Origin: Candidatus Saccharimonadota bacterium
GTDB taxonomy: Bacteria; Patescibacteriota; Saccharimonadia; Saccharimonadales; Saccharimonadaceae
DNA: 51,205 nucleotides
Direction: 5' to 3'
Assembly: GCA_026395405.1 (NCBI GenBank)
Contig: JAPLYU010000001.1
Coordinates: 645,024-696,228, forward strand
The notes beneath the pieces are model-generated. The model saw nothing but the letters and a program-made list of their open reading frames with translations. It did not search any database and was not told the DNA's origin. The stretch's first letter is position 1. Each line of letters opens with the position of its first letter. Positions 1 through 51,205 of this stretch are shown here, piece by piece. The translations under genes were made by a program, and so were the position numbers.

Positions 1-898
1 TTCCAAGAACCTTTTGGACTTTTTCCGTACCAATATCACTTAAAGAAACGGTGCGGTGCTTTTCATCCATAATGTAGTCTTCGGGAACTAATTTTGCTGC
101 GATTTTTGCAAATTGATAGTAGCTATCTGGGTTTTCTGCAGCGGGGGCACTTATAATTAACGGGGTACGGGCTTCGTCGATTAAGATACTGTCAACCTCA
201 TCAACAATCGCAAAGTTAAGCTCACGTTGACGCAACAATTCGACTTCGTTGACCATGTTGTCGCGGAGATAATCAAAACCAAATTCATTGTTCGTACCAT
301 AAGTTACATCTGCGGCGTAAGCTTCTTTTCTTGTAACGGGTCGCAATTTTTTCAACCTTGGATCGTCATGATGTTCATTGTCGAAGTTTGGATCGTAAAC
401 GAATGACGCATCATTTATAATAACCCCGACCGTCAAACCAAGAAAATTGTAAATACCACCCATCCAACTTGCATCACGCTGAGCTAAATAGTCATTAACG
501 GTCACAACATGGACACCCTTACCGGTTAATGCGTTAAGATAAATTGGCGCTGTTGACATTAGGGTTTTACCCTCACCGGTTTTTAACTCGGCCACTTTGC
601 CATCATGTAAAACCATCCCGCCAACCATTTGTACATCATAATGCCTCTCACCAAGGATTCTGTGGCTTACTTCACGGACTAAGGCAAACGCTTCGGGCAT
701 TATAGAATCGAGTGTTGAACCTTTTTTATGCAATTTATTTTTTAAGGCTTCAGTTTGCTTTTTTAGTTCAGGTTTTGTCATTTTTGCATATTTGTCAGAT
801 AGGGCGTTTATCGACCCGACCTTTTTTTGAAGCCCTTTTAATGTGCGCACCTGCGGGTCGCCAAATAACTTTGTTAGAACTGTATTCTTGTTTACCAT
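1..898 (-). CDS. secA: Preprotein translocase ATPase SecA, N-terminal part (runs off the window)
   Basis: SecA is the ATP-driven motor that pushes unfolded preproteins through SecYEG. About 299 codons are visible; the C-terminal part lies beyond position 1. The translation starts [14 protein letters not shown] and contains the Walker A motif GEGKT at residues 108-112 within the typical context [18 protein letters not shown], followed by the [16 protein letters not shown] block of nucleotide-binding domain 1 and the start of the preprotein cross-linking domain. The ATG at 896-898 is preceded by AAGGAG, a good ribosome binding site. The upstream neighbour is hpf, a gene pair that also occurs in Firmicutes. 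Identity is certain; only completeness is limited by the window. Confidence 0.96.
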
Positions 899-995
899 AA
901 CGAAAAAACTACTACTCCTTCAAAATAAAGTCCTATAACGAAATACTGCAACTTATTATAGGGCTAAAATAGCATTTTTACAAGAGGCGAAATGC

Positions 996-1367
996 CTATA
1001 ATTCGCGTTTAAAACTTTGTTTAAAACGACTCATTATCCGCCGCTTCCCAATGTGTGCAATATTCGCTTCCTTGTAGTCGCGTAGCTGTGTTCGTACTTT
1101 TGCTTCAACAATATCAATCGCTGCAAATATATTGTTAGTCGAATCTTTGGCTGTAATTAATGTACTTGGGATATTTAAAATTACCTCGACTTCATATTTA
1201 TTTCCATGATCATGATTGACTTGTTCGAGTTTTACTTCGCATGAAGCGGTTTTCCGTGCATGCCTAGGAAGATAACTGTCGAGGCGACCTATTCTTTTTA
1301 TGGCGTATTTACGCGTGGCGTCATCAACCTCATACGATATCCCACTTACTTTTATTTGTGAAATCAT
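996..1367 (-). CDS. hpf: Ribosome hibernation promoting factor, short form
   Basis: HPF/YfiA proteins bind the 30S decoding region in stationary phase and block or dimerise ribosomes. The 123-residue protein has the beta-alpha-beta-beta-beta-alpha pattern of the family, with MISQIKVSGISYEVDDATRKY at the start, the EVEVILNIPSTLITAKDSTNNIFAAID core and a basic tail. It lacks the extra C-terminal dimerisation domain of long HPF, so it is the short type. An AAGGAGG ribosome binding site lies 6-7 nt before the ATG. It sits between serS (31 nt upstream) and secA and is probably co-transcribed with serS. Confidence 0.9.
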   Translation of the reverse strand: MISQIKVSGISYEVDDATRKYAIKRIGRLDSYLPRHARKTASCEVKLEQVNHDHGNKYEVEVILNIPSTLITAKDSTNNIFAAIDIVEAKVRTQLRDYKEANIAHIGKRRIMSRFKQSFKREL

Positions 1368-1398
1368 ACTGCCCTCCTTTTGTTCAAGTTGTTTAAGT

Positions 1399-2643
1399 TT
1401 ATAGCTTCTTACGACCGTTCAAATATGGCTGTAACACCTGCGGCACAATAAACGTCCCGTCTTTATCTTGAAAATTCTCTAATACGGCAACTAATGAACG
1501 TGCCAACGACACGACAGTTCCGTTTAGTGAGTGTAGAACTTCAACTTCTCCATTTTTTCGTCTAACGCGAATATTTAAACTGCGAGTTTGATAGTCGGTA
1601 CAGTTCGAGCAACTGGTTAATTCACGATACATATTGTCGACTGGCGACCAATATTCAAGATCGTATTTTTTTGCAGCGGGCGCGCCCAAATCGCCGGCAG
1701 CAATATTCACCACGTGGTAAGGAACCCCTATTGCTTGCCAAATATCCTCTTCGTTTTTCAAAATTGCCTCGTGCATTTCAACACTTTTTTCAGGCAATGT
1801 ATAGGCGTACATTTCCAATTTGTTAAATTGATGAACCCTAAATAATCCGCGCGTAAATTTGCCGTACGTTCCTGCTTCTTTTCGATAGCATGGACTATAG
1901 CCCACATAACATATCGGCAGTTTTTCTTCGTCAATAATCTCATCCGCATGATATCCGGTCAGGGGTATTTCGGCTGTAGCAATTAATGATAAATCCTCGC
2001 CTTCGATAGCATATTCATCACTTTGGTCACTGGTGCGTGGAGCAAATCCGGCACCGGTCATTACTCGTGACGAAACCATGTGAGGAACCGTCATAAACGT
2101 AAAGCCCTTTTTGACCATAAAGTCCAAGGCAAACTGATAAATTGCATTTTCAAGTAAAGCTAAATCGCCTTTTAGAAAATAGAATTTTGCACCGGCAACC
2201 TTCGCACCACGCTCAAAATCCACCCAATCTCTGGCAACCGCAAAATCCAAATGGTCAGTCGCACCTGTTGGTTGTTCGCCGAATTTTTTCACCTCTACGC
2301 TGTCTTTTTCGCCGCCCTTTGGTACACCATCCAAGGTGACGTTCGGGATACTGTTAAGTATTTGTGAATATTCGTCGTTGATTACTTTGGTTCGCGATTC
2401 CAGCTCAACAAGCTGTTCTTTAATCTTTTTGCCTTCCGCAATTAGTTCTGGGGTGGGTTTGGTGCCTTTGGTTTTTGCAACGTTGTCGTTGCGTTTTGTT
2501 CGAAGCTCGTCAGACTGAGATAATAGTTTTCGGCGGTCGCTATCCAGCTTTAATAGCTTGCTGATATCGATGTCATAGCCTTTATCTTTGGCATTTTGTT
2601 GAACTTTATCGGCGTTTTCTCGAATGTATTTAATATCTAACAT
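1399..2643 (-). CDS. serS: Seryl-tRNA synthetase
   Basis: Class II synthetase charging tRNA-Ser (and tRNA-Sec where present). The first ~110 residues form the charged coiled-coil arm that grips the long variable arm of tRNA-Ser. The catalytic domain shows motif 2 (CYRKEAGTYGKFTRGLFR) and motif 3 near the end (LNGTVVSLARSLVAVLEN). Length 414 aa is normal. An extended -10 (TGTTACAAT) ends only 6 nt before the ATG, so the mRNA is probably leaderless. Gene order is serS-hpf-secA on the minus strand. Confidence 0.97.
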   Translation of the reverse strand: MLDIKYIRENADKVQQNAKDKGYDIDISKLLKLDSDRRKLLSQSDELRTKRNDNVAKTKGTKPTPELIAEGKKIKEQLVELESRTKVINDEYSQILNSIPNVTLDGVPKGGEKDSVEVKKFGEQPTGATDHLDFAVARDWVDFERGAKVAGAKFYFLKGDLALLENAIYQFALDFMVKKGFTFMTVPHMVSSRVMTGAGFAPRTSDQSDEYAIEGEDLSLIATAEIPLTGYHADEIIDEEKLPICYVGYSPCYRKEAGTYGKFTRGLFRVHQFNKLEMYAYTLPEKSVEMHEAILKNEEDIWQAIGVPYHVVNIAAGDLGAPAAKKYDLEYWSPVDNMYRELTSCSNCTDYQTRSLNIRVRRKNGEVEVLHSLNGTVVSLARSLVAVLENFQDKDGTFIVPQVLQPYLNGRKKL

Positions 2644-2682
2644 ACTTATATTGTAACAGAATTATATCCGTTAGTATTTACT

Positions 2683-3960
2683 TTATTCAGTCCTGAGCGC
2701 ATCAATCGGATTTAGTTTCGCTGCCTTGCGAGCAGGTAAAATCCCGGATGCTACGGATACCAAAACCAATCCTACAACAACAGCTACTACACTAACCGGG
2801 TTGAATATTAGTAGACGTATATCGCCAATATCAAGGGCTTTGCTGATAAATGGGTTCGCAATCGTTCCAGCCAGTACGGCTAGGCCACTGCCGATAACTC
2901 CACCCAAAAAACCAATCCAAGCGGCTTCTAGTTTAAATAACCTGCCGACATCCCGTCTTCGCATTCCTAATGCTTTCATTAATCCAATCTGCTGAGTTCG
3001 CTCAAGGACGCTGATATATTGAGTATTTATTATTCCAAAGATCGACGTAAGTATTGCAAGAGCACCAAAACCAAGCAAAATCCCCTGCAAAACATTAATA
3101 AACGTATTTACGGCGCCTAATATGTCGGCTGCAGTCTGTGCTTGGTAGCCTTTTTTTATTAGGACATCTTTAACCTCTTTAGCCCTCTGCTCACTGGTTG
3201 TTCGCACCGAAGCCACAGCAAAATCATCATAACTTTGTGTACCAATGTTTATGTAGTCGTACATTGCCCGAGCAGAGCTGCTGGAAACCAGTAGTGAGCT
3301 TTGGGACCTAAATGCTAATCCCGACTTACTACTGACTGCCTTGACTATGAAAGGAAAAGTTTTTGTTTGATGAGCCGAGATTGGCGCTGTTAGTTTATCG
3401 GTAATAATTTCTACGTTTTTTCCTATTGCATCTTGGTTATTCTTAAAACCAAGTGCCGGCACATATTCTTCAGTCAAAACTATTTCGTTGTCGGCCAAAT
3501 TACCACTAACCGACCCAGCGGCATATTTTAACGTTACGCTAGGGCTGAAGGCACTAATGGACGCAAGGTATTTATCTTGACCTGCTCGAGTAATATATTT
3601 AATTTGTGGATTATAGTTTGGAGTTACAGATACGACTCCGTCAATCTTCTGAATCTCATTCAGGTCGGTCCGGGTCAATAACTCCCCTGAAAAAAATGCT
3701 GTCGAAGCGCTGACAATATTGCTAGAGTATTTTGTTGGTCCTTTTTGAGATTTTGGAGGGGATTTTTGCACGCTTAGCTCTTTAACATCAGTGTTTGCGC
3801 TAACGATTTGGTCTGTATACGATCTTCCGCCGGCGCCGGCTGCAAGTGATAAGGTTATTGTAAACGCCCCAACGGCAATAGCCAAACTCGTCAGGATGGT
3901 TCGCGACTTGGCTTGTTTTAGGCTTCGACCAGCCCTAATAACTATGCTTTGAATCTTCAT
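2683..3960 (-). CDS. ABC transporter permease, MacB/FtsX type
   Basis: 425-residue membrane subunit of a MacB-like exporter or mechanotransmission complex. One N-terminal membrane segment (about residues 20-42, ILTSLAIAVGAFTITLSLAAG), a large extracellular MacB core domain (about 45-290), then three membrane segments typical of FtsX-like permeases (about 300-420). I chose the ATG at 3958-3960 because it forms an ATGA overlap with the stop of the upstream ATPase gene; the longer open frame would run far into that gene. Substrate unknown; MacB-type systems in monoderms export peptides or sense envelope stress. Confidence 0.88.
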   Translation of the reverse strand: MKIQSIVIRAGRSLKQAKSRTILTSLAIAVGAFTITLSLAAGAGGRSYTDQIVSANTDVKELSVQKSPPKSQKGPTKYSSNIVSASTAFFSGELLTRTDLNEIQKIDGVVSVTPNYNPQIKYITRAGQDKYLASISAFSPSVTLKYAAGSVSGNLADNEIVLTEEYVPALGFKNNQDAIGKNVEIITDKLTAPISAHQTKTFPFIVKAVSSKSGLAFRSQSSLLVSSSSARAMYDYINIGTQSYDDFAVASVRTTSEQRAKEVKDVLIKKGYQAQTAADILGAVNTFINVLQGILLGFGALAILTSIFGIINTQYISVLERTQQIGLMKALGMRRRDVGRLFKLEAAWIGFLGGVIGSGLAVLAGTIANPFISKALDIGDIRLLIFNPVSVVAVVVGLVLVSVASGILPARKAAKLNPIDALRTE

Positions 3961-4640
3961 TTCTTTTTCCTTTTTATTGAGTCGATTACGCCGTCCTTTA
4001 TGTGAATTTGGATGTCGCACCTTTCTGAGAGTTCGGGATCATGAGTCACTAAAATCAAGGTTACTTTAAATTTTCTATGATAATTAAACAACAGGTTTTC
4101 AATAACTCCGCCAGTAACACTGTCCAGATTGCCGGTTGGTTCGTCAGCAAATAAAATCTTGGGGCTATTAACTATTGCCCGGGCAACTGCCAATCGTTGT
4201 TTTTGCCCACCGGATAAGTCACGGGCACGCGATTTTTTCTTGTCGATTAGTTCTACCGCCTTCAAGGCCGCTTCTACGCGGACTCTTCGTCTAGAAATTG
4301 AGACATCGGCAATCTCCAACGGTAAACTTACATTATTATAACAACTCTCATTCCCCTGAACGAAAAAACTTTGAAAAATAAAACTCATTTTTCGTGATCT
4401 AAATTTGTCGACTTCTTTGGTTTTTAACCTTAAAATATCGTTGCCATCAATTATTACCTGGCCAGTTTGAGGTTTGTCCAGTCCACTCATCACATGCATC
4501 AATGTCGACTTACCACTACCAGATTTACCCAAAATAGCTACGCTTGCTCCGTCAGGTATTGTAAAACTTACATCAGATAACGCTTTAAATTCGTTGTCCT
4601 TTTTACCATATATCTTAGTAACACCCTTCACCTCAATCAT
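3957..4640 (-). CDS. ABC transporter ATP-binding protein, MacB/LolD type
   Basis: ATPase partner of the adjacent permease. Walker A GKSGSGKST at residues 38-46, Q-loop around residue 90, signature LSGGQ at 142-146, Walker B ILFADE at 162-167 and the switch histidine in LVTHD. 227 aa is the usual size of this subfamily. The stop overlaps the permease start (ATGA), so the two are translationally coupled. An extended -10 box (TGGTATGAT) ends 6 nt before the ATG, suggesting a leaderless two-gene transcript. Confidence 0.93.
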   Translation of the reverse strand: MIEVKGVTKIYGKKDNEFKALSDVSFTIPDGASVAILGKSGSGKSTLMHVMSGLDKPQTGQVIIDGNDILRLKTKEVDKFRSRKMSFIFQSFFVQGNESCYNNVSLPLEIADVSISRRRVRVEAALKAVELIDKKKSRARDLSGGQKQRLAVARAIVNSPKILFADEPTGNLDSVTGGVIENLLFNYHRKFKVTLILVTHDPELSERCDIQIHIKDGVIDSIKRKKK

Positions 4641-4702
4641 ACATATATCATACCACGTTAAGTAATGGCGCGCGTATCAGCTGGCTCTATTAAAATATAG
4701 AT

Positions 4703-6214
4703 TTAATGTAGTTTTATATCCGGATAAATATCGCGGGTCGTATTATCAATTTCAGCCCGAAGCTGAGGGAATGGCACCCCCTCGCGCGCCGTCACGCCTT
4801 CAAATACCCAAAATACTCGTTCGCTATTACCCCAGCCGCAAGCCGGAGGCATGCCATATTCTAACATTTCAACAAAATCAATATCCAACATCATAGCTTC
4901 ATCGTCACCCGCTTCACGTAGATTTTGTTGCTCCACAAATCTATCTAATTGATCGACTGGGTCGTTAAGCTCTGAAAAGCCATTGCCTAGTTCAGATCCG
5001 GCGATTATTGGTTGAAATCTTTGGACTGTCCTGTCGTCATCGGGGTTTGCTTTTGATAATGGGCTAATAAACTTTGGTGTGTTAACCAACCAGATTGGTC
5101 CCGCAACATCTTTGCGGATATTTTTCCATAGCTTGTCTATTCCACGCGCCCGGTTTTCAGTTTGCTGGACTTCGAGTTTATTATCGGCCAAGGCTTTCTT
5201 AATGTCATCGAGCGAGCTGTCGAAAACATCAATGTTATATCGATCCTTAATAACAGTAGAATAATCCCATTTTTCCCAGACTTTACCCATATCGACATCC
5301 ATGTCGTTTATGTGGAATTGTAACTTACCAAATGTTTGCTCTAAAACATACCTATACATATCCTCGATAAACTTCATGCCATCATTCCAATCTGCATATG
5401 CCCAATACCACTCCATCGCAATATGCTCTGGCAGATGTTCGTCGCTGTAGTTTTCGTTTCTAAACCGTGGGCCTAAATCATATACTTTTTCGAAACCACC
5501 GCCCAAAAGGCGTTTTAATGGCAGTTCTTGACTGATTCTAAGGTAAAAGTCCTGGTCTAGCGCATCCATATGGGTTACAAACGGGTTAGCATCTGCACCA
5601 CCGGTTGTATGTTCCAAAACCGGGATGTTTATTTCTAAAAAGCCGTTCTGATTCAAAAAGTCACGGGTTGCCTGCCAGAACTTACTTCGCCTAATAAATC
5701 GGTCGCGAACATTTTGATTGATATTCATATCGATATATCTTCGGCGTAAGCGTTCTTCTTTATTCGTAAATCCATCAATAGCACTTGGCATTGGCCTGAT
5801 GGCTTTTGTCAGCAATCGAAGCTTTACGACTTCAACTGAAATTTCGTCGGTTTTGCTTTTGATGACTTTTCCAGTTGCTTCGACAAAATCACCAGTATCT
5901 AGTAGGGGTAATTCTGTAATTCCAATTTGAGAATTTTTCGCATCCAGACCTTCAACTATTCCGGTTTGCAGAAAAAGTTGAATTTGGCCACTAAAATCCC
6001 GAACGACAACAAAGGCAAGTTTCCCAAATTTTCGAATTCCGATAATCCTGCCCGCAACCGTAACGGTTTGGCCGTTCAAGCTTTCAAAACGGGACTTTAT
6101 ATCTGATGTATTATGTGTGCGATGAGATTCGGGTGGGAAAGGATTGATTCCCATGTCTTTTAGGACTTTTAGTTTCCGTATCCGCTCATCGCGAAAATCT
6201 TTTAGTGTCGCCAT
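4703..6214 (-). CDS. lysS: Lysyl-tRNA synthetase, class II
   Basis: Charges tRNA-Lys. 503 aa, with an OB-fold anticodon domain (about residues 50-150) and a class II core: FRNENYSDEHLPEHIAMEWYWAY (motif 2 region, split here as FRNENYSDEH and HIAMEWYWAY) and ELGNGFSELNDP, a LysRS hallmark. Motif 3 reads GWGNSERVFW rather than the usual GLGIGIDR, keeping the arginine but losing several glycines. An extended -10 (TGCTATAAT) ends 9 nt before the ATG, giving at most a very short leader. Followed by nothing on the same strand for 63 nt. Confidence 0.95.
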   Translation of the reverse strand: MATLKDFRDERIRKLKVLKDMGINPFPPESHRTHNTSDIKSRFESLNGQTVTVAGRIIGIRKFGKLAFVVVRDFSGQIQLFLQTGIVEGLDAKNSQIGITELPLLDTGDFVEATGKVIKSKTDEISVEVVKLRLLTKAIRPMPSAIDGFTNKEERLRRRYIDMNINQNVRDRFIRRSKFWQATRDFLNQNGFLEINIPVLEHTTGGADANPFVTHMDALDQDFYLRISQELPLKRLLGGGFEKVYDLGPRFRNENYSDEHLPEHIAMEWYWAYADWNDGMKFIEDMYRYVLEQTFGKLQFHINDMDVDMGKVWEKWDYSTVIKDRYNIDVFDSSLDDIKKALADNKLEVQQTENRARGIDKLWKNIRKDVAGPIWLVNTPKFISPLSKANPDDDRTVQRFQPIIAGSELGNGFSELNDPVDQLDRFVEQQNLREAGDDEAMMLDIDFVEMLEYGMPPACGWGNSERVFWVFEGVTAREGVPFPQLRAEIDNTTRDIYPDIKLH

Positions 6215-6268
6215 ATCCGCTACATTATAGCATAATCTTATCTTAAATTCGTTAAATCAGTCAGGATA

Positions 6269-6724
6269 TTAACAAATACTTAGGATTTCGTAATTAACTC
6301 GCCCCTTGGCTGTTTCAATAGTAGCCTTTTCGCCAACTTTTTTACCGAACAAGGCTGCTCCAATCGGTGATTCGTTGCTAATTCTGCCTTCCATTGGATC
6401 GGCCTCGACAGGGCCAACTATTGTATAGACAAATCGTTTTTTACCATTCTTCAATTCAACTTTATTTCCCAGAGCAATTTTTGTTTTATTGCCGTTTTTA
6501 ATAATTTCAGCATTTAACAAAATATCTTCGATTTCAGCTATTCTAGTTTCGATTAAACCCTGTTCTTCGCGAGCAACGTCGTATTCTGCGTTTTCGCTTA
6601 AATCGCCAAAATCACGGGCTTCTGCAATTTTTGCGGCTATTTCGCTACGATGACCCTTAAGAGACTTGAGTTCAACCTCAAGTTCTTGCCTTCCCTGTTT
6701 TGTAATCATAAATGATTTTTTCAT
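6269..6724 (-). CDS. greA: Transcription elongation factor GreA
   Basis: Gre factors enter the RNA polymerase secondary channel and stimulate cleavage of backtracked RNA. The 151-residue protein has the N-terminal coiled-coil with the acidic tip DFGDLSENAEYD (catalytic acidic residues) and the C-terminal FKBP-like domain (VGPVEADPMEGRISNESPIG). I chose the ATG at 6722-6724 (MKKSFMITKQG) because AAGGAA lies 7-8 nt upstream; an in-frame ATG 18 codons further upstream adds unconserved residues. Confidence 0.94.
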   Translation of the reverse strand: MKKSFMITKQGRQELEVELKSLKGHRSEIAAKIAEARDFGDLSENAEYDVAREEQGLIETRIAEIEDILLNAEIIKNGNKTKIALGNKVELKNGKKRFVYTIVGPVEADPMEGRISNESPIGAALFGKKVGEKATIETAKGRVNYEILSIC

Positions 6725-6810
6725 AAATATTTCCTTGTTTTCGACAAATAGCGTTCTATTCGCCTGCTTAAACACCATATATAGCGTTTATTATACAAAA
6801 CTTTATACAA

Positions 6811-8055
6811 TCAGCCTAGTTTAGCAAGCAGTTGTTCGCGTGTCAACACGATTTTTTCTCCATTTTTTCGCTCAACAAGCTCATATTGATTGTTTTCCAG
6901 CATTCTATCACTTACGGTCACTCGATAAGGTATGCCGATTAGTTCACTATCTGCGAATTTTTGTCCCGGATGGATGTCACGATCATCGTACAAAACTTCA
7001 AAACCTTTGTCAGTTAACTCTTTGTATAGACCGTCTGCGTGTGTAGTCGCCTCATCGCCACCGATGCGTAACAGATAGATTTTATACGGAGATATATTTT
7101 CTGGCCAGACAAGACCTTTTTCATCACTGAACTTTTCGACCATAACGCCCATCAACCGAGTAACGCCGATGCCATATGATCCAAAATATACGAATTTCTT
7201 GGTTCCATCGCTGTCTGTAAAAGAAAAATCCGTGTCTTCGCTTTTTTTGGTACCAAAATTAAAGATATTGCCGACCTCGGCAGTTTTAACTTTTTCAAGC
7301 TCATCTCGATTTATTCCAAGCTTACTTAGGTTTTCGTCGTCCATAACATCTTCGTTAATCGCAATATTTTTACCTCTGTGCAAATATATGGTATCCTCAC
7401 CAGCATCACAGATTGTCTGAAATTCATGACTAAACTGCGTAAAAGCCCCGCCACTGGCAAATGTCATGTAGGTGTCGTCTTTTAGACCTAAACGCTCAAA
7501 TACGCGGTTATACGCGTCTATAGTGTCGTTATAAAACTGGGTGTGTTGCTGTTCGTCCTTGCTGCAAGAATACATATCTTTCATTACAAATTCACGGCCG
7601 CGCATAATTCCACTTTTTGAGCGTAGCTCATTTCGGAATTTTGTCTGAAATTGATAAACATTTATTGGTAAATCTTTGTAACTTGCCAGATAATCCTTTA
7701 GCATTTCTATAATCGCCTCTTCGTGAGACCAAGCAAAACCAACATCTGTGCCGTCTTTTAATTTAGATTTGAACCACATATCAACGACTTTGTCGTCCCA
7801 ACGCCCCGTTATATCCCAAGTTTCTTTTTTTTGAAGGCTGCTCATAATTAATTCTTGGCCGCCTACAGCATCCATTTCTTCACGAATAATTTGCTTGATT
7901 TTTTCAAGAACCCTTAGACCTAAAGGAGAATATACATACACCCCCGACATGACCTTGCTAATAAAACCCGCCCGGATTAATAACTGGGCATTTTTTGCAA
8001 TTTCACCTGCTGGTATGTTTTTGCTGGTTTTTGTAAATAATTTTGAAACGCGCAT
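6811..8055 (-). CDS. proS: Prolyl-tRNA synthetase without full INS editing domain
   Basis: Charges tRNA-Pro. Bacterial-type class II core: PLGLRVLEKIKQIIREEMD (motif 1 region), FRNELRSKSGIMRGREFVMKD (motif 2, split as FRNELRSKSG / MRGREFVMKD), YGIGVTRLMGVMVE (motif 3) and a C-terminal anticodon domain. At 414 aa it is about 150 residues shorter than usual bacterial ProRS: between motifs 2 and 3 only a short segment (about residues 215-275) replaces the ~180-residue INS domain that removes mischarged Ala. Its stop is 2 nt from the next gene's region, in a run with CPBP and rseP-like genes. Confidence 0.95.
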   Translation of the reverse strand: MRVSKLFTKTSKNIPAGEIAKNAQLLIRAGFISKVMSGVYVYSPLGLRVLEKIKQIIREEMDAVGGQELIMSSLQKKETWDITGRWDDKVVDMWFKSKLKDGTDVGFAWSHEEAIIEMLKDYLASYKDLPINVYQFQTKFRNELRSKSGIMRGREFVMKDMYSCSKDEQQHTQFYNDTIDAYNRVFERLGLKDDTYMTFASGGAFTQFSHEFQTICDAGEDTIYLHRGKNIAINEDVMDDENLSKLGINRDELEKVKTAEVGNIFNFGTKKSEDTDFSFTDSDGTKKFVYFGSYGIGVTRLMGVMVEKFSDEKGLVWPENISPYKIYLLRIGGDEATTHADGLYKELTDKGFEVLYDDRDIHPGQKFADSELIGIPYRVTVSDRMLENNQYELVERKNGEKIVLTREQLLAKLG

Positions 8056-8056
8056 A

Positions 8057-8860
8057 TTACTTACCTAGTGTAACCAATAGTAGTGGAGAAATAAAGTACA
8101 GATAAAAAGCAATTCCATTTTTTAGCATGTGAAGCAGGATTGATGACCAAATATTACCCGTAACAACACGAAGTAGACACAAAATAATACTCAAAGCAAA
8201 GGTATCTATTGCCAAGTTCCACGCAAGTGAGCCAGAGTTTACCAGATGAAATAGTCCGAACACTAAACTTGTTACAAGGATTGCTAACCAAACTGGAACA
8301 AATTTTTTTAATTTCCCAAACAAATAACCCCTGAATAAAATCTCTTCGGCGATTGGTGCAATAATCACTAGTGACAGGAAAGCCAAAATAAACTGATATT
8401 GAAATACAACGTCGCTAAAACCAACGTCTTGTTTTTGATCGATATTAAAACCGGGTCCCAATCGAGACAATGTATATAGTAATATCGCAGAAAGTAATAA
8501 ATAAACAATTAACCCAGCTGGAGAAATCAGAATATCTTTCCAGGTCGGATACCGCGTAATCCCGAGGTCTAATCTGGTTGTTTTAATTTTTTTTACAAAA
8601 TATGGCAAACCGATAACCAGCAAAATAGTCAACAGGTACACGATAACTGTAAATACGGTTTCCAAAACTGTTGTGTTGGCAAATTCCAGGGGAATATTTA
8701 TTTGTACCATCAACCACATAAATAACTCTACGAATATTTGAGCAGCAAAAAAACATACCGCAATCCAAGCGGGGAGCACAAAAACCATCCACCAATATTT
8801 ATAGGAAACGGCTGAACCGCTATTTTCGTCTGTTACTGATTTAGAAGAATTTTGCGACAT
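8057..8860 (-). CDS. CPBP (CAAX/ABI) family intramembrane metalloprotease
   Basis: About eight hydrophobic segments and the family motifs EEILFRGYLFGKL (glutamate pair, motif 1), a phenylalanine/histidine motif in FGLFHLVNSG, and a late conserved segment near NIWSSILLHMLKNG. CPBP proteins cleave prenylated or other membrane substrates, or act in immunity to bacteriocins; substrate unknown here. The ATG at 8858-8860 is preferred over an in-frame TTG two codons upstream. It overlaps the end of the upstream M50 protease gene by 20 nt, so the two membrane proteases are probably co-translated, and is followed closely by proS. Confidence 0.85.
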   Translation of the reverse strand: MSQNSSKSVTDENSGSAVSYKYWWMVFVLPAWIAVCFFAAQIFVELFMWLMVQINIPLEFANTTVLETVFTVIVYLLTILLVIGLPYFVKKIKTTRLDLGITRYPTWKDILISPAGLIVYLLLSAILLYTLSRLGPGFNIDQKQDVGFSDVVFQYQFILAFLSLVIIAPIAEEILFRGYLFGKLKKFVPVWLAILVTSLVFGLFHLVNSGSLAWNLAIDTFALSIILCLLRVVTGNIWSSILLHMLKNGIAFYLYFISPLLLVTLGK

Positions 8861-9977
8861 CGGCAACAGTCACCAATATTACGAGCCCCATTAGTATCGA
8901 AAATCCGATTGTTTGGATTTTTTCTTCACGTTCCTTTGTGAGTTTCCTTTTAGTCAATCTAAAGAAGACCATGGTCGCCCATCTGCCCCCATCCAATGCT
9001 GGAATTGGTAAAACATTCATTACCGCAAGTGAAAGCGAGATAATTGCCGTTAGAAAAGTTAGTTGTACAAGACCTGCTTGTTCGGCTGCGGGAAATATTG
9101 TTCCGATTATACCAATAGGACCAGCCACACTACTGCTGACAGTATTTAATTCTGCAGACGCTGATTGTCGAACCGAGCTGTCGGGACTTAGTTGTGAAAC
9201 GAGTCCATGCACCAAACCACCGACCAGACTGCCGACACCCTGCAATGTAACCCATGTGAATTGAACTGTCGTTCCGATGCCAACTATCGGAGCTGACCAG
9301 GTTGATTTAATAACTTCACGTTGGCCCAAACCAGCACCGAAAATCTCTTTGCTTCCACTTTGTTTTAGTTTTACATCTACACTATTTTGGACGTTAGCCC
9401 TGGAATAAACGACCGATACTTTTTTACCTGCATTGCTTTTAATTTGATGCAGCAAGTCGTCAACTGTTGGGACATTTTGACCAGCGAATCGAATAATGCT
9501 ATCGCCATTTTTCAGTCCAGCTTTAACTGCCGGATAATCTGGAGTCAAATTAGATACTTCGACTGGCTGTGCAATCGTTTGAGTGTCACTGGGGACAGAA
9601 AATTGATTCGGCAATACCTTTGGCAGACCAATTAATGCAAGTATTGTTAGCAATACGGCAGCGACAAGCCAATTAGCAAAAACCCCTGCAAAAAGTATTT
9701 TTGTCTTATTTAAAAACGTCGCAGACCCATAATCCCCTTTTTTATTAGCTGCATCGTTTTCACCCTGTAGTTTTACGAATCCTCCTAGTGGAAGCCAGTT
9801 CAAGGTAAGTATTGTGCCGTTTTTTAATTTTTTACCCCAAGCTCGTGGGGGAAATCCTACCCCAAACTCTTCGACAACAACACCGTTTCGCCTGGACACA
9901 ATTGCATGCCCGAGTTCATGTACAGTAACCAGAAATACTAGTATAAGTAGCCCAGTAATTATTCCTATAATCAACAT
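8841..9977 (-). CDS. rseP: Site-2 protease family M50 (RseP-like)
   Basis: Zinc intramembrane protease that cuts membrane-bound anti-sigma factors or leftover signal peptides. HELGH zinc motif at residues 20-24 in the first membrane helix, one PDZ domain (about 125-215, with GLKNGDSIIRFAGQNV), and the third zinc ligand motif NVLPIPALDGGR near the C-terminus. 378 aa fits the family. In many bacteria the order is frr-uppS-(cdsA)-(dxr)-rseP-proS; here frr-uppS-rseP-CPBP-proS is kept with cdsA and dxr missing. GGGGGA lies upstream of the ATG. Confidence 0.92.
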   Translation of the reverse strand: MLIIGIITGLLILVFLVTVHELGHAIVSRRNGVVVEEFGVGFPPRAWGKKLKNGTILTLNWLPLGGFVKLQGENDAANKKGDYGSATFLNKTKILFAGVFANWLVAAVLLTILALIGLPKVLPNQFSVPSDTQTIAQPVEVSNLTPDYPAVKAGLKNGDSIIRFAGQNVPTVDDLLHQIKSNAGKKVSVVYSRANVQNSVDVKLKQSGSKEIFGAGLGQREVIKSTWSAPIVGIGTTVQFTWVTLQGVGSLVGGLVHGLVSQLSPDSSVRQSASAELNTVSSSVAGPIGIIGTIFPAAEQAGLVQLTFLTAIISLSLAVMNVLPIPALDGGRWATMVFFRLTKRKLTKEREEKIQTIGFSILMGLVILVTVADVAKFF

Positions 9978-9980
9978 AGC

Positions 9981-10673
9981 CTATCCCCCAAATCGCCTAG
10001 CACGTAAACTATATTGGTCAATAATTTTTGTAACGTCGTCTTTGGTTAAATCGGGCCACAATTTGTCGATAAACATAATTTCACTATAGGCGCAGCGCCA
10101 TAACATAAAATTCGAAATGCGCTTTTCACCACTAGTCCTGACTAGCAAGTCCAGTGGTGGTATTTCAGGATGATAAAGGTTTTGATTTATCAAATCTACC
10201 GATATATCGTCCGTCGGGACACCGGAATCAATGATTTTTTTAACTGTGTCGACAATCTCTTGTTGGCCACCGTAATTAAAACATACCGCAAACGTCCCGC
10301 CCGTGTTATTGGCGGTTTTATTTTCAGCGTTATCGATTGCTTTTAGAATACTGTCTTTGATATTTTCGCGCGATCCCATCACCAAAAGTCTGACATTGTT
10401 TTCTTCGAAAATATGCAGGTCCGACGTAAATGACCGCAGTACTAGGCTCATAAACTTTTCAACCTCGGATTTACTTCGTTTCCAATTCTCCGTACTAAAA
10501 ACGTAGGCCGATATATATTTGACGCCTCGCTCGAAAGTCGCAGAGATTATTTCCTGAAGAGCATTATAACCCGCTAAATGGCCTTCGTACGAAGGCAGGC
10601 CGTGTTTTTTCGCCCACCTCCTATTACCATCAACAATATACCCAATGTGTTCCGGAATAATTTTTTCTGTCAT
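9981..10673 (-). CDS. uppS: Isoprenyl transferase (undecaprenyl diphosphate synthase)
   Basis: cis-Prenyltransferase making the C55 lipid carrier for cell wall glycans. HIGYIVDGNRRWAKKHGL (catalytic Asp at residue 15 or so), GHLAGY, the YVFSTENWKRS substrate motif and the C-terminal DLLVRTSGEKRISNFMLW motif are all present. 230 aa is normal. Its ATG shares one base with the stop of frr (TAATG), so translation is coupled. Confidence 0.95.
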   Translation of the reverse strand: MTEKIIPEHIGYIVDGNRRWAKKHGLPSYEGHLAGYNALQEIISATFERGVKYISAYVFSTENWKRSKSEVEKFMSLVLRSFTSDLHIFEENNVRLLVMGSRENIKDSILKAIDNAENKTANNTGGTFAVCFNYGGQQEIVDTVKKIIDSGVPTDDISVDLINQNLYHPEIPPLDLLVRTSGEKRISNFMLWRCAYSEIMFIDKLWPDLTKDDVTKIIDQYSLRARRFGG

Positions 10674-11227
10674 TATATTTTCAGTATATCTCTCTCTTTG
10701 AGCAAGAATATTTCGTCAATTTTAGTATTGGCGTTTGCCATATTACTATCGATGTCTTTTTCAACTCGCTTTACGTCATCTTCGGAAAGCTCTTTAGCCT
10801 CTTTTTTACGTTTAGCTTCCTTAAGTGCTTCCTGACGAATATTTCGAAGTGAAATCCTTGCTTCTTCAACTTTTTCACTGGTTTGTTTAACGAGTAATTT
10901 GCGCCTCTCTTCAGTTAGTGGTGGCACAGGAACGCGAATAGTATGACCATCGTCACTGGGGTTAAAGCCCAGAGCTTGGTCGGCGCGGATAGCTGCCGTT
11001 ATTGCCTGGATATTATTGGGGTCAAAAGGAGTTATTTGCAACATTTGCGCTTCAGGAGCAGCGATACTTGCAACCTGGTTTAGGGGCATCTGTACACCGT
11101 AAACTTCGGCTTTTACACCATCCAATTGGCTAGGATGAGCCCGGCCCGTGCGAACTTTCTTAAGCTCTTCTTCGAACCGATTAATAGTTTGTTTAAATTT
11201 CTCTTCGTAGGGTTTAGTGTCAAACAT
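10673..11227 (-). CDS. frr: Ribosome recycling factor
   Basis: RRF splits the 70S post-termination complex together with EF-G. 184 aa, with the three-helix bundle and the hallmark segments KVRTGRAHPS, PEAQMLQITPFDP, IRVPVPPLTEERRK and the C-terminal DEIFLLKERDIL. An extended -10 (TGTTACAAT) ends 9 nt before the ATG, giving an almost leaderless message. A strong terminator hairpin (11246-11276) insulates it from tsf, so frr-uppS-rseP-CPBP-proS is probably a separate transcription unit. Confidence 0.96.
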   Translation of the reverse strand: MFDTKPYEEKFKQTINRFEEELKKVRTGRAHPSQLDGVKAEVYGVQMPLNQVASIAAPEAQMLQITPFDPNNIQAITAAIRADQALGFNPSDDGHTIRVPVPPLTEERRKLLVKQTSEKVEEARISLRNIRQEALKEAKRKKEAKELSEDDVKRVEKDIDSNMANANTKIDEIFLLKERDILKI

Positions 11228-11245
11228 TATATATATATTGTAACA

Positions 11246-11276
11246 AAATAACTACGTAATCCCTACGTAGTTATTT
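11246..11276 (-). terminator. Rho-independent terminator after tsf
   Basis: Perfect 13-bp inverted repeat (11246-11258 with 11264-11276, arm AAATAACTACGTA) with a 5-nt loop, followed on the minus strand by TTTTG. It separates rpsB-tsf from frr. Confidence 0.88.
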
Positions 11277-11292
11277 AATAAATTACCGCTAT

Positions 11293-11889
11293 TTATTCGC
11301 TTACGCCCAGCTCAATGCGCTTGAATTGGCGAATGATTAAATTCTCGCCGGTTTTAGAGATGTTCTCTTTGACAAAATCCTTAACGGTCTGTTTTTCGTT
11401 TTTAATAAATACTTGTTCAAGTAGTACCTTTTCAGCAAAATACTTTTTAACCTGTCCTTCAACGATTTTCTTAGCAATATCGGCTGGTTTACCTTCGGCC
11501 TTAACTCGCTCCATCGACTCATTCTCAACACGCTTCATTTCATCTGCTGGGATGTCTTCTTCGCTAACATATTGCGGAGACATTGATGCAACTTGAAGTG
11601 CAATTTCATGGACAAAAGCTTTAAAATTATCGGTCCTAGCAACAAAATCAGTTTCGCAGTTTACTTCGACTAAAACGCCGATTCGTCCATTGTGTATATA
11701 ACCATCAATTAGACCCTGCCTGGCTTCGCGGTTACCTTTTTTCTCGGCTTTCGTGACACCTTTTTTTCGAAGTTCAGCAAGCGCCTTATCAAAATCACCT
11801 TTTGCATCGACTAGCGCTGCCTTGGCGTCGGTTAAACCAATTCCTGATAATTCTTTTAATTTCCTAATATCGTCAATTGATACGCCCAT
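11293..11889 (-). CDS. tsf: Translation elongation factor Ts, short form
   Basis: Guanine nucleotide exchange factor for EF-Tu. N-terminal UBA-like domain with IRKLKELSGIGLTDAKAAL, the EF-Tu contact motif VNCETDFVARTDNF, then a single short dimerisation subdomain. At 198 aa it belongs to the short class seen in Thermus, cyanobacteria and reduced genomes (E. coli 283 aa). Four bases separate it from rpsB, the usual ancient pair. Confidence 0.95.
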   Translation of the reverse strand: MGVSIDDIRKLKELSGIGLTDAKAALVDAKGDFDKALAELRKKGVTKAEKKGNREARQGLIDGYIHNGRIGVLVEVNCETDFVARTDNFKAFVHEIALQVASMSPQYVSEEDIPADEMKRVENESMERVKAEGKPADIAKKIVEGQVKKYFAEKVLLEQVFIKNEKQTVKDFVKENISKTGENLIIRQFKRIELGVSE

Positions 11890-11892
11890 TTT

Positions 11893-12639
11893 TTATTTCT
11901 CCTTTACTTCTTCAGGTTTTTTATCTACAATTGTATCGATTTTTGCTTTTGCGGAACCTTGGCCTTCAGCAATAGCAGAACTTACATAATCTAAAATCAG
12001 TTGAACACCCTTAATCGCATCGTCATTACCAGGGATAACATAGTCAATCAAGGTTGGATCTGCGTTTGTATCGACAATCGCTACCACTGGGATTCCTAGG
12101 GTTTTCGCCTCTTTGATTGCATTAGCATCACCCAAAACATCAATTACCAGTAGTGCTCCTGGTTTTCCATTTAAATCTTTGATGCCGCCGTATTTGACAT
12201 TCAAATCGTCAATTTCTTCCTGAAAACGTTGTACTTCAAGTTTTGAATAACGCTTTTCCAAGTCCCCGGAAATCATTCGCTTTTCCAAGTCTTTTAGTTT
12301 TTTAATTTGTTGAGTGACGGTCGCAACGTTCGTCAGCGTTCCACCCAACCATCGTTCGGTCATATACGGTTGCTTAGATGAAACCGCTGCTTCACGAATA
12401 ATGTCTTTGGTGTGTTTTTTCGTACCGACAAACAAAACCTGTTTGCCATTTCCTATTACTCGCGTGATGAACGGTAACGCGACTTCTAAACCTTGGACTG
12501 TTTTTTCAAGGTTAATTATGTGACTTTCCTGACGCTTGCTGTGAATGTACTGCGCCATTTTTGGATTCCAGTGACTGGTTTTGTGACCAAAATGCACGCC
12601 CGATTCAAACAATGCTTTTATATCGACATTAGATGCCAT
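11893..12639 (-). CDS. rpsB: 30S ribosomal protein S2
   Basis: S2 family signature is clear: ALFESGVHFGHKTSHWNPKM, FVGTKKHTKDIIREAA, RWLGGTLTN, and the late PVVAIVDTNADPTLIDYVIPGNDDA. 248 aa. An AAGGAG ribosome binding site precedes the ATG. A near-consensus promoter lies about 84 nt upstream of the start (12730-12758), leaving room for a leader that could carry S2 autoregulation. Confidence 0.97.
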   Translation of the reverse strand: MASNVDIKALFESGVHFGHKTSHWNPKMAQYIHSKRQESHIINLEKTVQGLEVALPFITRVIGNGKQVLFVGTKKHTKDIIREAAVSSKQPYMTERWLGGTLTNVATVTQQIKKLKDLEKRMISGDLEKRYSKLEVQRFQEEIDDLNVKYGGIKDLNGKPGALLVIDVLGDANAIKEAKTLGIPVVAIVDTNADPTLIDYVIPGNDDAIKGVQLILDYVSSAIAEGQGSAKAKIDTIVDKKPEEVKEK

Positions 12640-12729
12640 AATATTTTGAACTCCTTTTCCTTCACCTATGCGTCCGATTGATATCAGGAGTTACCGCATA
12701 AGTTGTTTCTTTAATTTAATTACTAGACA

Positions 12730-12758
12730 ATTGTACCTCTTTAGGCGATTATTTTCAA
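12730..12758 (-). promoter_or_regulatory. Promoter of rpsB-tsf
   Basis: On the minus strand, -35 TTGAAA (12753-12758), 17-nt spacer, -10 TACAAT (12730-12735). Expected start near 12723. It is back-to-back with the rpmE promoter. Confidence 0.75.
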
Positions 12759-12772
12759 TAGCGGCCGACCCT

Positions 12773-12801
12773 TTGACATTTCTCTTAAAAACAGATACAA
12801 T
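12773..12801 (+). promoter_or_regulatory. Consensus promoter of rpmE (leaderless)
   Basis: TTGACA (12773-12778), 17-nt spacer, TACAAT (12796-12801). The ATG at 12812 is only 10 nt after the -10, so the 5' leader would be 0-4 nt. Confidence 0.82.
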
Positions 12802-12811
12802 AGTCCAGATT

Positions 12812-13132
12812 ATGAAAACCAATTTACACCCAACCGATTATCGTCCCGTCGTATTTAGCGATGACGTGGCTGGGTTTGCGTTTTTGACCCAGTCTACTGC
12901 GCAGACCAAAGAAACTATTAAATGGGAAGATGGAAACGAATATCCTCTTGTTAAGGTGCATATTTCATCAGCATCTCACCCATTCTTTACTGGAGAAGAA
13001 AAAATCATCGACACCGAAGGTCGTGTTGATCGTTATAAAGCAAAGTTTGCTGCTGCCGAAGCTCGTAAGGTTGCCCTAGCAAACAAAGCTAAAAAAGCTA
13101 AAGTATCAAAAGCTAAAAAAGCCGAACGATAA
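12812..13132 (+). CDS. rpmE2: 50S ribosomal protein L31, type B
   Basis: L31 type [43 protein letters not shown] and [14 protein letters not shown] match the zinc-free paralogue (no CxxC). 106 aa including a Lys/Ala-rich tail of about 30 residues that probably threads into rRNA. I rejected an upstream in-frame start at 12668 because it lies before the promoter. No Shine-Dalgarno is visible, consistent with a leaderless transcript. Confidence 0.93.
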
Positions 13133-13143
13133 AGTTTGAATTT

Positions 13144-13178
13144 AAAGAAGGGCTACCTAACAAGATAGCCCTTCTTTT
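13144..13178 (+). terminator. Terminator after rpmE
   Basis: 12-bp inverted repeat (arm AAAGAAGGGCTA, 13144-13155 with 13166-13177) followed by a short T-run. Confidence 0.85.
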
Positions 13179-13207
13179 GTTACAATAAACTTGATAGGAA
13201 AACTATA

Positions 13208-14308
13208 ATGGCAAAAATTTCTTTGAACATCGATGAATTACAGCTCGAGCGCAACGAGCTTGGTTCTTTTTTGTCTACGCCATCTTCCTATTCCGACCCA
13301 GACTACTCGCAAAAACATAAACGACTGACCGAACTAGATAATATCCTAGAAAAAGCCAACTTGCGCAAAAGTCTGGAAGGTCAACTATCCGAAGCTGTTG
13401 AATTATCCAACGGAAACGACGAGCTGGCCGAAATGGCAAAGCAGGAAGTCATTACAATTACAAATCAACTGCAAAAAATTGAAGATGATTTATTTGAAAT
13501 GCTTACCAAAAAGGACGAGAACGACGAAAAAAACGTAATTATTGAGATACGCGCAGGCGCCGGTGGCGACGAGGCCAGCCTATTTGCCAGTGAATTATAC
13601 CGTATGTATTTGCGGTATTGTGAAACACATCGCCTTAAAACCGAACTTATAAGTGAAAGTGTAAATGATTCCGGCGGATACAAAGAAGTAATATTTAGTG
13701 TTAAGGGCCCTGCCCGTTCTGTCGAACAGACAGGCGGGGACGCCCCGTATGCAAGACTTAAATTTGAATCTGGCGTTCATCGGGTTCAGCGGATTCCAAC
13801 GACCGAGTCGCAGGGACGAATCCACACCAGTACAGCGACTGTTGCCGTCCTTCCCGAAGCCAAAGAGACCGACATTCAAATCGACCCGGCAGACCTACGA
13901 ATCGACATTTTTCGCGCCAGTGGACACGGCGGCCAGTCCGTCAACACAACCGACAGTGCAGTACGAATCACCCATATACCCAGTGGTATGGTTGTAACAA
14001 ACCAAGATGAAAAATCCCAGATAAAAAATAAAGATAAGGCTATGGGTGTGCTTCGTAGCCGCCTATTGCAACAAAAAATCGAATCAGAAACCGCCAAAGA
14101 AACCGCAAAACGCCGCAGTTTAATCGGATCAGGCGATCGTAGCGAAAAAATTCGCACTTATAACTTCCCCCAGGATAGAATTACCGACCACCGCATCGGC
14201 TATTCCCGCAGCAATATTTCCGGCGCCCTAAACGGTGATATCGACGATTTAATAGAACAATTACAAAATTATGAACGCGAACTTGCCGCAGCAAACGCCA
14301 ACAATTAA
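13208..14308 (+). CDS. prfA: Peptide chain release factor 1 with a 10-residue palindrome-encoded insertion
   Basis: RF1 reads UAA/UAG and triggers peptidyl-tRNA hydrolysis. The GGQ motif is in [17 protein letters not shown], and the codon-recognition PxT motif is PTT in [11 protein letters not shown], which marks RF1 rather than RF2. 366 aa. Residues 168-177 ([10 protein letters not shown]) are encoded exactly by a 30-bp palindromic repeat at 13709-13738; removing it gives [17 protein letters not shown], the normal family sequence. AGGA lies 8-9 nt before the ATG. The end overlaps prmC, whose product methylates the GGQ glutamine. Confidence 0.97.
13709..13738 (-). repeat. 30-bp palindromic element, copy 1, in frame inside prfA
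   Basis: On the minus strand it begins CCCGCCTGTCTG and ends ACGGGCAGG, 30 bp in all, and can fold into a hairpin (outer stem GCCTGT/ACGGGC, inner stem CTG/CAG). It begins and ends exactly on codon boundaries and leaves no visible target duplication. Two further 30-bp copies lie at 50184-50213 and 50414-50443. Confidence 0.88.
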
Positions 14309-15119
14309 AGATTGGCTGGGTATCGCCTGCGACCAGTTGTCAAAAATTGGCATAACTAGCGCCAAACTGGATTCCGAAATTATTCTTGCGTATATTTTGG
14401 GTAAAAATCGTACATATTTGCACGCGCACGCCAATCGGGTAGTAGACAAACAAAATACAATAAAAGCTAATGCGCAACTGAAAAGACGGCTGGGCCACAC
14501 GCCTATCGCCTACATTGTCGGAAATAAAGAATTTTATGGACGAGAATTTATTGTTTCACCGGACGTTCTTATCCCCCGCCCTGAATCCGAAGATATCATT
14601 GATATATTGAAACAAATATTACCAGCTACCAGCTACCGACTTCCGACTATTAAATTAATCGATGTCGGCACCGGAAGTGGATGTCTGGGGATTACTGCAA
14701 AATTAGAATTTCCCCTCCTAGACGTAACTTTGACAGACACCAGCGAAAAAGCCTTGATAGTTGCAAAACAAAATGCAAAAAAATATACAGTTGAAATAAA
14801 TTACTTACAGGACGACTTGTTACAAAATTACCACAGTAAACCCAATATTATTATTGCTAACCTTCCATATGTCGATACATCTTGGGACCGATCGCCCGAA
14901 ACAAATTTCGAGCCAAGTTTAGCACTATTTGCCGATAAAGGCGGTCTGTCAATGAACGAACGGATTATTGTTCAGGCATCGGAAATTTTAACTAAAAACG
15001 GTTATTTAGTAATCGAAGCCGACCCGGATCAACATTCACATTTATCTGAATGTGCAAAAAAATACCGTTTTGACCCAGAACAAATATTGAATTACGTTAT
15101 CGCATTTAAAAAATTATGA
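14271..15119 (+). CDS. prmC: Release factor glutamine methyltransferase PrmC/HemK
   Basis: SAM-dependent methyltransferase that N5-methylates the Gln of the GGQ motif of release factors. N-terminal helical domain (1-80), SAM motif [14 protein letters not shown], and the catalytic NPPY-type motif as NLPY in IIANLPYVD. 282 aa. It overlaps the end of prfA by 38 nt, the classic prfA-prmC pair. A heptanucleotide repeat (14620-14647) encodes part of the linker ahead of motif I. Confidence 0.94.
14620..14647 (+). repeat. Four heptanucleotide units within prmC
   Basis: Units TACCAGC, TACCAGC, TACCGAC, TTCCGAC in direct tandem. They encode LPATSYRLP-type residues in the linker between the N-terminal and catalytic domains. 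A 7-nt unit would shift the frame unless gained or lost in threes. Confidence 0.7.
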
Positions 15120-15920
15120 AACTCCAGTACTGACACCATTGAAAAATAGTATTAGTACGCCGACGATTGCTATGGTGAAAATAAGTGGAAGAAAAATGTC
15201 ATTCATTCTTATTTTTTGGTGGTGATAGTATGAATCATAAGATTTATAAGTTAAAAACCCAACGCAAAGAACAATTACCGAAACCTGTGGTAACATCATA
15301 TTCGAAACAAACGGAATACGATAAGCTATTGTCCAGTGGTAAGCTAGCCAGCTTATTTCTGCCAACATCAAACCCCAAACAAGACTTAAAAATTCTGTGT
15401 GGCTTTCGTCGTCATAAGTACCCAATACGTGCCTGGCGGTTGCGTAACCCACTAGCCATACGAGAATAACAGCTATAGAAGCTATCCAGCTGTATGATAG
15501 ATAGAAGATTGATGTGACGCCTACAAATAATGCAGTTCCAGCCTGGGCGACAATATATACTCTTTTTGACTGGGATTTTATAAACAACAACCAAATAATA
15601 TCCAAGATTACCAATATCGACTGTACGACAAAAACCTGTGTACTACTGGCGCCCCCCAAGCTGGCTACATATAATAGAACAACGAAACTGATACTGACGA
15701 TAATACTTACTAGGTTGGCTTGGATATTTGCAAACCAAAAACGAGGCCTTACGGCAAAAATCCGCCACTTCCCGACAAGAACAATTGCAAAAGCTAACAA
15801 GAACGAACCTGTGGTCCTAATGGTTACCATCAAAAGTATGGCTATGCCGATATTAAGCCCGACATAAACAACTTCACTCAGAAGTGACCTTCGCTTTTTT
15901 ATTGTTTTTAGAAACTCCAT
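15114..15920 (-). CDS. Multi-pass membrane protein of unknown function
   Basis: 268 aa with about eight hydrophobic stretches and few charged residues between them; I recognise no motif. It converges with prmC (ends overlap by 6 nt). An extended -10 (TGGTATACT) ends 10 nt before the ATG. Lies downstream of the LCP-family wall gene on the same strand, so an envelope role is possible but only inferred from position. Confidence 0.7.
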   Translation of the reverse strand: MEFLKTIKKRRSLLSEVVYVGLNIGIAILLMVTIRTTGSFLLAFAIVLVGKWRIFAVRPRFWFANIQANLVSIIVSISFVVLLYVASLGGASSTQVFVVQSILVILDIIWLLFIKSQSKRVYIVAQAGTALFVGVTSIFYLSYSWIASIAVILVWLVGYATARHVLGTYDDESHTEFLSLVWGLMLAEISWLAYHWTIAYRIPFVSNMMLPQVSVIVLCVGFLTYKSYDSYYHHQKIRMNDIFLPLIFTIAIVGVLILFFNGVSTGVS

Positions 15921-15953
15921 ATCAATAGCCAGTATACCACGATGGCATATCCC

Positions 15954-17585
15954 TTAGGTGGTTGTTGACCCGTAAATTATTACAAATCGCACAGTATTAT
16001 CGACGACAATTGGTGGAGCTGTTGTCTTGAGCTTTATGTTGTACATACTTGCCAATTTTTTAGCAGTTGCAGCGTCACTAGTTCCTATTCTATATATTTC
16101 TACGTTTTCATAAGTTCCGTCAGGGGCTGTTTTAACCCCTGTGACGTTAAACCCGTCTTTTGTTAGTGAATCAGCTTTTGACTGCCCATAGCCGGTTTGG
16201 CCAGTGCCGTTAAGTACAACGATTGGCGCTGCTTCTTTGGCTACTGGATTGTTACTAAGGTTTTTATGGATGAATGCCTGAACACCCGTGTAATCGAATA
16301 TTCCCTCTGATGGCATTACGACACTCATGCCACCATAACTACCGGTTTTTACGACAGCGTTGTCTCCATCAATCAGGCTTAGGGTGTGGATGTCGTTTGG
16401 TTTTATATCGCCCCCAACCTGCATTAATGTTCTGATTTCTTTGGTTTGTATGTTTGTCCGAAGGTTGTTACCCAATGTGTCGATTAATTTTGTAACTGCC
16501 CCTATATTCGTTACTGTGCCAGTGCTTGTTGCTTTGTTTTTTAGGGCAATCATAATTTTTTGCTGATTTTTCTCTCGATCAAAGTTTGACTTAGCCAACC
16601 CATAGGTCGGTGAGCTGTCTCCCCTGGCCATTGTTAAGTACATAGCTGCCGTTCCATCTAAGCGGTGGACTCCGTTGGTATATTTAACCAGGAAGCATTT
16701 GTAGTTACAGCGCCAGTCAAAATTTCGGTCCAATATCCCGGGCGCCCCGTCACCCTCTATGTTTACATCAATCCCGCCAACAGCATCAACGGCTTCTTTT
16801 ACAACAGTCTGATTAACATGGACGCCATACTGAATGTCTAAACCGAAAATATCTCCGACGAACTTTTGCGTTTTAGTCAGACGGTCTTGTTCGGCAGAGC
16901 TGCTGGTGCCGTCGTTTGTGCAACTGAAGTATTCGTTAATTTTCCCGGCATATCCCGAAACGCAGGCTGCACCAAACTGTACATATAAATCACGGGGTAT
17001 GCTGAACATGTATGCGTTTTTTGCTTTTTGATCGATACTCAGAACCATCATTGTATCTGTTAAGTTAGATCCAGGATGACCGGGATCATCCTCGGTAGTT
17101 CCTAGTATCAAAAAGTTGCTGCGTCCATTACTGTCCGTTTTTAGCGCTTGGCTTTGGAACAAATCGAAAATACTACCTTGAAAAATATTTCCTCCGGCAG
17201 CAATGAACCTATAGGCAACATAACCACCGCCAGCCAGCACTATTACTATCAATATAATTGCAATCCACTTTACTAGCCTTTTTACCTTATTTTTCGGCTT
17301 TTTAGCCATTTTCTTTAGACGTCGGCGTTGCCTTCGGCTAGGTTTTTTCACTGGTTTTTTAGTCCCGTCAATATCCCGAAGCGATTCATCGATATCCGAA
17401 CGCTTAACGCCAATCCCAGATTGTGGTTTGCTTTCGTGGTGCATTAATGGTTCATCCGGTTCCGGTATTTTTCTTTCGTGAAACCCTATTATATTGTTCC
17501 CGCTGGACCCAGAAATTACTTCACCAATACTATTACCGGCACGTCTGGGAATAAATCCATCAATTGAGGAATGACTTTCTTTCAT
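15954..17585 (-). CDS. LytR-CpsA-Psr (LCP) family glycopolymer transferase
   Basis: LCP enzymes move undecaprenyl-linked glycopolymers onto peptidoglycan on the outer face. 543 aa: long basic cytoplasmic N-terminus, one membrane helix (about 107-127), LCP domain (about 150-390) with DTMMVLSIDQ, FSIPRDLYV and a conserved arginine-containing YLTMARGD segment, and a C-terminal LytR_C domain (about 440-540, VVLNGTGQTGYGQSKAD). The ATG at 17583-17585 is the first in the frame. Confidence 0.9.
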   Translation of the reverse strand: MKESHSSIDGFIPRRAGNSIGEVISGSSGNNIIGFHERKIPEPDEPLMHHESKPQSGIGVKRSDIDESLRDIDGTKKPVKKPSRRQRRRLKKMAKKPKNKVKRLVKWIAIILIVIVLAGGGYVAYRFIAAGGNIFQGSIFDLFQSQALKTDSNGRSNFLILGTTEDDPGHPGSNLTDTMMVLSIDQKAKNAYMFSIPRDLYVQFGAACVSGYAGKINEYFSCTNDGTSSSAEQDRLTKTQKFVGDIFGLDIQYGVHVNQTVVKEAVDAVGGIDVNIEGDGAPGILDRNFDWRCNYKCFLVKYTNGVHRLDGTAAMYLTMARGDSSPTYGLAKSNFDREKNQQKIMIALKNKATSTGTVTNIGAVTKLIDTLGNNLRTNIQTKEIRTLMQVGGDIKPNDIHTLSLIDGDNAVVKTGSYGGMSVVMPSEGIFDYTGVQAFIHKNLSNNPVAKEAAPIVVLNGTGQTGYGQSKADSLTKDGFNVTGVKTAPDGTYENVEIYRIGTSDAATAKKLASMYNIKLKTTAPPIVVDNTVRFVIIYGSTTT

Positions 17586-17685
17586 AAATACTCATACTAC
17601 TATACCTAACTTTGAAGCATATTAAAACACTCCGCCGCCCACTTAAGGTATCGATATAATCTTAAAAAGTGTATAGTAATAAAGT

Positions 17686-18285
17686 ATGGAAATTAATTAT
17701 TTAAAGCGTTACCCCTTTGTAAAAGACGCTATTAACATAGCGATTTTTATTATTTTCGTAATCATAGGTACGCTTTTTATAAATACTTTTATTTTTCGCA
17801 GTTTTAGTGTGGTTGGCCCCAGCATGGAAACGACTTTATATACCGGTGACCGACTTGTCGTAAACCGTGTTCCCGTTACTATAGCTCAAATAGAAAACAA
17901 AACTTATATTCCCAATCGGGGTCAGGTTATAGTCTTTAAAAACCCTCGTTTTACCGATGGTATTGGCGATGAATTCATCGTGAAACGTGTTATTGGACTA
18001 CCAGGAGAGCGTGTGGTCTTAAAGGACGGACACTATACTGTATACAACAAACAACATCCAAATGGTTTCAACCCTGACGATGCAAACCATGGCGAGCCCG
18101 GCAGCCCGACAAGTGGCGAGGGTGATTGGACTGTTCCGAATGATGAACTCTTCGTTTCGGGTGATCATCGTCAAGGAAATTATTCTTTTGATTCGCGAAA
18201 CGGACTTGGTACAATCCCACTTTACGACGTAGTCGGTCCGGTCAGCCTTAGGCTATTTCCACTTAATAAAATACGAACTTTTTAA
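17686..18285 (+). CDS. lepB: Signal peptidase I
   Basis: Cleaves signal peptides of secreted proteins. One N-terminal membrane helix (about 15-37), catalytic Ser46 in VGPSMETTL and Lys100 in IVKRVIGLPGE. The box E motif reads GDHRQGNYSFDSRNGLG where most enzymes have GDN. 199 aa. TATAGT ends 8 nt before the ATG and no Shine-Dalgarno is visible, so it is probably leaderless. Converges with parB at a 2-nt gap. Confidence 0.94.
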   Translation: MEINYLKRYPFVKDAINIAIFIIFVIIGTLFINTFIFRSFSVVGPSMETTLYTGDRLVVNRVPVTIAQIENKTYIPNRGQVIVFKNPRFTDGIGDEFIVKRVIGLPGERVVLKDGHYTVYNKQHPNGFNPDDANHGEPGSPTSGEGDWTVPNDELFVSGDHRQGNYSFDSRNGLGTIPLYDVVGPVSLRLFPLNKIRTF

Positions 18286-18287
18286 AT

Positions 18288-19190
18288 CTATCCCAGCAAA
18301 TTGTGCAATCGTTCAAATTCATCCTGGTTTTTAAATTTAATTGTAATTCGGCCAGATCCCTTGGCGCTTGTTTGAATGCTGACGTCGGCTTTTAAGTGTT
18401 TTTGTATCCGACTTAATTGAACTTTGTAGGGCTGTTCTTTAATTTGGCGTTCCCTAGACATGGTCGTATCGGTACGATTCTTTTTAAAATCAACAATTAT
18501 TTGTTCAATTTTTCTGGCACTTAAATCTTCGCGGATAATTTTAGCCATGACTTTTTTAATTATGTCTTCTTCCATACCGATAAGAGGTCGTACTTGGCCC
18601 TCGGTTACTTGTCTGTTTACAATCATTTCCTGGACATAAGAAGGTAATTTTAAGAGGCGCATTTTGTTACTAATGGTACCGATTGATTTATTTCCCACCC
18701 TTTTCCCAATTTGCTCTAATGACATATTAAATTGGCTGTGAAGCTTCGTGTATGCAGTAGCTGTTTCCATGTCGTTTAAATCCTTGCGCTGTAGGTTTTC
18801 AATTAAAGACACCTCCAGACGATGTTGACCCGTCAGCGTCCTAACAAGAGCTGGTATTTTATCAAGTCCGGCAATACGCGATGCATGTAATCGGCGTTCT
18901 CCAGCAACAACTTGATATCCATTTTTATGTGGCGTTACAATAATAGGCTGTAGCACTCCGTGTTCGCGAATCGATTCCGCTAGTTCCTGGATTCCCGGTT
19001 CATCGAATTGTTTGCGAGGTTGATCGGGGTCGACAACTATCTGATCAATTTTTATTTGCCGAAGCTCGCTGACTTTATGGTCCTGAGAAACCGTCGGATC
19101 GAATGATTCATCCAATAAATCTGTTGGTATTAAAGTCTCGAATCCACGGCCCAAGCCTCTTTTTGAACTACCCGATTTAGATGTTGGCAC
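18288..19190 (-). CDS. parB: Chromosome partitioning protein ParB
   Basis: CTP-dependent DNA clamp that loads at parS. N-terminal domain with the CTPase motif GERRLHASRIAG, the ENLQRKDLNDMETA segment and the helix-turn-helix (about 150-185), and a C-terminal dimerisation domain. 300 aa. Its start overlaps the end of parA by 14 nt. No parS-like palindrome was searched for beyond the immediate flanks. Confidence 0.94.
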   Translation of the reverse strand: MPTSKSGSSKRGLGRGFETLIPTDLLDESFDPTVSQDHKVSELRQIKIDQIVVDPDQPRKQFDEPGIQELAESIREHGVLQPIIVTPHKNGYQVVAGERRLHASRIAGLDKIPALVRTLTGQHRLEVSLIENLQRKDLNDMETATAYTKLHSQFNMSLEQIGKRVGNKSIGTISNKMRLLKLPSYVQEMIVNRQVTEGQVRPLIGMEEDIIKKVMAKIIREDLSARKIEQIIVDFKKNRTDTTMSRERQIKEQPYKVQLSRIQKHLKADVSIQTSAKGSGRITIKFKNQDEFERLHNLLG

Positions 19191-19944
19191 GATCTAATAC
19201 CTCCCTGGTCAATGTTTTATACGCACGTGCGCCTTTTGAAAACTTGTCATATGCCCCGATAGGTAAACCGTGACTCGGTGCTTCTGCCAAACGAACATTT
19301 CTAGGTATAACCGTCCCCAGAACCTTCCCAGGAAAATGCTTTTTTATTTCCTGATGCACTTGCCCACCCAAAGTTGTTCGCGTATCCATCATTGTTGGCA
19401 AGACGCCCAGCAGTTCCAGGGTTGGGTTCATGCCCTTCCTGATTAATTTCATAGTTTCAAGTAATTGGCCCAGCCCCTCAAGTGCATAAAATTCAACTTG
19501 AACCGGAATTAAAACGTATTTGGCGGCAACAATCCCGTTGACCGTAAGCAAACTTAGGCTTGGGGGGTTATCGACTACTATCACATCGTACTGGCCGACA
19601 CTCGATTCAATAGCTGTTCTTAGTCGTGAGAATCGTTTTTCAGCCTGTGCAAGTTGTACTTCCGTATCTGCCAGCTGAGGCGTTGAGGGCGCTAAATAAA
19701 GGTTTTTGTATGATAATTGAATTACTATTTGATCCAGACCGGCATGTCCCATAACTACGTCGGCCATGGTTAATTTTAAGTCTTGCTTATTAATACCCAA
19801 TCCACTAGTGGCATTACCCTGCGGGTCAAAATCAATCAATAGAGTTTTTTTACCGGTTTTTGCAATATAATAGGCCAAATTAACAGCGGTGGTTGTCTTA
19901 CCTACCCCACCTTTTTGATTAGTCACTGAAATTACAGTCGCCAC
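19177..19944 (-). CDS. parA: Chromosome partitioning ATPase ParA/Soj
   Basis: Deviant Walker A ATPase, KGGVGKTTTAVNLA at residues 11-24, with the DFDPQGNATSGLG and DNPPSLSLLT motifs. 255 aa, the Soj type without an extra N-terminal HTH. Start codon is GTG at 19942-19944, preceded by an AGAGG-type ribosome binding site. Coupled to parB. Confidence 0.95.
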   Translation of the reverse strand: MATVISVTNQKGGVGKTTTAVNLAYYIAKTGKKTLLIDFDPQGNATSGLGINKQDLKLTMADVVMGHAGLDQIVIQLSYKNLYLAPSTPQLADTEVQLAQAEKRFSRLRTAIESSVGQYDVIVVDNPPSLSLLTVNGIVAAKYVLIPVQVEFYALEGLGQLLETMKLIRKGMNPTLELLGVLPTMMDTRTTLGGQVHQEIKKHFPGKVLGTVIPRNVRLAEAPSHGLPIGAYDKFSKGARAYKTLTREVLDRANI

Positions 19945-19991
19945 GTGTTGATATCCCTCTTCTCTTTACATACATTATAACATGAGCATAT

Positions 19992-20021
19992 AAAAATCCC
20001 CGGGACTTACCGGGGATTTTT
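19992..20021. terminator. Bidirectional terminator between rplU and parA
   Basis: 12-bp stem AAAAATCCCCGG / CCGGGGATTTTT with a 6-nt loop; U-runs on either strand. Serves rplU on the minus strand. Confidence 0.9.
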
Positions 20022-20038
20022 ATATAATATTGAGTTGC

Positions 20039-20347
20039 TTATTTGATTGAAACAATCTCTAATTTGCTGTATTTTTGGCGGTGTCCGTTCTCTTTGTGAA
20101 CGCGCTTTTTTGCCTTATACCGAATTACTCGGATTTTTTCACCTTTTACCAAATCCTCGACGACTTTTGCAGATACTTTTACGCCCTTTACGGTAGGTTT
20201 TCCAACTACGGTTTTGTCGCCATCAATGACTAGTAGTGCATCTAATTCAAGCTGTTTCGTACCTTCGGGAAGCAAATCAACTAACACGGTTTCTTTTTCA
20301 GAAACAATGAACTGTTTTCCGCCAATTTTAACGACTGCTTTTAACAT
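20039..20347 (-). CDS. rplU: 50S ribosomal protein L21
   Basis: 102 aa with the L21 pattern: AVVKIGGKQFIVSEKET at the start, VGKPTVKGVKVSAKVV in the middle and the signature IRVIRYKAKKRVHKENGHRQ near the end. rpmA, its usual partner, is not adjacent. Followed by a strong terminator. Confidence 0.95.
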   Translation of the reverse strand: MLKAVVKIGGKQFIVSEKETVLVDLLPEGTKQLELDALLVIDGDKTVVGKPTVKGVKVSAKVVEDLVKGEKIRVIRYKAKKRVHKENGHRQKYSKLEIVSIK

Positions 20348-20426
20348 TATATTTCCTTATTATTTATAGCTAATCAACTGCCGATTATAACAGATGGGGG
20401 TATCCTTTGCAACGCTATAGAACAAA

Positions 20427-21350
20427 TTAGATTTGCCCGCCACCATATAGATATACAATAACCAAACCAAGCATCATAAACCCAATGGCTTTGTATATGC
20501 CGTGGTGACGATACCAAGACCTTCGAAGTGTCCTAGATAGTTTCTGACGGTTAGAGTGTGTTACGACAGATACCGCAACTGCAAATAGCAAAATCAAAAG
20601 TCCCCACATAACCGCCGGCGTTATAGACTGGGCGGCAACCGCAAACTGTGTCAAAGCATTCGATTGTCCCATTCCGGTTGATTCAGAAAAACCGGACGCC
20701 GCATTGACTACAGTGGTACTGGCGGGACTTGCATACAAAGCAACCACCAAGGTGGCGGGTTTTTTGTCTAATATCCCACTAACGACTGCAAATCCCACGT
20801 CTTTATAGTTGCTCTTAATAATATTGGCCTTGTGTGTCGGAGATTCTATCCAAGCCGTCATAACACCATTAGTGGTTGAAAAGTTTTTTGCAAGATTCTC
20901 GCCGGCTTCGTCATAGTTATAGCCAACATCGCCCAACCATTTCCAGGGCTGTACACCGTCAGGAGAATCATGTGCCCAATATTGTTTCGCAAACATGTCC
21001 TGGGCCTTTAAATAGGCTGCTTTGTTAAGTTTATCGTTCAAAGTAAGATAGCCGACTTTGTTTTCTTGCCGATAGACGTTTGTCTGGTTTAATAGTGAGC
21101 TAACCGAGATATTCGACTCAACACCTAAAACATTCCCTGTTTTTGCACCGTTATAACCAAATTGCAGTCCAAAGACAACAAATACTATCGCGATTATTCC
21201 ATAATACCTGATTAAATGTGGACGAAAACCGTTCTTTTTATGCGGCACAACGGCTAATTTAACAACGTGTTTTACGCGCCGAACGATAGACTTGGACTGT
21301 TTTTTACTATTTTTTGTTTTCGCTTTCACGATATTACTAATATAAAACAC
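20427..21350 (-). CDS. CAP (SCP/PR1-like) domain surface protein
   Basis: 307 aa. Basic N-terminal tail, a membrane helix (about 49-66), then an extracellular CAP domain (about 85-215) with NVYRQENKVGYLTLNDKLNKAA, the WAHDSPDG and GENLA motifs and a HKANI segment. Two more hydrophobic helices (about 245-263 and 286-304) anchor the C-terminus. CAP proteins bind or cleave envelope components; role here unknown. The frame opens with GTG at 21348-21350; a GTG seven codons later, 9 nt after TATATT, is an alternative start. Confidence 0.85.
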   Translation of the reverse strand: MFYISNIVKAKTKNSKKQSKSIVRRVKHVVKLAVVPHKKNGFRPHLIRYYGIIAIVFVVFGLQFGYNGAKTGNVLGVESNISVSSLLNQTNVYRQENKVGYLTLNDKLNKAAYLKAQDMFAKQYWAHDSPDGVQPWKWLGDVGYNYDEAGENLAKNFSTTNGVMTAWIESPTHKANIIKSNYKDVGFAVVSGILDKKPATLVVALYASPASTTVVNAASGFSESTGMGQSNALTQFAVAAQSITPAVMWGLLILLFAVAVSVVTHSNRQKLSRTLRRSWYRHHGIYKAIGFMMLGLVIVYLYGGGQI

Positions 21351-21380
21351 TTATGGATAAAAAGCGAGTGTCTGCCGAGG

Positions 21381-21752
21381 TTAATTCTTGTTTTGTATCT
21401 CGTCGATTCTCTTGTGGTTTAGGCCGTAATAATGAGCAATTTCGTGCCACAAGGTTCTTTTAACCTGTTCGAAAAGCTGTTTTTCATCATGCGACACGGT
21501 AAGTATTGGGTTTTTAAATAGTGTAATCTTGTCCGGTAAAACAAAAGTGTAGTTTGACCCACGCCCTGTTAGTGGGATGCCTTCATAAAGCCCGAGCAGT
21601 AAATGCCCGCTACTAATCTTCATTTTTTGTATCTGCTCTGGGGTCGGTTCGTCGGCCATAACAATAGCAACGTTTTGTAAGCCCTTAATATATTTTTGGG
21701 GCAATTCGTTCATTGCCCTGGTTATTAATTCGTCAAACTCCTGGTCGGTCAT
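21381..21752 (-). CDS. Minimal metallopeptidase (MMP/DUF1025 zincin)
   Basis: 123 aa; the zinc motif HEIAHYYGLNH (HExxHxxGxxH) near the C-terminus and the LPDKITLFKNPI segment identify the small zincin family with metallopeptidase fold. Substrate unknown. TATAAT ends 7 nt before the ATG, so the message is probably leaderless. Confidence 0.86.
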   Translation of the reverse strand: MTDQEFDELITRAMNELPQKYIKGLQNVAIVMADEPTPEQIQKMKISSGHLLLGLYEGIPLTGRGSNYTFVLPDKITLFKNPILTVSHDEKQLFEQVKRTLWHEIAHYYGLNHKRIDEIQNKN

Positions 21753-21769
21753 ACTATTAATTATACTGT

Positions 21770-21961
21770 TTATTCATCAGTAAAGGTAAACCAATCCGGA
21801 TCTTGATGAATATCTTGAACAACTTCGTCCCAATAATGGTCCAGTTGCTCTTCGTCAATTCCGTCATCTAAAACTATCTCGTCTTGATGGCGATGCTCTT
21901 CCGGAAGGTCATCTGAAGATGAATCTATTGGTTGAAATTGTAGGTAGTTTAGTTCTGACAT
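21770..21961 (-). CDS. Small acidic protein of unknown function
   Basis: 63 aa, about one third Asp/Glu, no membrane helix or recognised motif. AAGG lies about 13 nt before the ATG, which is weak. It sits 17 nt upstream of the zincin gene in the same direction. It could be a real small gene or chance; the extreme acidity and tidy position argue for real. Confidence 0.55.
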   Translation of the reverse strand: MSELNYLQFQPIDSSSDDLPEEHRHQDEIVLDDGIDEEQLDHYWDEVVQDIHQDPDWFTFTDE

Positions 21962-22043
21962 TTTTGTTTTTTACCTTAACACCTTTATTTTAGCATAAAC
22001 AGTAAATAAAGTCAATGTCTTACCCCTATTCACGCCTAGCCGC

Positions 22044-24938
22044 CTATGCTTTTTGCAAGGATATGGTCAGTTGAACGCCGTCGATATTTACATCGACTTT
22101 GTAGTCTTTTTGGTCAGATTCAGAGAATTTAGTCGCTAGTGTTTCGTCTGTAATTATTTTGATATGAGTTTTAATATCCTGCATTAATTGGCTGTCGGAT
22201 GTGATTAATGACAGTTCAATTCGGTCTTCGATATTGAGTCCGGCATTTTTTCGCGCACTTTGAATATGGCGGATTACTTCGCGAGCAACGCCTTCACTTT
22301 TCAATTCTTGGGTGATTACCAAATCTAGCTCAAATTCGTCGCCCAGTTTAACCTTTTTAACATTCAGCTCTTCTTTCAAAATATCTTCATAATTTACAAA
22401 TTTTCCTAGGTTAGGCACCGTAACACCTGCAAGAGGTTGTCGAACTTTGTGATGTTCTTTGGCACGGATGCTTAGGCCTTGATTTACGTAATCCCGCACC
22501 TGTTCCATCTCGGTTACAACCAGCTCGTTGATATGACCCGAACTAGGCCAATCCAGCAAATGAACACTTTCGCCACCGGTTAGCTTTTGATATAGTTCCT
22601 CGGCCAAAAACGGCGTAAATGGTGCCAAGACCATACTTAACTGCACTAAAACATAATGCAATGTGCGATAAGCATTGTTCTTGTCATCGTCGTCTCCAGC
22701 CTTCCAGAAGCGTCGGCGACTACGCCTGACATACCAATTACTTGCATCTTCGATAAACGGCAAAATCGGCTTCATTGCATTCGGGATATCATAAACATCC
22801 ATATACTTTTCAACTTCAGCCACCAATTGATGAACCCGACTGACAATCCACTGGTCAAGCGGAGTATCAAGTTGTTCGGTTGGATCAACTAAGTTGCCGT
22901 CGTATTCCCACTTATCGACTTCGGCATACATCGTGAAGAAATCGTACATATTCCAAATCATACTGAGTTTTCTGGCGACGTCGCTGACGTCTTTGTCTTG
23001 AAGGCTGTAATCTTCGCCATTTAATAACGGGCTGGACATTAGCAAAAATCGTAAACTATCGGCGCTGTATTTATCCATTAATTCGTTCGGGTCGGTAAAG
23101 TTACCGTAGCTCTTACTCATTTTGCGACCATCATTACCAGCAATCGTCCCTGTTACGATAACATTTTTATAGGCGTTGTGGCCGAATAGTCCAACGCTAA
23201 CGGTGTGGACGTAATAGAACCAAGCACGAACTTGACCAACGTATTCAACAATGAAGTCACCGGGGAAATTAGCTTCGAATTTTTCAACATTTTCAAATGG
23301 ATAATGAAATTGTGCAAATGGCATACTGCCACTTTCAAACCAACAATCCAAGACCTTATCAATTCGCTGGTATTTAACACCGTCAATCTCAAATTTTATG
23401 TCATCCACCCACGGGCGGTGATAATCTTCTAGCTCGACGCCACTTAGTTCCTTTAATTCTGCATAACTACCGATGACTTTTATATGTTCTTTACCTTTTG
23501 AGTCTATGCCCTTCCATACTGGCATTGCTGTCGCCCAAAAACGGTCGCGCGACAAATTCCAGTCTGGTGCGGTTTGAACAGTTTTTTCAAAACGACCATG
23601 TTTAATATGTTCCGGGAACCATGTAATATGCTCCGTATTTTCAACTAACATCTCGGTACGCTGTCCTTCGATATCCATAAACCAGCTAGGATGGGCGCGA
23701 TACATTAATCTGTTGCCGGTACGCGGATTGTGCGGATATTCGTGACGAATGTATTCGATTTTCCAAACCGTGCCTCGTTCAAGTAGTGTCTTGGCGATCG
23801 TTTTGTTGATTTCCCAAACATCCTCGCCCTTCCACTCGGTCTCAGTAAATTTACCAAATTCGTCCAAAACATGGATGACGGGAATTTTGTTTTTTTGACC
23901 AAAGATATAATCATCTTCACCGTAGGCTGGTGCGATATGAACAATACCTGTCCCCGATTCGGTTGTGACGAAATCGGCTGACCAAATTTTTTGTGCGTTT
24001 TCGCCACGGTCACCGAATAATGGTTCATACTTTAGCCCCACTAAGTCAGACCCTTTGATGTCATCGTGAACAATTTCAACCTCATGGTCTTTGAATAATT
24101 CTTGTATCATGTCGCTGGCGACAATTAGAAGTTCTTTAACTCCATCTATTCTTATTGCCGAATAATTAAAATCCTTGTTAACCGCAAGAGCGGTGTTTGC
24201 AGGGATTGTCCAAGGCGTAGTCGTCCATGCTAAAGCATACACAGCGTCCTTTGTTTTATATTTTGCATCAGCATATTCTTGACCGGATTTTAAATGGAAC
24301 TTAACAAAAATACTTGGGTCGGTAACATCAATATAGGCACCTGAATCCATTGTTACCTCAGCTTTGGAAAGTGGTGTTGCCCACTGTGTGTCATACATCA
24401 ACACCTTTTCGCCTTCGTAAATCTTGCCTTTTTCGTATAATTCCTTGAAAGCCCACCAAATAGACTCCATGTAATCTTTGTCCATGGTTTTGTAGCCGCC
24501 ATCAAAATCAACCCATCGTCCGATTCTATCTACGACATCTTCCCATTGGCTGCTAGTCTGAATCATGCTTTCACGAATGGTCGTAATGTAATCTGCTAGA
24601 CTTATTTTTGTACCAACTTCATGACGATCTTTGATGCCCAACTTCTTTTCGACAAAGTTCTCAGCCGGTAGTCCATGACAGTCCCAACCCCAAACGCGCT
24701 CGACTCGCTTGCCCTTCATGGTTTGATAACGCGGAATCGCATCCTTGACGATACTCGGTAAAAGCGTTCCGTAGTGTGGCGTGCCACTAATAAAAGGTGG
24801 TCCATCGTAAAAAACATATGAATTTTCAACTGGACGAAAATCAACCGACTTTTCAAAAGTCTTGTTTTTTTTCCATTTTTGAACCAGGTCTTTTTCGTAT
24901 TCTAGTGCACGCCTGCGGGTTCCCGACTTGAATTTCAT
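22044..24938 (-). CDS. ileS: Isoleucyl-tRNA synthetase
   Basis: Class I synthetase. HIGH motif as HYGT in GPPFISGTPHYGTLLPS, KMSKS in DGRKMSKSYGNF, editing domain with LAWTTTPWTIPANTALAV, and WDCHGLPAE near the start. 964 aa; the sequence resembles the eukaryote-like IleS type with the HYGT signature. The start overlaps the CYTH gene stop (ATGA), so both share the T-box leader at 25507-25677 that senses uncharged tRNA-Ile. Confidence 0.96.
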   Translation of the reverse strand: MKFKSGTRRRALEYEKDLVQKWKKNKTFEKSVDFRPVENSYVFYDGPPFISGTPHYGTLLPSIVKDAIPRYQTMKGKRVERVWGWDCHGLPAENFVEKKLGIKDRHEVGTKISLADYITTIRESMIQTSSQWEDVVDRIGRWVDFDGGYKTMDKDYMESIWWAFKELYEKGKIYEGEKVLMYDTQWATPLSKAEVTMDSGAYIDVTDPSIFVKFHLKSGQEYADAKYKTKDAVYALAWTTTPWTIPANTALAVNKDFNYSAIRIDGVKELLIVASDMIQELFKDHEVEIVHDDIKGSDLVGLKYEPLFGDRGENAQKIWSADFVTTESGTGIVHIAPAYGEDDYIFGQKNKIPVIHVLDEFGKFTETEWKGEDVWEINKTIAKTLLERGTVWKIEYIRHEYPHNPRTGNRLMYRAHPSWFMDIEGQRTEMLVENTEHITWFPEHIKHGRFEKTVQTAPDWNLSRDRFWATAMPVWKGIDSKGKEHIKVIGSYAELKELSGVELEDYHRPWVDDIKFEIDGVKYQRIDKVLDCWFESGSMPFAQFHYPFENVEKFEANFPGDFIVEYVGQVRAWFYYVHTVSVGLFGHNAYKNVIVTGTIAGNDGRKMSKSYGNFTDPNELMDKYSADSLRFLLMSSPLLNGEDYSLQDKDVSDVARKLSMIWNMYDFFTMYAEVDKWEYDGNLVDPTEQLDTPLDQWIVSRVHQLVAEVEKYMDVYDIPNAMKPILPFIEDASNWYVRRSRRRFWKAGDDDDKNNAYRTLHYVLVQLSMVLAPFTPFLAEELYQKLTGGESVHLLDWPSSGHINELVVTEMEQVRDYVNQGLSIRAKEHHKVRQPLAGVTVPNLGKFVNYEDILKEELNVKKVKLGDEFELDLVITQELKSEGVAREVIRHIQSARKNAGLNIEDRIELSLITSDSQLMQDIKTHIKIITDETLATKFSESDQKDYKVDVNIDGVQLTISLQKA

Positions 24939-25468
24939 AAATTTGTCTCCAATTTATTGTATCCGTATTTTGATAGTAATGGCAAAATATCTTCGATTGA
25001 TTTTCCAGCCAAGAATCCGCCGGCGATTGATTCGTCCTGGGTTACATCCGCCAAAACAAAATCAGGTGTTTCAAAATCATCTTTTTCGGATTCATTATCA
25101 AATTCGAAGTCAATAACCGCCAAACCTGTCAGCCTTTCGTGATATATATCAACTTCGGCAGACCTGCCTGCTAAGTTCATAAAATATCGCCTTTTAACAA
25201 AATCTTTTTTTGAACAACCCGCTAGTGCTTCGAACTCGTCTTTTTCTAGTTCAATCGTATGCTCATATTGAATTGAAGAATCAGTCCCCGTAACTGGGCA
25301 TTTTTTTGTGATTACATAGCTGTCGTCTTTTTGGCGCAAACGTAAAATAGGATGTCTGGCTGTGTCTGGGATGTAAACGTCACGAATCAAAACAGAATCA
25401 GCTTTTTCAATCCCGTCAGGAAGTGATTTCAAAAGATATGTTTTTTCATATTCGATTTCAGTTGCCAT
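24935..25468 (-). CDS. CYTH-domain protein
   Basis: 177 aa. The N-terminal strand EIEYEKTYLLK resembles the ExExK signature, followed by LRLRQKDDSYVITKKC and late VDIYHERLTGLAVIDFEF, typical of the triphosphate tunnel fold. CYTH proteins act on triphosphates (adenylate cyclase class IV, thiamine triphosphatase, inorganic triphosphatase); the exact activity cannot be told. AAGGAG precedes the ATG. It is the first gene behind an isoleucine T-box and is translationally coupled to ileS. Confidence 0.82.
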   Translation of the reverse strand: MATEIEYEKTYLLKSLPDGIEKADSVLIRDVYIPDTARHPILRLRQKDDSYVITKKCPVTGTDSSIQYEHTIELEKDEFEALAGCSKKDFVKRRYFMNLAGRSAEVDIYHERLTGLAVIDFEFDNESEKDDFETPDFVLADVTQDESIAGGFLAGKSIEDILPLLSKYGYNKLETNL

Positions 25469-25506
25469 TTTCTACTCCTTTAATAACAAAAATCCCGTTT
25501 TAGTCA

Positions 25507-25677
25507 CTGGAATCCCTTGCTGGGACGGTACCATCCAGTTTCTAAAAAGAGATTCTTTTTAGCACTTATTTTTCGATTCTACGGGTCGATTACCGTTCGG
25601 GTCTAATTTCAGGTTAGTGATTTCTTCCGAAAAACTTCGCGATTGATAGTCGCTCACCTGCATCCAGGACGTTCTAG
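25507..25677 (-). promoter_or_regulatory. Isoleucine T-box leader (riboswitch) of the CYTH-ileS operon
   Basis: Reading the minus strand: a short hairpin with 4-bp stem GCGA/UCGC and loop CUAUCAA contains AUC (25645-25647), an isoleucine codon, as specifier. Further on, a stem III-like hairpin (25542-25562, CTAAAAAG/CTTTTTAG) precedes the antiterminator: A1 helix CUGGA/UCCAG, bulge UGGUACC (25527-25533), A2 helix GUCCC/GGGAU with loop AGCAA. The variable base of UGGN is U, matching discriminator A of the tRNA-Ile in this window. The stem I looks very short, as in actinobacterial ileS T-boxes. Whether it controls transcription or translation is unclear; CUCUUUU in stem III could mask the downstream AAAGGAG. 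Confidence 0.85.
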
Positions 25678-25683
25678 AAAGTT

Positions 25684-25712
25684 ATTATATCTGTTTATAC
25701 CGATAATGACAA
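25684..25712 (-). promoter_or_regulatory. Promoter of the T-box/CYTH/ileS operon
   Basis: -35 TTGTCA (25707-25712), 17-nt spacer, -10 TATAAT (25684-25689) on the minus strand; start expected near 25677. Confidence 0.82.
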
Positions 25713-25725
25713 CCGGGATTAACTA

Positions 25726-25983
25726 TTAAACGTAATAGCTAACTTCACTAATTGTTGGCAGCGGCAAACCATTCCAGGTATTTTGCATAACTCCGTCGTC
25801 GCTGGTGGCAATAATGGTTGGATAATCAACTATCCCATAAGTGTCGCAAAAAAGCATTCCCTCTGCTGAATCCGGGTCAAGTATCTCTAGTTTGTGTCCT
25901 GTTTGATGTTCAAAATCATGTAGAAAATCAATAACTGTACGTGCATAGTCAGTTTGGTCTCGATAAAGGACCACTACGCGCAT
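25726..25983 (-). CDS. Small thioredoxin-fold protein without CxxC
   Basis: 85 aa. The beta-alpha-beta start RVVVLYRDQTDYARTVIDFL, the middle LEILDPDSAEG and the cis-Pro segment IVDYPTIIATSDDG suggest a thioredoxin/glutaredoxin-like fold. The N-terminal CxxC is absent; only one cysteine (FCDTYG) is present, so disulfide exchange by the usual route is unlikely. Its ATG overlaps the nrdR stop by one base, so the two are coupled; function unknown. Confidence 0.72.
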   Translation of the reverse strand: MRVVVLYRDQTDYARTVIDFLHDFEHQTGHKLEILDPDSAEGMLFCDTYGIVDYPTIIATSDDGVMQNTWNGLPLPTISEVSYYV

Positions 25984-26447
25984 TAGTTACTATCCGAGTT
26001 AATTTTTTTATTTGTGCGCTGTTCAAGGATTTTTACGAAATCGTCTAGTGTCTTGAATTTATGGTACACACTGGAAAAACGAACATAGGCAACTTCGTTG
26101 CGTTTAAGTAATTCGTCTAAAACGATATCCCCAATTTGTTTTGACGTAATTTCGTTTTCACCAATTGCGTAAAGATTGTCTTCGATTTCGGCAATCATCT
26201 CTTCAATTTCAACTTCTGATGTAAAAAACTTACCTACAGACCTTTTTATTGCAATCGATAACTTATCTCGATCGTATAGTTCGCGAACCCCACTTTTTTT
26301 GATAACCGCTAAATTCGGTCGTTCAATTCTCTCATAGGTTGTAAATCGCTTTCCATCCGGCGATTCACGACGACGACGAATAGTAACCCCGTCACTTACC
26401 TCGCGTGACTCAATTACTCGACTGTCACCGATATTGTATTTTGGCAT
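25983..26447 (-). CDS. nrdR: NrdR-like repressor lacking the zinc-ribbon cysteines
   Basis: NrdR represses ribonucleotide reductase genes, sensing ATP/dATP by an ATP-cone. The IRRRRES..GKRFTTYERIE segment and the ATP-cone (about residues 48-138: VIKKSGVRELYDRDKLSIAI, AYVRFSSVYHKF) are clear. The N-terminal CPxC and the later CxxC are both missing (MPKYNIGDSRVIESRE; RESPDGKRF), and the whole 154-residue protein has no cysteine. DNA binding must therefore work without zinc or be altered. It follows ftsZ by 6 nt. Confidence 0.88.
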   Translation of the reverse strand: MPKYNIGDSRVIESREVSDGVTIRRRRESPDGKRFTTYERIERPNLAVIKKSGVRELYDRDKLSIAIKRSVGKFFTSEVEIEEMIAEIEDNLYAIGENEITSKQIGDIVLDELLKRNEVAYVRFSSVYHKFKTLDDFVKILEQRTNKKINSDSN

Positions 26448-26453
26448 AAAGGC

Positions 26454-27659
26454 TTACTCCTTATCGTGCGATTTTTTGTTCTTTTTACGTCTTCGTAAAA
26501 ATGCTGGAGTGTCTGATTCTTCGTCATCATCTGCAGGTTGGTTCCAGATATCTGCCGAGTTTTCATCTGCAAAAATTGTAGCCGATTCAGTATGGTCAAG
26601 ATCAAGATTAATGCCACCGACTGTTTCGTCGGAAACCTGTGGCTTTTCGTCAACTTCACTTCTAGATTCCGTAAGGCTGGCGGTTTCTTTTGAATGGAAG
26701 TATGCGGAATCAAAACCAGTAGCAATCACTGTAATAATTAGCTCGTCTTCCATCTCGGCTTTCAAAGTTGCGCCGAAAATAATATTTGCGTCTGGTGAAA
26801 CAGCGCTGGTAATAATTTCGGCTGCTTCTTGAATTTCACTCATACTCATGTCGTAGCCACCTGTAACATTGAATAGTACGCCCTTGGCGCCATCAATTGA
26901 GACTTCTATTAGTGGAGATTCAATAGCCTGTTGAGCGGCTTGAACGGCGCGATTATCACCGCTGGCGCGTCCTATGCCCATTAATGCTGAACCGGCGTTG
27001 CTCATAATTGCCCTGACGTCAGCGAAGTCCAGGTTAATTAAACCGTGTTCGGTAATTAATTCAGAAATTCCCTGAACGCCCTGGCGCAAAACATCGTCTG
27101 CAATTTTGAAAGTTTCAAGTAGTGGTGTTCGACGATCAATTGTCTGCAAAAGCCTATCGTTTGGAATTGTTATCAATGTATCGACGTGTTTCCCCAGCTG
27201 TGTAATTGCCCATTCAGCATTTTGACGACGCTTTTCGCCTTCAAAACTGAAGGGTTTCGTAGCAACACCAACAACCAAAACGCCAAGTTCGCGGGCAATC
27301 TCGGCTACAACATAGCCTGCCCCACTGCCGGTCCCGCCACCAGCGCCAATTGTTACAAACGCCATATCAGCACCAGTTAACGCATCTCGTATCTCATCGC
27401 GCGACTCGTTGGCAGCTGCTTCGCCGATTGATGGGTCGGCCCCTGCGCCTAAGCCGTTGGTAGTTGTCCCACCAAGGTGGAGTTTTATGTCAGCTTTGCT
27501 GTTATGCAAAGCTTGCGCATCTGTATTCATGGCAATAAATTGCACACCGGACAAACCCGCATCTTTCATTCTATTAACTGCTGAACCACCCGCTCCGCCA
27601 ACTCCCACTACTTTTATGCTGGCAAATGTTTGTATATCGCTTGGTTTTAATTCAGGCAT
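26454..27659 (-). CDS. ftsZ: Cell division protein FtsZ
   Basis: Tubulin-like GTPase that forms the division ring. Signature GAGGGTGSGAG, the T7 loop NLDFADVRAIMSNAGSALMG, a variable linker and a C-terminal TPAFLRRRKKNKK tail (the conserved FtsA-binding peptide). 401 aa. GGAG precedes the ATG by about 12 nt; an extended -10 (TGTTATACT) lies further upstream. ftsA is directly upstream. Confidence 0.97.
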   Translation of the reverse strand: MPELKPSDIQTFASIKVVGVGGAGGSAVNRMKDAGLSGVQFIAMNTDAQALHNSKADIKLHLGGTTTNGLGAGADPSIGEAAANESRDEIRDALTGADMAFVTIGAGGGTGSGAGYVVAEIARELGVLVVGVATKPFSFEGEKRRQNAEWAITQLGKHVDTLITIPNDRLLQTIDRRTPLLETFKIADDVLRQGVQGISELITEHGLINLDFADVRAIMSNAGSALMGIGRASGDNRAVQAAQQAIESPLIEVSIDGAKGVLFNVTGGYDMSMSEIQEAAEIITSAVSPDANIIFGATLKAEMEDELIITVIATGFDSAYFHSKETASLTESRSEVDEKPQVSDETVGGINLDLDHTESATIFADENSADIWNQPADDDEESDTPAFLRRRKKNKKSHDKE

Positions 27660-27718
27660 TATATCCGTTACTCCATCTTCTTATTTAATATCTAGTATAA
27701 CACTTGAACGAAAAAACA

Positions 27719-28957
27719 CTAGGGGCGAAAACGATTGAATATTTTCGAAACAACGTTGGCTCCGCCGGCTATCGCATTTTTTCCACTAAATTTTTTGGAA
27801 ATTGTTGGGTTGTTTGTATTTTCTGAATCGATTAGCATTAGTCCAACAGCAGTAGCAAACTGTGGTTTATCAATATCATCAGCAACCCCACCAAAACCAG
27901 TTGCTTTACCAACCCTGGCAGCCAACCCCAAAGATTCTTTTGCATAATCGGCAATACCCGTGAGTCTTGCGCTACCTCCGGTTAATACGACACCGCTAGG
28001 AAGTTTTCCTGCGCGACCAGCCCGAGAAAGCTCTTTATTGACAGCGTCAAATATTTCTTCTAGGCGTGCCTCGACAATTTCATCAATGTCGGATGTTGAA
28101 AAACTAAGTATCTCTCCATTAAATTCCAGGCTTACGCCAGATGATTCGCCACGCGATACTGCCGACGCTTGTTCAATTTTAATTTTTTCGGCTATTTCTT
28201 GATCAATTTTAAGACCAATCGCTAAATCATTTGTAATATTTATCCCGCCAACCGGGATAACTGCTGTAAATTGCAAATCGCCCTCTTCATAAATTGCGAT
28301 ATTAGTTGTTGCCCCGCCAATATCGATTAAAACAACCCCGTTTTCAACTTGATTTTCAGATAAAACAGCCCTGGCCGCTGCAACACCGGCCACAATTATC
28401 GAATGTGACGTAACCTTGGCTGATTCAAGTGATTTCTGTAAATTCATCAAATTTGGCGTCAGCACAGATACTACATGCGCATCGATTTCTAGACGCGTAC
28501 CGGTCATCCCGACTGGGTTTTTAATGCTGTCTTGACCATCCAATTTATATGCATGCGGTATAACATCTAGAATTTCTCTGTTAGCGGGGACCTTACCAAG
28601 CGTTGCGACTTCTTCAATGCGCATAATATCTTCTTCGATAATTTCGTGGTTTGCGCTACCAACTGCAATCATTCCGTCCGCATGAGTACTTAGAATATGA
28701 GATCCATTTATACTGATAGTTGCTGCATCAACCTGATAGCCGCTCATTCGCTCAGCTTCACCTAATGCATCATCAATTGCTTGCGCCGGACCCGCCAGGT
28801 TAACGACATTACCTTTTCGCATGCCGGTGTTAGCGGCGACACCGACCCCTACTATTGTTGGTACCCCTGTTGTGCTGTCAATGTGCCCAACCACACAACG
28901 AACTGTTGTCGTACCGATATCAATACCCACGGCATATTTGTTTGATACTTCTTGCAT
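27719..28957 (-). CDS. ftsA: Cell division protein FtsA
   Basis: Actin-like membrane tether of the Z-ring. AVGIDIGTTTVRCVVG (phosphate 1), VVLIDIGGATTNIAIYEEG (phosphate 2) and GVVLTGGSARLTGI (adenosine motif) are all present. 412 aa; the C-terminal amphipathic segment ends KIFNRFRP. TATACT ends 7 nt before the ATG, so probably leaderless. Confidence 0.95.
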   Translation of the reverse strand: MQEVSNKYAVGIDIGTTTVRCVVGHIDSTTGVPTIVGVGVAANTGMRKGNVVNLAGPAQAIDDALGEAERMSGYQVDAATISINGSHILSTHADGMIAVGSANHEIIEEDIMRIEEVATLGKVPANREILDVIPHAYKLDGQDSIKNPVGMTGTRLEIDAHVVSVLTPNLMNLQKSLESAKVTSHSIIVAGVAAARAVLSENQVENGVVLIDIGGATTNIAIYEEGDLQFTAVIPVGGINITNDLAIGLKIDQEIAEKIKIEQASAVSRGESSGVSLEFNGEILSFSTSDIDEIVEARLEEIFDAVNKELSRAGRAGKLPSGVVLTGGSARLTGIADYAKESLGLAARVGKATGFGGVADDIDKPQFATAVGLMLIDSENTNNPTISKKFSGKNAIAGGANVVSKIFNRFRP

Positions 28958-29003
28958 AACATAGAGTATATCGCTTATAGGACTTTTTGCCTAGAGATAG
29001 CGC

Positions 29004-29777
29004 TTATAATTTGGTTAAAATTTCAGCTCCATTATCGGTAATTAAAACGGTGTGTTCAAAATGAGCAGACAAGCTGCCATCGCGGGTACTAATTGTCCAG
29101 CCGTCGTCTTCGGTTTTTATTGATTCCCCCCCTAGCGTGGCCATTGGTTCAATTGCAATCGTATCGCCAGGTTTTAATAGTACGCCGCCACCCTTTTTGC
29201 CATAATTAGGTACTTCGGGAGCTTGTTGCATTTTCTGCCCAATACCGTGTCCGACCAAGTCTCGGATAACACCAAGTTTTCCTTCGTTTAAGACTGTTTC
29301 GACCGCAACTCCAATATCACCTGTGTATGTCGGTCCCTTAATGGCATCTATACCTGCATACAAACTGCGCTGCGTGTAATTTAGTAAGTGTTTTTTAATC
29401 CCCGTTGGCTCCTCGCCGACGACCATCGTAAAGGCGCTGTCGGTTTTCATGTTTTTATATGTAATTACCAAATCAAATTTAACAACGTCGCCTTTTTCGA
29501 ATTTATACGAAGTCGGTAGACTGTGAACGATTTCTTCGTTGACTGAAATGCAAATAGCACCCGGGAATTTAACCTCGTCGGTTTTATAGGTAGCAATCGC
29601 GCCGTGTTTTTTGATTTGTTTTTCAACCCACGCATCGGCCTCAATTTCACTCATTCCAACTACAACGTGTCTTTTTAAATCATCAAAAATAGTTGCTAGT
29701 ATCTTGCCGCCTGCACGCATAGCATCAATTTGAGTTGGTGTTTTGGGCGGCTGAGTTTGACCTAAACGAGCTTGCAC
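29004..29777 (-). CDS. map: Methionine aminopeptidase type I
   Basis: Removes the initiator methionine. Metal ligands in VVKFDLVITYKNMKTDSAF (the DxxxxxxD region reads DLVITYKNMKTD), GHGIGQKMQQAPEVPNYG, GDTIAIEPMATLG and FEHTVLITDNGAE. 257 aa. Start codon is GTG at 29775-29777, overlapping the end of the adenylate kinase-like gene by 16 nt. Confidence 0.95.
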   Translation of the reverse strand: MQARLGQTQPPKTPTQIDAMRAGGKILATIFDDLKRHVVVGMSEIEADAWVEKQIKKHGAIATYKTDEVKFPGAICISVNEEIVHSLPTSYKFEKGDVVKFDLVITYKNMKTDSAFTMVVGEEPTGIKKHLLNYTQRSLYAGIDAIKGPTYTGDIGVAVETVLNEGKLGVIRDLVGHGIGQKMQQAPEVPNYGKKGGGVLLKPGDTIAIEPMATLGGESIKTEDDGWTISTRDGSLSAHFEHTVLITDNGAEILTKL

Positions 29778-30307
29778 GTGCTTAGTTCCTCCATCAAACT
29801 ATCATGAATCTGACCAACTTTTCCAGATCCGTCAATTCGTATCTCTTTCACGCCTTGCTCTGCAAGGTAATCAAAAATCTTGGACGACTCTTCATCATAG
29901 ATTCTTAGGCGGTTTTCAATACTTTCCGGAGTATCATCGGCCCTACCGCGATTAGCAAATCTAGCAACTAACACTTCTTTTGGGACTTCAACGATTACGA
30001 TTGAATCCTTCGTGTTGCCTTTTATATATCCCTTCTCGACCATCCATTTTGCCTGGTCGATTTGACGAGGATAGCCATCAAGAATCAATTTTTCTTTTGT
30101 CTCGATTTTGTCCAAAGCCCCACCAATAACCTCTTCCATTTTTTCATTGGAAACAAGCTTGCCTGTTTGCATGATTTCATGTAACTCATCGTCGTTTGAT
30201 TCACGCAGAATTTGACCGGAAGACAACCACTGCCAACCTTGGCGTGCTGCCAGAATTTGGCCTTGTAAACTTTTACCAGATCCGGCTGGACCGAAAAATA
30301 TAATCAT
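29762..30307 (-). CDS. adk: Adenylate kinase-like nucleoside monophosphate kinase
   Basis: P-loop FGPAGSGKSLQGQ near the start, LILDGYPRQIDQA (NMP motif) and RFANRGRADDTPESIENRL (short LID). 181 aa, the LID-less short class. Located in the conserved adk-map neighbourhood; the substrate (AMP or another NMP) is inferred from that. AAAAGGGG precedes the ATG. Confidence 0.88.
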   Translation of the reverse strand: MIIFFGPAGSGKSLQGQILAARQGWQWLSSGQILRESNDDELHEIMQTGKLVSNEKMEEVIGGALDKIETKEKLILDGYPRQIDQAKWMVEKGYIKGNTKDSIVIVEVPKEVLVARFANRGRADDTPESIENRLRIYDEESSKIFDYLAEQGVKEIRIDGSGKVGQIHDSLMEELSTCKLV

Positions 30308-30323
30308 AATTTTCCCCTTTTTA

Positions 30324-30776
30324 TTAAATTAATTCACTTTTTACAATATGTGCGATTACGGCGCCATCGGCGGTATTGCCAAGTTCTTTTTTGACAGCAC
30401 CAATAACTTGGCCCATTGCGCTTGGTCCAGAAGCGCCCATTTCTTTTATCACACGGTCAACCACAATTTTGATATCGCCTTCTGAAAGTTGTTCAGGTAA
30501 GTATTCGCCAAGGATTTTTGCTTCGGCACGTTCTTTTTCGGCAAGTTCGCCGCGATCAGCACCGTCGTAAATCGTTGCGCTTTCGTTTCGTTTTTTTACT
30601 TCACGAGCAATCAATTGTTCGATAACCGAATCATCAATGCCGTCATCGCGTTTTCCCTGCGCAACTTCTTCGTTCAAAATAACTGCTTTTATTCCGCGCA
30701 AAGTTTCCGCCCTAAAATGATCGCCACTAAGCATAGCTGACTTTAAGTCGCCATTGATTTTATCTTTTATGACCAC
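30324..30776 (-). CDS. GatB/YqeY domain protein
   Basis: 150 aa with LKSAMLSGDHFRAETLRGI, VKKRNESATIYDGADRGELAEKE and GQVIGAVKKEL, matching the YqeY family related to the tRNA-binding tail of GatB. Function is uncertain. Follows rpsU by 2 nt, the common rpsU-yqeY pair. Confidence 0.9.
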   Translation of the reverse strand: MVIKDKINGDLKSAMLSGDHFRAETLRGIKAVILNEEVAQGKRDDGIDDSVIEQLIAREVKKRNESATIYDGADRGELAEKERAEAKILGEYLPEQLSEGDIKIVVDRVIKEMGASGPSAMGQVIGAVKKELGNTADGAVIAHIVKSELI

Positions 30777-30778
30777 TT

Positions 30779-30991
30779 CTATAGACCTAGTCGGGTTTTA
30801 TCAAATTTTTCAGCTTTTCGGGCTTTGCGAATAATCGCTTTTTTACGACGCTCTGGTTTAGAAATTGGTTTTGCAAACCGCATTGCAGTTTTTGCCTCTG
30901 CAAGAACTCCGCTTTGTAAAACCTTTCGGTTAAAACGACGGATGATATTCTCGTTAGCCTCTCGTTCATCTTTTCGTGTAACTTGTACCAT
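30779..30991 (-). CDS. rpsU: 30S ribosomal protein S21
   Basis: 70 aa, highly basic; VQVTRKDEREANENIIRRFNRKVLQSGV is split here as REANENIIRRFNRKV and matches S21. Start at 30989-30991: the extended -10 TGTTACAAT ends 9 nt upstream and no Shine-Dalgarno is visible, so nearly leaderless. The promoter separates rpsU-yqeY-adk-map from recJ. Confidence 0.92.
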   Translation of the reverse strand: MVQVTRKDEREANENIIRRFNRKVLQSGVLAEAKTAMRFAKPISKPERRKKAIIRKARKAEKFDKTRLGL

Positions 30992-31029
30992 ATGAAAGGT
31001 ATTGTAACAGAGATACTGAAGACTTGCAA

Positions 31030-32658
31030 CTACACTTTTTGCACAATATGTAATATTTGTCCTTCAACTGAACATCTGCCGCGCCATTCGTTAATATTTG
31101 GATGAAACCAGATGTTAACAAGCGATCCTACATCGACAAAACATGATTCGGGCGCGTTAAATGAGATAAACTGCATAGTTTCTCCACTTTTGTCACCCAG
31201 GTCCAACTTTACATGCTGACAGTCGGGCCCCATTTTTTGTATTTTTCGCACTTCTAAATTATCACATTCAATAATCGGCTGTGGATTACCCATCCCAAAA
31301 GGTTCAAGTCTGGATATTTGCTGAACTAGTTCTTCGGTTATCTCGCCTAGGTCTGCTGTTGCATCAGTCTTTGGTAAAAGTAGCTGGCTTTGATTTGTTA
31401 AGTTGAGACTTTTATAAAAATCGTTGACTTGTTTCCTAAACTTTTTAATATTTTTTGTCGGTAATGTAACCCCAGCCGCCATTTTGTGACCACCGCCTTT
31501 ATTAATCAAATGTTTTGCTGAATTAACCGCCTCAATTACACTGAAATCACCAAAGCTTCGGGCAGAGCCCTTTGATTCATCTCCAATTTCTTGAAGTACG
31601 AAAGTAGGTTTTTTATATTTTTCCAATATCTTTGACGCAACAATACCCACAACACCGTGGTTCCAATCTACCCCGCTAAGAACTAGGACTGGGTCATCTG
31701 CATAACGTTCCGCTTGCACCAATGCGTCTTTGAATATTTTATCCTGTTCGATTCGCCGAGACTTGTTCAAATCATCCAGATATTCGGCTTTTTCCAATGC
31801 CACCATTGGGTCATCACTGGTCAACATATCCATTGTGTGTTTGGCCGTTTCCAGCCGTCCAGCCGCGTTCATACGGGGCCCCAGCCTATATCCAAGTGAA
31901 CGCGAGTCGATTTTCTCCGGATCAACTGCTGCGACTGCCATTAACGCCCTTAATCCTTGTTTTTTTGTCTTTGCTAGTACTTTCATCCCAAAGTAAACAA
32001 ATGTTCTGTTTTCATCAACCAACTGCACTACGTCACATACGGTCCCAAGGGCCACTAAATCAAGCAGCCATTTTTCATGACCTTTCGGAATGCCTTTTAG
32101 TTTTGTTTGCAAGGCACAAACTAATTTAAAAGCTACTCCGACACCAGCTAAATCAACAAACGGATATTTATTCCCGTCATATTTTGGGTTTACGACAGCA
32201 ACCGCCGGAACATGTTTTGACATACAATCATGATGATCGGTAACAATCACATCTAACCCCAGTTTATTTGCATGAATGATTTCTTTTTCACTGGTGCTGC
32301 CACAATCAACCGTCACTATCAGTTTAACTTTATCTCTCGCAAACCTATCAATCGCCTCTGTTGTCAACCCATAACCTTCTTCGAATCGATTTGGGATAAA
32401 TATTTCGACGTTTTTAAAGCCGAAGCTACCAAAGGCATCAAACAGCAAAGTCGTTGCGCTTAAACCATCAATATCATAATCTCCATAGATTACGATTTTG
32501 TCTTGCTTTTTGTGGGCTTCGACCAGCCTATCGACTGCTTTATCCATGTCATTTAATAAAAATGGGTCATGAGTCAACTCGTATTTTGGATTTAAAAAAG
32601 CCGCCTTTGATTTGGCACTAAGGCCTCTGGCGGCAAGGATTCGTTCAAACAATGTCAT
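31030..32658 (-). CDS. recJ: Single-stranded-DNA-specific exonuclease RecJ
   Basis: 5'-3' ssDNA exonuclease in recombination and repair. DHH motifs IYGDYDIDGLSATTLL, VTVDCGSTS, VTDHHDC and the DHHA1 motif GGGHKMAAGV, plus a C-terminal OB-fold. 542 aa. Its start follows the stop of the HTH gene within 2 nt. Confidence 0.95.
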   Translation of the reverse strand: MTLFERILAARGLSAKSKAAFLNPKYELTHDPFLLNDMDKAVDRLVEAHKKQDKIVIYGDYDIDGLSATTLLFDAFGSFGFKNVEIFIPNRFEEGYGLTTEAIDRFARDKVKLIVTVDCGSTSEKEIIHANKLGLDVIVTDHHDCMSKHVPAVAVVNPKYDGNKYPFVDLAGVGVAFKLVCALQTKLKGIPKGHEKWLLDLVALGTVCDVVQLVDENRTFVYFGMKVLAKTKKQGLRALMAVAAVDPEKIDSRSLGYRLGPRMNAAGRLETAKHTMDMLTSDDPMVALEKAEYLDDLNKSRRIEQDKIFKDALVQAERYADDPVLVLSGVDWNHGVVGIVASKILEKYKKPTFVLQEIGDESKGSARSFGDFSVIEAVNSAKHLINKGGGHKMAAGVTLPTKNIKKFRKQVNDFYKSLNLTNQSQLLLPKTDATADLGEITEELVQQISRLEPFGMGNPQPIIECDNLEVRKIQKMGPDCQHVKLDLGDKSGETMQFISFNAPESCFVDVGSLVNIWFHPNINEWRGRCSVEGQILHIVQKV

Positions 32659-32660
32659 TA

Positions 32661-32960
32661 CTAAATATCAGTGGAGGGGCGTTTATTACGGCCAGCCTGT
32701 TGCTGTGATTTTATCACAATACCCTGTAGTTCTTTAAAAATTGGGAATTGTTTATTCGTTGAATAGATTTTTGTATTGCCTTGTTTTTCACTGGTTAAAA
32801 AACCAACCTTTTCAAGTCTTTTCAGTTCACGTTGGATATTGCCTGGGTCTTCTTTGATTAGCTTTGCAAGGCCGCGCACATGGGTGTGAAAATCCGGGTA
32901 TTTTGCGTAAACAACAACAATTTTTCGCCTGACCCTAGATGTAATAAAAACGTCTAACAT
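32661..32960 (-). CDS. Winged-helix transcriptional regulator (ArsR-like)
   Basis: 99 aa. The segment VRGLAKLIKEDPGNIQRELKRLEKVGFLTSEKQGNTKIYSTNKQFP is a helix-turn-helix followed by a wing (here cited from residues about 28-73). No metal-binding cysteines. GGGAG precedes the ATG. It forms a tight pair with recJ; target unknown. Confidence 0.82.
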   Translation of the reverse strand: MLDVFITSRVRRKIVVVYAKYPDFHTHVRGLAKLIKEDPGNIQRELKRLEKVGFLTSEKQGNTKIYSTNKQFPIFKELQGIVIKSQQQAGRNKRPSTDI

Positions 32961-33045
32961 AAACTCCCTTGCGCTTAAGTTTCTACTTGCTTTAACCTAT
33001 CGTAGCACAATCTTACAACGTTATGCAACGATTAATTAACTCTGA

Positions 33046-33702
33046 TTATCTCCAATTTAGAACAATCTGATTAATCTTGGCGATTGTTTCTTCGTGAGAC
33101 GGTATATCATTAGTTTCGTAATAATGGTCAATTCCCATAAAATTTTGTTTGACATCAAGAATATGTATTTCATCAGCAGCTACGTGCAAACGATCTACAG
33201 CCTGAACTGTCGACACGGGGGTTGCAACAATCAATCGTTTTATACGAATGGGTTTTAAAAAGTCCAAACAAGCTTCAAGCGATGACCCGGAATCAAACCC
33301 GTCTGCTACTAAAATTACATTCCTGTCGCGAAGCATTTTTTCATCAATGAGGCCTCCATCTCCTAGTAACCTATTGATGCTTTGAAAAGCCTGCCTTTTT
33401 TGCTCCTCCAGATACCCATGATATTCGCTGGAGTATTCCTCAATCTCACCAACAGAAAACATATTATTGTAAGTAAAACCTCCATTTTGCGAAACACTAC
33501 CAAAACTTATCCCCTCTCCAGGAACTTGAATATCTTCGACCAATAACATAGTCAGCAAACAGTGAAGCGCCTTGGCTATTTGCTCCCCGACCACCACAGC
33601 GCCATCACCAAGTGCGACTACCGTACAATCCTCATAACGATACTTTTCAACTAATTGTGCCGCCAGTAGTTGACCAGCTTGTTCACGATTCTCAAAATAC
33701 AT
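33046..33702 (-). CDS. Phosphoribosyltransferase-like protein
   Basis: 218 aa. VILVADGFDSGSSLEA corresponds to the PRPP loop of type I phosphoribosyltransferases (hydrophobic strand, acidic residue, G-S/T-rich loop) and DCTVVALGDGAVVVGEQIA to the first loop. Resembles the group often found as predicted phosphoribosyltransferases of unknown substrate. TGTTAAACT ends 8 nt before the ATG, so probably leaderless; divergent from priA. Confidence 0.78.
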   Translation of the reverse strand: MYFENREQAGQLLAAQLVEKYRYEDCTVVALGDGAVVVGEQIAKALHCLLTMLLVEDIQVPGEGISFGSVSQNGGFTYNNMFSVGEIEEYSSEYHGYLEEQKRQAFQSINRLLGDGGLIDEKMLRDRNVILVADGFDSGSSLEACLDFLKPIRIKRLIVATPVSTVQAVDRLHVAADEIHILDVKQNFMGIDHYYETNDIPSHEETIAKINQIVLNWR

Positions 33703-33797
33703 ATAGGTCTAGTTTAACAGTTTTAGCGCGTCATACATAAATCTCGTTCGCCATATGACAGTAAACTAGAAAATTGTTAATCGAGTATACTAGTAAT

Positions 33798-35744
33798 ATG
33801 CATTATTACGAGGTGGCTCCGAATCAAATTATTCGCGCTGATTGCGATACTTTTACGTATTCATCACAAGAATTATTCGCCATCGGACAAATTGTGTTGA
33901 TAGAGGTTGGTAAAAAACAAATTATAGGTATTGTTTTACATGAAACCAACAAACCCGATTACCCAACAAAATCAATTCTATCGATAATTGAACCAAACCC
34001 ATTGCCTCATGAATTATTAGAGCTTTCTGTGTGGCTATCAAAATATTACCTAACTCCACTAGCCCTTGTTCTGCGTTTAATTATCCCAAAAGGAATACAA
34101 AAAAAACGGCGCTCATCATCGAAAGAACAGCAAAAAATCGTAAAACGAAATCGAACAAATATTGTGTTCAATGCAGAGCAGTCGAAGGTCTTAGATGTTT
34201 TGTCGAAATCTGAACCCGGAACATTTTTACTACAGGGTGTAACCGGCTCAGGCAAGACTGAACTATATATCGACATAGCAAAAACTTCGATGTCCGAAAA
34301 CAAATCAGCAATTATTCTTGTGCCCGAGATTGCCCTGACGTCACAACTAATTTCTGAATTTTCAAACCATTTTGACGATTTACTAGTAACCCATTCGAAA
34401 ATGACAGAGTCACAACGCCATGCAATTTGGAGCGAAGCAATTGCCAGCCAGATACCCAGAATTGTTATTGGACCCCGATCAGCATTGTTCGTTCCAGTCA
34501 AGAATATAGGAACTATTATTGTTGATGAAGCCCATGAGCCGGGCTATAAACAAGAATTGGCACCAAAATACTCTGCCCTTCGGGCAGCCACAATATTGGG
34601 CAGGTTCCATGGAGCAAAAGTAATTTTTGGAAGTGCAACTCCAAACATTACAGATCGGTATCTTGCCGATAAATCCAAACTTCCGGTCTTGAAACTAAAT
34701 TCAGTCGCCAGATCCGGAAGCATTCCCCCCAAAGTTACCTTGGTTGACATGAAAAACCATGCGAATTTATCAAATGGAAACCGATATTTTTCAAAGCAAT
34801 TGGTTGAACAGATATCGAAAACTCTGGAAATAGACAAACAGGTGTTAATTTTTCACAACCGGCGAGGCAGTGCAAATACTACTATATGTGACAATTGCGG
34901 CTGGACTGCTCAGTGCCAAAAATGCTTTATCCCCCTCTCTCTCCACTCAGATAAACATCGGCTGCTATGCCATATTTGTGGCTACAACGAACACGTACCG
35001 ACATCTTGTCCAGTTTGTGGAGGAGTAAATATTATCCATAAAGGGCTGGGCACAAAATTAATCGAAACCGAACTTCAAAAGCTATTCCCTAAGGCAAACA
35101 TTGCCCGTTTCGACGCCGATAATACAAACGATGAAGCAGTAAACAACCGGTACGACGAATTATACGATGGAAAAATTGATATTGCTATTGGGACTCAGGT
35201 TATCGCAAAGGGGCTGGATTTGCCACACCTGCGTACCGTTGGTGTTACCCAGGCCGATACGGGTTTATCGTTACCGGATTTTAACTCGAACGAACGCACA
35301 TTCCAGCTTTTATCCCAAGTAATCGGGCGAGTTGGGCGGAATGATAAAAAAACTCAAGTTATCGTTCAAACCTACCAACCAAACCACTCCAGCATCGTTC
35401 ATGGATTGACCCAAAACTATGATGAATTTTATAAAGAAGCATTAATAGATAGAAAAAAAGGTTTATTCCCCCCATATACTTTTTTATTAAAACTGACCTG
35501 CGTATATAAAACCGAGATATCGGCTATTAATAACGCGAAAAAACTAGCAACTCAACTGCGACAAAAGTCGCACCAGGATGTACAAATCCTAGGACCAACT
35601 CCTGCTTTTTACGAAAGGCAACACGGCACTTATCGTTGGCAATTAGTATTAAAGAGCCCTAAGCGCGAATATTTGATTGATTTGCTGAAATACGTTCCTG
35701 CAAAATTTTGGCAATTCGAACTGGACCCGACTAGCCTACTATAG
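33798..35744 (+). CDS. priA: Primosomal protein N' (replication restart helicase PriA)
   Basis: Superfamily 2 helicase that reloads the replisome. N-terminal DNA-binding domain, Walker A GVTGSGKTELY, DEAH box VDEAHEPGYKQ, zinc-binding cysteines CDNCGWTAQCQKC / CHICGY / CPVCGG, and VIGRVGRNDK (motif VI). 648 aa from the ATG at 33798. I prefer this over an in-frame start 8 codons upstream because TATACT ends 6 nt before it and the upstream start lies before that box. Confidence 0.95.
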   Translation: MHYYEVAPNQIIRADCDTFTYSSQELFAIGQIVLIEVGKKQIIGIVLHETNKPDYPTKSILSIIEPNPLPHELLELSVWLSKYYLTPLALVLRLIIPKGIQKKRRSSSKEQQKIVKRNRTNIVFNAEQSKVLDVLSKSEPGTFLLQGVTGSGKTELYIDIAKTSMSENKSAIILVPEIALTSQLISEFSNHFDDLLVTHSKMTESQRHAIWSEAIASQIPRIVIGPRSALFVPVKNIGTIIVDEAHEPGYKQELAPKYSALRAATILGRFHGAKVIFGSATPNITDRYLADKSKLPVLKLNSVARSGSIPPKVTLVDMKNHANLSNGNRYFSKQLVEQISKTLEIDKQVLIFHNRRGSANTTICDNCGWTAQCQKCFIPLSLHSDKHRLLCHICGYNEHVPTSCPVCGGVNIIHKGLGTKLIETELQKLFPKANIARFDADNTNDEAVNNRYDELYDGKIDIAIGTQVIAKGLDLPHLRTVGVTQADTGLSLPDFNSNERTFQLLSQVIGRVGRNDKKTQVIVQTYQPNHSSIVHGLTQNYDEFYKEALIDRKKGLFPPYTFLLKLTCVYKTEISAINNAKKLATQLRQKSHQDVQILGPTPAFYERQHGTYRWQLVLKSPKREYLIDLLKYVPAKFWQFELDPTSLL

Positions 35745-35751
35745 ATACCCC

Positions 35752-35760
35752 TGGTATAAT
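35752..35760 (+). promoter_or_regulatory. Extended -10 promoter of def
   Basis: TGGTATAAT, ending 8 nt before the def ATG at 35769. Predicts a leaderless or 0-3 nt leader message. Confidence 0.7.
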
Positions 35761-35768
35761 AGTCTCTG

Positions 35769-36344
35769 ATGAAAAAAGATAAAATTATTACTCTACCCAA
35801 CCCGCATTTACGTCAAAAATCGAAAAGAATAACATTTGTTACACCTGAAACACATAGGATAATCGACGAGATGACAGAAGTCGCTTTAGATTGGGAAAAT
35901 TCAAGACCACACGAAATTAGCGCTGCAATTTCTGCGGTCCAAATCGACCACTTGGAAAAAATTGCGATTATTCGCAGTGATTTTGACGATAAAAAAATTC
36001 GTGATTTTACAGCGCTGATTAACCCAAAAATTGTAAAGTTCGAAGGCGAAATCGTTTCTGACTTCGAGGGCTGCCTTTCTGTCCCCGATGTATACGGAAA
36101 AGTCCCCAGACACGACAAAATTCGCGTCAAAGCCCTTGATATTAACGGAAACGAAGTCAGGTTCAAGGCTGAAGGGTTTTTGTCGCGCATTATCCAACAC
36201 GAGATTGACCATGTTAACGGGATTGTTTTTATAGATCATATCCGTAACCAAAAAGATGCATTTTTTAAACTCGACGAGAAAGGCGAGCTACAGCCTCTTG
36301 ATTATGACAAACACATCAAAAACAATAATATTCTTTGGGACTGA
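35769..36344 (+). CDS. def: Peptide deformylase
   Basis: Removes the formyl group from nascent proteins. Metal ligands Cys112 in EGCLSVP and His154/His158 in QHEIDHVNG. The first family motif, usually GxGLAAxQ, reads SAAISAVQI (residues 51-... region 51-60), with the first glycine lost. 191 aa. Overlaps the formyltransferase gene fmt. Confidence 0.93.
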   Translation: MKKDKIITLPNPHLRQKSKRITFVTPETHRIIDEMTEVALDWENSRPHEISAAISAVQIDHLEKIAIIRSDFDDKKIRDFTALINPKIVKFEGEIVSDFEGCLSVPDVYGKVPRHDKIRVKALDINGNEVRFKAEGFLSRIIQHEIDHVNGIVFIDHIRNQKDAFFKLDEKGELQPLDYDKHIKNNNILWD

Positions 36345-37191
36345 TGATTTCAGTTTAATTACCCTAAAAAACCTAGTTGGGGTTGGTTATGATATTGCGG
36401 CTGTTGTAACAAAACCAGATAGCAAAAGTGGACGCGGACAGAAACTTGAAATGCCGGCCGTCAAAGAGTTTGCTCTTAGAAACAATATCGAGGTCTGGCA
36501 ACCGGATAAAGTTTCGGATATCGATAAAAAGATTGAGAAAATCGGGTTTGATGTTGCTGGTGTGCTGGCCAGTTTTGGAAAAATAATCCCCTCAAAGACC
36601 ATAAATTTATTTAAACCTGGAATTATTAATATTCACCCTTCTCTGCTGCCAAAATATCGCGGCCCTTCGCCAATTGAATCAGTCATATTAAATGGAGACC
36701 AAATAACTGGTGTATCGATTATGAAACTGACATCCGGGATGGATGACGGCCCAATTTACGGACAAATAGTCCACCAATTATCCGGCCATGAAACTCGGAT
36801 TGATTTACGAAAGGCCCTTGCCGACGCTGGTACTATGACATTAATCACACTATTGCCCGATATTATAAATGAATCGATTCAACCGGTCTCTCAAAACGAC
36901 AGCGAAGCTAGTTATTGTAAATTGCTAAGCAAGAAAGATTCCCTTTTAGACCCTGCTGAGGTCACTGCATCGGAAGCAGAACGTCAAGTTCGTGCATTTT
37001 TGGAATTTCCAAAATCAAAAATCGATGTCCTTGGTCACACAGTTGTGGTAACAAAAGCGCATCTGTCTGACGAGCAACTATCACCCCTAGATGTAAAATT
37101 CAAAGATGGAAAAATACTTTCAATCGACGAACTAATAGCCCCAAGCGGCAACAAAATTACTGCTAGGGAATTTATCAACGGTTATTCTTAA
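36304..37191 (+). CDS. fmt: Methionyl-tRNA formyltransferase
   Basis: Formylates Met-tRNAi. Start of the Rossmann fold TIIFFGTDDFSLITLKNL, and the folate site motif INIHPSLLPKYRGPSPIE with catalytic Asn and His. 295 aa from the ATG at 36304; an in-frame ATG 16 codons upstream lies deep in def and adds unconserved residues. Overlaps def by 41 nt. priA-def-fmt is a conserved order. Confidence 0.94.
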   Translation: MTNTSKTIIFFGTDDFSLITLKNLVGVGYDIAAVVTKPDSKSGRGQKLEMPAVKEFALRNNIEVWQPDKVSDIDKKIEKIGFDVAGVLASFGKIIPSKTINLFKPGIINIHPSLLPKYRGPSPIESVILNGDQITGVSIMKLTSGMDDGPIYGQIVHQLSGHETRIDLRKALADAGTMTLITLLPDIINESIQPVSQNDSEASYCKLLSKKDSLLDPAEVTASEAERQVRAFLEFPKSKIDVLGHTVVVTKAHLSDEQLSPLDVKFKDGKILSIDELIAPSGNKITAREFINGYS

Positions 37192-37616
37192 TCGGTGGGT
37201 TTATTTAAAATTACGTCGCGACTAGCGATAACTTCTTTTTTTAAACCCTCTAATACTTCTGAAACAACATTTCGATAATCGGGCCTGTTTACTTCCAGCC
37301 ATTTTGTCGCAGCATATTCGGACCTAAGACTTGGGTCGTTTACGCCCAGTCCTGTTGCTTTTTGAAGTTGGATGAAACCACTGTCGTTTTTATAGTCGGG
37401 TGCAAATTTTGCCAACCACGCAACAACAACCTCATCTTTGCGGTCGATAATCGATTCAAATTCCGACAGCTGTTCATCACTCATCCCTTCGGATAATTTT
37501 GTCCCAACTCGAAGCTCGAGTTCATCATAAATGTGCTGTAAAAAAGGCTTTTTCTGCTCTTCAGGAAGTTCATTTAGCCCTATCTCTTCTAAAAATTTCT
37601 CATCCAGTTGAAACAT
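37188..37616 (-). CDS. DUF5663-like protein
   Basis: 142 aa. The N-terminal part (LDEKFLEEIGLNELPEEQ, LELRVGTKLSEGMSDEQL) looks like the DUF5663 domain common in CPR bacteria; a second helical part resembles it again (about 75-140, PDYKNDSGF and RPDYRNVV). Function unknown. AGGAGGG precedes the ATG. Converges with fmt (4-nt overlap of ends). Confidence 0.72.
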   Translation of the reverse strand: MFQLDEKFLEEIGLNELPEEQKKPFLQHIYDELELRVGTKLSEGMSDEQLSEFESIIDRKDEVVVAWLAKFAPDYKNDSGFIQLQKATGLGVNDPSLRSEYAATKWLEVNRPDYRNVVSEVLEGLKKEVIASRDVILNKPTD

Positions 37617-37647
37617 TTGTATTCCCTCCTAAACAATCAAATACCTT

Positions 37648-39420
37648 TTATTTTAGTTTACGCTTTACCAACTCTCGGGTAAATAGCTCTAATTTGTCAC
37701 CCTCTTCTATTATTATCTTTTTTGCTGTTTTCAAATTCAAACCGCACATTTCACCCTCGAAAACCTCTTTGGCTTCTTGTTGTTGCCTTTTAACCCCAAC
37801 AACCTCTACTTCTGCGATTGTTTCTTTACCGTGTTGCACCCGTGCAATCGTCCCGGCGGTCACTTTACCGCTCGTGACTTCGCCACCAACAATAATTTCA
37901 TCTTTTAATGTTCGGAAAATGCCTTTTATCGTTAAGGACCCTACCTTAGTCTCGACTATATCAGGGGCCAGTAGTTCTTCCATGGACTCGCGGGCATCGT
38001 CTAATAGTTTATAAATAACGTCAAATAATCTGACTTGAACATGATCTCTTGCGGCCAACCTTTTAACTGCCGATGATATTTCAACGTTAAAACCGTACAC
38101 GATCGTCTGCTCGTCGGCAGCTAATCGGATGTCGTTTTCGGATATGTTGCCTACGCCACTACCGATGATTCGAAGAGAGATTTCACCTTGTGTGTCGATA
38201 ATCTTTAGACTATTCACGACGGAGGTCAACGACCCTTGAACATCAGCTTTTACGATGACTTTCAAATCTTGTGATTCGCGTTGTTGATTCATCATTTTTA
38301 ACAGGTCTGCCCCAGTAATATTCGTACTGGCTGCGTTTTTCTCAGACTCAATACGGCTGGTTGCGGCTTGTTGTCTAGCTTCTTTTTCATTTTTTACAAT
38401 TACAAAATTATCACCGAACTGGGGTAATTCCTTGAATCCCGTTACCGTTGCCGGCGTTGATGGTCGTGCCTCTTTTAAGGTCTTTCCAGAAAAATCTAAA
38501 AGCGTCCTAACTTTGCCGTATGTTGTCCCAGCAACCAAAAAATGGCTCGGTTTCAAAACTCCCTGCATAACCAACAATCCTACGACAGGACCGCGTCCAA
38601 CTTCCATATGCGATTCAATCACCAGACCTTCAGCAGGTGTATCGATATCGGCTCGCAAATCCTCCAAATCGGCAATCAGCAGCACTAAATCGAGTAATTT
38701 CTCTATATTTTCCCCAGTCTTAGCGCTGACAGCGACCATAACAGTGTCTCCACCCCACTCTTCGGGGTTCAGGCCGTGTTCTGTCGCTAATTGTGCTTTT
38801 ACTCTATCCGGGTCGGCACCTTCCCTATCGATTTTATTGATTGCAACAACGATTTTGGCATTAGCCATTTTGGCAAACCGAATTGCTTCAACTGTTTGTG
38901 GCTTTACGCCGTCATCTGCTGCAACCACGATAATAACGACATCGGTAAGTTCCGCGCCGTGTTGGCGAAGCGCAGCAAAAGCCTCGTGCCCTGGAGTATC
39001 AAGTAATGTAATCAGTCGCCCGGCATGAGTTGTCTGATACGCGCTGATATATTGGGTAATACCACCTGCTTCTCCGTCGGCTACTTTGGTCTTTAAAATT
39101 GCGTCTAGCAGACTGGTTTTTCCATGATCAACATGCCCCATAACCGCAACAATTGGTGGCCTAGGAACTGCTGAGTCGGTTAGTTCATGCACTTTTCGTA
39201 CGCTTAGATTTGCCGTGTCTTTCTTTTCCAATGTAACATCTAAAATACCCAACTCTTCGATGATTATTGTGGCTGTTTCAAAATCAATATGTTGATTAAT
39301 CGTCGATACAATACCGTTTTTGAACAATTCGCCAATTAAATTCGTGACGGGCAAATTTAGTTTTTCAGCTAGTTCGCCTACGGTGATAGAATCGGCAATC
39401 GTAATAACTTTTTCTGCCAT
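37648..39420 (-). CDS. infB: Translation initiation factor IF-2, short form
   Basis: Initiator tRNA-carrying GTPase. A small IF2_N domain (about 8-55), G1 GHVDHGKTS, G3 DTPGHEAF, G4 NKID, and domains II, III and IV to the C-terminus. 590 aa, lacking the long charged N-terminus of E. coli IF-2. GGGAG precedes the ATG. Lies 41 nt behind rpsA, likely the same operon. Confidence 0.96.
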   Translation of the reverse strand: MAEKVITIADSITVGELAEKLNLPVTNLIGELFKNGIVSTINQHIDFETATIIIEELGILDVTLEKKDTANLSVRKVHELTDSAVPRPPIVAVMGHVDHGKTSLLDAILKTKVADGEAGGITQYISAYQTTHAGRLITLLDTPGHEAFAALRQHGAELTDVVIIVVAADDGVKPQTVEAIRFAKMANAKIVVAINKIDREGADPDRVKAQLATEHGLNPEEWGGDTVMVAVSAKTGENIEKLLDLVLLIADLEDLRADIDTPAEGLVIESHMEVGRGPVVGLLVMQGVLKPSHFLVAGTTYGKVRTLLDFSGKTLKEARPSTPATVTGFKELPQFGDNFVIVKNEKEARQQAATSRIESEKNAASTNITGADLLKMMNQQRESQDLKVIVKADVQGSLTSVVNSLKIIDTQGEISLRIIGSGVGNISENDIRLAADEQTIVYGFNVEISSAVKRLAARDHVQVRLFDVIYKLLDDARESMEELLAPDIVETKVGSLTIKGIFRTLKDEIIVGGEVTSGKVTAGTIARVQHGKETIAEVEVVGVKRQQQEAKEVFEGEMCGLNLKTAKKIIIEEGDKLELFTRELVKRKLK

Positions 39421-39461
39421 GTCCGTAGGCTCCCTTCTGTCCCTTAGGACAATATTATTGT

Positions 39462-40559
39462 TTACTTTTTGGCTTTAGGCTTTGCTTTGGACTTGGCTTT
39501 ATTAACCAAACTTAGGGAAATTTTTCGGCTTTCTTTCTCAACATCCAAAACTACGAATTCTTTGCGCTCATTCAGCGTAAAGACTTTTTCAGGATCGATA
39601 TCATCACCTTCACCGAGTTCGCTTACGTGGACTAGCGCTTCAACAGCTGGGCTGATTTGTACAAAAGCTCCAAACGGAGTAATCCTAGTTATCGTTCCTT
39701 CAACTTTTTCACCCGATTTAAACTGGTCAACTTCGGTCATCCATGGGTCTTCAGACAACTGTTTAATACTTAGGCTGAGGCGGTCTTTGTCGATTGCAAT
39801 AATTTTCGCATCGATAGTTTGACCGACTTTTACGTAATCGCCGGGGTTATTTACACGCTCCCAGCTAATTTCGCTGATATGAACCAAACCTTCGATTCCT
39901 TCAACATTTACGAATACGCCGTAGTCAACAACTCCAGTAACAACACCTTTAATTGTGTCGCCAACGGTAAGTTTTTCAAACCTTGCGGCCAAACCATCCT
40001 TGATTGCTTCTTTTTCGCTAAAAATCAATTTGTTTGCTTTGCGATCGCAGTCCAAAATTCTTACAGTCAAGTTTTTACCGATTAATATATTCAATCGTTG
40101 CAAAATTTCATCTTTGTCACTGCCACCTACGCGTGGGTAATGTTCAGCCGACAATTGTGAAACCGGCAAGAAACCCCGTACTCCATCATATTCTACCAAC
40201 AGGCCGCCACGATTGGCGTCATATGGCGATACTTCGATGATATCGCCGGATTCCATCTTGGCGATAACTTCGTCCCAACCACGGTCTTTGGCGGCTTTCC
40301 GAAGCGATAACAGCGAATAGCCGTTATCAAGTTCGGTATCAACAATACTGGCAGCTATTTCGTCGCCAATATTTAGGTTTCGATAAAAACCCACCTCGCG
40401 TCGTGGAACCAATCCAATTCCATGCGCTCCTAAATCTACTAATACTTCGTGTTTCCTAATCGTCAGGACTGTTCCTACGATTGAATCTCCTTGTGTCAAT
40501 TGCTTGACGCTGTCACCTTCGGCAGCGAGCAACTCATCCATTGTTGTGGCTTTTGCCAT
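39462..40559 (-). CDS. rpsA: 30S ribosomal protein S1-like, four S1 domains
   Basis: 365 aa with four S1 RNA-binding repeats (about 20-85, 105-175, 190-258, 275-345), for example GVVTGVVDYGVFVNVEGIEGLVHISEISW and GTITRITPFGAFVQISPAVEALVHVSEL (each cited only as repeat core GVFV/GAFV). Shorter than the six-domain E. coli S1. The tail is Lys-rich. AAGGAG precedes the ATG. A promoter (40634-40662) drives rpsA-infB. Confidence 0.92.
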   Translation of the reverse strand: MAKATTMDELLAAEGDSVKQLTQGDSIVGTVLTIRKHEVLVDLGAHGIGLVPRREVGFYRNLNIGDEIAASIVDTELDNGYSLLSLRKAAKDRGWDEVIAKMESGDIIEVSPYDANRGGLLVEYDGVRGFLPVSQLSAEHYPRVGGSDKDEILQRLNILIGKNLTVRILDCDRKANKLIFSEKEAIKDGLAARFEKLTVGDTIKGVVTGVVDYGVFVNVEGIEGLVHISEISWERVNNPGDYVKVGQTIDAKIIAIDKDRLSLSIKQLSEDPWMTEVDQFKSGEKVEGTITRITPFGAFVQISPAVEALVHVSELGEGDDIDPEKVFTLNERKEFVVLDVEKESRKISLSLVNKAKSKAKPKAKK

Positions 40560-40633
40560 AAGTCTTTTCAGACTCCTTCCTTAAATTAATATTTATGAGG
40601 TCACGTTTAAAACAACACCTCACGACTAATAAC

Positions 40634-40662
40634 ATTGTACCCCATATAAAGATACAAGTCAA
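40634..40662 (-). promoter_or_regulatory. Promoter of rpsA-infB
   Basis: -35 TTGACT (40657-40662), 17-nt spacer, -10 TACAAT (40634-40639) on the minus strand. Leader about 68 nt. The -35 overlaps the last bases of the LPATG protein gene. Confidence 0.82.
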
Positions 40663-41030
40663 AGAGAGTTCTGCGCGGCCCGACGAGATGTCATATAGGC
40701 TACGACAGAAGCGGACAACAAAAAGACGCTGACTATGCTTATGATTGACGTTTCAGCCCCGGTAGCTGGCAGATTCGATGTTTGAGATTTTGTTGTACTA
40801 TTCGAGGTTTTTGTTGATGTGTTCGTGGTGTTTGTTGTAGTAGTAGTATTCGACGTCTCGTGTTTAGGTGTTTGGGTTTTAGTACTCGTCGCACTGATGG
40901 ACTGGTCTTTTCTGGCTTGCTGGGCGCGCTGGTTTAAAAAGTAAATGGATGCTAACAGCCCGACAGCCAAAATAACACCTATAACTACAAAATTTGCGAC
41001 CGAACCACCCTGATTTGTTCGTCGTTTCAT
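40659..41030 (-). CDS. Small LPXTG-type surface protein
   Basis: 123 aa. N-terminal membrane segment (about 12-32), Thr/Ser/Asn-rich stalk (about 45-85, TTTTTNTTNTSTKTSNSTT), sortase signal LPATG at 87-91, a C-terminal membrane helix (about 95-113) and an RR-containing tail. This is the standard layout of a sortase-anchored protein, though its ectodomain is only a stalk. No sortase gene lies in the window. Confidence 0.8.
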   Translation of the reverse strand: MKRRTNQGGSVANFVVIGVILAVGLLASIYFLNQRAQQARKDQSISATSTKTQTPKHETSNTTTTTNTTNTSTKTSNSTTKSQTSNLPATGAETSIISIVSVFLLSASVVAYMTSRRAAQNSL

Positions 41031-41112
41031 ACACTAACCTCTGTTTATATAAACTTATTATGCATCCTTTTTTTAAAATAATCAACCCGTTAAATTATGA
41101 TACACTAGAAAC

Positions 41113-41934
41113 ATGTTAGTCGCAGTCGATACGGGGGGTACTAAAACTCTGGTTGCCAGCTTTGGCAAAGACGGAATATTAGGTAGTCAAATTAAATTCC
41201 CCACCCCTCGGGACCAAAATGAATACATCAACGATTTAAGGGCCACGATCAAGGATCAATATGGTGATAAAACGGTCGAGGCAATCGTTGTTGCTATACC
41301 GGGTGTAATCAAAAATGGAGTTGTTATTGAATGTGGCAATCTGCCGTGGAAAAAATTTGATGTGGCGTCAGCCCTTGCTGGTGTTTTAGGAAAAGTGCCT
41401 GTTTATATCGAAAATGACGCAAAACTTGCCGGCCTGGCCGAAACCAGATTTTTACCCGAAACCCCCGCTCAATCACTGTATGTAACAATCAGCACCGGCA
41501 TAGGAACTGGAATTATCACCGACGGACACATCAATCAGGCTCTTCGCAACAGTGAAGCCGGTCACGCTTTAATTGAATATGACGGAATTGCCAGGGAATG
41601 GGAAACATTTGCTTCTGGCAAGGCGATTTACGAAACATACGGCAAATATGCTCACGAAATCACTAGCAAACGGACCTGGAACCAAGTTGCCGATCGTATC
41701 AGCCGAGGTTTTTTAGCTATAATCCCTATCCTCCAACCTGACGTTGTAATAATCGGTGGCAGTATCGGCACTTATTTTGACAAATTTGGCGAAAAACTGG
41801 TTGGTCTATTGAAAGAAAAACTACCAGCTATTGCCCCCTGCCCCGTTTTTAAAAAAGCCAGGTACCCGGAACTAGCAGTAATTTATGGATGTTATTATTA
41901 TGCCCTCGACAATATCACTGATAAAAAATCTTAA
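41113..41934 (+). CDS. ROK family sugar kinase
   Basis: 273 aa. Phosphate 1 motif VAVDTGGTKT, VYIENDAKLAGLAE (phosphate/catalytic Asp region) and TISTGIGTGIITDG mark the ROK/ASKHA fold. The ROK zinc motif CxCGxxGCxE is absent, so it may be a distant glucokinase-like enzyme; the sugar is unknown. Extended -10 TGATACACT ends 6 nt before the ATG, so leaderless. Confidence 0.85.
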   Translation: MLVAVDTGGTKTLVASFGKDGILGSQIKFPTPRDQNEYINDLRATIKDQYGDKTVEAIVVAIPGVIKNGVVIECGNLPWKKFDVASALAGVLGKVPVYIENDAKLAGLAETRFLPETPAQSLYVTISTGIGTGIITDGHINQALRNSEAGHALIEYDGIAREWETFASGKAIYETYGKYAHEITSKRTWNQVADRISRGFLAIIPILQPDVVIIGGSIGTYFDKFGEKLVGLLKEKLPAIAPCPVFKKARYPELAVIYGCYYYALDNITDKKS

Positions 41935-42358
41935 ATCTGATTTTCCTCAGTTTAATTTTCAAAAATCATCGAGTTTTTTATGGTCGCACAGCGACAATAC
42001 GGTGTATTACACAGATAAAAAAGACGACTTTAGGTTTTTATTCCACGAACTCGCACATGCACTGTTAAATCACGTCGATTACGGCCGTGATATTGAGCTT
42101 ATTGCTATGGAAAGCCAAGCATGGGACCGCGCCAAGGAAATTGCGTCTAGTTATGAGGTAGTTATTGATGATGATTATATCCAAGACAATCTGGACACCT
42201 ATAGGGACTGGATGCATGAACGCAGCACTTGCCCTAGCTGTAGCGCCAATGGAATACAGATTAAAAAGAAAAACTACAGATGCCTAGCCTGCAGCCACCA
42301 GTGGCACGTAAATGAGGCTAAAACCTGCGCATTGCGTCGATACAGCCTTAAAACATAA
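41900..42358 (+). CDS. Zincin-like metalloprotein with C-terminal zinc ribbon
   Basis: 152 aa. HELAHALLNH (HExxH) in the middle resembles ImmA/IrrE-type peptidases, and a C-terminal four-cysteine ribbon CPSC / CLAC follows. ImmA-type enzymes cleave repressors; no partner repressor is adjacent. The ATG at 41900 is preferred to one 5 codons earlier. It overlaps the ROK gene end by 35 nt. Confidence 0.78.
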   Translation: MPSTISLIKNLKSDFPQFNFQKSSSFLWSHSDNTVYYTDKKDDFRFLFHELAHALLNHVDYGRDIELIAMESQAWDRAKEIASSYEVVIDDDYIQDNLDTYRDWMHERSTCPSCSANGIQIKKKNYRCLACSHQWHVNEAKTCALRRYSLKT

Positions 42359-42359
42359 C

Positions 42360-42387
42360 AAAAAACACGCCAATAGGCGTGTTTTTT
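42360..42387. terminator. Bidirectional terminator between zincin and KGG genes
   Basis: AAAAAACACGCC / GGCGTGTTTTTT, 12-bp stem, 4-nt loop, U-runs on both strands. Confidence 0.92.
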
Positions 42388-42406
42388 GACTGAAATGATT
42401 AATAAA

Positions 42407-42619
42407 TTAAGCTTCAGTAGCGGTTGTCGAAGTAGCTTTTTTACGTCGGCTAATTCGGCCACCTTTTGCACCAGCAATACGTGCTAGTTCAGGGTTAGCG
42501 GCAAAACCGCCAGTATGACCATTTTGGCCACCTTTTGCACCAATCTTTGCATAAAAGAATGGGTCTTTTGCTAGGTTCTTAGCTGCAGCCTTTTGGCCGC
42601 CAGTTTTTGTTCCTGCCAT
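42407..42619 (-). CDS. KGG-repeat (con-10/GsiB-like) stress protein
   Basis: 70 aa. AKDPFFYAKIGAKGGQNGHTG and ELARIAGAKGGRISRRKK contain two KGG motifs, as in small general stress proteins. Basic, with a Thr/Ala tail. GAGGAG precedes the ATG; the hairpin TTCGC/GCGAA lies just upstream of it. The promoter (42725-42753) contains a palindrome in its spacer, suggesting repression. Confidence 0.82.
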   Translation of the reverse strand: MAGTKTGGQKAAAKNLAKDPFFYAKIGAKGGQNGHTGGFAANPELARIAGAKGGRISRRKKATSTTATEA

Positions 42620-42724
42620 AATGTTATACTCCTCTTCGCTTTATAGCGAATTAAAAAGATTCCCCGGCTATTTCTAACCTGGAAACCCTCTTTATTACCT
42701 CACACATGATATGTGGATGATTTA

Positions 42725-42753
42725 ATAGTAACATAGCTTATGTTAATTGTCAA
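42725..42753 (-). promoter_or_regulatory. Promoter of the KGG gene with operator-like palindrome
   Basis: -35 TTGACA (42748-42753), 17-nt spacer, -10 TACTAT (42725-42730). The palindrome TAACATA-gct-TATGTTA (42729-42745) fills the spacer and touches the -10, a typical repressor position. Leader about 100 nt. Confidence 0.75.
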
Positions 42754-42856
42754 TATATACATAAACATTTTTTATGTTATTTGTACTGTTGCATTTATTC
42801 TGTGGGTGCTATATTATAAATAAGCACCTGTTTGAATCCAAATTTTAGGTTCAAAT

Positions 42857-42890
42857 AAAACGACCAAATCTGCGATATTGGTCGTTTTTT
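42857..42890. terminator. Terminator behind the 134-aa gene
   Basis: 11-bp stem AAAACGACCAA / TTGGTCGTTTT with T-rich flanks on both sides. Serves the gene at 42914-43318 on the minus strand. The rest of 42620-42913 holds the KGG leader and promoter. Confidence 0.85.
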
Positions 42891-42913
42891 ATATAAGTAT
42901 ATTTTTTAGATTA

Positions 42914-43318
42914 TTATTGTTTTTTCTTGCGATAAACACCAACCATGCTTGACCTATCGCCCTCGCTTGCAAAAGCCACACCAAGCGGTGGACCAAACAC
43001 AAGTTCGTCATCCGGAATACTTGTTTCCTGCCGAAATTTACGTACATCTTCTTTTCTCAGGTTAGTTAGAAACTCCCCGTCAGGAAGCGATTCTAGCCTT
43101 TCATCGGTTTTCTTATACAATTCGCCTGTATCGTGAGGGCTTTTAACAGCAACTCCAACCATACGTCGGTCAACACCCGCTCGTTTTTGTTCATCTTCTG
43201 ATAATTCGTGTTTTTCAACATTTACGCCGTCAAGCTCTTCTGCTACGTCGCGCATTACAAGGGCTGATTTTCGGTCTCTTATTTCTATATGTTCGTGTTC
43301 GTGTGCCAATTCACTCAT
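42914..43318 (-). CDS. Soluble protein of unknown function
   Basis: 134 aa, charged, no membrane segment or motif that I recognise; starts MSELAHEHEHIEIRDRKS. AAGGAT precedes the ATG and a consensus promoter (43363-43391) lies upstream, with a terminator behind, so it is a stand-alone gene with good expression signals. Confidence 0.7.
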   Translation of the reverse strand: MSELAHEHEHIEIRDRKSALVMRDVAEELDGVNVEKHELSEDEQKRAGVDRRMVGVAVKSPHDTGELYKKTDERLESLPDGEFLTNLRKEDVRKFRQETSIPDDELVFGPPLGVAFASEGDRSSMVGVYRKKKQ

Positions 43319-43362
43319 TGTGATTATCCTTTTTATTTAATTTTTTACTATTACTACTAGTG

Positions 43363-43391
43363 ATCATACTCTATGCCTGCAATTTTGTCAA
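43363..43391 (-). promoter_or_regulatory. Promoter of the 134-aa gene
   Basis: -35 TTGACA (43386-43391), 17-nt spacer, -10 TATGAT (43363-43368) on the minus strand. Confidence 0.8.
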
Positions 43392-43530
43392 TATTAAACT
43401 ATATAGTTGCTTATTTTGCAATCATTAGTTCATTGATATATTAAAAAAATGCATTTGACGATGGCTACACTTGTGATATCCTTTTTTTATCTCATAGCCA
43501 GTGTCGTAAAATATGTTTTTTAGATCAAAG

Positions 43531-43561
43531 AAAAAGACCATCCTATTCGGATGGTCTTTTT
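43531..43561. terminator. Terminator of the 23S-5S transcript
   Basis: 13-bp stem AAAAAGACCATCC / GGATGGTCTTTTT with 5-nt loop, just behind 5S. Confidence 0.92.
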
Positions 43562-43566
43562 ATAAT

Positions 43567-43673
43567 TCGGCACCGTGCTAGTTTCCCGCTTTCGGCAGTA
43601 TAATCGCCGCTGCTGGGCTTGACTTCTGTGTTCGGAATGAGAACAGGTATTTCCCCAGCGCCATGGGCACCGA
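43567..43673 (-). rRNA. rrf: 5S ribosomal RNA
   Basis: About 107 nt. Helix I pairs UCGGUGCC at the 5' end with GGUGCCGA at the 3' end; the conserved CCGAACACAGAAGUCAAGC loop is present. Slightly short compared with 115-120 nt. Lies about 195 nt behind 23S. Confidence 0.92.
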
Positions 43674-43804
43674 AGTTAGGTTTAGGACGCTTGTTGCTGA
43701 TATTTATTCATCAGTGGGTCTAAACCTTGCTTCGATAACCTTGGGCAGGCACGATTTCATCTATGTAAAAGTTCTAAAATTGACACTTTCATCTGGTGAT
43801 TAAC

Positions 43805-43823
43805 ACCAAATACTAGTTAAGTC
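43805..43823 (-). repeat. 23S processing stem, 3' arm
   Basis: 19 nt complementary, with one mismatch, to 46998-47016 on the other side of 23S. This is the usual RNase III-type stalk that brings the ends of precursor 23S together. Confidence 0.8.
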
Positions 43824-43868
43824 TACCTAATCACCGCTGTTAATGCAAGCATTAACATTGGTAATAAG

Positions 43869-46994
<3,126 letters not shown>

Positions 46995-46997
46995 ATC

Positions 46998-47016
46998 GAC
47001 TTAACTAGTAATTGGT
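46998..47016 (-). repeat. 23S processing stem, 5' arm
   Basis: Partner of 43805-43823 (arm GACTTAACTAGTAATTGGT on the plus strand). The remaining 47017-47290 is a non-coding 23S leader holding an imperfect 12-bp hairpin at about 47226-47262; nothing coding is seen. Confidence 0.8.
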
Positions 47017-47290
47017 AATAACCATTTATTACTATTCTTCTAGCCGTCAATTTTAAAAACTTTCTTTTACTACAAATTGTTAAATGACGTGTGCCTCTCA
47101 CAATGAGTTCACATTTACACGCACCGTTTTCGATGCATTTTGTCTGAACTCAAGCCTTCCAATCGTATCACCCCGCCTCGCAGCATGTAAAGAGGTAATC
47201 GTTGTTATTTTTGCAATAAAGAAAACCTCCTGCGATATACTTTATTGCGTATCACCAGAGGTTCAATCGAACATTCGTTTAGCTTTATTA

Positions 47291-47319
47291 ATTGTACTCG
47301 CAGGAAAGGTTTTTTGCAA
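47291..47319 (-). promoter_or_regulatory. Promoter of 23S-5S
   Basis: -35 TTGCAA (47314-47319), 17-nt spacer, -10 TACAAT (47291-47296) on the minus strand, 11 nt behind the stop of the nuclease gene. Leader to mature 23S about 290 nt. Confidence 0.78.
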
Positions 47320-47329
47320 GGGTCTAGTG

Positions 47330-48160
47330 CTAATATTCTGCTGCGCTACTTATTGCCTGCATGAGCTCGATCGCCTTATCGGCTCTTACTATAAATGTTG
47401 GTCTTTTATAAGGGTATATGACTTCACTATTATGATTACCGCTCACTTGCAATTCACTCGATAGGGGAAAATCATACAATATAAAATCCCTTTCCTCGGT
47501 AGTAATATGTTCTACGTCAATTTCCCCCTTATTTTTATCGATCTTTTCTGAACTATAATTTAAGACTTTTATAGTGGCATTAGTTATAACTAGTGGAACA
47601 AATAAGATTTCTCTAACCTCAAAGGTTGCTTTACTCACTTTAAATATTTTCGTTACATCCGTCTCTGCAAGTGCGACAAATGCACGATTAGCCTGGGTAA
47701 GCGCCTTATGAATCCGCTCGGAATCATTCCTATTGAGATTTCCATCAGTTTCGCGTAATTCATAACCCTTGTTGTACAAGGGGGCGTCCTCCACGCGATT
47801 TATCCCCATCAACGGTAGTAGATAACCCGTTCTATCCGTATATACCCTACTTCCATTCGGCGCAAATCGTAAAAATGGATGAGTAATATCACGATTTCCG
47901 CTACACCTGTCAAAAACCCAAACCTTATGGTCTTTATTAGCTTTTTTACATTCTATAATAAAAAATACAAGTGGCTCCTCAAACTGAACATGATGATTAA
48001 GTGCAATTATGTCCGCCGTACCATTAAAGTTTGATGTAGAAAAGGGCCATTCCGCCGTAGCTATATAATGATCATGGTTGGCTATTTCGCTAAACATAGA
48101 TGCTTCAAGAAAATTCCCCGTTAAATTTAGGTTTTCGATAATTTTTTTATCGCTTAACAT
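47330..48160 (-). CDS. Putative PD-(D/E)XK nuclease-like protein
   Basis: 276 aa from the ATG at 48158-48160, which has AGGAG 5 nt upstream; the longer frame starts ahead of the likely RBS. GTADIIAL followed 15 residues later by FFIIECKKA fits the D...ExK core of restriction-like nucleases, and a later helix HKALTQANRAFVAL may supply the conserved Gln. No neighbour methylase. It lies inside the 16S-23S gap. Nuclease function is inferred from the motif only. Confidence 0.68.
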   Translation of the reverse strand: MLSDKKIIENLNLTGNFLEASMFSEIANHDHYIATAEWPFSTSNFNGTADIIALNHHVQFEEPLVFFIIECKKANKDHKVWVFDRCSGNRDITHPFLRFAPNGSRVYTDRTGYLLPLMGINRVEDAPLYNKGYELRETDGNLNRNDSERIHKALTQANRAFVALAETDVTKIFKVSKATFEVREILFVPLVITNATIKVLNYSSEKIDKNKGEIDVEHITTEERDFILYDFPLSSELQVSGNHNSEVIYPYKRPTFIVRADKAIELMQAISSAAEY

Positions 48161-48229
48161 TTTTACTCCTGATGCGGTTATTTTATTTTTATATTTAGCG
48201 CCTCCACCGCACATTTAAACACTGCATGT

Positions 48230-48258
48230 ATTTTACGCCTCTTTAGTGACTATTGCAA
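48230..48258 (-). promoter_or_regulatory. Promoter of the nuclease-like gene
   Basis: -35 TTGCAA (48253-48258), 17-nt spacer, -10 TAAAAT (48230-48235). The rest of 48161-48461 is AT-rich and appears non-coding. Confidence 0.68.
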
Positions 48259-48461
48259 TATATAGGTTTTATTATATAATGCTTATGTTAATATTATTTT
48301 AAAATATTTCGTTGTAATTATTATTTTTATGTTAACTACCAAAAAGAAAATCTTGAACAATAGCTCTTTCGTCAAGCACAATTTATTTTCGCTACACCCC
48401 TTAGCTCGTACAAAAAATATACCCAACGCGGCGAAAATTTCAATTTTGTATGCTAATTTAT

Positions 48462-48803
48462 TTACTTCTTCTTTTGGATTTTTACAGCAGTTCCATAGGC
48501 TGCCACTTCGTTCATAATGTTGTAAATATCACCTGTATCAAACCGCATCATCAAAATTGCGTTCGCACCTTTGTCGGCGGCTTCTTGACGTAGCCTTTCC
48601 ATTGCTTTGTTGCGGCTATCAATTAGCAGTTTAGTCAAGCCGCCCGATTCTCCACCAAAAACAGTTCGAAAACTCGCGCCCATGTTGCTGAAAATATTGC
48701 GGCTGCGAACAATCAGCCCAAAAACCTCACCATAAACTTCAACTACTTCGTATCCTGGTGTGTCATTTGTTGTTACAACTAATATATCGGATGTTTTTGT
48801 CAT
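48462..48803 (-). CDS. YbjQ/UPF0145 family protein
   Basis: 113 aa. VVTTNDTPGYEVVEVYGEVFGLIVRSRN (cited in part), the helix MERLRQEAADKGANAILMMRFD and the end VAAYGTAVKI match YbjQ, a pentameric fold (heavy-metal-binding domain name) with unknown role. GGGAG precedes the ATG. Confidence 0.9.
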   Translation of the reverse strand: MTKTSDILVVTTNDTPGYEVVEVYGEVFGLIVRSRNIFSNMGASFRTVFGGESGGLTKLLIDSRNKAMERLRQEAADKGANAILMMRFDTGDIYNIMNEVAAYGTAVKIQKKK

Positions 48804-48950
48804 TATTTCTCCCTTTTTATGAAGTTATTATAGCTTTATTTTTTGATAATAAAAAATCACTAGCAAATTGATGGGGTTACTGTATGTCTTTATGAGGGAA
48901 TATATTGAATTTAATGACACTACATTAACCAGGGTGAGGTATGCTATATA

Positions 48951-49481
48951 CTATTGAAACGTGTATTTTTTTAATTTTTCTACAATATCTTTCTGAATCA
49001 TGCACTCCGTTTTTATAAGCTCTGAAAGATAATACCAAATACTAGCCTGTGATTCTAGATTAAAAACATTGACATTATCGGACTCGCTTTTTGATAAATC
49101 CTTATAAACCAGCGTCATAACCTTCGCAGGTCCATTAATGGCCGAGAACATATCCGGCGTATTATCAATGACAAAATCTACTAAAAACAGGTCATTTTTA
49201 AATATTTCTTTTAAGTAACCTAAATAGCCTTTTACATACGCCCTCGCAACCTCCTCTTTCTTAGAAAGTTCTTTTTTATATGCAAAAGAAAAAATTACTC
49301 CTGACAACATAATTTGGTAAGCAAGTAACAACGGATGTTCTTCAAGTTTATTGTCGTCAGCGAGTTTTTTTACAAAATCATAATAAGGCGTTTCATAAAA
49401 CTTAAATAAAAATGGGTTCGATTTATTGAAAGAATCATTAACAACATATTCAACGTCTTTTTTTGTTGTCGAAATTGTCAT
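48951..49481 (-). CDS. Protein of unknown function
   Basis: 176 aa, mostly helical by appearance, with Lys-rich stretches and two hydrophobic segments (LLLAYQIMLSGVIFSFAY about 48-66). I recognise no family. Extended -10 TGCTAATAT ends 6 nt before the ATG, so leaderless. AT-rich relative to the housekeeping genes. Confidence 0.65.
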   Translation of the reverse strand: MTISTTKKDVEYVVNDSFNKSNPFLFKFYETPYYDFVKKLADDNKLEEHPLLLAYQIMLSGVIFSFAYKKELSKKEEVARAYVKGYLGYLKEIFKNDLFLVDFVIDNTPDMFSAINGPAKVMTLVYKDLSKSESDNVNVFNLESQASIWYYLSELIKTECMIQKDIVEKLKKYTFQ

Positions 49482-49541
49482 AGGTTTATATTAGCACACA
49501 CCTCATATATAAACCTGTCGATGTGGGACCTTTCATAAGCG

Positions 49542-50048
49542 TTAACTTACAATATTTGGAGAAACACCCGTAAGTGTAATCATTTCATCCCTTATTTCTC
49601 TTACTAATTCGATTATTTGCGCTTCTTCGTCGCTGTCAGTCTGCACAGCTGTTTCACCAAATCTTGTTTCTATTGTGTTTTGATATTCCTTAATCAAATC
49701 AATCAAATCACTATCGTTTGCTACACGTTTCAAAATAGGTGACACTGATTGATATTGAATAATATTTTGTGAAGTTCTATGACCGTTCGCCCTTGGATTA
49801 AATGTCGCATCCGAAAATGCAATACGTGCTTTTACTATAAGTTCAAGTGCAAAATTAGCAATATAAGGCTTCGTGTAAAAAAATGGGGCTCCCTCATCTA
49901 TGTTATGGACATTTTTATTTAGTAGAGCCCATACACTTAACCATTCAGCGCTTGTGTGAAAATACAGTATCCAGGTGCTCAAAGGGGTTTGCCCAGATTT
50001 TGAATATGCATCCCGTAGATTAGGAAAACGTGTATGTTGAGTTACCAT
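49542..50048 (-). CDS. Protein of unknown function, possibly HEPN-like
   Basis: 168 aa, helical. The segment NFALELIVKARIAFSD followed by a GH recalls HEPN domains, but the RxxxxH catalytic motif is not clear (RANGH has three residues between), so this is weak. Extended -10 TGCTAGAAT ends 6 nt before the ATG. Confidence 0.6.
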   Translation of the reverse strand: MVTQHTRFPNLRDAYSKSGQTPLSTWILYFHTSAEWLSVWALLNKNVHNIDEGAPFFYTKPYIANFALELIVKARIAFSDATFNPRANGHRTSQNIIQYQSVSPILKRVANDSDLIDLIKEYQNTIETRFGETAVQTDSDEEAQIIELVREIRDEMITLTGVSPNIVS

Positions 50049-50159
50049 ATTATAATTCTAGCAGAACTTAAGGGTGAGGGACTTGGTCACGCCAGCGCGA
50101 CCCCGAAATTAATACTACAGGCACAGCCTTTAATCTTAAAGGTTTCCTTGCGCAGTGCA

Positions 50160-50230
50160 GACTTGCACTGCTCACCTCCGACACCCGCCTGTCTGGATAA
50201 CAGAACGGGCAGGTCGTCATTATCTCAGGC
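50160..50230 (-). pseudogene. Decayed tRNA-Ile copy (3' half) with 30-bp element
   Basis: On the minus strand, GATAATGACGA and GTCGGAGGT match the anticodon and T-arm parts of the intact tRNA-Ile, but a 30-bp palindrome separates them, and an 8-bp hairpin (GCAGTGCA/TGCACTGC) interrupts the T-arm. CAAGTC of the T-loop remains in the hairpin. Confidence 0.68.
50184..50213 (+). repeat. 30-bp palindromic element, copy 2
   Basis: Begins CCCGCCTGTCTG, ends ACGGGCAGG; 4-nt centre GATA. In the variable-loop position of a decayed tRNA-Ile. Confidence 0.88.
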
Positions 50231-50268
50231 AAGCCTGATAAAACAAGTTATAGCATCATTTTTAAATC

Positions 50269-50345
50269 TGGTGGGCGATGAGGGACTTGAACCTCCGACC
50301 TCGTCATTATCAGTGACGCGCTCTAACCAGCTGAGCTAATCGCCC
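50269..50345 (-). tRNA. tRNA-Ile (GAT)
   Basis: 77 nt including encoded CCA. Acceptor stem GGGCGAU/AUCGCCC, discriminator A, anticodon loop CTGATAA giving GAT. Its discriminator A fits the U of the T-box UGGU bulge. Confidence 0.97.
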
Positions 50346-50395
50346 ACAGATTAAAAAATAATGATTTGTTAATTTACTTCGATAAATCTCAGCCG

Positions 50396-50467
50396 ACGTT
50401 TGCAGTGACGCGCCCCGCCTGTCTGTCCGACAGGACGGGCAGGTCTAACCACCTAAGCTAATCGCCC
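50396..50467 (-). pseudogene. Decayed tRNA-Ile copy (5' half) with 30-bp element
   Basis: GGGCGATTAGCTTAGGTGGTTAGA region (split: GGGCGATTAGCT, GGTGGTTAGA) matches the 5' half of tRNA-Ile, then the 30-bp element, then GCGCGTCACTG. The anticodon loop and 3' half are lost or scrambled, so no functional tRNA is expected. Confidence 0.75.
50414..50443 (+). repeat. 30-bp palindromic element, copy 3
   Basis: Begins CCCGCCTGTCTG, ends ACGGGCAGG; centre TCCG. Sits exactly between tRNA sequence GACGCGC and TCTAACC, with no target duplication. Confidence 0.9.
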
Positions 50468-50496
50468 ACAGATATATATCGAAAATGTTAAGTTCA

Positions 50497-50532
50497 TGGT
50501 GGAGCGATTCAGACTTTCGCCTGATTCGCCCC
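50497..50532 (-). ncRNA. tRNA-Ala-like minihelix with G3:U70 and ACCA end
   Basis: 36 nt on the minus strand: acceptor-like stem GGGGCGA/UCGCUCC (7 bp, third pair G:U), an A:A mismatch, a 6-bp stem UCAGGC/GUCUGA closed by a GAAA tetraloop, and an encoded ACCA. It starts 3 nt behind the CCA of tRNA-Ala. Compared with that tRNA, pairs 6 and 7 differ on both sides (A:U to G:C, U:A to A:U) while G3:U70, the alanine identity pair, is kept. No U-run follows, so it is not a terminator. An unreported function is inferred, not shown. Confidence 0.62.
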
Positions 50533-50535
50533 ATG

Positions 50536-50613
50536 TGGTGGAGCATGTCGGATTCGAACCGACGACCCCCTGCTTGCAAAGCAGGTGCTCTAAACCAACT
50601 GAGCTAATGCCCC
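50536..50613 (-). tRNA. tRNA-Ala (TGC)
   Basis: 78 nt including encoded CCA. Acceptor GGGGCAU/AUGCUCC with G3:U70, anticodon loop TTTGCAA giving TGC, T-arm GTCGG TTCGAAT CCGAC. A promoter (50634-50662) lies just upstream. Confidence 0.97.
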
Positions 50614-50633
50614 ACAGGCCGCGAACTTAATAC

Positions 50634-50662
50634 ATTTTACCGTAGATGTATCATCCTCGCAA
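50634..50662 (-). promoter_or_regulatory. Promoter of the tRNA-Ala/minihelix/tRNA-Ile unit
   Basis: -35 TTGCGA (50657-50662), 17-nt spacer, -10 TAAAAT (50634-50639) on the minus strand. Confidence 0.72.
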
Positions 50663-50679
50663 GTGTATAGTAAGGGTAT

Positions 50680-50916
50680 ATGGCATACGAATTCAGTTTC
50701 GCATCATTTTTTATAGGCTTTATTATTGTCGCCGTCGGTGCTGCATTTATGCTTTGGCACCGGGTAATTGCTGATAATTTAGGTTCTGGCGTATCAAGTT
50801 ATGACCGATTCAAGTTTTGGGCCCTAATAACCTGCGTTGTTGGTTTTGTTGTAATGTTGAATTTGCATGCATACATTCTAGGTAATCTGATAATATCTAT
50901 ATTCCACCCAGCCTAA
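50680..50916 (+). CDS. Small two-helix membrane protein
   Basis: 78 aa; two hydrophobic segments (about 8-26 and 44-73). No motif recognised. TATAGT ends 8 nt before the ATG and no Shine-Dalgarno is present, fitting a leaderless message. It lies in the 16S-tRNA gap on the opposite strand to the rRNA. Confidence 0.72.
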   Translation: MAYEFSFASFFIGFIIVAVGAAFMLWHRVIADNLGSGVSSYDRFKFWALITCVVGFVVMLNLHAYILGNLIISIFHPA

Positions 50917-50935
50917 TTTGAAAAGTCCAAAACTA

Positions 50936-50965
50936 AAATACCTCTGATTTTCGTCAGAGGTATTT
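50936..50965. terminator. Hairpin terminator between the small membrane gene and 16S
   Basis: 12-bp stem AAATACCTCTGA / TCAGAGGTATTT with 6-nt loop; followed on the minus strand by TTAGTTTT. It could end both the plus-strand gene and the 16S transcript. 50966-51136 is 16S trailer with no gene seen. Confidence 0.75.
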
Positions 50966-51136
50966 CATAATTAACAACTTGGTTGTGCAATCATCGTCAA
51001 GATAAGTCGAGATTTTTTCGAACTTTGTCTTGCCCTTGATAAATCAAGAGCTGCGTTATTATATAAGCTCAATATAACAACAAGACCGACCTAGCTTCAG
51101 CAATAGATTTCTCGTATTGCTGGCATAACACTCCCT

Positions 51137-51205
51137 AGAAAGGAGGTAATCCATCCGCACCTTCCGGTACGGATACCTTGTTACGACTTAACCCCAATCA
51201 TCCCC
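51137..51205 (-). rRNA. rrs: 16S ribosomal RNA, 3' end only
   Basis: The plus strand AAGGAGGTAATCCATCCGCA is the reverse complement of the 16S 3' end, including the anti-Shine-Dalgarno CCUCC. The rest of 16S lies beyond the window. Confidence 0.95.

Follow-up and report, generated by a model that had tools for sequence, protein, structure and literature searches.

Minihelices (half-tRNAs) have so far been known as substrates made in the laboratory and as hypothetical forerunners of tRNA. Among natural RNAs, tmRNA is charged with alanine through G3:U70, and the non-proteinogenic tRNA-Gly isoacceptors of Staphylococcus aureus, with changed EF-Tu contacts, serve as donors for FemXAB. In alanyl-tRNA synthetase (AlaRS), the C-Ala module binds the elbow of the tRNA. 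Some Saccharibacteria (TM7), the group considered here, are human oral bacteria. Synthetic minihelix-Ala and microhelix-Ala go back to Francklyn and Schimmel 1989 (as cited in the excerpt of PMC9976931), and a natural AlaRS without C-Ala charges microhelix-Ala as well as full tRNA in a G3:U70-dependent manner, according to the excerpted text of PMC10036535, which describes no natural minihelix substrate. On the acceptor side, MprF accepts minihelix-Ala and the identity element of FemX is G2-C71 (both as reviewed in the excerpt of PMC4052509), and a cyclodipeptide synthase (CDPS) accepts Ala-microhelix (PMC13062777). No paper on a natural minihelix gene was found in the open-access literature, and a large-scale survey of structured RNAs from human microbiomes makes no mention of TM7 in its main text.

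In the window, i.e. the whole analysed stretch of 51,205 nucleotides, the 16S-23S spacer carries on its minus strand a tRNA-Ala gene followed, 3 nt (CAT) after the encoded CCA, by a 36-nt hairpin (Table 1). From 5' to 3' it reads GGGGCGA, A, TCAGGC, GAAA, GTCTGA, A, TCGCTCC and ACCA, forming a 7-bp stem with G3:U70, an A:A mismatch, a 6-bp inner stem with one G:U pair, a GAAA loop and the ACCA end, and all the parts listed in the preliminary description were found on the sequence. Its predicted fold reaches -22.2 kcal/mol, compared with -7.8 +/- 2.2 for shuffled sequences (z -6.6; 0/200 shuffles equal). Neither ARAGORN nor Rfam gave a tRNA match at 50497-50532, no family of Rfam 15 reached its gathering score over the hairpin, and as a single 36-nt hairpin without cloverleaf it falls outside the tRNA family (RF00005). 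Relative to the acceptor of the neighbouring tRNA-Ala, pair 6 is changed from A:U to G:C and pair 7 from U:A to A:U, and the two double changes reported earlier are thus present on both strands. The same description had read the hairpin as a copy of the acceptor and T half of a tRNA; this holds for the acceptor part, whereas the inner part, 6 bp and a tetraloop without T-loop sequence, is not a copy of the T-arm.

Table 1. Features of the 16S-23S spacer and its surroundings in the window
Feature	Position	Strand	Evidence
Likely promoter of the tRNA-Ala/minihelix unit (TTGCGA, 17 nt, TAAAAT)	50634..50662	-	consensus scan, recurrence
tRNA-Ala(TGC) with encoded CCA, directly upstream of the minihelix	50536..50613	-	ARAGORN; Rfam RF00005
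Predicted Ala-minihelix RNA (36 nt)	50497..50532	-	sequence; fold z -6.6; covariation in relatives
tRNA-Ile(GAT), the gene that follows the minihelix	50269..50345	-	ARAGORN
Broken tRNA-Ile copy, first	50470-50380	-	
Broken tRNA-Ile copy, second	50230-50060	-	
Gene of a 78-aa membrane protein	50680-50916	+	
Hairpin with T-rich tail	50967-50928	-	
16S rRNA 3' end (context)	51139..51205	-	Rfam RF00177
23S rRNA (context)	43871..46991	-	Rfam RF02541

With synthetic minihelix-Ala, which is charged by AlaRS, the Saccharibacterial hairpin shares G3:U70, A73 and CCA on a short hairpin; it differs in being encoded in a genome, whereas the synthetic ones are laboratory fragments, and in having an inner stem of its own and an unpaired joint, with a tetraloop where the T-arm would be. 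The tRNA-Gly isoacceptors of S. aureus are likewise non-translational RNAs, feeding peptidoglycan ligases (a role only proposed for the minihelix), but they are full tRNAs, whereas the minihelix has no D-arm, anticodon or T-loop. tmRNA is similarly a conserved small RNA with a G3:U70 alanine end, but the minihelix has no mRNA part and no T-loop or D-loop. Viral tRNA-like structures and the thrS operator are also tRNA mimics recognised by a synthetase, yet they form part of longer RNAs, whereas the minihelix has a small gene to itself.

When 60 relatives were searched at the DNA level with tRNA-Ala and the hairpin together as query, spacers were recovered from many congeneric genomes and from one genome of another genus, most of them with the 36-nt hairpin in place. 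A covariance model (R1), built from eleven gap-free aligned spacer hairpins, matched 10 of 28 genomes of the genus and 90 of 295 genomes of the window's family, in 24 of 61 genera (E-values 2e-15 to 4e-3, which are rough for a home-made model). Two of the 90 genomes (G190, G301) were judged to be chance on reading, leaving about 88 carriers, and the true carrier fraction is higher, since genomes without a match often have no assembled spacer. Nearly every genome with a match contained a single copy and no dispersed copies, and a mobile or REP-type hairpin was therefore rejected. The covariance search proposed in the preliminary description also extended beyond the family, to two other families of the same order (f31, in G422; f22, in G056) and to a second order of the class (G695, G748 and G751), where all copies have G3:U70 and stand behind tRNA-Ile, in G748 between tRNA-Ile and tRNA-Ala. 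No convincing match was obtained in other classes of the phylum. In a pattern scan of a named collection, which required CTCC, 74 stretches were recovered, about 70 of them from Saccharibacteria or similar unnamed bins, among them the complete genomes TM7i and GW2011_GWC2_44_17 and the oral taxa 348, 350 and 352. The TM7i copy, in genome CP075337, is locus L173, and HMT-352 is represented by a single-cell genome, with the copy at L116. Matches in Sphingobium (L152), Croceibacterium (L178), Myxococcales (L138) and Acidimicrobiales (L128) were chance matches in GC-rich genes; L103, L104, G602, G702 and four viral contigs were also removed as chance matches, and 77-nt model matches in genus g2 (E about 0.006) were tRNA-Ala itself. 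Judged from this distribution, the minihelix RNA probably dates back to the origin of the class and has been lost several times since; the lineages with a loss include G025, G006, G130 and most of genus g2. In G025, the assembled spacer has adjacent tRNA-Ala and tRNA-Ile without minihelix, and many genomes with FemAB ligases also have none. Degenerate versions were noted in G006 (L018/L197; A3:U70, first pair lost, poor fold) and G130 (L198; a G:C form without the usual 3' end), which are likely pseudogenes on the way out. Because of these absences and degenerate versions, the minihelix appears dispensable in some lineages.

Among the eleven aligned hairpins, 6 of 13 pairs showed double compensatory changes, 97.9% of cells were paired, and G3:U70 was present in 11/11. 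Across 68 family sequences (59 distinct), 95% of cells were paired and all 59 distinct sequences had G3:U70; covariation amounted to 0.403, whereas shuffles gave 0.176 and slid pairings no more than 0.070. With the outgroups included, G1:C72, G2:C71, G3:U70 and ACCA were invariant in 67/67 distinct sequences, all of which thus contain the acceptor identity set of tRNA-Ala (G3:U70, A73, CCA), and G4:C69 was altered once, to G:U, although the model behind some of these G3:U70 cases had itself been trained on G3:U70 and the counts, drawn from related sequences, are not independent events. Variation was seen in pairs 5, 6 and 7, the inner stem and the loop (UUCG, GAAA, GCAA, UUAC and others). One mutation suffices to turn a wobble pair into G:C; the inner G13:U20 has become G:C in 10 of 57 sequences, and G3:U70 never. 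The alanine identity set is what selection keeps, and the divergence across two orders is a stronger argument for this than the sequence counts. In a model-free census of any CCA-ended hairpin within 300 nt behind tRNA-Ala, at loci fetched by tRNA and spacer similarity, 13 clean hairpins were found, all with G3:U70, and A3:U70 occurred in G006 only. The earlier statement that the pairing is kept rather than drifting was borne out in the relatives far beyond chance, since G3:U70 is conserved and pairs 5-7 and the inner stem show compensatory changes.

The hairpin was also compared with the tRNA-Ala(TGC) of the same locus at 55 loci, where pairs 1-3 agreed in 55/55 and pair 4 in all but one. The seven acceptor pairs were identical in 0/55, which rules out recent copying or gene conversion, and together with the covariation this led to the rejection of a tRNA pseudogene or fragment.

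The majority of copies lie behind tRNA-Ala in the 16S-23S spacer. In genus g36, however, the minihelix lies outside the rDNA, some copies following tRNA-Ile and others standing alone. In nine of the stand-alone copies in g36, a perfect TATAAT stands exactly 11 nt upstream of G1, the stand-alone copies at L118, L140 and L159 have a five-of-six or similar match at the same place, and directly behind nearly all stand-alone copies there is a terminator-like stem with a T-run (promoters and terminators being called from sequence alone). In an oral genome (L053), the hairpin is retained in a spacer without recognisable tRNA-Ala, and in G003 it is intact behind an insertion of about 170 nt that separates it from tRNA-Ala. 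For the window, the consensus scan on which the likely promoter partly depends found sites no more frequently than in shuffles. A promoter-like pair TTGC(G/A)...TA(A/G)AAT precedes tRNA-Ala closely within the spacer both in the window and in many relatives, and the longer arrangement TTGC...TA(A/G)AAT...AGTTC is repeated in many relatives with a similar spacing to tRNA-Ala.

The AlaRS of Saccharibacteria is short, with frames of 578-715 aa in 30 genomes, and ends just after the editing domain in 12/12 sequences read (L239-L250, NF002436 type). A Pfam scan of three Saccharibacterial AlaRS revealed the catalytic and editing domains and no DHHA1/C-Ala, so recognition of the acceptor alone is plausible for enzymes lacking this elbow-binding domain; the short AlaRS also occurs in non-carriers. 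Tupanvirus mini-AlaRS and AlaRS without C-Ala read only the acceptor stem, and the Tupanvirus enzyme, unlike that of Saccharibacteria, is also missing the editing domain (both according to the excerpted text of PMC10036535).

The conserved family, the fixed AlaRS identity elements, the covariation, the free-standing units and the domain content of AlaRS are, taken together, very well established. The hairpin keeps exactly the part of the tRNA that AlaRS reads and is, for this reason, probably a natural alanine-charged half-tRNA. In the proposed mechanism, the minihelix would be co-transcribed with tRNA-Ala inside the rRNA spacer, read out downstream of tRNA-Ile or driven by a promoter of its own; from the transcript, a hairpin of about 36 nt with an ACCA end would be released. 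The cell's AlaRS, without C-Ala, would then add alanine, for which G3:U70, A73 and CCA should suffice. Having no anticodon, D-arm or T-loop, the resulting Ala-minihelix would be unable to decode and could constitute a separate source of alanine for aminoacyl-tRNA-dependent transferases, first of all Fem-type peptidoglycan ligases. We give this whole chain, from the gene to an alanyl-minihelix as an alanine donor outside the ribosome, a probability of about 0.5; its expression, processing, charging and acceptor enzyme are inferred. It is tentatively suggested that this is the first natural, genome-encoded minihelix, a half-tRNA of about 36 nt that is aminoacylated in the cell, serves as an extra-ribosomal alanine donor and is kept throughout the class of the Saccharibacteria.

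Fem ligases as the specific users of the Ala-minihelix are a more doubtful element. The FemX element G2-C71 matches a minihelix pair that is invariant across the 67 sequences. FemAB (PF02388) was detected in 273/295 family genomes, mostly in several copies, and in 86/88 minihelix carriers, which fits the donor role and is no proof of it; this co-occurrence was rejected as a discriminator because FemAB is too common (p 0.03, uncorrected for kinship and completeness), and one carrier that is 99% complete (G099) gave no PF02388 match. If the donor reading is true, the hairpin would be the first natural minihelix, a gene kept in a living lineage with its synthetase recognition elements under strict selection, and metabolic service by acceptor-stem RNAs alone would become directly testable. 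It would also indicate an as yet unrecognised step of alanine transfer in Saccharibacteria, which are ultra-small and depend on a host.

The main rival to the donor role is a decoy or sensor, in which the charged or chargeable hairpin would bind AlaRS, a CCA-handling enzyme or another tRNA-binding protein without being consumed as a donor, thereby tuning the supply of Ala-tRNA or sensing alanine. Fixed AlaRS identity elements would suit any ligand of AlaRS, co-transcription with tRNA-Ala would keep both RNAs in step, and there is a precedent for a synthetase-controlling tRNA mimic in the thrS operator (PMC9976931). However, a decoy requires neither the perfect ACCA end seen in 67/67 sequences nor an own promoter, as seen in one genus, and no link to the AlaRS gene was seen, making this explanation rather unlikely.

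The position of most copies between tRNA-Ala and the next tRNA, and the resemblance of a hairpin plus CCA to an RNase P substrate, could suggest an element that separates the spacer tRNAs and guides RNase P and 3' processing. This is largely refuted by the copies that form single genes away from the rDNA and have a promoter and a terminator of their own, and is quite improbable given also that some copies are the last gene ahead of a terminator, that the L053 copy persists in a spacer without tRNA-Ala, that G3:U70 has no known role in processing and that G025 manages adjacent tRNA-Ala and tRNA-Ile without the hairpin. A translation-linked alanine acceptor, for example one releasing stalled peptides as a minimal relative of the tmRNA alanine end, is favoured by the charging of tmRNA, too, with alanine through G3:U70. 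However, tmRNA itself was found in 29/30 tested genomes, carriers and non-carriers alike, leaving nothing to replace, and no T-loop or SmpB-type site is visible in the minihelix, so that such a role seems very improbable; replacement of tmRNA was rejected on the same count, and the minihelix is not itself a tmRNA, being only 36 nt long in genomes with a separate tmRNA gene. A tRNA remnant or functionless mobile hairpin, the plain alternative in the preliminary description, is favoured by the real tRNA-Ile fragments and palindromic repeats in the same spacer and is refuted by the class-wide conservation, single copies, covariation and invariant identity elements, with the promoter- and terminator-bearing copies outside the rDNA and the L053 copy further excluding a decay product.

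Several other elements were observed near the minihelix. At nine loci (L025, L060, L063, L068, L079, L083, L085, L093 and L105), another hairpin lies between tRNA-Ala and the minihelix, with a stem of about 7 bp directly after tRNA-Ala and the form TGG-loop-CCA, of which the layout is shared and the sequence is not fixed; it may represent a second small RNA or a processing element. Many genomes of genus g36 have, a short distance beyond the terminator of the minihelix, a gene for a conserved protein of about 85 aa (MDKDKIIAAIKEKV...; L070, L071, L081, L086, L090 and L096). The 78-aa membrane protein of the window is encoded inside the 16S-23S spacer, antisense to the rRNA and divergent from tRNA-Ala; it has two likely membrane segments and the motif IADNLxSGVxSYD, belongs to no Pfam or NCBIfam family, and in many genera its gene keeps its place next to the tRNA/minihelix cluster. 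A link to the minihelix was rejected, because the gene, present in 125/295 family genomes, occurs in 65 non-carriers as well as in 60/88 carriers and is absent in 28 carriers, probably reflecting synteny. The intact tRNA-Ile has a broken copy on either side; each broken copy contains a palindromic insert (CCTGCCCG...CAGGCGGG type), and the second additionally has a GAGCAGTGCAAGTCTGCACTGC hairpin. Finally, the interval from the 16S rRNA to the 78-aa gene contains a strong hairpin (AAATACCTCTGA...TCAGAGGTATTT) that has a T-rich tail and may end 16S transcription ahead of tRNA-Ala.
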